A stretch of DNA of 54,207 nucleotides, taken from positions 1 to 54,207 of the forward strand of contig JAAYBR010000153.1 in assembly GCA_012730045.1 (NCBI GenBank), in the 5' to 3' direction. Made by a program: the position numbers and the translations under genes. Source of the stretch: Candidatus Hydrogenedentota bacterium (lineage in GTDB: Bacteria > Hydrogenedentota > Hydrogenedentia > Hydrogenedentales > CAITNO01). The notes below the pieces were generated by a model. It was not told the DNA's origin, made no database searches, and was given only the letters and a program-made list of their open reading frames with translations. Positions 1 through 54,207 of this stretch are shown piece after piece; position 1 is the first letter of the stretch; each line of letters starts with the position of its first letter.

Positions 1-8
1 GGGCCGGA

Positions 9-86
9 AAAGTAGACGCGCCATCTTGGCGCGTTCTTGGGGTTTTCGTTGGCCCAAAGAACGCGCCAAGATGGCGCGTCTACTTT
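9..86. repeat. Perfect 30-bp inverted repeat
   Basis: Positions 9-38 and 57-86 are exact reverse complements separated by 18 nt. Each arm contains a smaller palindrome, GCGCCA-AGA-TGGCGC. Followed at about 117-136 by a degenerate copy of the GCGAAGCGA..CCATCTCG motif seen again near 19 kb. This looks like a dispersed intergenic repeat; it could also fold as a long hairpin in RNA. No gene is seen before 269. Confidence 0.8.
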
Positions 87-201
87 GCGGGCGTTCTCGC
101 CGACTTACTTCATTAGCAGCGAAGCGACGCCATCTCGTTCTCGGCATCGCCACGGTTCTCACAGCGCCTTCTCCGGCGATCCGGCCCGCGCCTTGGCGGT
201 T

Positions 202-229
202 TTGCAACACGTCGTGAACGTGCTACACT
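202..229 (+). promoter_or_regulatory. Sigma70-type promoter of the 269 gene
   Basis: TTGCAA (202-207) and TACACT (224-229) with a 16-bp spacer; TGC directly precedes the -10, as in several promoters of this window. It lies about 40 nt ahead of the GTG start at 269. Confidence 0.55.
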
Positions 230-268
230 GGAAACGAAATTCCCCGGAAGCATGAAGGAGGTTTTCCC

Positions 269-730
269 GTGGGCGACAAAGGGGTGTGGATCATTGCCGC
301 CGTGCTGGCGGCGGGCCTGGCCGCGCTCATCGCGCTGCGGGGGGTGCCGTCCGCCCCGGCGCCCCCCGCCGCGCCCGAAGCGGCGGCGCCTCCCGCGCCC
401 GAGGCCCCCGAGCCGCCCGAACCGCCCGCGCCCGCGCCCGTCACCGGTGAGATGGTGGATAAGCTGCTTTACGGCATGACCTATGAAAACGTCATGGAGC
501 GGTTCGGCCGCGAGTCGGACGAGACGGAGACGGAATACGAGCAGGGAACGCCGGGGTACACCTCTCCCTCCGTGACGGTGTGGCACCGGTGGGACAATCC
601 GGACGGGTCGGCCGCCCGGGTGGGGTTTGTGAACCAGAAACTGGAAAGAAAGGTCTTTGTGGACGCCGCGGGGGGCACCTCGGGCGGCACGGAGCCGGAA
701 CTGTGGAAAGACAAGGAGTTCAAGCTATGA
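269..730 (+). CDS. Small membrane-anchored protein with proline-rich linker
   Basis: No family recognised. The 153-residue protein starts with a single hydrophobic segment (about residues 6-24), consistent with a signal anchor. A low-complexity Pro/Ala/Glu linker follows (about 27-57), then a roughly 90-residue C-terminal domain containing GMTYENVMERFGRES, which resembles small SmpA/OmlA-like or DUF2845-like periplasmic folds in style only. The GTG start at 269 is chosen because AAGGAGG (255-261) sits 7 nt upstream. The stop overlaps the ATG of the next gene, so the two are probably co-translated. Likely periplasmic; role unknown. Confidence 0.7.
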   Translation: MGDKGVWIIAAVLAAGLAALIALRGVPSAPAPPAAPEAAAPPAPEAPEPPEPPAPAPVTGEMVDKLLYGMTYENVMERFGRESDETETEYEQGTPGYTSPSVTVWHRWDNPDGSAARVGFVNQKLERKVFVDAAGGTSGGTEPELWKDKEFKL

Positions 731-1572
731 AGAAAGCCGTGGCCCTCATCCTGCTGGCTTGTTTCGCGGGTGCCGTCGCCGCGCAGGAGGTCTCCCTCCG
801 GGTCATGTCGTTCAATGTCCGCTACGGCACCGCGCCGGACGGCGAGAACGCCTGGCCCAAGCGCAAGGACATCGTGGTGAACTGCGTGAAGCAGGCGGAC
901 GCGGACATCATCGGCCTCCAGGAGTGCCTGGAGTTCCAGGCGCGGCACATTGTGGCCGGGCTGCCGGAGTACCAGTGGGTCGGCGTGAGCCGCGACCCCA
1001 ACGGCAAGGGCGAGATGACGGCGGTGCTCTACCGCACGCGGAAACTTTCGCCGGTGCTGGTGCGGCATTTCTGGCTGAGCGAGCAGCCGGAGGTGCCGGG
1101 GTCCATTTCGTGGGACTCCAGCCTGACGCGCATGGCCACCCTCATCCGCTTCCAGCACCAGGAGACCGGGCGTTTCTTCACCTATGTTAACACGCACCTC
1201 GACCACAAGGGCGAGCAGGCGCGGGCGGAGGGCATCGGCGTCATCTGCCGGGAGCTGGAGAAGGAGGACCCGGCGCTGCCCGTGATATTGACCGGGGACT
1301 TCAACGCCAAGGCGGGCGCGAGCGCGCCCCATGCCCGGGCCATGGAAGCGGGCCTGCGCGATGCGTGGGTGGAGGCGCCGGAGAAGAAGGGGCCGCCCAT
1401 CACCTGGTCGGCCTTTGCCGCGCCCAAGGGGGGGGAGGAGAGCCGGATTGACTGGGTGCTCTTCCGGGGGAACGTTTCCGCCCGGTTCTGCGAGACGGTG
1501 CTGTACAACGAGGACGGGCGTTATCCCACGGACCACTTCCCGGTGCTGGCGGGCCTAACCCTGGCCCCCTGA
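727..1572 (+). CDS. Secreted endonuclease/exonuclease/phosphatase-family hydrolase
   Basis: A 281-residue protein with a Sec signal peptide (about 1-18, cut after AVAAQ) and the full EEP fold. Visible motifs in order are MSFNVRYG, IGLQE (metal-binding Glu), NTHLDH, GDFNA, RIDWVLF and a terminal TDHFPV (catalytic Asp-His). Family members hydrolyse phosphodiesters in nucleic acids, phospholipids or inositol phosphates, so the substrate cannot be set from sequence. ATG at 727 overlaps the upstream stop (ATGA). The end overlaps the convergent methyltransferase by 18 bp. Confidence 0.88.
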   Translation: MKKAVALILLACFAGAVAAQEVSLRVMSFNVRYGTAPDGENAWPKRKDIVVNCVKQADADIIGLQECLEFQARHIVAGLPEYQWVGVSRDPNGKGEMTAVLYRTRKLSPVLVRHFWLSEQPEVPGSISWDSSLTRMATLIRFQHQETGRFFTYVNTHLDHKGEQARAEGIGVICRELEKEDPALPVILTGDFNAKAGASAPHARAMEAGLRDAWVEAPEKKGPPITWSAFAAPKGGEESRIDWVLFRGNVSARFCETVLYNEDGRYPTDHFPVLAGLTLAP

Positions 1573-2379
1573 CCGGCCCGGCTTTCCAGGCGGCCGCCGC
1601 TTCCCCGGGAAGGGCGGCCGCTTCGCCTTTTCCGGGCGGGGCCCGGCGGACGCGCCCCGCGGGCGGGCGGCGGACGGCCTGGGCGGCGCGACGGCGGCCT
1701 CGGGCTTGCGCAGGATGAAGAGGTAGTTGAACCCGCGCAGGAAGAAATTCCCCTCCACCGCGGCGGTGTGCCAGTGGTTCAGGTCCAGCTTCTTGTTGCG
1801 GCGCACGACGGAAACGATGTCCACAGGCTCGAAGAGCCGGCACATCCGGTGGAACAGCTCGAAGCCGATGGGCATGAAGGGCTTCCCCTTCTCAAAGGAG
1901 TCGGAGACGTAGAGCGCCATGTGGCGGCCCGGCCGCAGGACGCGGTGGATTTCCGAGAGCACCCCCTCCATGGCCCGGTAATATTCCGGTCCGCCCGCGT
2001 GCAGCTTGCCGATGCAGGCGGGATCGTCGCCGTAGTCAATGTGCGTGGAGTAGGGCGGGTCCACGAAGACAAAAGCCGCCTTCCCGTCCTCCAGGGGCAG
2101 TTTTCGCGCGTCGCTGCGGAAGATGTCCGGCCGGGTCGGCTGGAGGTCGTAGCCCAGCGCGCGGCGGCCCAGATCGCGCGCCACGTCCAGCGTGGTGCCG
2201 CTGCCGGCCATGGGGTCCACCACGAGGTCCTTGGGCCTGGTATAGCGCTGAAGCAGGTTCCACAGGATGTAGGCCGGTGTCGCGCCCTGGTAATTCTTGT
2301 CCCCCTGGCGCTCGTTGCCGTACTGCTGTGAGGGAAAATCCCACAGCGTGGTGGTCATCAGTTCCGGTTTCGGGGCCAC
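1555..2379 (-). CDS. DNA methyltransferase (DPPY-type, probable orphan)
   Basis: A 274-residue SAM-dependent methyltransferase. SAM-binding motif I (DPMAGSGTT) precedes the catalytic DPPY motif by about 50 residues, as in DNA N6-adenine/N4-cytosine methylases. A short segment before motif I (GATPAYILWNLLQRYT) matches the usual lead-in of site-specific DNA methylases. The C-terminal 30 residues are a basic Pro/Ala/Gly tail. The GTG at 2379 is preferred because GGAGGAG lies 7 nt upstream; the internal ATG at 2358 is an alternative. No restriction endonuclease or specificity subunit is adjacent, so it is probably solitary. An RNA methylase role cannot be excluded. Confidence 0.8.
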   Translation of the reverse strand: MAPKPELMTTTLWDFPSQQYGNERQGDKNYQGATPAYILWNLLQRYTRPKDLVVDPMAGSGTTLDVARDLGRRALGYDLQPTRPDIFRSDARKLPLEDGKAAFVFVDPPYSTHIDYGDDPACIGKLHAGGPEYYRAMEGVLSEIHRVLRPGRHMALYVSDSFEKGKPFMPIGFELFHRMCRLFEPVDIVSVVRRNKKLDLNHWHTAAVEGNFFLRGFNYLFILRKPEAAVAPPRPSAARPRGASAGPRPEKAKRPPFPGKRRPPGKPGRSGGQG

Positions 2380-2412
2380 TCCGGCGCTCCTCCTCCGCAA
2401 GGGGGCTTTGGG

Positions 2413-3654
2413 TTAGGAATCCAGCGCCTTCTGCACCGCGTCCGTCAGGACCTTCTCAAAATCCGGCGGCATGCCCGGAAAGACCTCGGAGACCATCCCC
2501 TTCCGGTCAACGACCACGATGAACGGGATGCCCTGCACCCCGTAGAGGTTGCCCACCTTTGCGTCCTTGTCCATCGGCACCGGCATGTCCATCTTTCTGG
2601 ACTCCAGGAACTTGGTGACCGTCTCCGGGGGCTCCGCCTGGTTGATGGCGTAGAGTTTCACCCCCTTGTCCGCGTGGGCGTGCACCACTTTTTCAATGAC
2701 CGGCATGGCCTGGCGGCAGGGGCCGCACCAGGTGGCCCAGAAGTCCAGCACCACGACCTTGCCCTTTTCGGCGGAAAGGGTCATCTCGCCGCCCTTGAGC
2801 AGCGGCAGGGTGAAGTCCGGCGCGGGGCTCCCCGTCTTCAGGGACGATTCCCGCCCGGTGCCGGGTTCGGGCTCCTTGCGGTCTTGAACCTTCACCCCCT
2901 CGGGGGCCGTGAAGACAAACTGCTCGTCCTTGAGTTCGGGATTAATGCGCCAGTTCGAAAACTGGAACACCACCTCGGCGGTGATCTTGCTTCCCCCGTG
3001 CGCCGAGGCGGAGACGCCCTTGGAAAGGTCCGCATTGAGCTGGACAAGCCGGCGCGTCTCCCCCGGCGCAAGCCAGGCGATGACATCAAAGCCCTCGTAG
3101 GCAAGCGCGATGCCGTCGCAGGCGAGGCCGCCGATCTCGCGCGTGCCGGCATGGGTCACGGACTGGGCGTCGTTCACCAGCGCCGCGTTCCCGTGGAGAT
3201 AATCAGCCAGCCACATGCCCGGCGCCTTGAGCAGGCCGCCCAGGGCGGCGCTAACCAGAACATCCCTGGGCACTTCCTGCTCCAGCCGGTCCGCGCGCTT
3301 CTCCGCAGGCAGGTACACATTGTGCACCTTCCCGTTGCTGATGATCCGCACCTCGCCGTTGCCCCCCTTCTGAGACAACCGCTGATACAGGTCGGTCGTG
3401 CCGCGAAGCAGCATTTCCCCCGAGAACTCCTCCTCATTCACCTCGTCTCCTCCGTCAGAAGCCTTTACCACCCGGGTGCTTGCGGAGAAATCCACCCCCA
3501 GGGAGGAAAACGCGGCGGTATCCCGCATGGCCTTTTCCAGCAGGGCCTTTGCGTTCTCATCCCCCTCCTGCGCCAACGCCGGCAACGCTGCGGCGCACGC
3601 CGTCGCAATCAACAACTTCACGAAACACACCATCCGTTTCTTCAGCAGGTCCAT
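2413..3654 (-). CDS. Secreted TlpA-like thioredoxin fused to DUF2092-like lipid-carrier-type domain
   Basis: A 413-residue periplasmic protein. Residues 1 to about 27 form a Sec signal peptide ending LPALAQ. The middle (about 30-250) resembles DUF2092/LolA-like periplasmic domains. The C-terminal 140 residues are a TlpA/ResA-type thioredoxin with the redox motif WCGPC in VVVLDFWATWCGPC and a cis-Pro segment GIPFIVVVD. Family members reduce periplasmic disulphides or support cytochrome maturation. ATG 3654 is chosen because AGGAGG lies 10 nt upstream and the signal peptide begins there; the longer upstream frame lacks such support. The two-domain fusion is recurrent in Planctomycetes-like genomes as far as I recall. 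Confidence 0.85.
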   Translation of the reverse strand: MDLLKKRMVCFVKLLIATACAAALPALAQEGDENAKALLEKAMRDTAAFSSLGVDFSASTRVVKASDGGDEVNEEEFSGEMLLRGTTDLYQRLSQKGGNGEVRIISNGKVHNVYLPAEKRADRLEQEVPRDVLVSAALGGLLKAPGMWLADYLHGNAALVNDAQSVTHAGTREIGGLACDGIALAYEGFDVIAWLAPGETRRLVQLNADLSKGVSASAHGGSKITAEVVFQFSNWRINPELKDEQFVFTAPEGVKVQDRKEPEPGTGRESSLKTGSPAPDFTLPLLKGGEMTLSAEKGKVVVLDFWATWCGPCRQAMPVIEKVVHAHADKGVKLYAINQAEPPETVTKFLESRKMDMPVPMDKDAKVGNLYGVQGIPFIVVVDRKGMVSEVFPGMPPDFEKVLTDAVQKALDS

Positions 3655-4013
3655 TCTGGAAAAGCCTCCTGTTGGCGCCGTCCCGCCCTTCTGTCCGCCT
3701 CTGAAACACTTAGTGCCAGCGGTCCATTTCAGGCAAACACCGTACGGCTTCGCATTCTTATACCATATCTTGCCTTGCCCGCACCGTCTTCTTTTCGGGG
3801 AGGTTTCCGGCACTTCTTCCCCCCGCTCTCCTCCCCTTCCCGCATTCTTCCCCCTGTTTTTCCCGGTTTGTCAAGAAATAACTTTCCCTTTTTGGGCCGA
3901 AAATGACCGTTTTTGTCGTTGAACACTGGCTTGGAACGTGCTAAAATGGAATTGACTTCAGGGTGGCATGGAGGGTTCGTGACCCTCATAACCGAGAGAG
4001 AAAAGGCTCCATC
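3655..4013. other. Divergent intergenic region upstream of the pilus operon
   Basis: About 359 bp between divergent genes. It contains the strong plus-strand promoter at 3919-3947 and, on the minus strand, only a weak TATAAG-like -10 (3757-3762). The middle is pyrimidine-rich and comparatively AT-rich. No ORF with coding character is seen. Confidence 0.6.
3919..3947 (+). promoter_or_regulatory. Sigma70-type promoter of the pilus operon
   Basis: TTGAAC (3919-3924), 17-bp spacer, TAAAAT (3942-3947), with TGC just before the -10. The leader to ATG 4014 is about 60 nt. One of the best promoter matches in the window. Confidence 0.72.
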
Positions 4014-6680
4014 ATGGCGATGATGCGTCCTGCATCCGGTCCGTCCAAGGGAAAAGGACAGAAGCGCCTGGGCTCTCTTCTCGTGGAGGAGGGCGTCGCC
4101 ACCCAGCAACAACTGGAAAGCGCCCTGGCCGTGCAGGAGGAGAAGGGCGGGTACTTGGGCGCCATCCTGGTGGAGCTCGGTCATCTGACCCAGGACCGCC
4201 TGACAGAGTTTCTTTCCAAACAGTGCCAGATTCCGCACGTCAGCCTGATTGGCTACGAGATCAACGAGCAGTTCACCAAGCTGGTGCCGGAGGAGATTTG
4301 TCTCCGCCTGAACGTGCTGCCGATAGACAAGCTGGCGCGCATCCTCACGGTGGCCATGGTGAACCCTCTGGACGCCGAGGCGCTGGAGGAGGTGCAGAAG
4401 CACTGCCCGGACCTGCGCATCAAGCCCATCCTCTGCTCTTGGGACCATTTCAGAATTGTCACGGAGCGGCTTTTTGGGAAGGCCCCCGTGCCGCGCTCCG
4501 CGGAATACTCCATTCTGACCCGCGAGCACTCCCCCGCCAAACCCAAAACACCCGAAGAGCGGGCGGCCAGGCAAAAGGCCAGGGACACCGCCCCGGGCAT
4601 GCTGGACGACGAGGATGAGGACATGCAGCCGGCCCCGTCCCGCCCGCCAACGCGCGGGCTGGGAGCCGGCCTGCAGACCATCTCCGCCGACAGTGCCCGG
4701 CAAATCGGGGCCGCCCTCAGCGAGGGCCTGCAGGAAAACCTGGCCGATCTTCTTCTGGCCATGCGCGAGAACCGGGCCGCGTCCCCCGCCGCCGACAACG
4801 GCGCGGCGGCCCTTGCCGAACTGACCACCGCCCTTCGGGACTCCATGGAAAGTTCCATCCAGTCGCTGGCGGGGGAACTCCGCACGAGCCTGGACGGGTT
4901 GAAGGAAAGCTGGCCCCAGGCCCCCGCCGGGGACGGGGATGACCGGCTGGCGGCCATGCTCCGGGAGCAGCTCGGCGCCGCGGTTGCAGAGGCCATGCAG
5001 CCCCTGACGGCGCAGCTGGCCGGGGTGGCCGCGGAGATTCGCAAAGGGACCGAACAGGAGCCGGCGGCCCCGCCGGATTTCGCGGCCCTGGCGCAGGGCA
5101 TCCAGGACGGCGTGGGCGCCGCGGTGGGCGGAGCCCTCACGTCGGTCAGCGCGGAGCTGCGCTCCCTGAACGAGCTCCAGCAGCGCGCCCCCGACGGCCC
5201 CTCCCCTTCGGAATGGGCCGACGCCGCAAGCCAGAGCGTGGGGGCGGTGGTCCGGGACGCCCTGGAGCAGCTGGGCGAAAGCCTCCGCAAGACGCTCGAG
5301 GGGCAGGCGGAAACAAGGACCCAGTCGGAGCAGGAATTCTCCCTGTTGGCGCAGGCCCTCCAGGAGGGCGTGGCCCACGCCGTGGAGGAGTCCATGGCCG
5401 GCATGACCGTCCAGCTGAAGTCCGCCCTCGCGCGCACCGAGTCCGCCGACGCGGAAAGCCGCAATGAGGCGGCCACCGCCCTGGCGGAACGGCTGGCGGA
5501 GGCGGTGAACCGGGGGCTGGCGGAGCTTCGGGACGCCCAAAAGGGGCAGGAGTCGGAGCTGGCCCGCGTCGCGGAGACGGCCCTGTCGGCCATCGCCGGG
5601 GAAAGCCGGAACGCCCTCACGGCGCAGCAGGAGGAGCTGGCCCGCATCGCGCAGACGACGCTTCAGTCCATCCGCGAGGCCCGGGAAAGCCAGGAGAGCC
5701 AGCAGTCGCAGCTGGCGAAGATCGCCGAGGCGGCCACGCAGTCCGTCAAGCAGACCACCGAGCTGATCGAGTCGCACCTGGTGGCGGAGAACAACCGCCG
5801 CGACCTCATGCGCCGGCGCAAGAACCGGCACGCCTCCGTGGCCCCGTTCGGCCTGGCGCCGGACGCGGACCCGGACGAGGCGACGCGGGTGGACGAGTCG
5901 GACGGCCGCATCATGGACGCGCTGGACTCGGAAATCCCCCTGGAGTCGCTCACCTTTGAAAACTATTTCCCGGGCAAGGTCAACGCCTTCACCTTCAAGG
6001 TGGCGCAGGCCGTGGCCGCCGGGCCCGGGGGCGAGTACAACCCCCTCTTCCTGTACGGGACCGTCGGGTGCGGCAAGACCCACCTCATCAGCGCCATCGG
6101 CAACACCATCCTGACGGGCGGCGGCAAGAAGGCCAAGACCCCCGCGCCGCGCGTGGGGTATGTCTCGGCGAGCCACTTCGCCCGCCGGATGGCGGAGGCG
6201 GTGGCGGAGGGCGCGCTGGACGCCTTCCGCGAGAACTACTGCCACTGGGACGTGCTCATCCTGGACGACATCCAGTTCCTCGGGGGCCGGGTGGAGGCGC
6301 AGGAGGAGTTTTTCCACATCTTCAACGCCCTCCACCAGCAGGGGCGCCAGATCATCATCGCGGCGGACAAGGCGCCCGACCGCCTCGGCCTGCTGGAGCA
6401 GCGCCTGGTTTCCCGCTTCGCCAGCGGCATCGTGGCGGAGCTCAAGCCGCCCGAGTGGGAAACCCGCATGCAGATACTCAAGCACCAGATGGCGGGGGCG
6501 GGGGTGCCGGTTCCCGAGGAAATCCTCTCCCTCATCGCGATGCGCGTGCCGGGCGACGTGCGCAAGATGATCGGCGCGCTGCGGAAAATCACGGCGTTTG
6601 CCAGGCTGATCGGAAAGGACATCAGCGTGGAGATGGCCCAGGAAATCCTGAGCCATCTCGGCGCAGAGGAGGCCGCATGA
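4014..6680 (+). CDS. MshEN-domain / helical-repeat / DnaA-type AAA+ ATPase fusion
   Basis: An 888-residue protein of three parts. Residues about 15-155 are an MshEN (GspE/PilB N-terminal) domain with two tandem 24-residue c-di-GMP motifs: RLG...L..G...L...L..Q, a 5-residue spacer, then YLG...L..G...L...L..Q. Residues about 200-620 are Ala/Glu/Gln-rich, made of repeated 30-40-residue helical units and probably coiled coil. From residue 646 a DnaA-like ATPase follows, opening LTFENYFPG, with Walker A GTVGCGKT, Walker B VLILDDIQFL, arginine-finger box RLVSRF and sensor-2 PGDVRKMIGAL. DnaA domain IV (DNA-binding helix-turn-helix) is absent, so it is unlikely to be a replication initiator. It heads the pilB-pilT-pilS-pilR run, so a pilus-motor regulator or assembly ATPase is inferred. 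ATG 4014 is preferred over the GTG at 3963; ATG 4020 is also possible. Confidence 0.85.
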   Translation: MAMMRPASGPSKGKGQKRLGSLLVEEGVATQQQLESALAVQEEKGGYLGAILVELGHLTQDRLTEFLSKQCQIPHVSLIGYEINEQFTKLVPEEICLRLNVLPIDKLARILTVAMVNPLDAEALEEVQKHCPDLRIKPILCSWDHFRIVTERLFGKAPVPRSAEYSILTREHSPAKPKTPEERAARQKARDTAPGMLDDEDEDMQPAPSRPPTRGLGAGLQTISADSARQIGAALSEGLQENLADLLLAMRENRAASPAADNGAAALAELTTALRDSMESSIQSLAGELRTSLDGLKESWPQAPAGDGDDRLAAMLREQLGAAVAEAMQPLTAQLAGVAAEIRKGTEQEPAAPPDFAALAQGIQDGVGAAVGGALTSVSAELRSLNELQQRAPDGPSPSEWADAASQSVGAVVRDALEQLGESLRKTLEGQAETRTQSEQEFSLLAQALQEGVAHAVEESMAGMTVQLKSALARTESADAESRNEAATALAERLAEAVNRGLAELRDAQKGQESELARVAETALSAIAGESRNALTAQQEELARIAQTTLQSIREARESQESQQSQLAKIAEAATQSVKQTTELIESHLVAENNRRDLMRRRKNRHASVAPFGLAPDADPDEATRVDESDGRIMDALDSEIPLESLTFENYFPGKVNAFTFKVAQAVAAGPGGEYNPLFLYGTVGCGKTHLISAIGNTILTGGGKKAKTPAPRVGYVSASHFARRMAEAVAEGALDAFRENYCHWDVLILDDIQFLGGRVEAQEEFFHIFNALHQQGRQIIIAADKAPDRLGLLEQRLVSRFASGIVAELKPPEWETRMQILKHQMAGAGVPVPEEILSLIAMRVPGDVRKMIGALRKITAFARLIGKDISVEMAQEILSHLGAEEAA

Positions 6681-6714
6681 GCGCCCCCGGGCGCCGCGGA
6701 GGACGGGTGAACCC

Positions 6715-8439
6715 ATGAAAGTGCAGAAGAAGAAACTCGAGGACATGCTGCTCTCCGAGCACCTTGTCACCAGCGACCAGATCCGGGAGTGCCTGCAGCT
6801 CCACCGCACCACCGGGCACAGCCTGCCCCAGCTCCTGGTGGAAAAGGGCTACCTCAGCGAGGAAAACCTCGTCGTCACCATCAGCGAGCACCTGGGCATC
6901 CCCCACATCCGCGTCGCCAACTACAACATCCCCAAGGAGGTGCTCAGCCAGGTGCCCGAGGCCCTGGCCCGGCAGTACATGATGCTGCCCGTGTCGCTCA
7001 CCGGGGAGGTGCTGACGCTGGCCATGGCCGACCCCCTCAACATCATGGCCGTGGACGACCTGCGGATGATCTCAAACTACGAGATCGAGCCGGTCGTGGC
7101 GATGATGTGCGAGCTGCGCGAGGCCATAGACCGCCACTACGGCGGCGGCAAGGCCGACAAGATATTCAAGACGCTGACGGCGGCCCAGGCGGAGCGGGAC
7201 GAGGAGCTTGACGGGGTCCAGGAGATCACGGAGGAGGTGGAGGACGTCTCCAACATGGAGGCGGGGGCGGACGACGAGCCGGTGCGCAACATGACGCGCT
7301 TCATCATGTTCAACGCCCTCGAGCGCGGCGCGAGCGACGTGCACCTCGAGCTGTTCGAGAAGCTGGTGCGCGTGCGCTACCGCGTGGACGGGTCGCTGGA
7401 GGAGGGCAAGGCCCCCCCGAGGACCATGCATCCAAACATCGTGGCCCGGCTCAAGATCCTCTCCGGATGCCGGATTGACGAGCGCCGCCTCCCGCAGGAC
7501 GGCCGGTGCCGCATGCGCTACAAGGGGCGCGACATTGACTTCCGCGTGGCGTTCCTCCCCTGCAAATACGGCGAGAAGGTGGTGCTGCGCGTCCTGGACC
7601 AGACCACCCTGACCCTGGACCTGGACAAGCTGGGCTTTGAGCCGCAGCCCACCGAGGCCTTCCACCACGCCCTCGGCATGCCCCACGGCATGATCCTGAT
7701 GACGGGCCCCACCGGCAGCGGCAAGACCACCACCCTCTACAGCGCCCTGCACAAGCTGAACACGGTGGACACCAACATCGTCACGGTTGAGGACCCCATC
7801 GAGTACGAGCTCTTCGGCGTGAACCAGGTGCAGGTCAAGCAGCAGATCGGCTTCACCTTCGCCGAGGCCCTGCGCCAGATCCTGCGCCAGGACCCCGACA
7901 TCGTCATGGTCGGCGAGATCCGCGACGGCGAAACGGCCGACGTGGCGGTGAAGGCCGCCCTCACGGGCCACCTGGTCCTGAGCACCCTGCACACCAACGA
8001 CGCGGCGGGCGTGTTCCCCCGCCTGGTTGACATGGGGGTGGAGCCCTTCCTCGTGCAGTCCTCCGTGGCGCTGGCCGCGGCGCAGCGGCTGCTGAAACGG
8101 GTCTGCCCCGAGTGCAAGGAGGCGATCACCGTGCCTGCGGACGCGCTCGAGCGCTTCCAGTACCAGCCTTTCGACTACATCCCCAACCCGCAGTTTGTGC
8201 GGGGGCGTGGCTGCCCAAAGTGCAAGGACACGGGGTACAAGGGCCGGGTCGCCGTGATCGAGGCCATGCTTAACTGGCCGGAGGTGCAGCCGCTGGTGCT
8301 CAAGCGCGCCTCGTCCCAGGACATCAAGCGGACGGCCATCCAGTGCGGGATGAGGACCCTGCGCCAGAACTCCCTTTCCAAGGCGGCCCAGGGCCTGACC
8401 ACGCTTGAACAGGTGCACGAGCACACCATTGCCGACTGA
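6715..8439 (+). CDS. pilB: Type IV pilus extension ATPase PilB
   Basis: A 574-residue GspE/PilB-family hexameric ATPase that powers pilin polymerisation at the cytoplasmic face of the inner membrane. It has an N-terminal MshEN-like domain (about 1-145), an N2 domain with ASDVHLE, Walker A GPTGSGKTTT, an Asp box around VEDPIEYEL, Walker B DPDIVMVGEIRD, a His box TGHLVLSTLHTNDAA, and a C-terminal tetracysteine zinc site CPEC...CPKC. The N-terminal c-di-GMP motif is eroded: KLE replaces RLG, and His replaces both Gly and Gln. It follows the DnaA-type fusion by 34 bp and precedes pilT. A type II secretion GspE is the alternative, but pilT next door favours PilB. Confidence 0.93.
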   Translation: MKVQKKKLEDMLLSEHLVTSDQIRECLQLHRTTGHSLPQLLVEKGYLSEENLVVTISEHLGIPHIRVANYNIPKEVLSQVPEALARQYMMLPVSLTGEVLTLAMADPLNIMAVDDLRMISNYEIEPVVAMMCELREAIDRHYGGGKADKIFKTLTAAQAERDEELDGVQEITEEVEDVSNMEAGADDEPVRNMTRFIMFNALERGASDVHLELFEKLVRVRYRVDGSLEEGKAPPRTMHPNIVARLKILSGCRIDERRLPQDGRCRMRYKGRDIDFRVAFLPCKYGEKVVLRVLDQTTLTLDLDKLGFEPQPTEAFHHALGMPHGMILMTGPTGSGKTTTLYSALHKLNTVDTNIVTVEDPIEYELFGVNQVQVKQQIGFTFAEALRQILRQDPDIVMVGEIRDGETADVAVKAALTGHLVLSTLHTNDAAGVFPRLVDMGVEPFLVQSSVALAAAQRLLKRVCPECKEAITVPADALERFQYQPFDYIPNPQFVRGRGCPKCKDTGYKGRVAVIEAMLNWPEVQPLVLKRASSQDIKRTAIQCGMRTLRQNSLSKAAQGLTTLEQVHEHTIAD

Positions 8440-8489
8440 CCCCCCCCCGGCGGTGACCGCGCGGGAGAACGCAAGAGAAGGGAGCCCCG

Positions 8490-9572
8490 ATGGCCGAAAG
8501 TCTGAGCATCAAAGAACTCCTAACCAAGATGATCCAGGAGGGGGCCAGCGACATGCACATCATCGTGGGCGGCCCGCCCATGATCCGGGTGCACGGGTCG
8601 GTGGAGCCGCTGCCGGGCTACCGCCGCCTGACGCCGGAACAGACCCAGGAGCTCGTCTACAGCGTGATGACGGAGCAGCAGGTGGCGGAGTTCGAGGCCA
8701 CCCGCGAGTGCGACATGTCCTTCGGCATTGACGGTCTGAGCCGGTTCCGCCTCAACGTCTACCGCGACCGCGGGTCCGTCGTGGCGGCGTTCCGCACGAT
8801 CCCCTTCGAGATCCTCTCCTTTGAGCAGCTGGGGCTTCCCCGGATCATCTCCGACTTCGCCCACAAGCCCATGGGCCTCGTGCTCGTGTGCGGCCCCACG
8901 GGAAGCGGAAAGTCCACCACCCTCGCGGCGATCCTGGACAAGATCAACCGCGAGCGCAAGACGCACATCATCACCATCGAGGACCCCATCGAGTACCTGC
9001 ACTCGCACAAGATGTCCATCATCAACCAGCGCGAGGTGGGCGCCGACACCAACGGTTTCTCGGAGGCCCTGCGCCGCATCCTGCGGCAGGACCCCGACGT
9101 GATCCTGATCGGCGAAATGCGCGACCCGGAGACGATCCAGGCGGCGCTGACGGTGGCCGAGACGGGCCACCTCGCCTTCGCCACGCTGCACACCAACGAC
9201 GCCCTCCAGACCATCAACCGCATCGTGGACGTGTTCCCCTCGGCGCAGCAGGCGCAGGTGCGCACCCAGCTCTCCTTCGTGCTCGAGGGCGTGGTCGTGC
9301 AGCAGCTCATCCCGCGGGCCGACGGCCTCGGCCGCGTCCTCTCCATGGAGATCATGATCCCCAACCCCGCCATCCGCTCGCTCATCCGCGCGGAGAAGCT
9401 GGAGCAGATACCCTCCATGATCGAGATCGGCAAGGGCGAGGGCATGATGACCATGAACCAGTCCCTCTACCGGCTCATGCGCCGCGGCATCATCACGCCG
9501 GACATGGCCTTCAAGCGCACCATGGACCCGGAGGGGCTCCAGAACCTCGTGGAAAAGGGGCTCCGGGATTGA
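8490..9572 (+). CDS. pilT: Type IV pilus retraction ATPase PilT
   Basis: A 360-residue PilT-family ATPase, the usual length, that drives pilus depolymerisation and twitching. Visible motifs are ASDMHI, Walker A GPTGSGKSTT, Asp box TIEDPIEYLH, Walker B DPDVILIGEMRD, His box TGHLAFATLHTNDA, and the C-terminal AIRSLIRAEK segment matching the PilT AIRNLIRE signature. GGAG in GGGAGCC precedes the ATG at 8490. It lies 50 bp after pilB in the same operon. No second PilT paralogue (PilU) and no PilC platform gene lie alongside. Confidence 0.94.
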   Translation: MAESLSIKELLTKMIQEGASDMHIIVGGPPMIRVHGSVEPLPGYRRLTPEQTQELVYSVMTEQQVAEFEATRECDMSFGIDGLSRFRLNVYRDRGSVVAAFRTIPFEILSFEQLGLPRIISDFAHKPMGLVLVCGPTGSGKSTTLAAILDKINRERKTHIITIEDPIEYLHSHKMSIINQREVGADTNGFSEALRRILRQDPDVILIGEMRDPETIQAALTVAETGHLAFATLHTNDALQTINRIVDVFPSAQQAQVRTQLSFVLEGVVVQQLIPRADGLGRVLSMEIMIPNPAIRSLIRAEKLEQIPSMIEIGKGEGMMTMNQSLYRLMRRGIITPDMAFKRTMDPEGLQNLVEKGLRD

Positions 9573-9612
9573 GGGCGCGCCCTGCGGCGGGCGCCGCCGC
9601 GGAGCGGGCCGC

Positions 9613-11292
9613 ATGAGCGCCCGCAGGCGCCGGAAGACGCCCGGGGGAAGCCCCGTCTGGCGCCGGGCGGGGGCGTTTCTCCGGCCCGTCTACGACGGGC
9701 CGCCCGCCTGGCTCTGGTTTGCCGGACTGGGCCGGACCGCCGCCATCCTCCTCATCGCCGGGGGGGCGCACGCCCTCGTGCGCGATGACCTCGCCTACAA
9801 CATTCTCATCGGCATCTATCTGGCCGCCGCCGTGTGCGGCCTCTCCTACCTGCACTCCCTGCGCGCCACGTCGCATGTGACCGCCGGCCTCACCTGGACA
9901 CAGATGCTCCTGGATTTCAGCGTGGTCGCCGCGACGGTGAGCTTCACAGGGGGCCAGGAAAGCGTCTTCGTCTTCCTGCTGCTGGTGGTGGTGCTTGAGG
10001 CGGGCGTGCTGCTGGGGCTGGCCCAGGGATTCCTCTTCGCCCTGGGCGCGGCGGTTCTCCTGCTGTGGATGTCGCTCGACAGCACCCTCTCCACAAAAGC
10101 CCCCGTCGAGCACTGGTACAGCGTTTCCCTCCAGTGGGTGGCGCTGTTCTGCGCGGCCTTCATCAGCGGCTACTGGAACCTCCGCCTCAGCCGGATGAAG
10201 CAGTTCCAGCGGGAAATCCTCGACAACATGAGCGGGGGCTTTCTCCTCGTGGACCGGAACGGGGTGGTGGCGGGGGCCAACCGCGCCGCCTGCGGCATCC
10301 TGGGCATTGACGAGGCGCGCCTGCGGGGGCGGCCCGTGGACCAGGCACTGGTCCCCGAGGACGGCTCGGAGTGCCCCGTGGTCACCGCGCTCCGCGAGGG
10401 CCGCGACTACCTCAGCTACGAGTGCCCCGTCACCACACGCCGGGGCGGGCTGCGCCTGCTCGGCCTCAGCACGAACCACCTCTACGACGCGCACGGGCGC
10501 CTGGAAACCCTGATCGTCTCGTTCACCGACCTGACGGAGATGGAACGCATCCGCAAGGAAATGCTGGTCCAGGCGCGCATGGCCTACATCGGGGAGATGG
10601 CCGCGGAGCTCGCCCACGAAATCCGCAACCCCGTGACCTCCATCCGCGGGGCCATGGAGGAGCTTGGGAAGGGCAACCTGCCCCCCCAGACCGCCGGGCG
10701 GCTCACGGCGATCACCCTGCGCGAGTCGGACCACCTGGAGAAGGTGGTCTCCGGCTTCCTCGACTTCGCGCGCAACCCCGAACTCCGGCGCTCCACGGTG
10801 TCGCTGGCCCGGCTCGCCGGGGAGATGCGCGAACTCTTCGAGAAAAAGCACCCCGGAGTCCGGGTGGAGGTCCGCACCGAGCCGGGGGGGGAGAGCGTCC
10901 ACGCGGACCCCACCCAGATGCGCCAGCTCTTCATCAACCTGTGCCAGAACGCCGCGGACGCCATGGGGGGCGAGGGACGGCTGGACATCGCCGTCCAGCC
11001 CAGGGAGACCACCGTCGAGGTCCGGTTTGAGGACTGCGGCCCCGGCATCCCCCCCGACAAAGTTGCACAGATATTCGAGCCGTTCTATACTGACAAGGAG
11101 CGCGGCGTGGGCATGGGCCTCGCGGTCTGCAGCAGGATCGCGGCGGTGCATGACGGCACGATACAGGCCGCGACACGGCCCGGGGGGGGCGCGGTCTTTG
11201 TCGTCCGGCTTCCCAGGGCTTTCCCCGCCGCGGCGGAAGGAGACGAACCCGGCCGGACGGCGGCGTCGGGCCCGGAGGAAACCCAAGGGTGA
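9613..11292 (+). CDS. pilS: PilS-like membrane sensor histidine kinase
   Basis: A 559-residue kinase. Residues about 30-195 contain five or six hydrophobic spans typical of PilS/NtrB-like sensors. A PAS domain follows (about 197-310; begins FQREILDNMSGGFLLVD). The HisKA H-box is LAHEIRNPVTSIRGA with the phospho-accepting His. The HATPase domain has an N-box (INLCQNAADAM), a G1 box (FEDCGPGIP), an F box (FEPFYTDK) and a G2 box (GVGMGLAVC). In the PilS/PilR pair such kinases monitor pilin levels and phosphorylate the sigma54 regulator. The stop overlaps the next gene's GTG (GTGA), which argues for a cognate pair. The symbol rests on context plus architecture. Confidence 0.87.
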   Translation: MSARRRRKTPGGSPVWRRAGAFLRPVYDGPPAWLWFAGLGRTAAILLIAGGAHALVRDDLAYNILIGIYLAAAVCGLSYLHSLRATSHVTAGLTWTQMLLDFSVVAATVSFTGGQESVFVFLLLVVVLEAGVLLGLAQGFLFALGAAVLLLWMSLDSTLSTKAPVEHWYSVSLQWVALFCAAFISGYWNLRLSRMKQFQREILDNMSGGFLLVDRNGVVAGANRAACGILGIDEARLRGRPVDQALVPEDGSECPVVTALREGRDYLSYECPVTTRRGGLRLLGLSTNHLYDAHGRLETLIVSFTDLTEMERIRKEMLVQARMAYIGEMAAELAHEIRNPVTSIRGAMEELGKGNLPPQTAGRLTAITLRESDHLEKVVSGFLDFARNPELRRSTVSLARLAGEMRELFEKKHPGVRVEVRTEPGGESVHADPTQMRQLFINLCQNAADAMGGEGRLDIAVQPRETTVEVRFEDCGPGIPPDKVAQIFEPFYTDKERGVGMGLAVCSRIAAVHDGTIQAATRPGGGAVFVVRLPRAFPAAAEGDEPGRTAASGPEETQG

Positions 11293-12680
11293 CGGCAAGG
11301 CACCGTGTGCTCGTCGTGGACGACGAGCTGAGCATGCGCGAGCTTCTCGAGATCGTTCTCGAAAGCGCGGGCTACGAGGTGCACTGCGCCTCCGGCGACG
11401 ATGAGGCCCGCGCGGCCATGGACGGCGCGCAGTTTGACGCGGCCATGACGGACCTCCACATGGGCGGCGACCGCAACGCGGGCCTGCGCCTGCTGTCGTG
11501 GATGCGCGAGGCCGACCCGCGGATGCCCGTGGTGGTCATCACGGCCCACGGCTCGGTGGAGACCGCCGTCGAGGCCATGCGCCTGGGCGCCGCCGACTAT
11601 GTCCAGAAGCCCTTCCGCTCCAACGACGAGATCCGTTTGCGCGTGGCGCGCGTGGTCTCCGAGCGCAATCTCCGCCGCGAAAACGAGGCCCTCCGAAAGG
11701 ACCAGGCCCACCGGAGCAATCCGGGGAACATGGTCGGCAAGAGCCCCGCCTTCCTCGAGGTCCTCTCCATGGTGCGGCGCGTGGCCGGGCTGCCGAGCAC
11801 CGTGGCCGTCTACGGGGAGAGCGGCGCGGGCAAGGAACTTGTCGCCCGCGCGCTCCACCACCTCAGCCTCCGGGCCGAAAAGCCCTTCGTCGCCATCAAC
11901 TGCGGCGGCATCCCGGAAACCCTCCTGGAAAGCGAGCTGTTCGGCTACAAAAAGGGCGCCTTCACCGGCGCCGGCGAGGACAAGGAGGGGCTCTTTGTCG
12001 TCGCCAACGGCGGCACCCTCCTGCTGGACGAGATCGGCGAGATGCCGATGAAGCTCCAGGTGAAGCTGCTGCGGGTGCTGGACAACAACTCCGTCACCCC
12101 GGTCGGCGGCACGGCCTCCATCAACGTCAACGTCCGCATCGTCTCCGCCACCAACCGCAACCTGGAGGAGATGGTGGAGCAGGGGGACTTCCGCAAGGAC
12201 CTCTTCTACCGCCTGAACGTGATCCCCATCCATGTCCCCCCCCTGCGGGACCGGGGCGAGGACATCCCGCTGCTCACGCGGCACTTTGTCCAGAAGCACG
12301 CGGTGAACATGGGCTGCGGGGTAAAGGAGCTTTCGCCGGAGACCGAGGCGCTCCTGGCGCGGTACTCCTGGCCCGGAAACATCCGGGAGCTGGCGAACGT
12401 GGTCGAGCGCGCGCTGGCCCTCAGCGGCGAGAGGATCGAGCCGAGGGACCTCCCCCCCGCCATCCGGGAGTATGTGCCCCCGCCCGAAACGCCCCTGGCC
12501 GACCTGCCCGGCGGCGGTGTCAATCTGGAGGCCATCATCTCGGACATGGAGCGCAAATACATCGAGCAGGCGCTGGAGCGCTCGCGGTTCTCCCAGATCC
12601 GGGCGGCGGCGCTGCTCGGCCTCACGCCGCGCTCCCTGCGCTACCGCCTGCAAAAATACGGCCTGTCCGCCCAGGACTGA
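11289..12680 (+). CDS. pilR: PilR-like sigma54-dependent response regulator
   Basis: A 463-residue NtrC-family activator. The receiver domain (about 1-125) has the acidic pair in VDDE, a phospho-acceptor Asp in MTDLHM and Lys in VQKPF. The sigma54 interaction AAA+ domain (about 150-380) has Walker A GESGAGKE, the sigma54 loop GAFTGA and Walker B GTLLLDEIGEMP. A Fis-type helix-turn-helix ends the protein (QIRAAALLGLTPRSLRYRL). It would activate RNA polymerase-sigma54 at distant pilin promoters, none of which lies in this window. The GTG start at 11289 overlaps the kinase stop by 4 bp. A generic AtoC-like role is the alternative to PilR. Confidence 0.9.
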   Translation: MTARHRVLVVDDELSMRELLEIVLESAGYEVHCASGDDEARAAMDGAQFDAAMTDLHMGGDRNAGLRLLSWMREADPRMPVVVITAHGSVETAVEAMRLGAADYVQKPFRSNDEIRLRVARVVSERNLRRENEALRKDQAHRSNPGNMVGKSPAFLEVLSMVRRVAGLPSTVAVYGESGAGKELVARALHHLSLRAEKPFVAINCGGIPETLLESELFGYKKGAFTGAGEDKEGLFVVANGGTLLLDEIGEMPMKLQVKLLRVLDNNSVTPVGGTASINVNVRIVSATNRNLEEMVEQGDFRKDLFYRLNVIPIHVPPLRDRGEDIPLLTRHFVQKHAVNMGCGVKELSPETEALLARYSWPGNIRELANVVERALALSGERIEPRDLPPAIREYVPPPETPLADLPGGGVNLEAIISDMERKYIEQALERSRFSQIRAAALLGLTPRSLRYRLQKYGLSAQD

Positions 12681-12685
12681 CTCCC

Positions 12686-14386
12686 TCAGCCCCCCTCAGC
12701 CGGGCGCAGGTCCTTCAGGTAGAGCTGGATGGACCCGTCCATCGCCCGCTCGTCAAACACGGGGGTGAACGCCGCGTCCGCGAGGGAGGGGAAATCGCCC
12801 GTCAGGTAGCGCTCGGCCTGCTGGAACCACAGGGAGGCGAACACCTTGTCGCCCTGGCGCAGGGACATCTTGAGGTGCCGGTCTTTGAGCACGCGCACCG
12901 AGCCGGCAACCACCTCGACGCCGTAGGCGGCGAAGACCGGGGCGGGGTTTGCGTTGCCGAAGGGCTCCATCGCCTCCAGCGCCCGCAGGAGCGCCTCGTC
13001 CACCATGCTGAAGGCCGCCTGCGCGTCCACGTGGAGCAGGGGCCGGGCTGGATCCCCGCCGGTCTGGACGCCCACGGCGCGCACGAAATCCGCCGCAAAG
13101 GCGTCTATGGCCGGGCGGCCCAGGGTCATGCCCGCGGCGGCCCGGTGCCCGCCGTACTTGGAGAAATGGGCGCGGCAAGCGTTAAGCGCCTCCATGAGGT
13201 CCACGCCGGGCGCGGCGCGCGCGGAGCCCCGGGCGATGTCCCCCTCCACGCACAGCACGGCCACCGTCCGGTGGTACCGCGAAACGAGGCGGGAGGCGAC
13301 GATGCCGACAACCCCCTGGTGCCAGCCGGAGCGGGCGACCACGATGGCGTCGCCCTTTTCCAGGCCGAGACTCTCGATCTCCTCCATGGCCTCGTCAAAG
13401 ATGCGCTGCTCGATCTGGCGGCGCTCCGTGTTGGCCGCATTCAGCACGTCGGCAAGCCGCCCGGCCTCCTTCGGGCATTCCGCGAGAAGCAGGTCCAGGG
13501 CGGCGCGCGCGTCGTCAAGCCGGCCCACGGCGTTGATCCGGGGCCCCAGATGGAAACTGATGCGCTCGGAGGTGACCTCCTTGAGGCTGAACCCGGCCAC
13601 CTGGGCGAGCCGCGCGATGCCCAGCCGCTCATAGCGCTTCATGTGGCGCAGCCCCAGGGCCACCAGGTTCCGGTTCTCGCCCCGCAGCGGCATGATGTCC
13701 GCCACCGTGCCGAGGGCCGCGATGTCCAGGTCGTTCGGGGTGCCGTTGAGCGCGCAGCCCAGCTTGAAGGCCACGCCCGCGCCGCAGAGCGCGCCGCCGG
13801 GATGCCCCTCGGGCTCGCGGCGCGGGTTGACCACCGCCTCCGCCGGGGGCAGGGGGCCCTCTATGCTGTGGTGGTCCGTGACGACCAGGCCCATGCCCAG
13901 CGCGCGCGCGCGCTCCGCCGCGGCCAGCGCGCTCGTGCCGTTGTCCACCGTGACAATAAGCCCCGCGCCGTCGGCGTGCGCCTGGTCCACATGGGCGGGC
14001 AGGATGCCGTAGCCGTCGCGTAGCCGGTCGGGCATGCGCGGCAGCACGGAGGCGATGCCGAAGCGCGCGAGGGCCCGCGTGAGCAGGGCCGTGGCGGAGA
14101 CGCCGTCCACGTCGTAGTCGCCGAAGACAACGACCCGCTCCCCCCGCTCCCGGGCCAGGGTGATCCGGTCCACCGCCTTTTGCATGTCCGTCATCAGGAA
14201 CGGGTCAAAGAGCTGCGAGAGGGAGGGGTTCAGAAAGAGCCGGGCCTCTTCGGGCGTGGAGACGCCCCGCTGGAGAAGCAGCTGCGCCACCACCGGCGGC
14301 ACGCCCGCCGCCTGGGCGAGATCGGCGGCGGCACGCCGGTCCATCTCCGCGACGCGCCACACGGCGCGCGGGAACTCCCGCTTCAT
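12686..14386 (-). CDS. recJ: Single-stranded-DNA-specific exonuclease RecJ
   Basis: A 566-residue DHH-superfamily 5'-3' ssDNA exonuclease used in recombination and mismatch or base-excision repair. Visible motifs are FGDYDVDGVSATALL (motif I metal ligands), VTVDNG, VTDHH (DHH motif), the DHHA1 segment KYGGHRAAAGMT and a C-terminal OB-fold-like region. Length matches the family (about 560-580). Two ATGs are possible, 14392 and 14386. The second is preferred because GGGGA is correctly spaced before it and its ATG overlaps the cmk stop (ATGA). It is the last gene of mtnA-cmk-recJ and converges with pilR, leaving only 5 bp between them. Confidence 0.94.
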   Translation of the reverse strand: MKREFPRAVWRVAEMDRRAAADLAQAAGVPPVVAQLLLQRGVSTPEEARLFLNPSLSQLFDPFLMTDMQKAVDRITLARERGERVVVFGDYDVDGVSATALLTRALARFGIASVLPRMPDRLRDGYGILPAHVDQAHADGAGLIVTVDNGTSALAAAERARALGMGLVVTDHHSIEGPLPPAEAVVNPRREPEGHPGGALCGAGVAFKLGCALNGTPNDLDIAALGTVADIMPLRGENRNLVALGLRHMKRYERLGIARLAQVAGFSLKEVTSERISFHLGPRINAVGRLDDARAALDLLLAECPKEAGRLADVLNAANTERRQIEQRIFDEAMEEIESLGLEKGDAIVVARSGWHQGVVGIVASRLVSRYHRTVAVLCVEGDIARGSARAAPGVDLMEALNACRAHFSKYGGHRAAAGMTLGRPAIDAFAADFVRAVGVQTGGDPARPLLHVDAQAAFSMVDEALLRALEAMEPFGNANPAPVFAAYGVEVVAGSVRVLKDRHLKMSLRQGDKVFASLWFQQAERYLTGDFPSLADAAFTPVFDERAMDGSIQLYLKDLRPAEGG

Positions 14387-15057
14387 GGGCATTTCCCCGC
14401 GAGGGAGGCGATGGCCTCCACCACCTCGTCCGCCGTCATGTCGGTGGTGTCCAGGAGCACGGCGTCTTCGGCGCGGCGCAATGGCGAGTCCGCGCGGGTG
14501 GCGCTCTTCTCATCGCGGTCGCGGATATCCTCGCGCAGCTGGTCAAAATCCACTGGCAGCCCCTTTGCCGAGAGTTCGGCCGCGCGGCGGCGGGTGCGGC
14601 AGTCCAGCGACGCGTCCAGGTAGATTTTGCACTTCGCGGCGGGAAAGACCACCGTGCCGATGTCGCGCCCCTCGGCGACCGTGGGGCCCCGCTCGCCGAA
14701 ACGGCGCTGGTGGTCCACCAGGATGCGGCGCACCCCGGGAATCTGGTCCAGCTTGTAGATGAGGCGCGTCACTTCAGGGGTGCGGATGGCCGCCGTCACG
14801 TCCTCCCCGTCCACCGTCACCCGCTGCCCCTGCGGCGTCTCTTCCATTTCCAGGCGCATGTCGCGGGTGGAGGCGGCCAGCGCGTCGGGGTCGTCAAGGT
14901 CCACCCCCCGGGCGAGGGCGCGCCACGTGGCGGCGCGGTACATGGCCCCCGTGTCCAGAAAGGCGAAACCCAGCCGCTCCGCGACCCGGCGGGCGACGGT
15001 GCTTTTTCCCGCCCCCGCGGGGCCGTCTATGGCGACAATGCGCGCGGCCCCGCTCAT
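14383..15057 (-). CDS. cmk: Cytidylate kinase
   Basis: A 224-residue NMP kinase that phosphorylates CMP and dCMP with ATP. The P-loop is GPAGAGKST near the N-terminus, followed by LDTGAMYRA (substrate-binding), a CMP-specific insert, GRDIGTVVFP and an Arg-rich lid region (RTRRRAAEL). Length is normal. ATG 15057 overlaps the mtnA stop and its own stop overlaps recJ, so the three are translationally coupled. Confidence 0.95.
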   Translation of the reverse strand: MSGAARIVAIDGPAGAGKSTVARRVAERLGFAFLDTGAMYRAATWRALARGVDLDDPDALAASTRDMRLEMEETPQGQRVTVDGEDVTAAIRTPEVTRLIYKLDQIPGVRRILVDHQRRFGERGPTVAEGRDIGTVVFPAAKCKIYLDASLDCRTRRRAAELSAKGLPVDFDQLREDIRDRDEKSATRADSPLRRAEDAVLLDTTDMTADEVVEAIASLAGKCP

Positions 15058-16106
15058 GCCGCGCCCCCGCCGACAATCCGCGCGATCTTTTCCCGGCCGG
15101 GTTCGGTGATGACGCCCTTCTCCGTGATGATCCCGGCGATCAGCTCCGCCGGGGTCACGTCAAAGGCCGGGTTGTACACGCCGATGTCCTCCGGCGCGGT
15201 CTGGATGCCGAAGCCGCAGGTGATTTCCAGCGGGTCGCGCTCCTCAATGGGAATGGCCTCGCCGGAGTCCAGGGAAAGGTCAAAGGTGGAGGACGGGGCC
15301 GCGACGTAGAAGGGGATGTCGTGCGCCCGCGCGAGCACCGCCACGCCGTAGGTTCCGATCTTGTTGGCCGTGTCGCCGTTCGCCGCAATGCGGTCCGCGC
15401 CCACAATCACCAGGTCCACCCGGCGGTCGCGCATGACCACCGCGGCCATGTTGTCGCAGATGAGCGTCACGGGGATGCCCGCCTGCTGGAGTTCCCAGGC
15501 CGTCAGGCGCGCCCCCTGGAGCAGGGGCCGGGTTTCATCGGCGAACACATGAAACTTCCGCCCCGCCGCATGGGCGGAAAACATGGGCGCCAGGGCCGTG
15601 CCGTACCCCGATGTGGCCAGCCCGCCCGCGTTGCAGTGCGTGAGCAGGCCCGCGCCCTCCGCGATCAGCGGCGCGCCGTGCGCGCCGATGGCGCGGCACA
15701 TGGCGTCGTCCTCCGCGAAAATGGCGTTTGCCTCGCGTTCAAGCACGCCCAGGGCGGCGGCGGCGGAGGCCCCCGCGGGCACCGTGCGCGCCGCCGCGCG
15801 CATGCGGTCCAGGGCCCAGAAAAGGTTCACCGCCGTGGGGCGCGCCGTGGCCAGGTAGTCCGCCGCGGTCACGGCCGCCGCCACCGCCGCCGCGCCGTCG
15901 CGGGGCTCCTGCTCGCGCACCCCCACGATCACGCCGTAGGCCGCGCAGACGCCGATGGCGGGCGCGCCGCGCACCCTCAGGCGCCGGATGGCGTCCCACA
16001 CCGCGCGGGCCGTCTTCAGCTCCGACTCGCAGCATTCCCGGGGCAGCAGCGTCTGGTCGAGAATGATAAGCTGGCCGTTCCGCCAGTCCACCGGTTTGAC
16101 AGGCAT
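15054..16106 (-). CDS. mtnA: Methylthioribose-1-phosphate isomerase
   Basis: A 350-residue enzyme of the eIF2B-alpha-like isomerase family. It converts 5-methylthioribose-1-phosphate to the ribulose form in methionine salvage. Visible motifs are RGAPAIGVCAAYG, the catalytic Cys in HCNAGGLATSGYGTAL and the catalytic Asp in GADRIAANGDTANKIGTY. ATG 16106 is chosen because AGGAGG lies 7 nt upstream. No other methionine-salvage genes are adjacent; in some bacteria MtnA-like enzymes act alone or on related ribose phosphates. It heads mtnA-cmk-recJ with a plausible promoter just upstream. Confidence 0.93.
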   Translation of the reverse strand: MPVKPVDWRNGQLIILDQTLLPRECCESELKTARAVWDAIRRLRVRGAPAIGVCAAYGVIVGVREQEPRDGAAAVAAAVTAADYLATARPTAVNLFWALDRMRAAARTVPAGASAAAALGVLEREANAIFAEDDAMCRAIGAHGAPLIAEGAGLLTHCNAGGLATSGYGTALAPMFSAHAAGRKFHVFADETRPLLQGARLTAWELQQAGIPVTLICDNMAAVVMRDRRVDLVIVGADRIAANGDTANKIGTYGVAVLARAHDIPFYVAAPSSTFDLSLDSGEAIPIEERDPLEITCGFGIQTAPEDIGVYNPAFDVTPAELIAGIITEKGVITEPGREKIARIVGGGAA

Positions 16107-16166
16107 GACAAGGCCTCCTGAATGCCGCGGACCCGCCGCCAAAGGCGCGCCCCGTGCGCGCCGCCC

Positions 16167-16195
16167 AAGATATGGTAGCATGTCGGCCCCGGCAA
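16167..16195 (-). promoter_or_regulatory. Putative promoter of mtnA-cmk-recJ
   Basis: Read on the minus strand: TTGCCG (16195-16190), 17-bp spacer, TATCTT (16172-16167), about 60 nt ahead of the mtnA start. Moderate match only. Confidence 0.4.
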
Positions 16196-16234
16196 AGGCA
16201 GTCCTTTGCCCGGCTTTTCCCCACGGAGTGCCCC

Positions 16235-17995
16235 ATGTTCCGCATCCTGCGTTTTCTGGAAGGTGCAGACGGCCGCCGCCTGCTTCCCCTGGCCGCGCTG
16301 GTCATGCTTCCGGCCTTCTTCCTCGGCTTCTTTGGCGACGACTTCTTTCACCTGATCCTGATTGACGGGAAGCAGGTGACCGCCGTCCCCCTGGATCCCT
16401 ACTGTTTCGCCCCGGGGAGCGCGGCGGTCATGTCGGCCAACCAGCGTTCGGGACCCTTCCCGTGGTTTGCCGGGCTGGAGGCCAAGGCGAAGTTCTTCCG
16501 CCCCCTGTCCGTCGCCCTCATGCGGCTGGACCGCGCCCTGTTCGGGCAGTTCTTTCCGGGATTCCAGGCGCATTCCCTGCTCTGGTATCTGCTGCTTTGC
16601 CTGGGGGCCCTGCTCGTGTTCCGCCGCGTCCTGCCGCCCGCCGCCTGCTCGCTGGCGCTGGTTCTGTTCATTGTGGACGACGCCCACTTCTTCCCCGCCG
16701 CATGGTGGTCCAACCGCAACGCCGTGGTTGCCTGCGCAACCGCCGTGCTGGGGCTGGCGGCGCACCTGCGCTGGCGGGAGACCGGATGGCGGCCGGGCCT
16801 GCCGCTGTCCCTGCTCGGGTACGCCGCCGGACTCCTCGGCGCGGAGGCCGCCGTCGGCATTTTGGCCTATGTGGCGGCCTATGAGGCCTTCGGCGCGGAG
16901 GGCGGGCGGATCCGGCGTGCTCTTTCCCTCACGCCCGCCGCAGTCCTGGCGCTGGGCTATTTTCTGTGGTACCGGGCGGCGGGCTACGGCGCGGCGCACT
17001 CCGACATGTACGTTGACCCCGGCGCGACCCCGCTGAAATACCTCGCCGCGGCCCCGCTGCGCTTTCTCCAGCTGGCGGGCGGACAGTTCCTGTCCATCCC
17101 CTGCGAGGCGGAGACGCTGATTCCCGGGCTGGCGCCCGCCCTGGCTGCGGCGGGCGCGGGCGCGCTCGCGTTCATCCTCCTGCTGGTGGCGGTTTTCTGG
17201 CGGCGCATGGACCCGCGCGAGCGGCGCGCCCTCCGGTGGATGGGCCCCGGCACGGCCATGGCCGCCGCCCCCGCCCTCTCGGCGATCATGACCTCGCGGC
17301 TCCTGCTGGCCGTCTCCCTGGGCGGGGCGGTGATCCTGGCGGTGATTCTCCGCCATGCGGGCCGCGCCGCGCTGGACGCGGACACCCGGACAAAGCGCCG
17401 CGCCGCCGCCGCCGTGGCGGGGCTGCTGTTTTGCCTTCATCTGGTCTTCGCCCCCCTGTCCTGGCCGATCCAGACAGCAGGACTCCGCGCCGTGGGCGCG
17501 CACCTGAACCGCGGCATCCTCCGCAACCCGCTGGAAAACATGGACATCACGCGGCGCCAGGTGATTGTGCCCTGCGTCCCGGACCCCTATGCGGGTATCT
17601 ATCCTCCCATCGTCCGCGCCCACGCGGGGCTGCCTCGGGCGCGGTCCTGGTGGCCCCTCTCCTTTGCGCCTTACGACCACCGCCTCATCCGCACCGGAGA
17701 GCGGACCATGGAGTTGGAGGTGCTCGGCGGCGAGATGCTGGAGGGCGCCTTCGAGCGGCTGTTGAGCTCGTCGGAAGACCCGCTGCGGCCCGGCGACACA
17801 CGCGATCTGGACGGGCTGGTGGTGACCGTGCTGGCCACGGGGGACAGGGGACCCGTCCACATCCGCCTCGACTTCGCCGAAGCGCCCGAATCGGAGCGGT
17901 ATCTCTTCCTCATGCGGAAGAACGGGCAGTTCGAGCCCTTCACGCCGCCCGCCGTCGGGGAGTCCCTGCTCCTCCCCTTCTCCCTGCGGTCGTGA
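16235..17995 (+). CDS. Multi-spanning membrane protein, GT-C-like
   Basis: A 586-residue integral membrane protein with roughly ten hydrophobic segments (first at about 16-40) and a soluble C-terminal tail of about 130 residues. An acidic pair follows the first span (FFGDDFFHL), which is where GT-C/PMT-like glycosyltransferases keep their catalytic acidic residues. The AWWSNRNAVVA segment also recalls oligosaccharyl or mannosyl transferase-like membrane proteins. No firm family is recognised. GGAG lies 6 nt before ATG 16235. Divergent from mtnA and convergent with the sugar isomerase. Confidence 0.65.
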   Translation: MFRILRFLEGADGRRLLPLAALVMLPAFFLGFFGDDFFHLILIDGKQVTAVPLDPYCFAPGSAAVMSANQRSGPFPWFAGLEAKAKFFRPLSVALMRLDRALFGQFFPGFQAHSLLWYLLLCLGALLVFRRVLPPAACSLALVLFIVDDAHFFPAAWWSNRNAVVACATAVLGLAAHLRWRETGWRPGLPLSLLGYAAGLLGAEAAVGILAYVAAYEAFGAEGGRIRRALSLTPAAVLALGYFLWYRAAGYGAAHSDMYVDPGATPLKYLAAAPLRFLQLAGGQFLSIPCEAETLIPGLAPALAAAGAGALAFILLLVAVFWRRMDPRERRALRWMGPGTAMAAAPALSAIMTSRLLLAVSLGGAVILAVILRHAGRAALDADTRTKRRAAAAVAGLLFCLHLVFAPLSWPIQTAGLRAVGAHLNRGILRNPLENMDITRRQVIVPCVPDPYAGIYPPIVRAHAGLPRARSWWPLSFAPYDHRLIRTGERTMELEVLGGEMLEGAFERLLSSSEDPLRPGDTRDLDGLVVTVLATGDRGPVHIRLDFAEAPESERYLFLMRKNGQFEPFTPPAVGESLLLPFSLRS

Positions 17996-18024
17996 CAGGG
18001 GAAACGAAGGCTCGCCCCGTCCTC

Positions 18025-18852
18025 CTACCCCAGCACGGCCTTCAAGTGCGCGATGCTCCGCTCCGCCTGGTCCACCGTTCCGCACTCGACGGAGAACACG
18101 ATGTCCTGCGGGACGGTCCGGCAGATGTCCGCGACGCGCTTCCAGTCAATGACGCCGTCGCCGCAGGCGCAGCCCACGGGCGTGCCCGTGACCTTGCCCC
18201 GCTCGGAGTCCGACTGGCTGACCGAGATGTCCTTCGCGTGCAGGTGGACCAGCCGGTCCTTCACCCGCTCCAGCCAGACATAGGGGTCCTCGCCGCCGAG
18301 GTAGCTGTTCCCCGTGTCGAAGTTGATGCCCACCACCGGGCTGGCCGGCAGCGCCTGGATGCGGTCCAGCCCGTCCGGCGTCTTGCTGTACTGCTGGTGC
18401 GGCTCGATGCCGATGACGATGCCCCGCGGCGCGGCCACCGCCACCGCCTCGCACAGCGTGTACCGCATGAGCACATGGTCCTCCTCCACCGTCGTCCATG
18501 CGGGCTTCAGCCCCTCGTCCGTGTTGATCACCGGCGCGCCCGCCTCCGCGGCGAAGCGCACGGCCTGCTTCAGGTACTCCACGCTGACCTCCGGCTTGCA
18601 CAGCGGGCAGTGCGCGCTCAGGCCCGACATCCTGATCCCCGCCTGTTCGCAGGCCCGCCGCAGGCGCAGCGGGTCGTCCAGCATCGAGACGCTGTGGAAG
18701 TAGCCCGCCTCGCTCAGCAGCTCCCGGCCCCAGTGCACCATGGGCTCCACATACTCATAGCCCAGCGCCGCCGCCTTCTCCACCCCCCACTCAAAACTCT
18801 TGTCCTCGTGCCGGACAAACTCCATGTTCACGCCGATGCCGATCTTGCCCAT
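18025..18852 (-). CDS. Sugar phosphate isomerase/epimerase (TIM barrel)
   Basis: A 275-residue AP-endonuclease-family-2 / xylose-isomerase-like TIM barrel. Likely metal ligands are in IGIEPHQQ (Glu), INFDTGNSYLGG (Asp), VHLHAKDIS (His and Asp) and FSVECG (Glu). Family members are cofactor-poor, metal-dependent epimerases or isomerases such as hydroxypyruvate, inosose or tagatose enzymes; the substrate cannot be assigned. ATG 18852 is supported by AAGGAG 8 nt upstream; the longer frame runs into repeats. Convergent with the membrane protein, 29 bp apart. Confidence 0.85.
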   Translation of the reverse strand: MGKIGIGVNMEFVRHEDKSFEWGVEKAAALGYEYVEPMVHWGRELLSEAGYFHSVSMLDDPLRLRRACEQAGIRMSGLSAHCPLCKPEVSVEYLKQAVRFAAEAGAPVINTDEGLKPAWTTVEEDHVLMRYTLCEAVAVAAPRGIVIGIEPHQQYSKTPDGLDRIQALPASPVVGINFDTGNSYLGGEDPYVWLERVKDRLVHLHAKDISVSQSDSERGKVTGTPVGCACGDGVIDWKRVADICRTVPQDIVFSVECGTVDQAERSIAHLKAVLG

Positions 18853-18882
18853 GGTCCGCGCTCCTTGTTGGTTGGAGACACC

Positions 18883-18911
18883 AGCATACGAAAACCGCCG
18901 TGCCAAGGCAA
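18883..18911 (-). promoter_or_regulatory. Putative promoter of the sugar isomerase gene
   Basis: On the minus strand: TTGCCT (18911-18906), 17-bp spacer, TATGCT (18888-18883). It lies about 30 nt upstream of the start codon. Confidence 0.5.
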
Positions 18912-19020
18912 ACGGAAAGCGGCGCGGAAACACCGGACAGGGAAGCGTGAGAACCGGGGTGTGTCGGGAACGGGATTGCCGCAGTCGCTGCCGCTCCTTC
19001 GCAATGACGTGTTCTTCCGC

Positions 19021-19105
19021 GTCATCGCGAGCGAAGCGAAGCGATCTCGTTCCCGCCACCGCCCCGCGCACCCAGGTCATGGCGAGCGAAGCGAAGCCAT
19101 CTCGT
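19021..19105. repeat. Two 30-bp direct repeats (GTCATnGCGAGCGAAGCGAAG type)
   Basis: Copies at 19021-19050 and 19076-19105 differ at two positions (C/G before GCGAG, and GC[G/C]ATCTCG). A partial inverted copy ends near 19006 (CTTCGCAATGAC). Such GTCATTGCGAG..GAAGCGAAGC repeats are known as dispersed elements in several phyla. A degenerate version lies at about 117-136. Confidence 0.8.
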
Positions 19106-19149
19106 GCACGCCACGATTCCGCTTCCCCGCTTTCCCCCAACCACGCGCC

Positions 19150-19251
19150 CCTGGGATCGCCAAGCTCCAGCTTGGCCTCTTGGTCTTTCCCGCGCGGGCC
19201 TATCCATGGCACGTTTTCCCGAAAGCCAGGGGGAAGCCTGGCGATCCCAGG
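19150..19251. repeat. Imperfect inverted repeat ending CTGGGATCGCCA
   Basis: The left arm (about 19150-19176, CCTGGGATCGCCAAGCTCC...) and right arm (about 19225-19251, ending GGCGATCCCAGG) are imperfect reverse complements about 48 nt apart. This resembles a small non-coding mobile repeat. No gene between. Confidence 0.65.
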
Positions 19252-19305
19252 AGCGCGGGACCGACACCCTTCCGTTTAGGTTCATCCCTTCCCAGCCCGT
19301 CCCTC

Positions 19306-19337
19306 CCATCGGTGTTCATCACTGTTCATCGGTGGTT
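19306..19337. repeat. TTCATCACTGTTCATCGGTGG repeat, copy 1
   Basis: Nearly identical to 52950-52982 (three or four differences). Inside it, the unit GTTCATC occurs twice. Read on the other strand it is an AACCACCGATGAACA-type repeat, a sort seen scattered in many genomes. Confidence 0.7.
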
Positions 19338-19373
19338 TCCCCCCTCTTCCTCCGGAGACCCGGCATCCCCCCG

Positions 19374-20465
19374 TCACTCGTCGGTGTACTCGGTGATGGC
19401 GGCCTCGTCGAACACGGCGAGCATGATCGTGGTGCGGCCGTTGGTGGTGTAGACGAGGTAGATTTTCCCGTCCTTTCCCTGCACGGCGTAGGGGTACGCG
19501 AAGTCGTTGTTGCCCCCGGCGATGTCGCGCTTGTGGGGCCAGGTCTCGCCGCCGTCCTTGCTGACGGCGACGGTGAGCGGCGTGCGGTCGTTCATGTTGT
19601 TGTTGTAGACCAGCAGGAGGTCGCCGTTGGTGAGCTTGATGAGCTCGACCGCCGCGTTGCAGTTGGGGAACTCCGTGTTGACGCCCTCGGACCAGGTCTT
19701 GCCGCCGTCGAAGGAGTCGCTGCGGATCATCCACCCGTCGGTTGTGGGCTCGTAGCCGCCGCTGCGGCGGGTGAAGCAGAAGAGGTGGTCGTCCGTGAGC
19801 TGGACGACCTGGGCCTGCTCGTTGCCCTTGGCCGAGTGGATGCGGCTGCTCTCGGTCCAGGTCTTGGTGGACGGGGTGTAGCGCAGGAAGAAGCAGGTGG
19901 TCTCGGGGGACGTGAACTCGCGGTCGCCGCCCATCTCCTTGTACAGCGGCAGGAGGTAGTCGCCGTTGTTCAGCACGATGGGCTGTCCGCGGACCATGGT
20001 GCCCTCCTCCCACGTCAGCATGAAGGAGTCGGACCAGGTCTCCGCGCCGTCCCTCGACACCTTCGCCTTCACCCGCGACGTGCACCACGTCTCCCCGAGG
20101 CGGTTCACATAGAAGAGCCACACCAGCCCGTCGGGCGCCTGCCAGACCACGGGGTTACCGTCTCCCTGGAACGGCGTGTCCGCGATGACCACGGGGTGGG
20201 ACCAGCCCTCCTCCCCGGCCTTCCGACGGGCGCCGTAGACCGCCGTGTTGTCGTCATACTCGTTCTCGCCGCCGTAGTAGGCGATGTAGAGGTCCCCGTT
20301 GGCGAGTTGGGTGATCGAGGCGGGGTGCTTGTACGGGCCGGGATGCTCCTGCCCGAAGACGCGGTGGGTCTCCACATTGGTCTTGAACATGGGGAGAACC
20401 AGCCCCTCGGTGGACGCGGCGTCGGCACCGCACGCCAGCATCGTCACGGCAAGCAGAAACGACAT
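19374..20465 (-). CDS. Secreted BNR-repeat sialidase-like hydrolase
   Basis: A 363-residue protein with a signal peptide (about 1-20). It has a six-bladed beta-propeller pattern with Asp boxes: VSRDGAETWSD, DSFDGGKTWSE and VSKDGGETWPH. Such proteins are exo-sialidases (GH33-like) or related glycan-binding propellers. The catalytic arginine triad cannot be fixed by eye, so enzymatic activity is inferred. AGGAGG lies 7 nt before ATG 20465. It is divergent from the GT2 gene and stands alone on its strand. Confidence 0.82.
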   Translation of the reverse strand: MSFLLAVTMLACGADAASTEGLVLPMFKTNVETHRVFGQEHPGPYKHPASITQLANGDLYIAYYGGENEYDDNTAVYGARRKAGEEGWSHPVVIADTPFQGDGNPVVWQAPDGLVWLFYVNRLGETWCTSRVKAKVSRDGAETWSDSFMLTWEEGTMVRGQPIVLNNGDYLLPLYKEMGGDREFTSPETTCFFLRYTPSTKTWTESSRIHSAKGNEQAQVVQLTDDHLFCFTRRSGGYEPTTDGWMIRSDSFDGGKTWSEGVNTEFPNCNAAVELIKLTNGDLLLVYNNNMNDRTPLTVAVSKDGGETWPHKRDIAGGNNDFAYPYAVQGKDGKIYLVYTTNGRTTIMLAVFDEAAITEYTDE

Positions 20466-20509
20466 GGGAAACCCTCCTGTGCGCGGCGGCCCGTCCCGGC
20501 CGCCGGTCT

Positions 20510-20539
20510 TTGCGCTTTCGACAAGGCTTACTCTACCAT
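20510..20539 (+). promoter_or_regulatory. Putative promoter of the GT2 gene
   Basis: TTGCGC (20510-20515), 18-bp spacer, TACCAT (20534-20539), 25 nt ahead of ATG 20565. Same TTGCGC-18-TACnnT layout as at 33530 and, on the minus strand, 26951. Confidence 0.5.
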
Positions 20540-20564
20540 AGGGGCGCAAACCAAGGGAGTCCGC

Positions 20565-22811
20565 ATGTCCGGAACACACCACGAGACGCCGCGCGGCGAC
20601 GGCGGTTTCCGCGCCGACTATCTGCGCCTGTGCGACTGGACGGCGCAGGTCGGCCTCGCATTGGAGGAGATGGACGGGCTGTGGTGGTGGCGGGCGGGCC
20701 TGCGGCGGCGGGCCGCGCTGGAGGCGCTGGGGCTGCTGCCAAAGCCGCCGCTGCCCGCGGAGGCGGCGGCCGCCCTGCGCGCGCGCGCGGAGGAGGAGCA
20801 GCGCCGGGTGCTGGAGACGCTGGACGGCGGCGGGCTTTCGGGCGCGGAGGCGGTGGACGCGGTGAACGCGCAGTGCCGCGTCCTGGCGGGAATCTACGGC
20901 GAGCTGACGCGCATGGCGCGGAGCCCGTGGTGGCGGCTGGGCATTGCGGCGCGCCGCGCGGCGGGGGCGCTGGGCGTGAAGAAGCGCGCTTTCCGCATGC
21001 CAACGGAGGAGGCGGCGGAGGTCATGGGCCTGTTCCGCGCGTGGCTGGCGTGGTCGGACTTTGGGGCGTGGTATCCGGACCGCCTGCCCGCGGTGAACCG
21101 GACCGAGACCGCCGCCCCGCCGGACGCCTCGCTTTTCGGCGGCAGGATGGCGGAACTGCTCCGGGACGGGGGGTATCCCCTGCTTCCCCATGTCTGGCGG
21201 GCCAGCGAGGCCCATGCCGCCGCCCTCCGGCGGCAGCATTCCCCGGCCGGACCCGCCCCGCTGGTCTCGGTCATCATGGCCGCTTGGAACCGCGAGGCGG
21301 TCATCGGCGACGCCGTGCGCAGCGTGCTGGAGCAGACCTGGACGCAGTGGGAGCTGCTCGTGTGCGACGACGGCAGCGTGGACGGCACGGCGGCGCGCGC
21401 GGTGGCGGCGGGCGATCCCCGGGTGCGCGTGCTGCGGCTCCCGCACGGGGGCGCGGCGCGGGCGCGCAACGCGGGCCTCGCGGAGGCGCGGGGCGAACAC
21501 ATCGCGTATCTGGACACGGACAACCTGTGGCACCCGGCCTATCTGGAGACTATGCTCGCCGCCGTGGCGGGCCGGGGGCCGGTATGCGCCTTCGCGCGGA
21601 GCGTGGAGGCCGTCGCCGGCACGGACGGCCGTTTCCGGGTGCGCTCGGCGCGGGGGATAGACCACGACTATGAGCGGCTCCTGGTGCGGAACCACCTGGA
21701 TCTGAACACGTTCATGCACCACCGGGCGCTGTATGAGCGGCTGGGCGGGTTCACGGACTCCCTGCCCAGGGGGCAGGACTGGGACCTCGCCCTGCGCTAC
21801 ACGCACAGCGTGGAGCCGGTGGCGGTGGACGCGCTGCTCGCCCTCTACCGGCGGCATCCCGGCTGGGGGCAGCTCACGGACACCCAGCGCCACCGCGCGG
21901 GCTTCGTCGAGCGGATCGTCCGGGGCAATGTCACGCTGCTGGGCCGCGACGGCCTGCCGTCCCTGTCGCGGATCACGCCGCGCCCGCGGGTGCTCGTGCT
22001 GGGGGCCGATGCGGACGCCCCGCGCGCGCGCGCCCTCGCCGACATCCTCACGAGCCACGACATCGCCAAAGCGGAGGCCGTGGAGACGGCGGAGGCCATC
22101 ACGAAACATCTGGCCGGGGCCGACGCCCTGTATGTTGTCGGAGACGCGGCGCGGCTGCTCGTGGGACTCCCCTTCCCGCAGGGCTTTCCCGTGTTTCTCG
22201 AGGACGCGCCCGAACCGGCGGCCCTTCCCGGCGCGGTGGTGCGGCAAACCACCTCCCGCGTGCTGCCCGGTCTGGAGGGCGCGGGGTTCCCCGTGGGAGG
22301 GGGATGCCCCGACGCGCCTTCCTTTCCCCCGGCGGGCGGTGCCGCGCTGGAAGGATTCCGCGTTCTGCCGGTCGGCGGCACGGCCGACAATGCCGGACAT
22401 TTCTTCAAGCGCCTCGACATGCGGGCGGCCGTGCCCGCCCCTCCACAATCCGGCGGCACGCCTTTTTCCGGCGTGGACGCCGTGGTGGTCGGGTTCTGCG
22501 GGGACGGCGCCCCGGGTCCCGGCCGGACGCATGACGCGGCGGTGCGCGCCTTTGCCTCGGGGGTGTCGGTGGTCGCCGCCCACGGGTGCGGCCTGGACGC
22601 GCTCCTCCGGCGGGGCTGCGCGCACGGCGTGCGCGCGGGGGATTTCGACGCGCTGCGGGCGGTGCTGGAGAAACTGGCGGGCGACCACCGCCTGGATACG
22701 GTGACCGTCGCTGCCCGCCGCCTGTATGAGCGCACGGCCTCGCCCCGCGCGGCGGCGGTGCAGGTGTCGCTGCTGCTCACCGAGGCCCCGCCCCCCGCGC
22801 GCACGGACTGA
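20565..22811 (+). CDS. Large protein with central GT2 glycosyltransferase domain
   Basis: A 748-residue protein. An N-terminal helical Ala/Arg-rich region (about 1-230) has no recognised family. A GT-A fold glycosyltransferase family 2 domain follows (about 234-450): PLVSVIMAAWNRE, LVCDDGSVDGT, and a DTDN in place of the usual DxD. The C-terminal 290 residues begin RVLVLGADADAP and look Rossmann-like, possibly a second glycosyltransferase-type or nucleotide-binding domain. AAGGGAG lies 6 nt before ATG 20565; the much longer open frame upstream runs antisense through the sialidase and is rejected. Sugar donor and acceptor are unknown. Confidence 0.82.
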   Translation: MSGTHHETPRGDGGFRADYLRLCDWTAQVGLALEEMDGLWWWRAGLRRRAALEALGLLPKPPLPAEAAAALRARAEEEQRRVLETLDGGGLSGAEAVDAVNAQCRVLAGIYGELTRMARSPWWRLGIAARRAAGALGVKKRAFRMPTEEAAEVMGLFRAWLAWSDFGAWYPDRLPAVNRTETAAPPDASLFGGRMAELLRDGGYPLLPHVWRASEAHAAALRRQHSPAGPAPLVSVIMAAWNREAVIGDAVRSVLEQTWTQWELLVCDDGSVDGTAARAVAAGDPRVRVLRLPHGGAARARNAGLAEARGEHIAYLDTDNLWHPAYLETMLAAVAGRGPVCAFARSVEAVAGTDGRFRVRSARGIDHDYERLLVRNHLDLNTFMHHRALYERLGGFTDSLPRGQDWDLALRYTHSVEPVAVDALLALYRRHPGWGQLTDTQRHRAGFVERIVRGNVTLLGRDGLPSLSRITPRPRVLVLGADADAPRARALADILTSHDIAKAEAVETAEAITKHLAGADALYVVGDAARLLVGLPFPQGFPVFLEDAPEPAALPGAVVRQTTSRVLPGLEGAGFPVGGGCPDAPSFPPAGGAALEGFRVLPVGGTADNAGHFFKRLDMRAAVPAPPQSGGTPFSGVDAVVVGFCGDGAPGPGRTHDAAVRAFASGVSVVAAHGCGLDALLRRGCAHGVRAGDFDALRAVLEKLAGDHRLDTVTVAARRLYERTASPRAAAVQVSLLLTEAPPPARTD

Positions 22812-22831
22812 CACGGACGGGCACGGACCTG
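22802..22831. repeat. Three-copy CACGGACnnn tandem repeat
   Basis: Three adjacent 10-bp units, CACGGACTGA, CACGGACGGG and CACGGACCTG. The first unit contains the GT2 stop codon. Confidence 0.7.
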
Positions 22832-22878
22832 TCGGCGCCCGCGCAACCACACACAACCTCCCAGGCCCGGCGGACTGG

Positions 22879-22905
22879 TCCGACCTGTCCGACTAGTCCG
22901 ACGGT
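22879..22905. repeat. TCCGACnnn array (9-bp period), 3 units
   Basis: TCCGAC at 22879, 22888 and 22897, each followed by three variable bases. The same unit recurs at 34737 (inside a gene) and 52900. Confidence 0.8.
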
Positions 22906-22916
22906 CAGGCCCCGCC

Positions 22917-22945
22917 TTGACCCGTGGAGCGCCGCAGGGTACAGT
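22917..22945 (+). promoter_or_regulatory. Promoter implying a leaderless transcript
   Basis: TTGACC (22917-22922), 17-bp spacer, TACAGT (22940-22945). A start site 7 nt after the -10 falls at about 22952-22953, on the ATG itself. No ribosome-binding site is seen at the right spacing. Confidence 0.6.
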
Positions 22946-22952
22946 GTCCGTC

Positions 22953-23852
22953 ATGCCCTCCCCTTCCCGGCCCCAGCCCTCCCGCGACGACAACCGGCGC
23001 GCCGCCCTGGCCATGTTCGGCGCGGCGGCGGGGTTCGCCCTCATGGCCGCGCTGGCCCACGGCCTGCGCGGGGATCTGCCGTGGCCGGTGGTGGCCTTCG
23101 CGCGGTGCGCGGCGATGCTGGCCGTGATGGCGGGGGTGCTGGCCGCGCGGCGCGCGCCCCTGGTGCTGCTGGGCAACCGCACGCTGTGGCTGCGGAGCGT
23201 CTTCGGCACCCTCGGCCTGCTGACCACCTTCTACTGCCTGAGCCGCATGCCCGTGGCGGACACGGTGGTGATCTTCGCCATGAGCCCCCTGTGGATCGTC
23301 CTGATCACCGCGCGCCTCGACCGGGCGCCCACGCCGCCTGCCACCTGGCTCCATCTGGCGCTCGCCCTTTCCGGGGTGCTCCTCATGGAGAGGCCCTCCT
23401 TCTCGGCGGACTCCCTGCCGCTGGCTGTCGCGCTGGCGGGGTCGGTGGCCGTGGCCGTGGCCATGGTCAGCCTGAGCCGCACCCACGACTATCCGCAGGA
23501 GACGGTTGTCACCCATTTCTCCCTCTTCGCGACCCTTGCCACCCTCGCCCTGGCACTGTCGGGGGCGGGCGGAACCCTGCCCGCGGGCGCGTGGTCCCCC
23601 GCGCGGCACCTGCCCGTGCTGGCGGCCATGGGCGTCTGCGGCACGGCGGGCCAGCTGCTCATGACGGCGGCATACCGGCGGGGCCGGCCCACGCTGATGG
23701 CGCTGGTGGGGCTGAGCCAGATCGTGATGGGGGCGGGGCTGGACGCGGCGGTGTTCGGCCACGGCGTGGACGCGCCCAAGGCGGCGGGCATGGCGCTCAT
23801 CGTGCTGGGCATCACGCTTAACGCGCGCCGGGGCGCGGTGGAGGCGGGATAA
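22953..23852 (+). CDS. EamA/DMT-family transporter
   Basis: A 299-residue integral membrane protein with about ten hydrophobic segments arranged as two EamA repeats, typical of drug/metabolite exporters of the RhaT/YdcZ/SAM-transporter superfamily. The N-terminal repeat carries FARCAAM and GTLGLLTTFYCLSRMPVADT, the C-terminal repeat AAYRRGRPTLMALVGLSQIV. The substrate cannot be set. ATG 22953 is chosen because the upstream TTG start at 22917 lies within the promoter -35. Convergent with coaBC, 12 bp apart. Confidence 0.88.
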   Translation: MPSPSRPQPSRDDNRRAALAMFGAAAGFALMAALAHGLRGDLPWPVVAFARCAAMLAVMAGVLAARRAPLVLLGNRTLWLRSVFGTLGLLTTFYCLSRMPVADTVVIFAMSPLWIVLITARLDRAPTPPATWLHLALALSGVLLMERPSFSADSLPLAVALAGSVAVAVAMVSLSRTHDYPQETVVTHFSLFATLATLALALSGAGGTLPAGAWSPARHLPVLAAMGVCGTAGQLLMTAAYRRGRPTLMALVGLSQIVMGAGLDAAVFGHGVDAPKAAGMALIVLGITLNARRGAVEAG

Positions 23853-23864
23853 CGGTAGGGGGGA

Positions 23865-25088
23865 TCAGGCGACGGGACGCGGGGCGCTCAGCATGCGGGC
23901 AATCTCGCTCAGCACGCGGTCGGCCAGCACGGTCTTGGGAATGACGCCGTAGGCGTCCGGCTCGCGGTCGCGGTGGACCAGCCAGGCCTCGCAGTCCTCG
24001 GAGCCGATGGCGCTGCGCGCGCCGCCGACGCGGTTCGCGATGAGCAGGTCGAGGTTTTTGGCGCGCAGCTTCGCCGCGCCGTTCGCGGGCACGTTTTCCG
24101 TCTCGGCGGCAAACCCCACCAGTATCTGGCCGGGCCGGCGGTTGCCGCCGACCGCCGCCGCGATGTCCGGATTCGGCACCAGCGGCAGCGTGAACGCGTC
24201 CGGGCTGCGCTTGATCTTGGAAAGGTGCGTGGTCTCGGGCCGGTAGTCGGCCACGGCGGCCGCGGCGATGAACACGTCGGCGCGCGGCACCAGCTCCATG
24301 ACCGCGTCGTGCATCTCGCGGGCGGTCTGCACGTCCGTCACCTGCGCCGCCGCGGGCAGGGGCTCGGTGGACGGCCCGCGCACGACCCACACCCGCGCGC
24401 CGCGGCTGAGGGCGGCCATGGCAAAGGCGCGGCCCATGCGGCCGGTGGACCGGTTGCCGATGTAGCGGACCGGGTCGAGAGGCTCGTGGTTCGCCCCGCT
24501 GGTGATCAGGATGGTGCGGCCGAAAAGGTCCTTGTGCGGGTTGAGGGCCATGGCGGCGGCCTCAAGGATGACGTCCGTCTCAATGAGGCGCCCCTCGCCC
24601 TCGGTGCCGCAGGCGAGCCGGCCCCTGCCCGGCCCCACGAACAGCGCGCCGCGCCGCCGCAGCCGGGCGATGTTGTCGCGCGTGGCCGGGTGCAGGTACA
24701 TGTTGGTGTTCATCGCCGGGGCGAAGAGCACCGGCGCGCGCGTGGCCAGCAGGGTCGTCGAGATCCAGTCGTCCGCGATGCCGTTGGCCGCCTTCGCGAT
24801 GATGTTGGCCGTGGCCGGGGCGACCAGGAACAGGTCGGCCTGGCGGGCCATGGCGATGTGCTCCATCTCCGACGCGGTGCCGGGCTCCCACAGGCCCAGG
24901 ATCGCCCGGCGGCCCGTGATGGCCTCCAGGGTCGCGGGGCCGATGAGCTTGCAGGCGGACTCCGAGAGCGCGGGGATCACCGCCGCGCCGCATTCAACGA
25001 GCCTCGACGCCACCTCGCACGCCTTGTAGGCGGCGATGGACCCCGTCACGCCGAGCACGACGGTCTTGCCGGAGAAGCACCGCTTCAT
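23865..25088 (-). CDS. coaBC: Bifunctional phosphopantothenoylcysteine decarboxylase/phosphopantothenate-cysteine ligase
   Basis: A 407-residue CoA-biosynthesis enzyme, the usual length. The N-terminal flavoprotein CoaC half (about 1-185) has GVTGSIAAYKACE, the substrate-recognition PAMNTNMYLHP and the active-site Cys in LACGTEGEGRL. The C-terminal CoaB half (about 188-407) has ILITSGANHEPLDPVRYIGNRSTGRMG, FIAAAAVADYRP and the Lys-containing clamp KIKRS. It joins cysteine to 4'-phosphopantothenate (CTP-dependent in bacteria) and decarboxylates the product. It starts 4 bp after rpoZ, in the conserved yicC-gmk-rpoZ-coaBC order. Confidence 0.95.
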   Translation of the reverse strand: MKRCFSGKTVVLGVTGSIAAYKACEVASRLVECGAAVIPALSESACKLIGPATLEAITGRRAILGLWEPGTASEMEHIAMARQADLFLVAPATANIIAKAANGIADDWISTTLLATRAPVLFAPAMNTNMYLHPATRDNIARLRRRGALFVGPGRGRLACGTEGEGRLIETDVILEAAAMALNPHKDLFGRTILITSGANHEPLDPVRYIGNRSTGRMGRAFAMAALSRGARVWVVRGPSTEPLPAAAQVTDVQTAREMHDAVMELVPRADVFIAAAAVADYRPETTHLSKIKRSPDAFTLPLVPNPDIAAAVGGNRRPGQILVGFAAETENVPANGAAKLRAKNLDLLIANRVGGARSAIGSEDCEAWLVHRDREPDAYGVIPKTVLADRVLSEIARMLSAPRPVA

Positions 25089-25092
25089 GGAA

Positions 25093-25338
25093 TCACTCCG
25101 ACTCCTCGTCGTCCGCGAAGAAGTCGCCCGCCGCCTCTTCCTCGGCGGACCAGGTCAGCTTGTTCTCCATCACCTCCTCGAGGGACGTGATGGTGGGCTT
25201 GCGGCCCCGGGCCGCCGCGCCGAAGCCGTGCGACTCCGTGCGGCTGATCTGGACGGAGCGCTTGCCCGCCACGATCACCAGCCGGTACAGGCTGTCGAAC
25301 TTGTCCTTGAAATCGTCCACGCAGTAGGGTGCAGGCAT
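25093..25338 (-). CDS. rpoZ: RNA polymerase omega subunit
   Basis: An 81-residue RpoZ-like protein that would help fold and assemble the beta' subunit. The omega core is visible as YRLVIVAGKRSVQI followed by KPTITSLEEVMENKL, with an acidic tail. ATG 25338 is preferred: the family starts just before the C-x-DDF-like segment, and GGGAG lies 9 nt upstream. A GTG/ATG further out (25368) would add ten residues. Position between gmk and coaBC is the classical one and strengthens the call. Confidence 0.87.
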   Translation of the reverse strand: MPAPYCVDDFKDKFDSLYRLVIVAGKRSVQISRTESHGFGAAARGRKPTITSLEEVMENKLTWSAEEEAAGDFFADDEESE

Positions 25339-25386
25339 CTGTCTAGTCTCCCGTGTCTGTAGGGTCAACCCGGCGCGGGGCCGGAG

Positions 25387-25950
25387 TCACTCGCCTCGTC
25401 TTTCCGCCATGATGCGGAGGATGGCCTCCGCCGCGCGCGCCACCGTGTCGTTTACCACCACATGGTCAAACTCGCCCGCCGCCGCCATTTCCGTCCGGGC
25501 GTTGCGCAGGCGGACCGCGATGTCCTCCTCGCTGTTGGTGCCGCGCGCGCGCAGCCGCCGCTCCAGCTCACCCAGGGAGGGCGGCGCCAGGAAAACGCCG
25601 ACAGTCCCGGGGTGGAGCCGCTTCAGGCTGCGCATCCCCTGGACGTCGAGTTGCAGTAGTATATCATGCCCGGCCGCCAGACAGCGCTCCAGCTCCGTGT
25701 TCAGCGTTCCGTAGCGGTTCCCGTGCACCTCCGCCCACTCCGCAAACCCGCCCGCGGCCACGCGCCGGTCAAACTCCTCCCGGGGGAGGAAGTGGTAGTC
25801 GCGGCCGTCCACTTCGCCGGGGCGCGGGGCGCGGGTCGTGGCGGAAACCGTCGAGACCAGGTGCCCCGCGCGGCGGCGCACCTCGTCGAGCACCGTGTTC
25901 TTGCCCGCGCCGGACGGGGCCGACAGCACATACAGGTTGCCGCGTTCCAT
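25387..25950 (-). CDS. gmk: Guanylate kinase with atypical P-loop
   Basis: A 187-residue guanylate kinase (GMP + ATP to GDP + ADP). It has SATTRAPRPGEVDGRDYHF (GMP-binding Arg and Tyr), YGT, LQLDVQG and the lid Arg residues. The P-loop reads SAPSGAGKNTV: Asn replaces the usual Ser/Thr that coordinates Mg2+ after the Lys. The DNA at that codon reads AAC on the minus strand, so the change is present in the sequence as given. 7 bp separates it from yicC and about 50 bp from rpoZ. Confidence 0.93.
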   Translation of the reverse strand: MERGNLYVLSAPSGAGKNTVLDEVRRRAGHLVSTVSATTRAPRPGEVDGRDYHFLPREEFDRRVAAGGFAEWAEVHGNRYGTLNTELERCLAAGHDILLQLDVQGMRSLKRLHPGTVGVFLAPPSLGELERRLRARGTNSEEDIAVRLRNARTEMAAAGEFDHVVVNDTVARAAEAILRIMAERRGE

Positions 25951-25957
25951 GGAAAGC

Positions 25958-26842
25958 CTACTCGATGTTCTGGACCTGCTCGCGCAGCTTCTCCAGCTCG
26001 GACTTGAGCCAGAGCAGCTCGCGGGCGCTGTCCAGGTCGCGGAGCTTGGACCCCGCCGTGTTGATCTCCCGCTGCATCTCCTGCAGGAGGAAGTTCAGGT
26101 CGCGGCCCACGGGCTCCGCGGACGCGAACAGCTCGCGCGCCCGGACAAAATGCGACCGCAGCCGCACCAACTCCTCCGTCACATCCATGCGGTCGGCCAT
26201 CAGGGCCGCCTCCATCGCCACCCGATCCTCCTTCAGCGCCGGGTCGGCGCAGATTTCGCGCATCCGCTCGCGCAGGCGCTCCGTGTGGGCCGCCTGCATC
26301 TCCGGCACCCGGGCCTCCACCCGGTCGGTCGCCGCCGCCATCGCGTCAATCCGCGCCGCCATGTCCGCCATGAGCTGGGCGGCCTCCGCCTCGCGCGCCG
26401 CGTTGTACGCCGCCAGCGCCGCCGTCAGCGCCGAAGTCAGCGCCGCCAGCAGCGCTTCCTGGTCCTCCTCCGCCTCCGCATGGATGAACACCCCGTCCAG
26501 CAGGGCCAGCCGGTCCACCCCCAGGGGCGCGCCGCTTTGGAGTCCCGCCAGTTCGTTAAGCCGCTTCAGCCCCTCGATATAGCCCCGCGCCGCGTCCTCG
26601 TCCAGCGTCACCCGCGCGCGGCCCGACGCCCCAAACGCGCGGCGGATGAAGACATTCACCTTGCCCCGGGAAACCTCGCGCCGGACCACCTCACGCAGGG
26701 GCGGCTCCATGGCGCTCCACACGGGCGGCAGCTTCACCATGCACTCCAGAAAACGGCTGTTCACGCCGCTCACCTCGACGGTGATGCCCTCGCCCGCGTA
26801 CTCAACGGTCGCCCGTCCAAAGCCGGTCATGCTGCGCGCCAT
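25958..26842 (-). CDS. yicC: YicC-family endoribonuclease
   Basis: A 294-residue YicC protein, usual length. It opens with the signature SMTGFGRA and has EVSGVNSRFLE, RGKVNVFIRR, and the C-terminal DUF1732 block VGRDLNFLLQEMQREINTAGSK with likely metal-binding Glu residues. YicC-like proteins are endoribonucleases linked to stationary-phase and small-RNA control. ATG 26842 has AAGGGA about 9 nt upstream. First gene of yicC-gmk-rpoZ-coaBC. Confidence 0.94.
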   Translation of the reverse strand: MARSMTGFGRATVEYAGEGITVEVSGVNSRFLECMVKLPPVWSAMEPPLREVVRREVSRGKVNVFIRRAFGASGRARVTLDEDAARGYIEGLKRLNELAGLQSGAPLGVDRLALLDGVFIHAEAEEDQEALLAALTSALTAALAAYNAAREAEAAQLMADMAARIDAMAAATDRVEARVPEMQAAHTERLRERMREICADPALKEDRVAMEAALMADRMDVTEELVRLRSHFVRARELFASAEPVGRDLNFLLQEMQREINTAGSKLRDLDSARELLWLKSELEKLREQVQNIE

Positions 26843-26921
26843 GGATGATCCCTTGCAGTAGGTCGGGTGCCCGTCCCGCCCCCGGACGGTCTCCCGGTGA
26901 ATAATCGGTTGACAGGCCGAC

Positions 26922-26951
26922 AGTGTACACCCGCGACAGTATTCTGCGCAA
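26922..26951 (-). promoter_or_regulatory. Putative promoter of yicC-gmk-rpoZ-coaBC
   Basis: On the minus strand: TTGCGC (26951-26946), 18-bp spacer, TACACT (26927-26922), about 80 nt upstream of yicC. Confidence 0.5.
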
Positions 26952-27006
26952 CCTTTTGCCAAGTCACGGGTTAGGAGATAATCTGCATCGAGCCTTCGTC
27001 CACACA

Positions 27007-27033
27007 GTCCACCCTGTCCACAGCGTCCACCCC
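27007..27033. repeat. GTCCACnnn array (9-bp period), 3 units
   Basis: GTCCAC at 27007, 27016 and 27025, each followed by three variable bases. Reverse-complement form of the (A/G)TGGACnnn array at 37358. Confidence 0.8.
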
Positions 27034-27035
27034 CC

Positions 27036-28271
27036 TCACTCCCCGCGCCCCACCACCGACTCAAACAGCGCCACATACTCCTTCGCGCGGTCGGCCCGGT
27101 TGCAGTGGCGCTCCGCGTAAGCCCTGCCGGCTTCACCATACGCGCGGCAGGCACCCGGATCCCCATGCAGGGACAAGATGGCCTCGGCCAGCGCGTCCGG
27201 GGATTCCGGGGGGACCGCAACCCCCGCACCCGCCTCCTCCAGCAGCGCGAGGGCCTGTCCCCCCGCGCCGAGGATCATGGGCCGCGCGCAGGCCATGATC
27301 TCGAACATCTTGCTGGGAATGTTGGTCTCGAAGACCTCCCGCTTGAGCAGCGGCACAAGACAGACATCGGCGGCGGCGTAGTATTCCGGCATCTCGGCCT
27401 TCGGCCGCGCCGTCAAGAAGGTGACGTTCCCCAACCCCATTTCCCCGGCAAGCGCCATGAGCGCCTCGCGCCGCGCGCCGCCTCCGGCGAACACAAACCG
27501 GATGTCCGGCCGGTCCGCGACGCGTTTTGCGGCGTCCAGCACGGTTTCCAGCCCCTGCGACAGCCCGTGCGCGCCGATGTACAGCACGACAAAGGTCTCC
27601 CCGCCCCACCCATTCCGCTCCCGCGCCGTGTTCATGCGCGGCAGGGGGCGGAAAAAGTCCACCTCGATGCCGTTGGGGATGCAGTGCGCCCGGTCCGCGG
27701 ACACGCCGTCGGCGACGAGGGCGTCGCGCGACGCCGGGGCCACGGCCACCACGGCCGCCGCGCGGCGGTAAAGGAACTTCTCCAGAAACCGCAGCGGCGC
27801 GATGAGCAGCGGGCTGGTGATGACGCCCAGGTCCACAATCTGCCGGGGCCACAGGTCGCGCACCTCGAATACGAAGGGGCACCGCCGCCGCAGGGCGGCG
27901 ACCCAGCCGGACACGCCGCACAGCAGCTGCGGGGAGGTCGCGGCGACCACGTCCGCCGGGCCGGCGAAGAACGCCGCAACCACGGTCGAGGAAAGCATGA
28001 AGGAGAGGAAGGAGAGGCTGCGCAGAAAAACGCCCCGGTTCTTTGCGGCGAACATCCAGCAGCGCAGCACGGCCACGCCGTCCACCTGCTCGCGGGTCAG
28101 GAGGCGGCCCCGGTATTCCGGCGGCACCACGCCCTCGGGATAGTGCGGCACGCCGCAGACCACCGTCACCTGGTGCCCGAGACGCGCCCAGGCCCGCGCG
28201 TGCTCATGGGTCCGCGCCGCCGGCGCCCCCGGCTCGGGCGGGAAATACTGGCAGATGAACAGGATGCGCAC
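27036..28271 (-). CDS. WbuB/WcaI-like GT4 glycosyltransferase
   Basis: A 411-residue GT-B-fold glycosyltransferase family 4 protein. The N-terminal Rossmann domain starts MRILFICQYFPPEPGAPAAR, typical of WbuB-like capsule or O-antigen transferases, and contains FEVRDLWPR. The C-terminal domain has YIGAHGLSQGLE and the donor-binding ETNIPSKMFEIMACARPMI segment. It would add a sugar to a lipid-linked glycan at the inner membrane. It follows lysA after 33 bp on the same strand. Confidence 0.88.
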   Translation of the reverse strand: MRILFICQYFPPEPGAPAARTHEHARAWARLGHQVTVVCGVPHYPEGVVPPEYRGRLLTREQVDGVAVLRCWMFAAKNRGVFLRSLSFLSFMLSSTVVAAFFAGPADVVAATSPQLLCGVSGWVAALRRRCPFVFEVRDLWPRQIVDLGVITSPLLIAPLRFLEKFLYRRAAAVVAVAPASRDALVADGVSADRAHCIPNGIEVDFFRPLPRMNTARERNGWGGETFVVLYIGAHGLSQGLETVLDAAKRVADRPDIRFVFAGGGARREALMALAGEMGLGNVTFLTARPKAEMPEYYAAADVCLVPLLKREVFETNIPSKMFEIMACARPMILGAGGQALALLEEAGAGVAVPPESPDALAEAILSLHGDPGACRAYGEAGRAYAERHCNRADRAKEYVALFESVVGRGE

Positions 28272-28304
28272 GAAACCGGTCCCCCGCGCCGCGCGGCTGG
28301 TCGG

Positions 28305-29555
28305 TCACACTTCGTTCTGGATGATCTGGTCGAGGGTCTGCCGCCGCCGGATGAGGCGGAAGGTCCCGTCAAGCTCGCGGAGCACCTCCGCGCACTCGGG
28401 AAAGCTGTTGTAGTGCTTCGCGGCCATTCCGGCGCAGTAGGCCCCCGCGCCCTCCATCACCAGCAGGTCGCCCGGCACCGCGCGGGTCAGGGTGCGCGCC
28501 GCCAGCCCCTCGGGATTCCCCGGCTCGGGGGTGAAAAGGTCGCCGCTCTCGCAGCAGTGGCCCGCCACGATGTATTCCGCTGTCTCCCGCGTCTCCGGCG
28601 CTGCGGGCACCGTGATCAGGGGGTGCTGGGCGCCGTAGAGGCTGGGACGCAGGTTCTCCGTCATGCCCGCGTCGGCCTTGAGGAAGGTGTAGCCGTCCGC
28701 GCCCGTGTCCACCGCGTCCTCCACCGAACAGACCAGCGACCCGGCGTTCGCCACGAGATAGGTGCCCGGCTCGACCTCCAGATGCGGGCGGCGGCCGTGC
28801 TCGCGGGCGAAGGCCTCGAAGGCGGGCACGATCTGCGCGCCGATCTCCTGGAGGTTGGCCCCCTTCTCATAAGGCATCCGCGCGACCTTGTACCCCCCGC
28901 CCAGGCTCAGCCGCGTCACCTCCGGCAAGCGCGCCGCGATCCCGAGGGAAAGCCCGGCGCAACGCACCCACACCTCCGGGTCGGAGCCCGAACCGATGTG
29001 CGTGTGCATGCCCGTCACGCGCAGACCGTGGGCCTCCGCCGCCGCCAGCGCCTCGTCCAGATGCCCGTGCCAGATGCCGAAACTCGCCCCGGGGCCGCCC
29101 ACATTCGTGCGGTTCGTGGCGCCGGAGCCCAGGCCGGGATTCACCCGCACCGACACCTCCGTGTCCGGAAACAGCCGCCCGTAAGCCTCCAGCTGGCGGA
29201 TGGAGCACGCGTTGAACAGGCACCCGGCCCGCACCAGCGCCTCCAGGTCGTCCGGAAGCTCCTGCGCCGTGATCTGAATGTGCGCCGCGGGAATTCCCGC
29301 GCGCATCGCGCGGGCGGCCTCATACCCGCTGCTTGCGTCTATGTGCAGCCCGAGTTCGTGGAAAACGCGCAACACCGCCGCGTTTGGGCAGGCCTTCATG
29401 GCATACCGCGCCGTCAACCCGAAGACGTTCGGAAACGCGAGCACCTCGCGCCCCCGCGCCTCCAGCGCGGCCCGGTCATACACGAAGACCGGCGTGCCAA
29501 ACTCCCGGCGCACCCGCCGGACATCCTCTTCCGTCAAAAAAGTCAGCTTTTCCAT
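28305..29555 (-). CDS. lysA: Diaminopimelate decarboxylase (or close PLP-dependent relative)
   Basis: A 416-residue fold-type III PLP decarboxylase. The PLP Lys is in RYAMKACPN, and HTHIGSGSD, EVEPGTYLVANAG and DAGMTENLRPSLYGA follow. The catalytic Cys region is GHCCESGDLFTPE, and GAYCAGMAAKHYNSFP ends the barrel-side active site. DapDC makes L-lysine from meso-diaminopimelate. The GHCCESGD and HP sequences fit LysA better than arginine/ornithine decarboxylase; other basic amino-acid decarboxylases remain possible. GCAGGGA lies before ATG 29555. Confidence 0.85.
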   Translation of the reverse strand: MEKLTFLTEEDVRRVRREFGTPVFVYDRAALEARGREVLAFPNVFGLTARYAMKACPNAAVLRVFHELGLHIDASSGYEAARAMRAGIPAAHIQITAQELPDDLEALVRAGCLFNACSIRQLEAYGRLFPDTEVSVRVNPGLGSGATNRTNVGGPGASFGIWHGHLDEALAAAEAHGLRVTGMHTHIGSGSDPEVWVRCAGLSLGIAARLPEVTRLSLGGGYKVARMPYEKGANLQEIGAQIVPAFEAFAREHGRRPHLEVEPGTYLVANAGSLVCSVEDAVDTGADGYTFLKADAGMTENLRPSLYGAQHPLITVPAAPETRETAEYIVAGHCCESGDLFTPEPGNPEGLAARTLTRAVPGDLLVMEGAGAYCAGMAAKHYNSFPECAEVLRELDGTFRLIRRRQTLDQIIQNEV

Positions 29556-29662
29556 GGGATTTCCCTGCAAATGGCCCGTTGAACTGCATAACAAGCCTAT
29601 CACGCCCGTCCGCCGCGCCGCCACCCGGAATCCGCACAAAGGCGGCGCGTCCGGATTTCCCC

Positions 29663-29691
29663 TTGACGTCCTGTAACAAAAGGGCTAGACT
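29663..29691 (+). promoter_or_regulatory. Promoter of the lipoprotein gene
   Basis: TTGACG (29663-29668), 17-bp spacer, TAGACT (29686-29691). The leader is about 55 nt and contains AAGGAGG (29739-29745). Confidence 0.65.
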
Positions 29692-29752
29692 TTTGTATAT
29701 TTCGCAGAAAGGGCAAAGGACATCGGCCAAGAAACAACAAGGAGGTTTCTCC

Positions 29753-30439
29753 ATGAAACAGGCTTTTCTCGCGCTTTCGGCCCTGCTGTGCGTCGCCGGA
29801 CTGGTCGGTTGCCAGACCGGCGACTCGGGCGACTACCCCACTGACCAGATTTCCTGCACCTTCACCGTGGACGTAAACGACGTCGGCGTTACCGCGCGGG
29901 CCTCGTTCTGGACCACGGGCACCGGGATCGGCCCCGTCAACCTCATCCTGACGGCGGGGGACACGGTGACGGTGAACGGGGTGGCCATGCCCCGTCGCAA
30001 CGGTGTCGCCACTGACTTCTATCAGACAGCTCTCGATCCGGCGGAGCAGTACACCTTCACCTTCACCCGCGGCGACGGCACCGCCCTGACCGGAACCGTG
30101 GACACCCTTGTGCCCCTCGCGGTGACCGCCCCCGCAGCGGACGCCTCCGTGTCCCGTGCCGCCGACCTTGCGGTGAACTGGACCAACCCCATCGCGGACG
30201 GACTGGCGACCGTGACCGTGTCCGGGGAGTATCTCCAGGGCATCATGGAGGATGTCGCCGACACAGGCGCCTACACGGTGCCCGCAGGCACGCTGGTTCT
30301 GGATGCGGATGCGCCGACATCTTCCGTGCAGGGCTGGGTCACCATCTCCCGAAACCGCCTCGGCGTCATGGATCCCGGACTTGCCGGAACCGTGGCGGTG
30401 ACCACCAGCGCCACAGTGCGTTTCACCAGCACGGAATGA
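29753..30439 (+). CDS. Secreted lipoprotein of unknown function
   Basis: A 228-residue protein with a lipoprotein signal peptide: charged MKQ, a hydrophobic stretch, and a lipobox LVGC at about residues 17-20. The mature part is Thr/Val/Ala/Asp-rich and beta-strand-like, with two repeats of a TVTV..G pattern; it may be an Ig-like or cell-surface domain. No family recognised. Strong AAGGAGG ribosome site. Monocistronic: its own promoter and terminator flank it. Confidence 0.8.
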   Translation: MKQAFLALSALLCVAGLVGCQTGDSGDYPTDQISCTFTVDVNDVGVTARASFWTTGTGIGPVNLILTAGDTVTVNGVAMPRRNGVATDFYQTALDPAEQYTFTFTRGDGTALTGTVDTLVPLAVTAPAADASVSRAADLAVNWTNPIADGLATVTVSGEYLQGIMEDVADTGAYTVPAGTLVLDADAPTSSVQGWVTISRNRLGVMDPGLAGTVAVTTSATVRFTSTE

Positions 30440-30482
30440 GCGCGGAAAGACCCTAGGCAAACGGGCAGAAGCATAACCCGCC

Positions 30483-30529
30483 CGGCCCTGAAGGGCTGCC
30501 CCAAAGGGGCCCTTCAGGACCGGTGTTTT
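30483..30529 (+). terminator. Rho-independent terminator of the lipoprotein gene
   Basis: Arms 30483-30496 and 30509-30522 pair over 14 bp with one G-U, loop of 12 nt, followed by GTGTTTTG. The U-run is short but the stem is strong. It could serve both strands. Confidence 0.75.
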
Positions 30530-30551
30530 GTCCCCTCCGATCCGGAAAAGG

Positions 30552-30998
30552 TCACAGTCTGCGGGCCAACCGGATTTCCAGCCAGATGCGCGCCCAGGTG
30601 AGGTGGCCCCGGATCTTCCGGCCCAGGCCCCGAAGCAGGGTGCCCAGGATGCCCCCCTCCAGCGCGGCGTGGCGGCCGTCAGGGCCGCAGCACCAGCGCT
30701 CGCGCGCGCCGCTCAGCCGGGCGAGCACCCGCAGACGCGGGCTGTCAAAGAGGACCACCAGCCGGTCGAAGCGCTGCTCCCGCAGGACGCGCACCAGCGC
30801 GGCGGCGTTGCGCAGCCCGTGGGGCGGGGGTGGCACGGTGAGCACGTTGTCGGCGTGCTCCAGCATGGCTTTGGGGAAGCCGGGGGGCACGATGGCGGTG
30901 ATGCGGGCATGGGGGTGCGCGGCGCGAACCTGCCGCAGGGCGCGGACGAAATGGGGGCCGAGGCTGTAGAAAAGGCCTATGCGCTTAGGAACGTCCAT
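30552..30998 (-). CDS. Small hypothetical protein coupled to GT4 gene
   Basis: A 148-residue protein whose N-terminus (RIGLFYSLGPHFVRALRQVR) and alternating hydrophobic strands resemble one Rossmann half of a GT-B glycosyltransferase such as GT9, but no active-site signature is visible. It overlaps the end of the upstream GT4 gene by 14 bp, so it is probably co-translated. Possibly a truncated transferase or an accessory subunit. Confidence 0.6.
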   Translation of the reverse strand: MDVPKRIGLFYSLGPHFVRALRQVRAAHPHARITAIVPPGFPKAMLEHADNVLTVPPPPHGLRNAAALVRVLREQRFDRLVVLFDSPRLRVLARLSGARERWCCGPDGRHAALEGGILGTLLRGLGRKIRGHLTWARIWLEIRLARRL

Positions 30999-32229
30999 CG
31001 GCCACCCTTTCCAGCAGCGGCAGGTAATGCCGCCGGATCACGGCCTGCCAGTCATGCTCGGTCTCCGCCTGGATGCGGCCCGCGGCTCCCATGCGCGCGC
31101 GCAGCGCGTCGTCGTCCAGCAGGGTCTCCAGCGCCGCCTCGAGGGCCTCCGCGTCCCCCGGCGGCACGAGGAGTCCGGTCTCGCCGGGGCGGACGATGTC
31201 CGACAGGCCGCCCGTGTCCGACGCCACCACCGGGAGGCCCGCCGCCATGGCCTCCACCGCCACGAGCCCGAAGGGCTCGCGCCAGAGCGACGGCACGGCG
31301 GAGATGTCCGCCCCCTGGTACAGCGCGAGAGCCTCCGCGTGGGTCATCCAGCCCAGGGGGCGGTACCAGGGCGGCCCGCCGGCCGCCAAGTCAAAGTGCG
31401 TGGCGTGGATCTCGAAATCGTCCCGTTTCCGCGCGAGCAGCTCCCCCGCCGCCAGCAGCACGCCCAGCCCCTTGCGGGGATCCTCGACCCGGCCGGTCAT
31501 GAGGATGACCCGTTTCCCGGACCCGCCTCGCGCCGGGTCTTTCCGGGGAATGGTGTCCGCGTTCACCCCGCCGGGAATCACCGTCACCGCCGGATGATGG
31601 GGCAGCAGCTCCTCGCGCAGGGAGCGGTTCGAGACGATGATTTCGCGGAATGCCCCCAGGGACGCGGTTACCGTCTCATGGTACCGGGGCCGCCAGGCTT
31701 GCGCGGCGACGTAGTCCGACACCCAGGTGCGCCATTCGCCCGAGGCGATCTCGGGCTGCAGGGATTCGGCGGCGCAGTCGCGGCAGACGCCGGGCGTCCG
31801 CAGGAAGTCGTTCGGGCAGGGCGCGCCGGCGCGGTAGCGGAACCCGTCGCGCGCGCACATCAGCTCGTGGGCGTAATACCGGCCCACCAGGGGAAACCCC
31901 GCCAGCGCGCGCGCGACATGCGGTTTGAGGCAGAACCCATGGGTCAGCAGCACCACATCCGGCGCCCATTCCGCGACCGCCTCCCGGAAGCGCGCGGCCA
32001 CGGTGTCCGCGTTCAGGCGGTTGTGGGGGAACGACAGCGGCGTGACGGGGAACGGAAGCATGCCGTGGACCACGCCGCGCTCCTGGCTGCCCTCCTCGCG
32101 CAGGAGGAACAGGCGCACCTCCACCCCCTCCCGCTGGAGGCCCGTCATCACATGGTAGAGGTCCGCGTCCGCGCCGCCGTTGGGCGGCCAGCTGAACACC
32201 AGATCCACAAAGGCCACGCGCCGCTTCAT
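30985..32229 (-). CDS. GT4 glycosyltransferase with Cys-rich insert (paralogue B)
   Basis: A 414-residue GT-B glycosyltransferase family 4. It has MKRRVAFVDLVFSWPPNGGADADL, the C-terminal RVEDPRKGLGVLL, and the donor-site PSLWREPFGLVAVEAMAAGLPVV. Residues near 145-165 carry a Cys set (APCPNDFLRTPGVCRDC). It is a tandem paralogue of the next upstream gene, sharing the same Cys set, and its ATG overlaps that gene's stop (ATGA). Likely adds a sugar to a surface glycan. Confidence 0.87.
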   Translation of the reverse strand: MKRRVAFVDLVFSWPPNGGADADLYHVMTGLQREGVEVRLFLLREEGSQERGVVHGMLPFPVTPLSFPHNRLNADTVAARFREAVAEWAPDVVLLTHGFCLKPHVARALAGFPLVGRYYAHELMCARDGFRYRAGAPCPNDFLRTPGVCRDCAAESLQPEIASGEWRTWVSDYVAAQAWRPRYHETVTASLGAFREIIVSNRSLREELLPHHPAVTVIPGGVNADTIPRKDPARGGSGKRVILMTGRVEDPRKGLGVLLAAGELLARKRDDFEIHATHFDLAAGGPPWYRPLGWMTHAEALALYQGADISAVPSLWREPFGLVAVEAMAAGLPVVASDTGGLSDIVRPGETGLLVPPGDAEALEAALETLLDDDALRARMGAAGRIQAETEHDWQAVIRRHYLPLLERVADGRS

Positions 32230-33458
32230 GGCCGGTCCCCCGCCAAGGCGTCCCACAGGGGCCGGTAATGCGTCTTCTGAATGCGCGCCGGGGTGTGTTC
32301 GGCGAGGGCGCGCGCGCGGCCCGCCGCGCCGAGGCGCGCCCGCAGCGCCGGGTCGTCCAGCAGCCGCGCCAGCGCGTCCGCAAGGGCCGCCGCGTCGCCC
32401 GGGGGCGTCAGCAGACCCGTCTCGCCGTCCGCGACAATGCGCGCCAGCCCGCCGGTCCGGCTGGCCACGACGGGACGGCCCGCCGCCATGGCCTCCACCG
32501 CCACCAGGCCGAAGGGCTCCTCCCACACGCTGGGCACCGCGCACACGGCGGCGCGCGCGTAAAGGGCCGGCATCTGGTCGTGGGCCACCCAGCCCAGGGG
32601 CTCCAGCCAGGGTCTTCCGGGACCGCCGGGGGCCAGCGTTGCGGCCACGCGGAAATCCTGCCGGCGCGCCCACAGCCGGTCGGCGGCCTCCGCCAGCACG
32701 GCAAACCCCTTCACGGGGTCTTCCGCCCGGCCCGGCATGAGGACAGTCAGGGGTTCCGCCACCGAACCGGGGGGGATTTCGAGAAAGGGGTCCAGGTCCG
32801 TGAAACTCGGAACGATCCGCACCGACACTGGCAGGCCGCCCAGCGCCGCCGCCATGGATTCCGTCGAGACCAGGGCCACCCGCACGCGCGCCAGCGCGTC
32901 GCGCACCAGCGCCGCATATTCCGGCTTCCAGCACGCCGCGCCCAGGTATTCGCGGAGCCAGGCGTTGGTCTCGCCGTTGCGGATGGCGCCGCCCCACCGC
33001 CGGAGCGAGCAGTCGCGGCAGAGTTGCGGCGTCTCCAGAAACGCGTTGGGGCAGGGCGCGCCGTCGAGGAACCGCGTGATGTCGCGGAGACACGCCGCCT
33101 CGTGGGCGTGGTAGCGCGAGACCAGCGGCCAATCCCCCAGCGCGGCCAGCAGGTAGGGCTTCATCAGAAACCCCTGGCCCGCAAACACAGCGTCCGGATG
33201 CCAGGCGTCCACGGCGGCGCGAAACCGCTCCGCCACGTGCGGTCCGGTGAAATCGCCCGTGGAAAAGGAGAGGATTTCGGCGGGAAAGGGAAGCTCCCCC
33301 GTAATGCGCCCCCGTTCCCAGGTGGCCTCGTCGCGCGCGGCGAAGAGCCGGACCTCGTGCCCCATGCCCGCCGCGCCGCGCAGGACGTGGAACATGTCCA
33401 CATCCCCGCCCCCGTGCGGCGGCCAGGAGAACATCATGTCGGCGAAGGCGATGCGCAT
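32226..33458 (-). CDS. GT4 glycosyltransferase with Cys-rich insert (paralogue A)
   Basis: A 410-residue GT4 protein, first gene of the three-gene minus-strand unit ending at 30552. It opens MRIAFADMMFSWPPHGGGDVDM and has the donor-site PSVWEEPFGLVAVEAMAAGRPVV. It carries the same Cys arrangement as its paralogue (APCPNAFLETPQLCRDC). Start at 33458 begins the beta-strand typical of GT-B N-termini. The adjacent TGC-TATAAT promoter (33495-33490) fits its 5' end. Confidence 0.87.
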   Translation of the reverse strand: MRIAFADMMFSWPPHGGGDVDMFHVLRGAAGMGHEVRLFAARDEATWERGRITGELPFPAEILSFSTGDFTGPHVAERFRAAVDAWHPDAVFAGQGFLMKPYLLAALGDWPLVSRYHAHEAACLRDITRFLDGAPCPNAFLETPQLCRDCSLRRWGGAIRNGETNAWLREYLGAACWKPEYAALVRDALARVRVALVSTESMAAALGGLPVSVRIVPSFTDLDPFLEIPPGSVAEPLTVLMPGRAEDPVKGFAVLAEAADRLWARRQDFRVAATLAPGGPGRPWLEPLGWVAHDQMPALYARAAVCAVPSVWEEPFGLVAVEAMAAGRPVVASRTGGLARIVADGETGLLTPPGDAAALADALARLLDDPALRARLGAAGRARALAEHTPARIQKTHYRPLWDALAGDRP

Positions 33459-33489
33459 GGCGGGTTTCCGTGGGTGCTGCCCGTGGCCG

Positions 33490-33495
33490 ATTATA
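33490..33495 (-). promoter_or_regulatory. Extended -10 (TGC-TATAAT) upstream of the GT4 pair
   Basis: On the minus strand: TGCTATAAT. The -35 region is poor (GGGCGT at 17 bp). About 30 nt upstream of the GT4 start. It is divergent from the plus-strand promoter at 33530. Confidence 0.5.
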
Positions 33496-33529
33496 GCACG
33501 CGCCCTGAAGGCACGCCCGGCGGTCCCGA

Positions 33530-33559
33530 TTGCGCGGCGGCGGGCGGTGCGGGTACACT
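33530..33559 (+). promoter_or_regulatory. Promoter of the 33586-37339 operon
   Basis: TTGCGC (33530-33535), 18-bp spacer, TACACT (33554-33559), about 27 nt before ATG 33586. Confidence 0.55.
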
Positions 33560-33585
33560 TCGGGAAACCTGCGAGGACGGTCTTT

Positions 33586-34077
33586 ATGCCCCTGGGTTCT
33601 GACGAGATGCGCGACATCTTCAACCGGACGGTGGTGGTCCGCAAGCCGACTTACGGCATTGTGAGCGGCTACCACGAGCTGCCCTATTTCTGCCTGGGAC
33701 AGCCCCTGGAGCCGTCGCGCGGCGCGTTCATGGTGCGCGGCAAGGTGCAGGTGTCGCCGCGCTTCGTGATCCGGCCCACCCACCTTAACCCCAGCTACGG
33801 CGAGATTTTCGGCGAGGACGGCGTGGACAACGATCTGTCCGGCCGCCTCTTCGGGTTCCTGGGCTTTCGCGGCAAGCCCGTGGAGTGCAGCTCCGAGCAT
33901 CTCCATGTCGAGCATGTGGACATCTCGGTGGACGAGCTGCTCAGCCGGAAACTGGACGAGATGGAGCGGCAGGAGGACATCACCACGGGGGTGATCCTCA
34001 CGCCGGAAAGCCGCTACTACCAGATCTCCGTCGAACGGTTCATCGCGTCGGTCCTCGACGACGAGTTTGGCCGGTGA
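33586..34077 (+). CDS. Hypothetical protein, operon leader
   Basis: A 163-residue soluble protein. No domain recognised. Features: no signal peptide, Pro/Tyr-rich N-terminal half (PTYGIVSGYHELPYFCLGQ), a central VRGKVQVSPRFVIRP strand pair and an acidic ISVDELLSRKLDEMERQ helix. GAGGA lies 9 nt before ATG 33586. Its stop overlaps the next gene (GTGA). Position before two secreted proteins of unknown function suggests a shared pathway. Confidence 0.7.
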   Translation: MPLGSDEMRDIFNRTVVVRKPTYGIVSGYHELPYFCLGQPLEPSRGAFMVRGKVQVSPRFVIRPTHLNPSYGEIFGEDGVDNDLSGRLFGFLGFRGKPVECSSEHLHVEHVDISVDELLSRKLDEMERQEDITTGVILTPESRYYQISVERFIASVLDDEFGR

Positions 34078-35549
34078 CCCCCCCTCCCCCTTCCGGACAC
34101 CGCGCGCGCCGCACGCTGATTGCGGCGACCCTCCTGTTTGTGGCGGGAATGGTGCTGTTCGTCCGGCTGGACGCCGCCCTGAAGGCGGGCGGCGTGCTGC
34201 GGCTCGCCCCGCCGGACGCCGCCTGGGTGGCCAGCTCGCCCGATGCTCCCGGGTTTTGGGTGGACTTTCAATATGAAACCCCTGGAGAGGCCTTTCAAAA
34301 ACACTATCCGCAGGGACAAGCCGCGCTGGCCCTGCGCGCGCGGCTTCTCACGGGAATCCGCCCCACGCCGGGCAGGTGGGACTTCTGGCTGGGATCCCCG
34401 GCGGTGCTGTCCGGCGCGGACGGCCATTGGTGTCTGGTAACGCGTCCCGGCATCGCCGCGCGCGCCGCCACCACGCTCAACGGCCTGCTGGGGAACGCCG
34501 GCAGGTTTCGCGGCATGCACTGCCAGTGGCGCGACGGGCTGCTGGTGCTGTCCAACGACGCGGAATGGGCCGCGGAACTGCGGGAGACCCCCGCACCGCC
34601 ACCGGAAATCGAGACAGAGCTCAGCACCTCTTCGGTTTTTCTGACCTTTCCCAAGGGGTGGGCGCGTGCCACGGTGGTGAGGGGCGACTCGGGCAGCCTC
34701 CTGACCCTGGACGGCACGGTGAATCTGCCGGACCGGTCCGACAAGTCCGACCCGTCCGGCCAGCCGAAAACCGCCGCGACGGTTCCGCGCCTGGAATGGC
34801 CGGACAAGCCCGCGCTCACGTTCTGCGCGGCGGACGCGGCGGCCTGCCGCGAGGTGTTCGCCCTCCTGTGGCGGGGGGGTGACTCCCTGCTGGGGGACTC
34901 CCCCCTGCGGGATGCGCTGGCGGCGGCCGGGGCGCGGTGGGGCGCGTCCCTGCCCGGACTGTCCGCAACAAAGCCTCCGGAGGATGCCGGGGTTCCCTTC
35001 GCCGCGATGGCGCTGTACGGTCTGCACTGGGACGGGGCCGCACCCCTCCCGGAGGCGGCGGGTGCCTGGCGGGGCCTTTTCCCCTCCTACGACAGCCTCC
35101 AGCGGAGTCTGGTGGACCCCGCCCGCCGGATCATGGAATGGGAGGGCGCGGAGGGCCTGCTGCTGCCCCTGCTGGGGGACGCACTGTCCCTGTGCCTGAT
35201 GCCCGCCGACGCCGGGGCGGCGCTGGCGGCGTCGAACACCCCCTTGATGGCTCGGCTGGCCGCCAGCCCGCCGGCCTGGCGGGGCGCCGCCCCGGGAGAG
35301 TGCTGGCTGCGTGTGGAGGGACCGGCGCTGGCCGCGCTGCTCCGCGAGTCGTTTTCCCACGCGGCGGCGGAGGGCTGGCTCCCCGGCACCACGCCGCGCG
35401 AACTGGATCGAACGGTCCTGCCGCTGCTGCGGGTGCTGGAGGAGGCGGGGCGGATGGAGCTCACGGCGGTCAGAACCGCCGACGGCCTGTCATGGCAGGG
35501 GGGGCTGGCCCCCATCCGCTGGGATGACCCGCCGGGACAGACACCATGA
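34074..35549 (+). CDS. Membrane-anchored hypothetical protein with in-gene 9-bp repeat
   Basis: A 491-residue protein with one N-terminal transmembrane segment (about 14-33) and a large presumably periplasmic domain; no family recognised. Its bulk (ALRARLLTGIRPTPGRWDFWLGSP, then an alternating-strand body) recalls DUF3352-like proteins only in style. The TCCGACnnn array (34737-34760) is read through in frame, adding DRSDKSDPSG at about residues 220-230. The GTG start overlaps the upstream stop (GTGA). Confidence 0.7.
   Translation: MTPPPPSGHRARRTLIAATLLFVAGMVLFVRLDAALKAGGVLRLAPPDAAWVASSPDAPGFWVDFQYETPGEAFQKHYPQGQAALALRARLLTGIRPTPGRWDFWLGSPAVLSGADGHWCLVTRPGIAARAATTLNGLLGNAGRFRGMHCQWRDGLLVLSNDAEWAAELRETPAPPPEIETELSTSSVFLTFPKGWARATVVRGDSGSLLTLDGTVNLPDRSDKSDPSGQPKTAATVPRLEWPDKPALTFCAADAAACREVFALLWRGGDSLLGDSPLRDALAAAGARWGASLPGLSATKPPEDAGVPFAAMALYGLHWDGAAPLPEAAGAWRGLFPSYDSLQRSLVDPARRIMEWEGAEGLLLPLLGDALSLCLMPADAGAALAASNTPLMARLAASPPAWRGAAPGECWLRVEGPALAALLRESFSHAAAEGWLPGTTPRELDRTVLPLLRVLEEAGRMELTAVRTADGLSWQGGLAPIRWDDPPGQTP
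34737..34760. repeat. TCCGACnnn repeat inside a coding region
   Basis: TCCGAC at 34737 and 34746, then TCCGGC at 34755, with 9-bp period, preserving the reading frame (9 is a multiple of 3). Confidence 0.75.
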
Positions 35550-37339
35550 AGCCTGACAACCAAATGGCGCTCCTGCTGGTGGCCTGCCTGTCCGTGTGCA
35601 CGGGAGCCGCGTCGGGCAACGAGGTCACGGATTTCCTGCGCCAGACGACGCCGGAGGCGGCGGACCCGGCGGCCACCGCCGCCAACGGGCGGCTGGCGGT
35701 GTCGCTGGATGCCGCCGGGGGACTGGTGTCGGTCCTGTGGCCGGGCGCGGGCGGAATCGAGCAGGCGGGAAGCCTGCCCGGCACGGCGCGGCCCTGCGCC
35801 GCGCACTGGGGGGTGGACACCGGAGACGGTGTGGCCTGGCTGAACGAGATGGAGGGACAGGTCTCCACGCACAGTGGGGGCCTGGTGGAGACGGTCTGGC
35901 GGCGGGACGGGGAGGAAATCCGGCAGCGGATCGTCGCCCCTCCAGGGATGGACGGGTTTGTGGTTGAGCTGGAGGCCCGCACGGCCACGGAACCCCCCGC
36001 GCTGGTGTGGGAACAGGCGCTGCTCCCGGCCACGGACCGGGCCCGGGGGGTGCCGCTGGCCGCGCCGCCCTTCGCCGCCGCGCGGGGGTTTGCCGGTGCT
36101 GTGTTCGGGGACGGACGCGGCGCGTTCGTGTTCCGCCCCGGCGAACCGGCCCCGGAGGACCGCGAGCGGGCCCGCCGTCTGGCGGAGGAGGACGCCAACC
36201 GGGCGGGCTGGGACATCTTTGAGGGCGGAACCTGGATTGCCACGGGCGCCACGGGCCGCATGACGGCCCAGTTTCCCGACGCGCCGCCCCCGGGACGCGC
36301 GGCGGTGGGCGCGGCATCCGCACGTCTGGAACTCCGCGTCATCCCCGTGCCCGACGGGGAGGGCTGGAGGGCCGTGGCGGCCGTAGGCTTCGGCGGCAGC
36401 CGCAACACCGCTACGGAAACGCTGCGGACGCTGCTGGACCGTCCGTTTGGCGAGTGGGCCGCGGCCGCGGACAAAGCCGGGGAACTGCCCCAGCCCCTTC
36501 CGGAGACTGCGCGGCACGCCGCGGACCGCCTGCTCCTGTCCTGGGACGAGCTCCGGGGCACCGTGGTCTTTGCGCCCTGCGGGACCCCTCCCCTCGCCGT
36601 GGTCACGCCGCAGTTGGCGGCCTGCGCCGCGCTGGCGTTTTCCCGGTTGGGCCTCACGGACCAGGCCGAAAAGCAACTGGAATTCTTGATGGGACTGGTG
36701 CGGACGAAGGAGACGGACGCCGCCCCCGCCGGGTCGCTACCGGTGCTTGCGCACGCCGACGGTGCCCACGCCTTTCCGGAGGCGGTGGTCAACGCCTCGG
36801 ACACCGCGTGGTGCCTCCTCGCCCTGCGCGACGCGACGGCCCCGTGGCCCCCCGCCCGGCGGGAAGCCTTTCTGGAGAAGCACCGGGACAAGGCGACCGT
36901 GCTGGGCGATTTCCTGGTGCGCTGGTCGGACCTGAACACCGGCGCGCCCCTGCCGGATTTCGACTGGCGCGTGTTCCGCGCCGCCGCCTCGTTCGAGCCG
37001 GTCCTCGCGGGCCTTCTGGGCATCGCGGCCGCAGGCGATCTGGCCGCCCCATCCCGTGAGTGGATGGACTGGCGGCGCAGCCTGGAGGCGCGGGTCCGCT
37101 TCGCCCTGGCCAACGACCCCGCCTCGGTGACCCTCTCCCCCGCCCTCGCCGCCTGGATCGCCGCGACACACACCGCGGGACTGCCGCCGGGCTTCCGGGG
37201 AACCGTGGCACAGACCGAACCCTTCAGCGGCCCGGAGGAACTGGGGGATGCGGTGACGCGGGTGCTGGGGGACGCCCCCCCCGCCGACGCCCTCTCCGCG
37301 GCGCTGCGTGTGCTGCTGCTGCCGTCAGGCGGGGAATGA
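35546..37339 (+). CDS. Secreted protein, possible alpha/alpha-barrel (glucoamylase-like)
   Basis: A 597-residue protein with a signal peptide (about 1-24). The first half is beta-rich, the second half (about 300-560) is a run of helices with Trp, Ala and Leu spacing like a six-hairpin toroid of GH15-type or related glycan-active enzymes. No catalytic motif can be assigned by eye, so no activity is claimed. ATG overlaps the upstream stop (ATGA). Last gene of the coupled trio. Confidence 0.68.
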   Translation: MKPDNQMALLLVACLSVCTGAASGNEVTDFLRQTTPEAADPAATAANGRLAVSLDAAGGLVSVLWPGAGGIEQAGSLPGTARPCAAHWGVDTGDGVAWLNEMEGQVSTHSGGLVETVWRRDGEEIRQRIVAPPGMDGFVVELEARTATEPPALVWEQALLPATDRARGVPLAAPPFAAARGFAGAVFGDGRGAFVFRPGEPAPEDRERARRLAEEDANRAGWDIFEGGTWIATGATGRMTAQFPDAPPPGRAAVGAASARLELRVIPVPDGEGWRAVAAVGFGGSRNTATETLRTLLDRPFGEWAAAADKAGELPQPLPETARHAADRLLLSWDELRGTVVFAPCGTPPLAVVTPQLAACAALAFSRLGLTDQAEKQLEFLMGLVRTKETDAAPAGSLPVLAHADGAHAFPEAVVNASDTAWCLLALRDATAPWPPARREAFLEKHRDKATVLGDFLVRWSDLNTGAPLPDFDWRVFRAAASFEPVLAGLLGIAAAGDLAAPSREWMDWRRSLEARVRFALANDPASVTLSPALAAWIAATHTAGLPPGFRGTVAQTEPFSGPEELGDAVTRVLGDAPPADALSAALRVLLLPSGGE

Positions 37340-37357
37340 GGCAGTCTCCGTCAGGGG

Positions 37358-37393
37358 ATGGACGAAATGGACGACATGGACTGCATGGACGGG
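37358..37393. repeat. ATGGACnnn array (9-bp period), 4 units
   Basis: ATGGAC at 37358, 37367, 37376 and 37385, each plus three variable bases. It sits just after the 35546-37339 stop, in a 106-bp gap before the Cys-rich protein. Confidence 0.85.
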
Positions 37394-37445
37394 GCCGGGG
37401 GGCGTTGCTGCCGGCAGGTATTGCGGCCGCCTTCCCATGCTTCTC

Positions 37446-37601
37446 TCACCCGCGCGGGGTGTAGTCGGGGCACTTCAGGGCGTTGGGGCGCTCGCGGCGG
37501 GTGCAGGCCTGCCCGTAGTCGTAGCGGCAGTTGTCGCAGAGGAACTCCGTGGGGCAGCGCAGGCGCAGCCACCACTCGCGCAGCCGCTTGAAGAGCCTCA
37601 T
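37446..37601 (-). CDS. 51-residue Cys-rich (zinc-ribbon-like) protein
   Basis: A short gene read on the minus strand. Residues: basic/aromatic N-terminus MRLFKRLREWWLRLR, then Cys at about 16, 22, 25, 33 and 44, with CDNCRYDYGQAC and KCPDY visible. The CxxC and later Cys suggest a zinc-binding fold. Its ATG overlaps the regulator's stop (ATGA), which supports real translation. Function unknown. A different, unrelated Cys-rich small protein lies at 47740. Confidence 0.72.
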   Translation of the reverse strand: MRLFKRLREWWLRLRCPTEFLCDNCRYDYGQACTRRERPNALKCPDYTPRG

Positions 37602-38866
37602 TTCCGTCTCCTTTCGGGGCGCGCGTGCAGGGCGCGGTATTCCGCCGGGCGCATGCCGGTGACTTTGAGGAAGGCGCGGGCGAAATTGCTTGCGTCGGAG
37701 AAGCCGACCCGGCGGCCCACCTCGGCCAGGGACGCCCTGGTCCGGCGCAGGAGCGGCTTGGCCTTCTCCGCGCGCACGCAGGCGAGGTAGTCCGAAAAGC
37801 TGAGCCCAAAGTTCCGCTGGAGCCGGTGCGTGATTGTCGTGGGGTTCTCGCCCAGTTCGGCGGCCACCTCCGCCAGCGTCACCCGCTGCGCATACCGCGC
37901 GAACAGGATGGTGTTAAGCGGGGCGTATTGCAGCCGGGGCCGCAGGACTTGCCGTCCGGCGCCGGGGCGTTTCCCCGGCCACTTCACCGCCCGCAGCACG
38001 CGGGCGCCGCCGCCGGCGAGAGCCTCAGCGTCCGGCGCACCGGCCTCAACGTCCGCGGAGAGCTCCGCCAGCACGGACCACGCGCCCGCCGTGTCGCCCC
38101 CCGCCTCCCGCGCGGCGGCGAGCGCCTCCGCGAGCCGCTTCAGGAACGCCGCGCTGCGCGTGCGGCGGGTGCCCGTGCGGGCGGCGGCCGCCTCGCCGAG
38201 CATGGCCCTGACCTCGGCCCACTTGCCGCCGGAGGCGGCCAGGGCAATGCGGGCGGCGTCGAAGTCCGCGCCCGCATCTTTGCGCCGGGCAGTCCGCCGC
38301 GGAGGCGCCGGAAGCGCGGTCTCCTTCGTCGCGGCCTGCTCCTCCGGCGCCGCCTCGGCGGGGAAAGGAGCCCGCGCCAGTTCCTCGAGCGTCCATTCCA
38401 AAGCGGCCAGGACGGCGCCGGGGGGTGTGCGCGGAATCTCGGCGACCAGCGGGGCAAGCACACCCTTCTCAGGGGCGCGGCCCCCCGGAAGGGCGGCGAG
38501 GGCGCGCCGCACCGCCACGGCCAGCCCGCGGTCCTCTCCGGAGGGAACGTAGGGGCCGAAGGTGAGCATGAGGTCCGAAGCGCCGGGCCACGCGGCAGTG
38601 GCGCAGCCCAGCCCCAGATGGCAGAACAGGGTGACGGGGCCGCCCTGCGCGCGCGCCAGTGGCCGCGCCGAGGCGCGGGACCGCGCGCAGGCGGCCTTTC
38701 CGGCGGCGGAGCCGCAGGCCGCGCGGCAGACCGCGCATCCGCCCCACCCGGCGGCGAGCGCCTCCGCGGCGCCGCGCAGGCGGTGCACCGCCACGGGCAC
38801 GCCCGCGACCCGCGCGGCGCGCTCCAGAATCTTCGCGTGGGCGGGCGGCAGCGCGGGGGCGTCCAT
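37598..38866 (-). CDS. PocR-type ligand-sensing AraC-family regulator
   Basis: A 422-residue transcription factor. The N-terminal region (about 1-150) has Cys-rich segments GGCAVCRAACGS and LFCHLGLGCATA, characteristic of PocR-like ligand-binding domains. A long Ala-rich middle follows, then the C-terminal double helix-turn-helix AraC domain (YAQRVTLAEVAAELG and VGRRVGFSDASNFARAFLKVTGMRPAEYR). It overlaps the MBL stop by one base (TGATG). PocR relatives respond to diols and similar hydrocarbons; the ligand here is unknown. Confidence 0.87.
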   Translation of the reverse strand: MDAPALPPAHAKILERAARVAGVPVAVHRLRGAAEALAAGWGGCAVCRAACGSAAGKAACARSRASARPLARAQGGPVTLFCHLGLGCATAAWPGASDLMLTFGPYVPSGEDRGLAVAVRRALAALPGGRAPEKGVLAPLVAEIPRTPPGAVLAALEWTLEELARAPFPAEAAPEEQAATKETALPAPPRRTARRKDAGADFDAARIALAASGGKWAEVRAMLGEAAAARTGTRRTRSAAFLKRLAEALAAAREAGGDTAGAWSVLAELSADVEAGAPDAEALAGGGARVLRAVKWPGKRPGAGRQVLRPRLQYAPLNTILFARYAQRVTLAEVAAELGENPTTITHRLQRNFGLSFSDYLACVRAEKAKPLLRRTRASLAEVGRRVGFSDASNFARAFLKVTGMRPAEYRALHARPERRRK

Positions 38867-39639
38867 CAGGCCGACACCTCAAAAAACCGGGACTCCCCGT
38901 CCGGCGGGGCGATGATGATCTCGGCGGGGTGGTTCCGAAGCGTCTTCCGGGCGAGCTGGAGCGGAAGGTCCGGCAGGTTGTTCTGCTGGCTGAGGTGAAC
39001 GAGCACGATAATCTTCAGGTGGTCGTGGGCCAGGTCTTTCAGGAGCCGCATGGCGTCGTGGTTGGACAGGTGGCCGACGCGGCTGCTGATGCGCTGGCGG
39101 ACCGCGGGGGGATAGGAGCCGGTCCGCAGCATGTCCGGACAGTAGTTGGACTCCAGCACGAGGGCGTGCGCCCCGGCCAGACGGGTCTGGACGAGCTGCG
39201 ACACATGGCCGAAGTCCGTGGCAAACCCCAGTTTCGTTCCGGAGTTGGTCACGGTGTAGCTCACGGGATCCTCCGCGTCGTGGGAAACGGAGAAACTGCC
39301 GACGCTCAGGTTGCCCACGGGCACCGTGTCCCCCGACTCGAAGGGCACCAGATTGGGCAGGCTGCCCAGGCTCTTCGGGAGGGCGTCGCAGGTGCCCGCG
39401 CTGGCAAAAATGGGCACCCGGACCTTCCGCGAGAGCACCCCCAGCCCCAGCACATGGTCCGAGTGCTCGTGGGTGACGAACACCGCGTCCAGCCGGTCGG
39501 GCGACAGCCCCACGCGGCCCATGCGGTCCACGAGGCGCACATAGCTCAGTCCGTTGTCTATCAGCACGGTCGAGCAGCCGTCGGTGACCACCGTGGCGTT
39601 GCCGCTGCTCCCGCTTCCAAGCAAGGCGAATTTCAGCAT
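38866..39639 (-). CDS. MBL-fold metallohydrolase, WalJ/YycJ-like
   Basis: A 257-residue metallo-beta-lactamase fold protein. It has FALLGSGSSGNAT (typical YycJ/WalJ start), metal ligands in THEHSDHVLGL, and LESNYCPDML plus a C-terminal VHLSQQNN His. Such enzymes are 5'-3' exonucleases or cell-wall-linked hydrolases. No strong ribosome site is visible at ATG 39639, but the family's N-terminus begins exactly there. First gene of the MBL-regulator-Cys protein operon. Confidence 0.9.
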   Translation of the reverse strand: MLKFALLGSGSSGNATVVTDGCSTVLIDNGLSYVRLVDRMGRVGLSPDRLDAVFVTHEHSDHVLGLGVLSRKVRVPIFASAGTCDALPKSLGSLPNLVPFESGDTVPVGNLSVGSFSVSHDAEDPVSYTVTNSGTKLGFATDFGHVSQLVQTRLAGAHALVLESNYCPDMLRTGSYPPAVRQRISSRVGHLSNHDAMRLLKDLAHDHLKIIVLVHLSQQNNLPDLPLQLARKTLRNHPAEIIIAPPDGESRFFEVSA

Positions 39640-39669
39640 GATGGGGTTCCAGGAATGAATGCCGCGAAA

Positions 39670-39675
39670 AGTATA
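39670..39675 (-). promoter_or_regulatory. Extended -10 of the MBL operon
   Basis: On the minus strand: TGC-TATACT at 39675-39670; about 30 nt before the MBL start. The -35 is weak. Confidence 0.5.
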
Positions 39676-39702
39676 GCAGGCCCGCCGGGGTCGGAGCGGA
39701 CT

Positions 39703-39731
39703 TTCCGGCACACCCCGCGCTGCGCTACACT
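39703..39731 (+). promoter_or_regulatory. Putative promoter of the SIS-like gene
   Basis: TACACT (39726-39731) with a poor -35 TTCCGG (39703-39708) at 17 bp. AAGGAG lies before ATG 39764. Confidence 0.4.
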
Positions 39732-39763
39732 GGCTGCGGAACACGCGACAAGGAGAGTGACCG

Positions 39764-40894
39764 ATGACCGCATTGCTGGCACTGTGTTTTCTGTTCGGCG
39801 CGGACGCGCCCTCCGGCTCCTGCCTGACGCGGGTGGCGGCGCTGGTGGCCCGGTGCGCGGAGGACCTTCCCGCGATGCGGGGCCCGGCGGAGGATGCCGC
39901 CGCGCGGCTGGCGCGCGGCGGACGGCTGTTCGCCTCGGGCGCACCGGGGATGGTAAGCGAACTGACGGGCCGCGCGGGCGGGTTCATGATGATCCGCCCC
40001 CTGGGAAAGGAGATTCCGGGTCCGGACGACGTGGTGCTGCACACGCCCGCGCCCGGCCTGGCCGCGCCGGAGGCGCTGGCGGGGTCGGCGGCTTTTGTGG
40101 CCGTGTTCGGCGTGCCGGAACCCGGCCTGGACGCGCCGGTGTTTGAGAGCCATGCGAAGGCGTTCGGCGTGTCGCCGAGCCTGGCGGCGGCGGCGCCCGC
40201 GTGGCTGTTCACCGGCGAGCTGATTGCCGCCCTGACGCGGCTGGGAAAGATGCCGGTGCTGTATGAAAGCATCGGGGCCTACGGCGGGAACGCGCGCATG
40301 ACCCAGTTCAAGCAGGGGGAGATCGCATTCCACGAGAATCCCGGCGTGCCGCCGGTTGCGCCGGGCGTGCTGGGCGCGCGCTACGCCGCGGAGACCGGCC
40401 GGATGCTGGGCCGGATCGAGCGGGAGGGGCGGGGAAAGCTGGAAACGGCGGGCAAGTGGGCGCGCGAGGCGCGGGAGGGGGGAAAGAAGCTGTGGATGTA
40501 CAGCATGGGGCACATTTTCCCCGACGAGGTGGAAAAGACGGCGCTGGGAACAGTCTTCGCCTCCGCGACATGGAACGCCGGGTTCCGGGTGCCGCATCCG
40601 GAGGACGTTTATGCCCCCGGAGACTTCATCGCGCACATCGGATACCAGCAGCCGCCGGACACCCTGCTGCGGCGGGCGGTGCCCGCAGGGGCGCGGGTGG
40701 CCTATGTGTCTGTGCGGCCCGACCGGGATTTCATGGCGGACGGCGCGGGCGCGGTCTGGGTTGACCCCATGTGGGACTGGCCCGACGCCTGCGTTTCCAT
40801 CGAGGGGTACGATGTGCCCGCCCTGGCGGCCTCGGGGATCGTGAACGGGGCGGTCGCCTGGGAGATTTACCGGCTTCTAATGTCCGGGGAGTAA
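39764..40894 (+). CDS. SIS-domain-like sugar-phosphate-binding protein
   Basis: A 376-residue protein with a hydrophobic N-terminus that could be a signal peptide. The N-terminal third (helix then GGRLFASGAPGMVSEL) and a second segment (GGKKLWMYSMGHIFPDEV) resemble two SIS-like Rossmann halves, but the classical SIS serine signature is not clear. Call is tentative. Substrate unknown. Confidence 0.5.
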   Translation: MTALLALCFLFGADAPSGSCLTRVAALVARCAEDLPAMRGPAEDAAARLARGGRLFASGAPGMVSELTGRAGGFMMIRPLGKEIPGPDDVVLHTPAPGLAAPEALAGSAAFVAVFGVPEPGLDAPVFESHAKAFGVSPSLAAAAPAWLFTGELIAALTRLGKMPVLYESIGAYGGNARMTQFKQGEIAFHENPGVPPVAPGVLGARYAAETGRMLGRIEREGRGKLETAGKWAREAREGGKKLWMYSMGHIFPDEVEKTALGTVFASATWNAGFRVPHPEDVYAPGDFIAHIGYQQPPDTLLRRAVPAGARVAYVSVRPDRDFMADGAGAVWVDPMWDWPDACVSIEGYDVPALAASGIVNGAVAWEIYRLLMSGE

Positions 40895-40922
40895 GACGGC
40901 GGGCCGGTTTTTCGGCCTTAAG

Positions 40923-40952
40923 TTGCCCCAGAGGGGCTGATGGGGCGATAAT
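40923..40952 (+). promoter_or_regulatory. Promoter of the orphan ANL-domain gene
   Basis: TTGCCC (40923-40928), 18-bp spacer, GATAAT (40947-40952). A GGGGC/GCCCC hairpin lies between the two boxes. Confidence 0.5.
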
Positions 40953-41013
40953 ATGGGTCCTACACCGATTGCATTGGGCGCCTCTCCGGCGCCTTCCACA
41001 GGAGTCTGGAACG

Positions 41014-41310
41014 ATGATCCCCATGATCAACGAGGTGGGCGAGTACTTTATCAGCCACCCCTCCGTTGCGGAAGTCTGCGTGCTGCCCCGCCATGAACAG
41101 GCGGGGGGGCTGGTCGCCTTTGTGGTGCTGGCGCCCGGCGCGAAGACAAAACGGGAAAAGCTGGCGGCCTACGCCGCGGAGCGGTTTCCGGGTATCGCCC
41201 CCGCCATGAGCGTGGTGCTGCTGCCCGAGATCCCGCGTTCGCGGACCGGTTCCGTGGACCGCATGGCGCTCATGGACGCGTTCGACACGGGCGGACAGAA
41301 CGTCGCCTGA
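41014..41310 (+). CDS. Stand-alone C-terminal ANL (AMP-binding) domain, catalytic Lys absent
   Basis: A 98-residue protein equal to the mobile C-terminal subdomain of acyl/aryl-CoA synthetases. It contains HPSVAEVCVLPRHEQ, VAFVVLAPG and the terminal PRSRTGSVDRMAL. In active enzymes the last motif reads PRTxxGKxxR with the catalytic Lys; here Ser replaces it. No large N-terminal adenylation domain is adjacent. AGGAG lies 9 nt before ATG 41014. May be a remnant, a regulatory or a complementing subunit. Confidence 0.78.
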   Translation: MIPMINEVGEYFISHPSVAEVCVLPRHEQAGGLVAFVVLAPGAKTKREKLAAYAAERFPGIAPAMSVVLLPEIPRSRTGSVDRMALMDAFDTGGQNVA

Positions 41311-41348
41311 GGCGGACCGCCTGCGGAGAAACCCCTTCCGGCGCGGTG

Positions 41349-41377
41349 TTGCGGTCCCTCCGGCGGCTTGGTATGCT
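41349..41377 (+). promoter_or_regulatory. Promoter of the ligase-flippase-sulfatase unit
   Basis: TTGCGG (41349-41354), 17-bp spacer, TATGCT (41372-41377). Confidence 0.5.
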
Positions 41378-41428
41378 GTCCCCGTGACATGACTCCGTTT
41401 GCGCCGCAATCCCGGAGACCGCCGTTCC

Positions 41429-42901
41429 ATGGCCGACACCAGAGAAACCGCCGCCGTCCCCCCGTATCAGGCGGGGCTGCTGCTTGCGGGGCTGGCGGCG
41501 GCGTCGGTGCTGGCGGTGCTGGCGGGGCTCTCCAGCGAGACGCTGCTGCTGGCCGGGCTGGCGGGGGCGGCGGCGCTGGTGCTGCTTCCCGCGGCCCCCT
41601 GGGTTTCGATCATCTTCTTCGGCGCGGCCCTCGGCCTGCGCACGCCCATGAATTTCCACCCCCTGCGCGCGGGGGGATTCCGCTTCTACGGGGGGGACGT
41701 CCTCCTGTATCTCGTGGGCGCGACGCTGCTGTTCACTTTTGTGACCGCCGCGCTGGGGAGAAAACCCGCGCTGTTCTCGCTGGAACGGGGGGAGCGCCGG
41801 GTGGTGGTGCTGCTGGCGGCGCTGACGGGCTGGGGCGTGGTGTCCATGGCCACAGGCGTCATGAACGGTTGCGAGATCAAGGATGTCCTGGGCGACTTCC
41901 GCCGTTTCTTCATCTACTCCTGGGCCCTGCTGCCGCCGCTGTGCCTCGCCACGCGGCGCAGGCATCTGGAGGGCGTGAAGCTGGCCCTGATCGGGGGGTG
42001 CGGCGTCGCGTTCCTCTTCGGGCTGTTCCGGCTGGTGACGGGCCGGTATTTCTACCCGAACGACGAGATCAACATCTTCCCGCGCCTGCTGGCGGACGAC
42101 GAGATTGTCAGTCTGGCGCTGCTGCTCGCCTATCTCACCGCCTTCCTGCTGGCCGAGCGGCCGCGCCCGCTCAAGCTGGCGGCCCTGGGCTTCGCGGCGG
42201 CCACGGCGGGGCTCATGTGCTTCAGCGGCTGGCGCATGGGCATCGCGCAGGCGTTGCTCGCGCCCGCCCTCGCCGTGGTGCTCATGGCGCGCAACCGGGG
42301 CCGCGGCATTGCGGGGATCGTTCTGCGCCTCGCGCTGGTGGGGGTGATCCTGCTCGCGGGGACCGCAGCGCTCTTCTTCGCCCTGTCCGACCGGGTCGGC
42401 CATGTCATGTTCATGTTTCAGGAGCGCCTGACGACTTTCGGCATGCCGTTGATGTCCGACGAGGACACGCGGTTCTACGCCTACCGCGAGGCCCTGTCGC
42501 GCTATGCCGAGCATCCCGTCCTGGGCCGGGGGCTGGGCGACCAGCTTTCCTACCCGAAGAAGACCACGTCTGGCACCTTCCTGCGCATCCAGGGCACGAC
42601 CCACAACATTTTCCTCGACATGCTCTACCAGACGGGACCCGTCGGACTGGGGCTTTTCCTGGCCCTGCACGCGTCTTTCGCCCTGCATTTTCTGCGGCGG
42701 ATACGGCAGGTGCCGCGCGCCCATGAGCCCGTGACCGTGGGGCTGGTCGCCGGGTACCTCTGCACCATGGCGCACTACTGCTACGAGCCCGCATGGGTCT
42801 CCGGCATGATCGTCCTGTACTACGCGATCGGTTTCTCGCTGGTCTTCCTCCGGGAAGCGCCGGAAGGGGACGAAAGCGCCGCCGACGGGGCCGCCGCATG
42901 A
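41429..42901 (+). CDS. O-antigen ligase / polymerase-family membrane protein
   Basis: A 490-residue protein with about ten to twelve hydrophobic spans. The Wzy_C-type periplasmic loop is visible in YREALSRYAEHPVLGRGLGD and the following THNIFLDMLYQTGPVGL, with the conserved His of the ligase family. It joins lipid-linked glycans to lipid A core or polymerises repeat units at the periplasmic face. ATG 41429 is chosen; upstream start at 41399 is possible. Stop overlaps the flippase ATG (ATGA). Confidence 0.87.
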   Translation: MADTRETAAVPPYQAGLLLAGLAAASVLAVLAGLSSETLLLAGLAGAAALVLLPAAPWVSIIFFGAALGLRTPMNFHPLRAGGFRFYGGDVLLYLVGATLLFTFVTAALGRKPALFSLERGERRVVVLLAALTGWGVVSMATGVMNGCEIKDVLGDFRRFFIYSWALLPPLCLATRRRHLEGVKLALIGGCGVAFLFGLFRLVTGRYFYPNDEINIFPRLLADDEIVSLALLLAYLTAFLLAERPRPLKLAALGFAAATAGLMCFSGWRMGIAQALLAPALAVVLMARNRGRGIAGIVLRLALVGVILLAGTAALFFALSDRVGHVMFMFQERLTTFGMPLMSDEDTRFYAYREALSRYAEHPVLGRGLGDQLSYPKKTTSGTFLRIQGTTHNIFLDMLYQTGPVGLGLFLALHASFALHFLRRIRQVPRAHEPVTVGLVAGYLCTMAHYCYEPAWVSGMIVLYYAIGFSLVFLREAPEGDESAADGAAA

Positions 42902-44376
42902 GCCGGTTCTCGTCCACGCTCTTCCACACGGCGGTCTACATGGCCGGTCTCATCCTGAACCGGGGCGTGGCCTTCCTGCTGGTGCCGCTGTTCACCCGCA
43001 TCTTCACCCCCGAGGCCTTCACCAAGTGGGACCTCTGCACGACCACGCTGATCCTGCTCTTCCCCGTGCTGGACCTCGGCATGAGCCCGGCGGTGGTCCG
43101 CATCTACCACGACCATGAGTCGGAGAAGGACCGCGGGCGCGTCTTCAGCACGGGGCTTCTCTTTGTGCTGGCAGCCCACGTGCTGATTGTCGGCGCGGGG
43201 TTCCTCTTCGCGCGGCCCCTCGCCGCGATGATTTTCCGCGACGCCGCGGACGCGGACCTCGTGCGGATTGTCTTCCTGTCCGCCGCCGTCACGGCCTACG
43301 GCAAGCAGGCGCTGTCGCTGCTGCGCACCATGCAGCGCAGCGTGCTGTTCTCCATGCTCAACCTGGTGCGCGGCGTGGCCGGGCCGCTGGCGATTCTGCT
43401 CCTGGTGGCGTGGCTGGGGCAGGGGGTCGCCGGGGCGCTCTGGGGCGACCTGTTCGGCCTGACAGTGCTGGCCGCGGCCGCGCTGTGGGTGTGCCGCGGC
43501 CATCTTCGGCCCGAGTTCAGCCCGGGCATGCTGCGGTCGCTGCTGGCCTTCGGGCTGCCGACCATCCCCATGAGCGTGACCGTGGGCATCCTCACCGTGG
43601 CGGACCGCTACTTCCTCGCGCGGATGTTCACGCTGGAGGAGATGGCCCCGTACAGCCTGGGCTTCAAGATCGGCACGCTCATGGCGCTGTTCACGCAGTC
43701 CATCCAGCTTTCCTGGCCGCCGGCGGCCTTCGCCATGATCCTCCGCCCGGACGGCAAGGCGGAGATCGCCCGCGCCGCGCACTGGCTCAACCTGCTCATG
43801 TTCTTCTGCGCCACGGGCGTCACCTGCGCCGCGCCCGAGCTGCTCCGGATCTTCGCGCCCGCCGAGGGCTACGCCGGCGCGCTGGGGATCATCCCGTGGA
43901 TCGCCTACTCCTACGCCGTCCACGGCGCGGTGCAGGTGGTCAACATCGGCATCGGCATCTCCAAGCGCATGGCCTGGGCGGCCGCGGCCACCTGCGGCGC
44001 GGCGGCGGCGAAGATCGCCGTCACCTACTGGTTCATCGTGCACTTCGGCCTGGCCGGCGCCGCCGTGTCCACCCTGGCGGCCTTCGGGCTGGAACTCCTG
44101 CTCACCTGGGTCATCGCGCAGCACATCGTGCATCCGCTGCCCTTCGACACCAAACGCATGCTCGGGCTGTACGCCCTGTCCGGCGCGGCCCTCGCCGCCA
44201 GCTTCCCGCTGTTCACCCTGCCCTATGCGTGGTCGCTGCCCGCGCGCGGTCTGCTGCTGGCAGTCTTCGCGCTGGCCTGTCTGTTCGGGCTGCTCAACCG
44301 CGCGGACCGCGCCGCCCTCGCCCACGCCGGACAGGCGCTAGCACGAAAGGCGCGGGGACGCGTCTCCGGAGGATGA
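42898..44376 (+). CDS. Wzx-like lipid-linked oligosaccharide flippase
   Basis: A 492-residue polytopic protein of the MATE/MOP superfamily with about 12-14 hydrophobic segments. Motifs include NRGVAFLLVPLFTRIFTPE near the N-terminus and FGLPTIPMSVTVGILTVADRYFLAR in the middle. It would flip undecaprenyl-linked oligosaccharide to the periplasm for the adjacent ligase. ATG overlaps the ligase stop by 4 bp. Confidence 0.88.
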   Translation: MSRFSSTLFHTAVYMAGLILNRGVAFLLVPLFTRIFTPEAFTKWDLCTTTLILLFPVLDLGMSPAVVRIYHDHESEKDRGRVFSTGLLFVLAAHVLIVGAGFLFARPLAAMIFRDAADADLVRIVFLSAAVTAYGKQALSLLRTMQRSVLFSMLNLVRGVAGPLAILLLVAWLGQGVAGALWGDLFGLTVLAAAALWVCRGHLRPEFSPGMLRSLLAFGLPTIPMSVTVGILTVADRYFLARMFTLEEMAPYSLGFKIGTLMALFTQSIQLSWPPAAFAMILRPDGKAEIARAAHWLNLLMFFCATGVTCAAPELLRIFAPAEGYAGALGIIPWIAYSYAVHGAVQVVNIGIGISKRMAWAAAATCGAAAAKIAVTYWFIVHFGLAGAAVSTLAAFGLELLLTWVIAQHIVHPLPFDTKRMLGLYALSGAALAASFPLFTLPYAWSLPARGLLLAVFALACLFGLLNRADRAALAHAGQALARKARGRVSGG

Positions 44377-44379
44377 CGC

Positions 44380-45798
44380 ATGAAACGCCGTGAATTTCTG
44401 GGGACGGTCGGGGCGGGGCTGATGGCCGCCGCAAACCGCGCCTGCGGAGCGCCAGCGAAGAAGCCAAACCTGGTGTTTGTCTTCGCGGACCAGTGGCGGG
44501 CGCAGGCTTTCGGATACGCGGGCGACCCGAACGCCGTCACGCCAAACCTGGACCGGCTCGCGGGGCAGAGCGTTAACTTCACCCATGCCGTGTCGGGGTG
44601 CCCCGTGTGCTCGCCCTACCGCGCCAGCCTGCTGACGGGGCAGTACTGGCTGACCCACGGCATCTTCCTGAACGACGTGCCCCTGCGCGACGACGCGGTG
44701 TCCTTCGCCGAGGCGCTGAACGGCGCGGGCTACGGCACGGCGTACATCGGCAAGTGGCATCTGGACGGGCGGGGCCGCTCGTCGTTCATTCCGCCGGAGC
44801 GGCGGCAGGGTTTCGGCTACTGGCGCGTGCAGGAATGCACGCACGACTACAACCATTCGCAGTATTACGCGGACAGCCCGGAGCCCCGGCTGTGGGAGGG
44901 CTACGACGCGGACGCCCAGACGGACGATGCGCTGGCCTGGATCAAGGGCGCGGCGGCGGAAGAAAGACCCTTTGCCCTGTTCCTGTCGTGGGGGCCGCCG
45001 CACAACCCCTATGAGACCGCCCCGGAACGCTGGAAGGCGCGGTTCTCGCCCGACACCATCACCCTGCGACCCAATGTCCCGGAGGAAATGGCGGGGCGCG
45101 CGCGGAAGGATTTGGCGGGGTATTACGCCCACGCGGGCGCGCTGGACGAGAACATGGGCCGCATCCTGGACTTCCTCGACGCGCAGGGGCTTGCGGACGA
45201 CACGATCCTGGTCTTCACGTCGGACCACGGCGACATGCTCGGATCGCAGGGCATGGAGCGCAAGCAGAAACCCTACGACGAGTCCATCCGCGTGCCGTTC
45301 CTGCTGCGCTGGCCCGCGGGGCTGGGAAAGGCGGGCCGCGCGCTGGACACGCCGCTGAACACCCCTGACATTATGCCGACCCTGCTCGGCCTCGCGGGGG
45401 CGGAGATTCCGGCGGCCGCCGAGGGCCGCGACTTCTCGCGCGCCCTGCGGGAGGGGAAACGGCCCGACGGCGACGCCGCGCTCATCCTGTGCGCCCATCC
45501 CTTCGGCGAGTGGGTCCGCACGCGCGGCGGCCGGGAGTACCGGGGCGTGCGCACGGCGCGGCACACCTACGTCCGCAGCCTCGACGGCCCCTGGCTCCTC
45601 TACGACAACGAGGCCGACCCGTACCAGCAGCGCAACCTCTGCGGCGTGAAGGAATACCGGCAGGTGCAGGAAGAGCTGGACACGCGCCTGAAAAAAATCC
45701 TAGCCGCACGCAACGACGCCTTCCTCCCCGGCGACGCGTACGTCCGCCAGTTCGGGTACACCGTGGACGACACGGGCACCGTGCGCTACACGCCCTGA
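44380..45798 (+). CDS. Tat-exported formylglycine sulfatase
   Basis: A 472-residue type I sulfatase with a twin-arginine-like leader (KRREFLGTVGAG). The metal/formylglycine signature is CSPYRASLLTG; the Cys becomes formylglycine and is required for sulfate ester hydrolysis. FADQWRAQ (Asp), HGIFLND, GKWHLDGRG and TSDHGDMLGSQ supply further metal or substrate ligands. Substrate (sulfated polysaccharide versus other ester) cannot be set. Three bp follow the flippase stop. It overlaps the convergent DUF4230-like gene by 13 bp. Confidence 0.92.
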   Translation: MKRREFLGTVGAGLMAAANRACGAPAKKPNLVFVFADQWRAQAFGYAGDPNAVTPNLDRLAGQSVNFTHAVSGCPVCSPYRASLLTGQYWLTHGIFLNDVPLRDDAVSFAEALNGAGYGTAYIGKWHLDGRGRSSFIPPERRQGFGYWRVQECTHDYNHSQYYADSPEPRLWEGYDADAQTDDALAWIKGAAAEERPFALFLSWGPPHNPYETAPERWKARFSPDTITLRPNVPEEMAGRARKDLAGYYAHAGALDENMGRILDFLDAQGLADDTILVFTSDHGDMLGSQGMERKQKPYDESIRVPFLLRWPAGLGKAGRALDTPLNTPDIMPTLLGLAGAEIPAAAEGRDFSRALREGKRPDGDAALILCAHPFGEWVRTRGGREYRGVRTARHTYVRSLDGPWLLYDNEADPYQQRNLCGVKEYRQVQEELDTRLKKILAARNDAFLPGDAYVRQFGYTVDDTGTVRYTP

Positions 45799-46619
45799 GA
45801 CGCGGTACTCATTGCCTTGGCACCTATTTGTGCACTGGAAAACAATTGTGTCGGAAATTCTATCTTTACATCATAATTAGTAAAAGAATAGATTGTCTTA
45901 AACCATCGCTGAGTGGCATTACGTACATCACTTATGAACTCTGGATCGGAATACACATCTGTCATTATCTTATTCTCACACCACTCTTTTACTCTATTAA
46001 TGCCCTCTTGCGGCACAGGCTTTTGTCCACCCGCCCATTGCGGCCACCCTCCAGGAACGCTTTCATCCCACACAAAAGAATAGTCTGTTTCACGCCGAGT
46101 GTCACATGTCAGGACAGGCAACTGCACATGAATAACACCATCCTCCAAGGAAACCTGCACTTTTCTAAGATCAAGCTTGGCAAGGATAGTAACTGTCGCC
46201 ACATAGTCCAAAAAATAACTCCCCTTATCTAACAAATTCCCGCGTTCATCCTCAATATTCGCATTTTCGTCGATCCAAAATCCGCCCTTATCATTTTCTT
46301 TTTTCGGATCATTTCTGTAAGAAGACATAGTCTGATATAGAACCAATTCACCCGTCTTACTGATAGACTCAAGCGTTGCCTGTAGTTCTGATGGACGAAA
46401 TATATATTCGCGAGGTGCTCGCGTGAAGGAAAACAGATTCGCAAGACTCATCGTTCCATAAATAAACAGACAGCACAATAACAAAATAGTGGCCACCGTT
46501 CCAACGGTACTCAGCCAGCCGACCCCCAACACCGTCATCCAAAAACGCATCGTGAGACGGAAAATGCCCATTACCGACTTTCCAAGAAAGAAGAACGCGG
46601 CCTTGACTAGCGTGATCAT
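45786..46619 (-). CDS. Membrane-anchored DUF4230-like protein
   Basis: A 277-residue protein of AT-richer composition than its neighbours. An N-terminal amphipathic/hydrophobic lead plus a strong transmembrane segment (about 36-58) is followed by a domain with SKTGELVLYQT and TILAKLDLRKVQVSLEDG, which resembles DUF4230. Start and stop are tightly coupled to the upstream lipoprotein (ATGA overlap). Likely acts with it in the envelope. The DUF assignment is by eye and tentative. Confidence 0.65.
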   Translation of the reverse strand: MITLVKAAFFFLGKSVMGIFRLTMRFWMTVLGVGWLSTVGTVATILLLCCLFIYGTMSLANLFSFTRAPREYIFRPSELQATLESISKTGELVLYQTMSSYRNDPKKENDKGGFWIDENANIEDERGNLLDKGSYFLDYVATVTILAKLDLRKVQVSLEDGVIHVQLPVLTCDTRRETDYSFVWDESVPGGWPQWAGGQKPVPQEGINRVKEWCENKIMTDVYSDPEFISDVRNATQRWFKTIYSFTNYDVKIEFPTQLFSSAQIGAKAMSTASQGV

Positions 46620-47409
46620 TGTGAAATCTCCTTCTCGACGGGCAACTCAATAGTTCTTGGAGACAATACGCCCTCTTGATATGGCTTTGGGGCAGTATTC
46701 CACTTTATCTCAAGCTCCATCCCTGCGTCGTGCAGAATTGGATTTAGGAGAGAGCAAAGAATCTCCTCCGATTGAATCTTCATGCTTGGGATTAACTCAC
46801 TCATGAGTTTGTCGCCAATCACACTTGAATTCTTGACTAAATATGACTCAATCTTGTGATCCAAATCTCCCCTTGGCACAGAACCGCTAAACCACCCTTC
46901 CCCTTTTACTGCCAAGATACCAATCTTCTTATCAGAACCACCCGTTGTCAGTGTCTTGCTTGAAAGCATAGTTGGCTCGTCTAAGACAACGACCATTCTA
47001 TTCGATGGCATTGAAGGGGATTCAATGGTCAAATCCGAAAGCTGGATTCCATAAGTAATTTTTAGTCGCGCGCGGTATAGGACTTCTTTCGTATATTTGT
47101 CTTTCGGACCACTGCTTTGACCTAGAGGCACATTGACTTCTTCATCGTTATCTTCATCCTTGGGCTCTGCATATCCGCGAACGAGCACATCAAATACCGC
47201 CTCTTGAAGCTCGAGGTTATTAACGGAGAGCCCTGTTAATACCTTAACAGCTTGACTCTTACCCCCCCCGTCCCGTCCACACAACCTTGCAATGTTGTTG
47301 TACATAGCGTGGCGATGCATAGAAATGTCAGAGAGACGTTGGTTACTCTGTAATCTCTGCGCACAGTTTTCTGTGTGCACTTCCTATCAGGGGCTACGTA
47401 ACGTACCAT
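46616..47409 (-). CDS. Frameshifted DUF4230-like lipoprotein gene (G8 tract)
   Basis: In the sequence as given the gene is broken. From ATG 47409, with AGGAGGACAAG just upstream, the reading frame encodes a lipoprotein leader: basic residues, hydrophobic stretch and the lipobox LQGC, Cys at 47281-47283. The frame then meets eight Gs (plus strand C at 47262-47269) and soon terminates. The downstream part (46616 to about 47262) is open in the frame that would follow if the tract had nine Gs, giving one protein of about 264 residues with KITYGIQLSDLTIESP, similar to its partner's DUF4230-like core. Explanations: slipped-strand phase variation, a true mutation, or an assembly error in a homopolymer. 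A shorter internal start is an alternative. Confidence 0.7.
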
Positions 47410-47489
47410 CTTGTCCTCCTGACTCCTCTTTGGCCTATGTGCGCTATTAGACGCCGTGACTCTCAGTCCCTAGCATCGAACCGACCGTG

Positions 47490-47518
47490 ATGGTAGCACA
47501 AGTTCAAGCATTTGTCAA
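47490..47518 (-). promoter_or_regulatory. Strong promoter of the DUF4230-like pair
   Basis: On the minus strand: TTGACA (47518-47513), 17-bp spacer, TACCAT (47495-47490), with TGC before the -10. About 75 nt of leader to ATG 47409. Confidence 0.7.
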
Positions 47519-47653
47519 GCCTTTTGTGATGGATCGCCCAAGAATTTTGCGCCGGAACGGTGAACCGGTTTGGCCGTAGTGCCTGATGACATCCTTACCT
47601 TCGATGTTGCGCGCTCCCCCCGCCTGCACGGCAGAACACCGCCGCGACATCAG

Positions 47654-47682
47654 TTGAACTCAGCTTTGAGTCTCAGTACACT
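47654..47682 (+). promoter_or_regulatory. Promoter of the small Cys-rich gene
   Basis: TTGAAC (47654-47659), 17-bp spacer, TACACT (47677-47682). GGAGGG lies before ATG 47740. Confidence 0.65.
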
Positions 47683-47739
47683 GTCCGGACAAGCCAATTT
47701 TGGAGGTCTCAGCGATTGAACCCATGCAGGAGGGTAAGC

Positions 47740-47949
47740 ATGGCTACTGGAACATATCGAGTTACGGAGAGGAAATGTGCGACGTGCCGCTACTGGGAAG
47801 CTGCGGATAGGCGGGTTACCTTCACGAAGGACAAACCGACCTATGTGATTTGTCCTGTGGGAAACTGCCGCTGCCTGGCGCAAGGAAACCGGACATCGCG
47901 TGCCACAGACCATTGCGTTCGCTGGGCATTGTGGGAGAAACTAGGGTAG
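47740..47949 (+). CDS. 69-residue Cys-rich small protein
   Basis: Six cysteines in KCATCRYW, VICPVGNCRC and HCVRW suggest metal binding (zinc-ribbon type). GGAGGG lies 5 nt before ATG 47740; the longer frame from 47716 lacks support. No family recognised. Located in the AT-richer island, between the DUF4230-like pair and the RAYT element. Confidence 0.65.
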   Translation: MATGTYRVTERKCATCRYWEAADRRVTFTKDKPTYVICPVGNCRCLAQGNRTSRATDHCVRWALWEKLG

Positions 47950-48264
47950 GAGACGGCATCTTGATTTCAATCTAGCCACCAGTGCAAAGACGCCATTAGG
48001 AGCTACCTTCTTCGGTCAGCCCATGGCCGGAAATGGGTTGCCTCAAATCTGTGATCCCTTGAAGGACCATCAAGCCGGCAGCCCTCTTCAACACCAAAGG
48101 TGTTGCCGAATATAGCCCAGGTCAAGCCGCCGCCCGAAGGGCCAGGCTTGCCCTGGGTAAAGACGCACAGTAGCACCTGCCCTGTAGGGGCATCCGAAAT
48201 TCCGCTCACACCCCCGATCCGGTGCCTGTGCTACATTCGTGGCAACCGCAGAAAGGAGGAACTC
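47950..48264. other. Left flank of the RAYT element
   Basis: About 315 bp with no gene. It contains the left 98-bp inverted repeat (48105-48202) and a possible extended -10 TGC-TACATT at about 48229-48237 ahead of the transposase. Confidence 0.6.
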
Positions 48265-48816
48265 ATGCCGCAATCTCTCGCGCATCTTGCGCTTCATGTT
48301 GTCTTTTCGACAAAGGACCGGAAAGCATGGATTGAACCCTCCTCCTTCAGGGAAGAGCTGCACGCGTTTCTCGGAGGGGTATTACGGGGGCACCAATGCC
48401 CGCCGCTTGCGGTGGGCGGCACAGGCGACCATGTCCATTTTCTCTGCCTCCTGTCGCGGACAATAACGGTGGCGGACCTAGTGCGCGTGGCCAAGCGCGC
48501 GGTCACCGTCTGGGCACGGCAGCACGGCCCGGAACACGCGGGCTTTCAATGGCAGAACGGCTACGGGGCGTTTTCCGTGAGTGCGTCCAACGAAGACCAT
48601 GTGCGGGCCTATATCGTGCGCCAGGAGGCGCACCACGAGAAGATGGACTACAAGGCGGAGCTGCGGGAGTTGCTGGCGCGGCACGGGGTCGCGTATGACG
48701 AGCAGTATGTGTGGGATTGAATTTCGGATGCCCCTTCAGGGCATTTTTCAGTAAAGGCCCTGACCCAGGGCAAGCCTGGCCCTTCGGGCGGCGGCATGCC
48801 CTGGGCTATATTCGGC
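48105..48816 (+). mobile_element. REP/RAYT element with 98-bp inverted repeats
   Basis: The left repeat (48105-48202) and right repeat (48719-48816) are gap-free reverse complements with about 82 of 98 matches by hand count. Differences cluster in the middle; the outermost 54 nt differ at only two positions. Each arm folds as a CCCAGGGCA...TGCCCTGGG hairpin plus a shorter ATGCCC...GGGCAT hairpin. A RAYT transposase lies between. The right repeat begins at the transposase stop codon. Confidence 0.82.
48265..48720 (+). CDS. REP-associated tyrosine (IS200-like) transposase
   Basis: A 151-residue Y1 transposase. The HUH motif is DHVHFLC, followed by YGAFSVSASNEDHVRAYIVRQEAHH, in which the Tyr is the probable catalytic residue. 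Such RAYTs process REP hairpins in single-stranded DNA. No TnpB and no full IS ends other than the paired inverted repeats are seen. AAAGGAGGA lies 6 nt before ATG 48265. Confidence 0.9.
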   Translation: MPQSLAHLALHVVFSTKDRKAWIEPSSFREELHAFLGGVLRGHQCPPLAVGGTGDHVHFLCLLSRTITVADLVRVAKRAVTVWARQHGPEHAGFQWQNGYGAFSVSASNEDHVRAYIVRQEAHHEKMDYKAELRELLARHGVAYDEQYVWD

Positions 48817-49083
48817 TGTCCCTTCGGGACAAACACGGCGGCGAAACAGATCAAGCCCATGCGAAGAGTTTTTCCATCAGCGCGTCCGCACGGGACCCGA
48901 AGTAGACGGCATGGAGGCGGTTCACCTCGGGACGATGTTCAGGAGTTCTTCGTTGTATAGGGGGAACGGCAAGAAGGCATCCCGGGTCGCCCATCTGCCG
49001 GCAGGCCCCGGGTCGCGCCGAAAAAAGGAAACGGCCCGTCCTTTATGGACGGGCCGTTGCGCTTTCGGGGAATGTCCGGTGCC
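48721..49083. other. Right flank of the RAYT element and terminator zone
   Basis: About 363 bp: the right inverted repeat to 48816, then unremarkable sequence, then the minus-strand terminator of the FucI-like gene (49021-49058). No gene is seen. Confidence 0.6.
49021..49058 (-). terminator. Rho-independent terminator of the FucI-like gene
   Basis: Perfect palindrome AACGGCCCGTCC/GGACGGGCCGTT with a TTTA-type loop; on the minus strand it is followed by TTCCTTTTTT. It lies 26 bp after the stop. Confidence 0.88.
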
Positions 49084-50490
49084 TCAGACGGGCAGCACCT
49101 CGTAACCGAGGTACTTCTCGAAGGCCTCGCGCACGGGGGCGGCGACGCTGCCCATGGCGACGGCGGTGTGGTGGCGGTGCCCCGCGTAGCCGATGCGCAT
49201 GAGGGACTCCTGGAGGTCCGGGAACTCCGCGACGCCGGCGCAGCCGAAGAAGTCGTCCGGCACGGGATCCGCGGTGAAGCGCCCCTCGCCGAGGTAGAAC
49301 TTCAGGCGGCCGTCCTCCGTGATGAGGTTGCCAAAGGACATGGGGCCGGGGGCGATGCGGCCGGTGTTGCAGCCGTAGGCGCAGCCCTTGCCGACGGAGT
49401 TGGCGAGGATGGCGTGGTCGGTGATGCGCCCCTTGGCGGTCATCATGGCCTGGGGCACGGGCCCGCAGTGGAACAGGATGCACTTGTTGTCGTCGCCGCC
49501 GTAGTTGTTGTTCCAGTCGAGGCAGGTGGCGACGCCGTTGGACGCGGCGGCCAGGGCGCGCATGGTGACGGCGCTGCCGCAGTCCACCTCGCAGGCGACG
49601 GTGATGCCGCGGTTGTTCATCTCGCTGAGGAGGACGCAGGGGGAGATGCCGAGCTGGCGCTGGAGCTCGATCCAGCAGCGGACGGCCATGGCGTCCAGCT
49701 TCAGCTCGTCCACCAGCGTGTCCAGCACGACGCCGAGGCGCACGATGCCGTCGAAGGCGCGCTTGGGCGTGCGGCCCCAGTTGGAGTAGCCCTTGAGCAG
49801 GGCGGCCTTGTCCTTCACCGCCTTGTCCGACGCCTTGAGCGCGTTCATGCGGGCGAAGACCTCGGACATGTCCAGGGTCTCCATGGTGATGCCGCGGCGC
49901 TGGAGGGCGATCTCGTCAATGCGGACGGTCTTGAAGTCCGTGGTGCGCGCGCCAATCGCGCCGAGGACCATGGAGCGCATGGCCTTCACCGTGCGGCAGA
50001 GCCGGTCGAAATAGTCCACGTTCTCCGCGAAGCGCGGGTCGGACGGATGGACGGTGTGCGGCTTGAGCACCGTAAACTCCAGCCCGTACTGGTGGAACAC
50101 GTCCATGATGGAGAACTTGCCGCAGAAGGCGTCGCGGCGCAGCTCGGGGGCCATCTTGTCGAGGTCGTCCGGATAGGCCTGGATGAGGATCGGCACCCCG
50201 GCGTTCTGCAGCGCCGCCACGGCGCCCGTCTCGTCGCCGAAGTTCGGCAGGCACAGGATGACGCCGTCGTACTTGCCCGCGTTGCGGCGCAGGAAGTTCG
50301 CGTACACCTCGCCCTCCGCCGGGGTCTGCACCGCGCCGTGGCGCGTGGCGTCCGCGTCCAGCGCGATCACCTTGTGCCCCAGCTTCTGGAGCGTCTCGGT
50401 CATTTCCTTGCGCGCGCCCGCCTGCAGCGACGCCGGGAAAAACCCGCGGTTACCGAAAAACAGCGCAAACGTGCTTTTGGCCTGCTTCAT
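49084..50490 (-). CDS. L-fucose/L-arabinose isomerase-family protein
   Basis: A 468-residue protein of the FucI-like isomerase superfamily. Visible elements are the N-terminal Rossmann-type segment (KVIALDADATRHGAV), CLPNFGDETGA, HHTAVAMGS near the C-terminus (His ligand) and CEVDCGSAVTMRA (acidic). Fucose/arabinose isomerases use Mn2+ coordinated by two Glu/Asp and one His. Sugar specificity is not decidable here. AGAGGA lies 8 nt before ATG 50490. Confidence 0.82.
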   Translation of the reverse strand: MKQAKSTFALFFGNRGFFPASLQAGARKEMTETLQKLGHKVIALDADATRHGAVQTPAEGEVYANFLRRNAGKYDGVILCLPNFGDETGAVAALQNAGVPILIQAYPDDLDKMAPELRRDAFCGKFSIMDVFHQYGLEFTVLKPHTVHPSDPRFAENVDYFDRLCRTVKAMRSMVLGAIGARTTDFKTVRIDEIALQRRGITMETLDMSEVFARMNALKASDKAVKDKAALLKGYSNWGRTPKRAFDGIVRLGVVLDTLVDELKLDAMAVRCWIELQRQLGISPCVLLSEMNNRGITVACEVDCGSAVTMRALAAASNGVATCLDWNNNYGGDDNKCILFHCGPVPQAMMTAKGRITDHAILANSVGKGCAYGCNTGRIAPGPMSFGNLITEDGRLKFYLGEGRFTADPVPDDFFGCAGVAEFPDLQESLMRIGYAGHRHHTAVAMGSVAAPVREAFEKYLGYEVLPV

Positions 50491-50578
50491 GACGAAATCC
50501 TCTCGTTTTGGTTGCCTGCAAACCCTGACTGTCCACGCCGGCGTTCCGCCGCCGGCGACACCTCTCACTGGCTGCGGG

Positions 50579-51775
50579 TCAGCCCGCCAGCACCGCCGCG
50601 ATGGCCGAGCAGATCCGGTCCATGTTGGACGGCGTCATGCCCGCGACGTTGATGCGGCCGGAGCCGACGATGTACAGCGCGTCTTTTTCGCGCAGCGCGG
50701 TCACCTGGTCCTTCGTCAGGCCGGAGAAGGAGAACATGCCCTTCTGGCGGGTGATGAAGGAGAAGTCCCGGTCCACGCCCTTCGCCTTGAGCGTCTCCAC
50801 AAAAAGCTGGCGCATGCCGTTGATGCGGCCGCACATCTCCACCAGTTCCGACTCCCACAGGGCGCGAAGCTCCGCGTCGTTGAGGATGGTGGACACGACA
50901 AGCCCGCCGTGGGCCGGCGGGTTGGAGTAGTTCGTGCGGACGGCCTTCTCCATCTGGCTGAAGGCGCGGGCCGCCGTGTCGGCGCTGCCGCCCACGAGAA
51001 TCAGCCCGCCGCAGCGCTCGCGGTAGAGTCCGAAGTTCTTCGAGAACGACGTGCAGATGAGCAGTTCCGGCAGCGCCTCCGTGAGCGTGCGCACGCCGAA
51101 GGCGTCCCGCTCCAGGCCGTCGCCGAAGCCCTGGTACGCGAAGTCCACCAGGGGCAGCCAGCCGCGCCGCGCGGCGATCTCCGCAATGGTTTTCCAATGC
51201 CCCGGCTCCGGGTCGAGACCGCTGGGGTTGTGGCAGCACGCGTGCAGCAGCACGACGTCCTCGGCCGGAACGGCCTCCAGGGCGGCGAAGAACGCGTCCG
51301 CCGCCAGCCCCTTCGTCGCCGCGTCGTAGTAGGCGTAGGACTTCACGGCGTGGCCCGCCGCCTGGAAAACCGCCGGGTGGTTCGCCCAGGTCGGGTCGCT
51401 CATCCACACCGTGCGCGCGCCGTAGCCGCGCGTGAGGAAATCCGCCGCCACGCGCAGGGCCGCCGTGCCGCCGGGGGTGTGGGCCGCGCGCGCCCGCCCG
51501 CCCAGGGCCGCCGCGCCCGCCCCGCCGAACACGGTGCGGATCACCGCCTCCGCGTAGGCCGGGTCGCCCGTGATGGGCATGTAGTTCTTGGTGCTCTCCG
51601 TGTCGAGCAGCCGCCGCTCCGCCGCCTTCACCGACTTCAGCACGGGGGTCTGGTTGTCCGCGTCCTTGTACACGCCCACGCCCAGGTTGATCTTCTCCGG
51701 GCGGGGGTCCTTCTTGAAGGCTTCAGTAAGGCCGAGAATCGCGTCGGGGGGTGCCATTTCCAGTCGTTCAAACAC
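50579..51775 (-). CDS. Aromatic/aspartate aminotransferase (class I, AspC/TyrB-like)
   Basis: A 398-residue PLP-dependent transaminase, the usual size. It begins with FERLEMAPPDAILGLTEAFKKD, the family-typical start. It has NLGVGVY, the PLP-binding HNPSG and FAYQGFG (Asp-Tyr), the PLP Lys in SFSKNFGLY and the substrate Arg in GRINVAG. It transfers amino groups between aspartate or aromatic amino acids and 2-oxoglutarate. GTG 51775 is preferred: TTGGAG lies 8 nt upstream. The larger upstream frame is antisense noise. Confidence 0.92.
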   Translation of the reverse strand: MFERLEMAPPDAILGLTEAFKKDPRPEKINLGVGVYKDADNQTPVLKSVKAAERRLLDTESTKNYMPITGDPAYAEAVIRTVFGGAGAAALGGRARAAHTPGGTAALRVAADFLTRGYGARTVWMSDPTWANHPAVFQAAGHAVKSYAYYDAATKGLAADAFFAALEAVPAEDVVLLHACCHNPSGLDPEPGHWKTIAEIAARRGWLPLVDFAYQGFGDGLERDAFGVRTLTEALPELLICTSFSKNFGLYRERCGGLILVGGSADTAARAFSQMEKAVRTNYSNPPAHGGLVVSTILNDAELRALWESELVEMCGRINGMRQLFVETLKAKGVDRDFSFITRQKGMFSFSGLTKDQVTALREKDALYIVGSGRINVAGMTPSNMDRICSAIAAVLAG

Positions 51776-51858
51776 GGGGAGTCTCCAAGTTTGTGCGGTC
51801 GGGGGAGACGGCCCGCGCATCAAACCAGCCCGGTGCGCGGGCCGCTCCGTGGCCGTCC

Positions 51859-51888
51859 ATCTTAGCAACTATGCCCCCCGGGGGACAA
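51859..51888 (-). promoter_or_regulatory. Promoter of the aminotransferase gene
   Basis: On the minus strand: TTGTCC (51888-51883), 18-bp spacer, TAAGAT (51864-51859), with TGC before the -10. Confidence 0.6.
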
Positions 51889-51906
51889 CCATTCCGCTGG
51901 CGCGGG

Positions 51907-52758
51907 TCAGGACGCGCGGCCCGTAAGGATTTCCCGGCAAGACACGCCGCCGGGGGTCAGACGCGCCAGCAGAAAACCCACCGGCGCATTGCCCCCGTTC
52001 CAGCAGCAGGACCGCACCTGCCACACGTGGGACTTGCCGTTGCTGTACTCCTCCGTGGGCGTGTGCAGGTGGCCGAAGAAGGCCGCGTCCGGGCCCTTCT
52101 CCCGCAGGAGCGCGTTCATCCAGCGGGAGTCGTTGCGGTTCAGGTGCATCTCGCGGTCCTCGCCGCCGCGCTCCACGGGGATGTGGGCGAAGAGCACCTT
52201 GCGCGGCTCCGGGGCGGAAAGCTCCGCCTCCAGCCACTCGCACTGGCCGCGCGGGCGGATGTTCTCGGAGCAGAGCGTGCCGATGTGCTCGCCCCCCAGC
52301 CCGGCGTCGCACAGGGAAATGAACCGCGCGCCCTTGTGGGTGAAGCTGTAATAGTCGGAGGGCTCGCCGTTCACCGTGAAGTCGCCGGGGAACGCCCCGC
52401 GCAGGGCCCTGCGCTGGACCGGCGTGGACTCGTGGTTGCCGAAGGTGACATGCACGGGATACGGCACCTCCTTCAGCAGGGGGAGAAAGGCGTCCGCATG
52501 CAGGTCGCCCAGCACCAGGACAAAGTCCGGCTGCTCCGCCGCCGGCAGGGTTTTCATCGCCTCCACGCACCGCAGAAAACGGTCCGCCCCCGTCCCGAGG
52601 GCCTCCATGCCCTTGCGCGGCCCCTCCGCGCAGTGCGGGTCCGCCACCACGGCGAAGCAGAATTCCTCTCCGGCCTCTGCGGCGCGCGCGGCGCCCCCGG
52701 CGAACGCCCCGGCCAGCGCGGCTCCCCCCAGCCCCTTCAGGAAATCACGGCGGTCCAT
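51907..52758 (-). CDS. Tat-exported metallophosphoesterase
   Basis: A 283-residue calcineurin-like phosphoesterase. The N-terminus DRRDFLKGLGGAALAG is a twin-arginine signal peptide. Metal-ligand motifs are VVADPHC (DxH), LGDLHADAF, GNHES, FAHIPV and GHLHTPTEE. The substrate (phosphodiester, nucleotide or polysaccharide phosphate) is unknown. AGGAG lies 8 nt before ATG 52758. It is separated from the aminotransferase by 131 bp and appears to be transcribed alone. Confidence 0.9.
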   Translation of the reverse strand: MDRRDFLKGLGGAALAGAFAGGAARAAEAGEEFCFAVVADPHCAEGPRKGMEALGTGADRFLRCVEAMKTLPAAEQPDFVLVLGDLHADAFLPLLKEVPYPVHVTFGNHESTPVQRRALRGAFPGDFTVNGEPSDYYSFTHKGARFISLCDAGLGGEHIGTLCSENIRPRGQCEWLEAELSAPEPRKVLFAHIPVERGGEDREMHLNRNDSRWMNALLREKGPDAAFFGHLHTPTEEYSNGKSHVWQVRSCCWNGGNAPVGFLLARLTPGGVSCREILTGRAS

Positions 52759-52845
52759 GGGAAAGCTCCTGTTGCCCGCGCGGCCCCCGCCGCGCGCGGC
52801 GTCCCGGCAGGATAGCAGATTCCCGCCCGGACCCGAAAGGGAACC

Positions 52846-52926
52846 TCCGACCAATCGGACGGATCCGTCGGATCGGTCGGATCAATTCTCCTGGCTTCGT
52901 CCGACTCGTCCGACCTGTCCGACCAA
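52846..52926. repeat. TCCGACnnn / TCGGAnnn array (9-bp period)
   Basis: Clusters of TCCGAC and TCGGAC/TCGGTC with 9-bp spacing: 52846, 52855, 52864, 52873 (degenerate) and 52900, 52909, 52918 (exact). A 27-nt gap divides two blocks in partly opposite orientation. Confidence 0.75.
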
Positions 52927-52949
52927 TCAGTCGCAGCGAGCGAGCCCTC

Positions 52950-52982
52950 CCCATCACCGTTCATCACTGTTCATCGGTGGTT
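52950..52982. repeat. TTCATCACTGTTCATCGGTGG repeat, copy 2
   Basis: Second copy of the repeat found at 19306-19337. It sits directly before the gpmA terminator. Confidence 0.7.
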
Positions 52983-53019
52983 AAAAAAAAGAGGCGGGCC
53001 CCGCGGCGCGGGACCCGCT
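52983..53019 (-). terminator. Rho-independent terminator of gpmA
   Basis: On the minus strand: GCGGGTCCCGCG-CC-GCGGGGCCCGC stem followed by CTCTTTTTTTT, about 27 bp after the gpmA stop. Confidence 0.88.
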
Positions 53020-53045
53020 CCGTTCTTGCGTTTGTCTCCGGGGGG

Positions 53046-53795
53046 TTACTTCCCGGCCTTGCCCTGGTTGGCGACGGCCTCCGCCGCCCGCTTCGCGGCC
53101 TCGGGGTCGCCGAGGTAGCGGCTGGAAACCGGCTTCAGGTCGGCGTCCAGCTCGTACATGAGCGGGATGCCCGTGGGGATGTTCAGGGAGATGATGTCGG
53201 CGTCGGAGATGCCGTCGAGGTACTTCACCAGGGCGCGCAGGCTGTTGCCGTGGGCGACGATGATGACGCGCTTGCCCGCGGCCACCTGCGGCGCGATGAC
53301 CTCGGTCCAGTAGGGCACGAAGCGCGCGATGGTGTCCTTGAGGCTTTCCGTGCGGGGAAGCTGCTCCTTTGTCAGGTCGGCGTAGCGGCGGTCATGGCCG
53401 GGGAAGCGCGGGTCGCTCTCCTCCAGTTCCGGCGGCGCGATGTCGAAGGCCCGGCGCCAGATCTTCACCTGCTCCTCGCCGTGCTTCGCCGCCGTCTCGG
53501 CCTTGTTCAGCCCCTGCAGTCCGCCGTAGTGGCGCTCGTTCAGCCGCCAGTTGCGGACCACGGGCACCCACATCTGGTCCAGCTCGTCCATGGCGATCTG
53601 CATCGTGCGGATGGCGCGCTTCAGCACCGACGTGTACACCAGGTCGAACTCGAACCCCTCCTCCTTCAGGAGTTTCCCGGCCGCGGCGGCCTCCTGACGG
53701 CCCTGGTCGCTCAGGTCCACATCCGTCCAGCCCGTGAACCGGTTGTCGAGGTTCCAAGTGCTCTGTCCATGGCGCAACAACACAACCTTGTGCAT
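53046..53795 (-). CDS. gpmA: 2,3-bisphosphoglycerate-dependent phosphoglycerate mutase
   Basis: A 249-residue histidine-phosphatase enzyme, interconverting 3- and 2-phosphoglycerate. RHGQSTWN carries the phospho-accepting His; [12 protein letters not shown] and HGNSLRAL contain further active-site residues; length matches GpmA. ATG 53795 is chosen because the family starts with this M-H-K-V-V-L-L sequence and AGGAG lies 11 nt upstream. Single gene with its own promoter and strong terminator. Confidence 0.95.
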
Positions 53796-53868
53796 GACTC
53801 GCTCGCTCCTGTGAGGGTGGTTTTCCGTGACCGGCACGGGGGAAGCGCGGCGCCCGCCGCGTCCGCAT

Positions 53869-53898
53869 AGAATGCCCGAAACCGCCGGAAAAAGTCAA
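53869..53898 (-). promoter_or_regulatory. Putative promoter of gpmA
   Basis: On the minus strand: TTGACT (53898-53893), 18-bp spacer, CATTCT (53874-53869). The -10 is weak. Confidence 0.45.
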
Positions 53899-53930
53899 GA
53901 AAAGCGCGAGAATGAGGCAGCGAAGGGAGA

Positions 53931-54207
53931 CTAAATATCGTTCTCACCCAGAGTACTGTGCAAGGTCTCGACAGAAAAACCGGTAAGTGAAGAAAACACA
54001 TGTAGGCCGTCCGAAAGAGACCCACCGTAAGCCCTTAACCAAACAGGAGGGCTGTCCGGCCGTGTATCGATCCAAGCCGTATCTGCTCCATCCTGTCCCC
54101 CATGCTGACTCGCAATCCGGTGCTCGACCTTCCACAAACGGAGGATGTCCGCCTTTGGTATTACCCAGCAGTGGGCGTCGAATGGGGAAATTCCGAGGCA
54201 AAAGGCA
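53931..54207 (-). CDS. C-terminal fragment of an unrecognised gene, cut by window edge
   Basis: The frame ending at 53931 (stop TAG) is open through the window edge, so this is a partial CDS of at least 92 residues. It contains FDAHCWVIPKADILRLW and ends SVETLHSTLGENDI. Base composition is less GC-rich than the neighbours. The HCWVIPK and DILRLW segments recall nuclease-like or restriction-associated proteins, but I do not recognise the family. The 85-residue ORF in another frame at 53944 is judged a shadow. Confidence 0.65.
   Translation of the reverse strand, partial: AFCLGISPFDAHCWVIPKADILRLWKVEHRIASQHGGQDGADTAWIDTRPDSPPVWLRAYGGSLSDGLHVFSSLTGFSVETLHSTLGENDI

Follow-up and report, generated by a model that had tools for sequence, protein, structure and literature searches.

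DnaA-type ATPases act in the initiation of replication and in its control, and DnaC, IstB and the phage loaders are their cousins. To our knowledge all of these proteins are linked to DNA, and we know of no sensor domain fused to Hda. Single-stranded DNA is bound by domain III of DnaA (PMC5835720); in E. coli DnaA the residues V211 and R245 touch the single strand (PMC5835720; PMC12122000), and binding to unwound origin DNA is abolished by the V211A substitution (PMC12122000).

The c-di-GMP motifs of MshEN domains follow the consensus (R/K/L)LGxx(L/V/I)(L/V/I)xxG..., in which the glycine at the third position touches guanine through its backbone amide (PMC11731258). The partners of MshEN named in the main text of PMC5013675 are REC, HD-GYP, CheA, CheX, cyclase and Ser/Thr kinase domains, with no DnaA among those named there. 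The PilB proteins of Xanthomonas and Pseudomonas are without c-di-GMP motifs and FimX serves both, binding c-di-GMP as well as the motif-less PilB (PMC8389850; PMC11656802).

Architecture of the fusion protein

Within the window (the whole stretch of 54,207 nucleotides of Candidatus Hydrogenedentota DNA that was analysed) a single ORF with an ATG start encodes an 888-residue protein that combines the two kinds of domain. Its parts, with window positions, are as follows:

4014..6680, + strand: 888-aa fusion of MshEN, helical repeats and a DnaA-type ATPase (ORF, Pfam, NCBIfam, orthologues)
4065..4223, + strand: two 24-residue c-di-GMP motifs with a 5-residue spacer, residues 18-70 (NF053729, consensus count)
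4227..4481, + strand: MshEN C-terminal subdomain, residues 72-156 (Pfam; pLDDT about 90)
4686..5432, + strand: about six repeated helices of ~40 residues, residues 225-473 (model helices, repeat score against shuffles)
5451..5831, + strand: long helix with three ~25-aa tandem repeats, residues 480-606 (model and repeats)
5826..5852, + strand: RHASVAPFG motif ahead of the ATPase, residues 605-613 (alignment)
5949..6680, + strand: DnaA domain-III ATPase with lid and no domain IV, residues 646-888 (Pfam Bac_DnaA, fold match)

The MshEN domain as a whole covers residues 18-156. Its motif block (residues 18-70) reads RLGSLLVEEGVATQQQLESALAVQ-EEKGG-YLGAILVELGHLTQDRLTEFLSKQ and is matched by the NCBIfam model for the MshE-type c-di-GMP motif domain, NF053729, at 58 bits against a cut-off of 38; the two motifs agree with the consensus at 10/11 and 9/11 positions. 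Pfam MshEN follows at residues 72-156 (53 bits, cut-off 23.1), and comparison with the structure of V. cholerae MshE (5htl) gave 70 bits.

In a full-length AlphaFold2 model the MshEN and ATPase domains are confident (~90 pLDDT), while the middle is helical and of low confidence. The model helices span residues 225-256, 263-298, 308-346, 356-389, 398-429, 436-473 and 480-606, and the first six resemble one another more than shuffled sequences do (mean pairwise score 32.3 against 20.3 +/- 1.1). An earlier note on this DNA had described a repeated helical region of ~400 residues; the repeats stand above shuffles but the length holds for this species only, as relatives have middles of anywhere between 177 and 689 aa. 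The RHASVAPFG motif between the helical rod and the ATPase is kept through most of the family. We know of no match to it, and it might be a docking motif.

Conservation and gene order

The fusion was found in most of 40 relatives, each time as one ORF, so that the gene described in the earlier note, with MshEN, helical and DnaA-like parts together, is real and conserved, and in no relative were the parts found as separate genes. The C-terminal 301 residues were matched at E<=1e-60 in 51 of 68 sampled genomes of this little-studied phylum, all 68 of which belong to one order. Three further fusions are more divergent (L199, L201, L202), and the fusion is present in at least 54 of the 68 genomes, always as a single ORF. 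A family profile separates members (>=323 bits) from true DnaA (<=293 bits); at E<=1e-92 it found the fusion in 0 of 952 genomes of the phyla Verrucomicrobia, Omnitrophica, Nitrospirae and Zixibacteria, a search that is blind to convergent fusions with another DnaA copy. In a profile search of genome contigs with the family alignment, ordinary DnaA dominates among the matches listed and the result is uninformative on distribution; its named matches served as the DnaA reference set.

Two departures from the pattern were seen. The gene ahead of pilB in genome G027 (L200:7703-8640, - strand) encodes the MshEN and helical parts with no ATPase or remnant of one. In the genus of G006 and G011 the fusion is missing and pilB-pilT-pilS-pilR is preceded by an oxidoreductase-like gene. 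The PilB of this genus retains the same degenerate MshEN although the fusion is gone, and the fusion partner is therefore not strictly required. In some of the remaining fusion-negative genomes pilB lies at a contig end, and these give no evidence of absence.

The genes that follow the fusion in the window are:

6715..8439, + strand: pilB (MshEN and T2SSE) with degenerate c-di-GMP motifs (Pfam, NCBIfam, motif count)
8490..9572, + strand: pilT (TIGR01420, 477 bits against a cut-off of 319)
9613..11292, + strand: PAS-HisKA-HATPase sensor kinase with a weak PilS-like membrane domain match (Pfam)
11289..12680, + strand: NtrC/PilR-type sigma-54 response regulator (Pfam, NCBIfam)

This is the position, directly before pilB, pilT, pilS-like and pilR-like genes, that had been read from the window at the outset, and it extends well beyond it: pilB lies directly downstream on the same strand in 34/34 testable loci, L200 with its missing ATPase included. 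The order fusion-pilB-pilT-pilS-pilR is retained in many families of the phylum, and in most of the families pilB is succeeded by pilT, the PAS kinase and the NtrC-type regulator; families f7 and f10 have different genes downstream of pilB. Since the operon encodes an NtrC-type regulator a sigma-54 promoter was looked for upstream, and nothing above chance was found. Upstream of the operon lies a divergent DUF2092-thioredoxin/redoxin gene (window 2413-3813, - strand), which also occurs in several family members. Elsewhere in the window (19377-22856, - strand) an ORF of 1160 aa, mostly without a Pfam match, ends in a BNR (sialidase-like) repeat domain. No structured RNA was found within the window and PADLOC gave no match to a defence system. 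A phage origin was considered and rejected, since PHROG gave only weak matches of DnaC-like type and the viral folds that matched were distant.

The c-di-GMP motifs of the fusion and of PilB

The motifs of 29 fusions and 30 adjacent PilB proteins were scored against the published consensus (PMC11731258). The position-3 glycine is present in 28/29 fusions in motif I and in 28/29 in motif II, against 4/30 and 0/30 respectively in PilB. In motif I of PilB its usual replacements are proline and glutamate, and in motif II they are proline, glutamine and alanine. The PilB proteins of families f4 and f5 often retain the glycine of motif I. This pattern suggests that sensing of c-di-GMP has probably been transferred from PilB to the fusion protein. 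Binding by the fusion's own MshEN is likely but less than certain in every member, since in nearly all of them the first residue of motif II is F, Y or L rather than R/K, and motif I is without G10 in 16/29. It was also considered that PilB regains its motif in genomes without the fusion, and this was rejected because the PilB MshEN is equally degenerate there.

The genome itself has five matches to GGDEF cyclases, four of them above the cut-off. It also encodes an MshEN domain joined to a cyclic-nucleotide-binding (cNMP) domain (L067:7876-9213, - strand, contig C101), whose MshEN part is 43% identical to that of the window protein, and another joined to HDOD (L068:9286-10950, + strand, contig C47). 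MshEN therefore serves as a general input domain in this genome. ORFs of ~460 aa with MshEN, similar to the cNMP fusion, occur in many relatives.

Relationship of the ATPase to DnaA

The C-terminus had been called DnaA-like and without domain IV, and both descriptions held. Pfam Bac_DnaA matches residues 646-808 at 175 bits (cut-off 23). The NCBIfam DnaA model TIGR00362 aligns over profile positions 40-340 of 437 only, from which it follows that domain IV is absent; the AAA+ domain with its lid spans residues 646-885, and the protein stops after the lid, where domain IV would start. An AlphaFold2 model of the ATPase domain (mean pLDDT 84) has as its closest solved structure domain III of T. 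maritima DnaA, with a TM score of 0.93 (target-normalised), an rmsd of 1.8 A and 38% identity. By sequence and fold together the relatives are DnaA first, then Hda and the DnaC/DnaI-type loaders.

The protein is nevertheless not a standard DnaA. It falls short of the NCBIfam equivalog cut-off for DnaA (278 against 343.9 bits), and a standard DnaA (242 bits) is encoded on another contig of the same genome, so that the fusion is not its sole initiator. In a tree with 51 DnaA sequences, 12 of them from genomes of the same phylum, all 32 fusion ATPases form one clade (SH-aLRT support 100) apart from the sampled DnaA and on a long branch. One of these 12 (L217:923-2278, + strand, genome G017) clusters with Betaproteobacteria and is probably a contaminant of that assembly. 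The genome of the window also encodes a weak DnaA-type ATPase (L065:1573-2724, - strand, contig C80; 53 bits to Bac_DnaA) with a coiled-coil-like C-terminal part and no domain IV.

The core motifs of the ATPase, with their conservation among 32 members and the equivalent residues of E. coli DnaA, are:

6057..6080, + strand: Walker A GTVGCGKT; K688 (E. coli K178) in 32/32
6255..6269, + strand: Walker B LILDD; D751 and D752 (D235 and D236) in 32/32
6402..6416, + strand: box VII RLVSR; R797 (R281) in 27/32 and R801 (R285, the Arg finger) in 32/32
6555..6575, + strand: sensor 2 DVRKMIG; R850 (R334) invariant in 32/32

Because all of these core residues except R797 are invariant, ATP binding, hydrolysis and the Arg-finger contact are likely to be retained. 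The same invariance of K688, D751, D752, R801 and R850 bears on a reading in which the ATPase is only an ATP-dependent module for self-assembly or polar placement that collects the pilus motors, hydrolysis being of minor importance. A scaffold of this kind would fit the long helical rod of such variable length (177-689 aa), the complete lack of the ATPase in G027 and the replacement of R797 by Q, C or G in 5/32 members that keep Walker A and B, but the invariance of these five residues counts against it. It is considered doubtful, although it ranks first among the alternatives, ahead of a regulator of replication and then of a role in DNA uptake.

A regulator of replication would be a c-di-GMP-controlled analogue of Hda, pairing with ATP-DnaA, altering its ATP state and so coupling the start of the cell cycle to the state of the pilus or the surface. 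Retention of the Arg finger, sensor 2 and the DnaA-like fold, the absence of domain IV as in Hda and the place of Hda as the nearest solved relative after DnaA are all consistent with this. The fusion is, however, nearer to DnaA than to Hda and membership of Hda was rejected, since it scores 98 bits against an equivalog cut-off of 194.8. Around sensor 2, moreover, positions that vary little or not at all in DnaA have changed throughout the family (N332 to D, E335 to K or R, E337 to T, I, M or V), which suggests a different partner surface, and the gene always lies within a pilus operon. A function in replication is accordingly judged improbable.

The residues that contact single-stranded DNA bear on the third alternative, in which the ATPase would bind incoming single strands during competence with c-di-GMP setting the timing. 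Of the 89 DnaA having a residue at the V211 position, 87 have I or V; among the fusions 16/32 have A there and 0/32 have I or V. At the R245 position 28/32 fusions carry E or D; this counts for less than V211 because R245 varies among true DnaA too, the DnaA of the same phylum having mostly A there. With both contact positions altered, the arginine position to an acidic residue, the fusion ATPase probably does not bind DNA. Uptake would draw on the known binding of single strands by domain III (PMC5835720) and on the retraction motor of the operon's pilus. The fusion is without a DNA-binding domain, however, and no competence gene was found by Pfam among the operon genes examined, all of which makes this the least probable of the three.

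A possible mechanism

We infer for the fusion a motor-associated role, that of a trans-acting c-di-GMP receptor with a DnaA-type ATPase as its output for the type IV pilus motors of the operon, and on the architecture, its conservation, the gene order and the residue patterns we put the probability of this at about 0.5. Control of pili is more probable than control of replication because the gene sits right before the pilus motor genes; adjacency of the fusion and pilB genes does not itself establish contact of their proteins. The MshEN domain would bind c-di-GMP, the helical rod would bridge it to the ATPase, and the ATP-bound ATPase domains may self-assemble via the Arg finger in the manner of DnaA domain III. 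The states of c-di-GMP and ATP would then jointly decide whether the fusion binds to PilB, positions it or activates it, and perhaps PilT likewise, with the pilus base as the putative site of control. The fusion would in this way take the role of FimX for a PilB lacking the c-di-GMP motif.

Somewhat more tentatively, a AAA+ ATPase of the DnaA clade may have left DNA metabolism, become gated by c-di-GMP via MshEN and come to assemble on and switch pilus motors, sensing having moved from PilB to its partner. If true, this would mean that the DnaA ATPase clade can serve a secretion-type machine, and the fusion would define a new class of pilus-motor regulator. It offers a possible route, amenable to test, for c-di-GMP control of a PilB whose own motif is lost.

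Comparison with known systems

Each half of the fusion is of a known kind; their pairing, its conservation across the phylum and its pilus setting were not found in the libraries or literature searched, which also contained no described protein of MshEN-DnaA architecture, as the earlier note had supposed. That note went on to compare the ATPase with GspA/ExeA. The likeness goes only as far as an ATPase encoded beside secretion or pilus genes; kinship was rejected, as no AAA_22 match was found by Pfam at E<=0.01 and the lineage is that of DnaA, with Hda and the DnaC/DnaI-type loaders as further relatives. By analogy of function FimX is the better parallel. The two share the logic of a separate c-di-GMP-binding protein (binding being predicted here) for a motif-less PilB, but the fusion has an ATPase, which FimX does not, and none of the REC, PAS, GGDEF and EAL domains of FimX was found in it by Pfam.

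With DnaA domain III the fusion shares the fold and the retained Walker A and B, Arg finger and sensor 2. It differs in having no domain IV, in carrying MshEN at the N-terminus where DnaA has domain I, in its changed ssDNA-contact residues and sensor-2 neighbours, and in forming a separate clade. Hda is likewise a DnaA-type AAA+ protein without domain IV, but the fusion lies below the Hda cut-off and its model reaches a TM score to target of about 0.7 for Hda against 0.93 for DnaA. With the MshEN receptors MshE, PilF, PilB and NfrB it has in common the pair of 24-residue motifs as well as the C-terminal subdomain of MshEN; it differs from them in that MshEN is joined to a DnaA-type ATPase and not to T2SSE or a glycosyltransferase, and Pfam gave no match in it to T2SSE, the motor ATPase domain of PilB and GspE. 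By its input the protein is thus an MshEN-fusion receptor, and by its output an ATPase that is derived from DnaA but is not DnaA.
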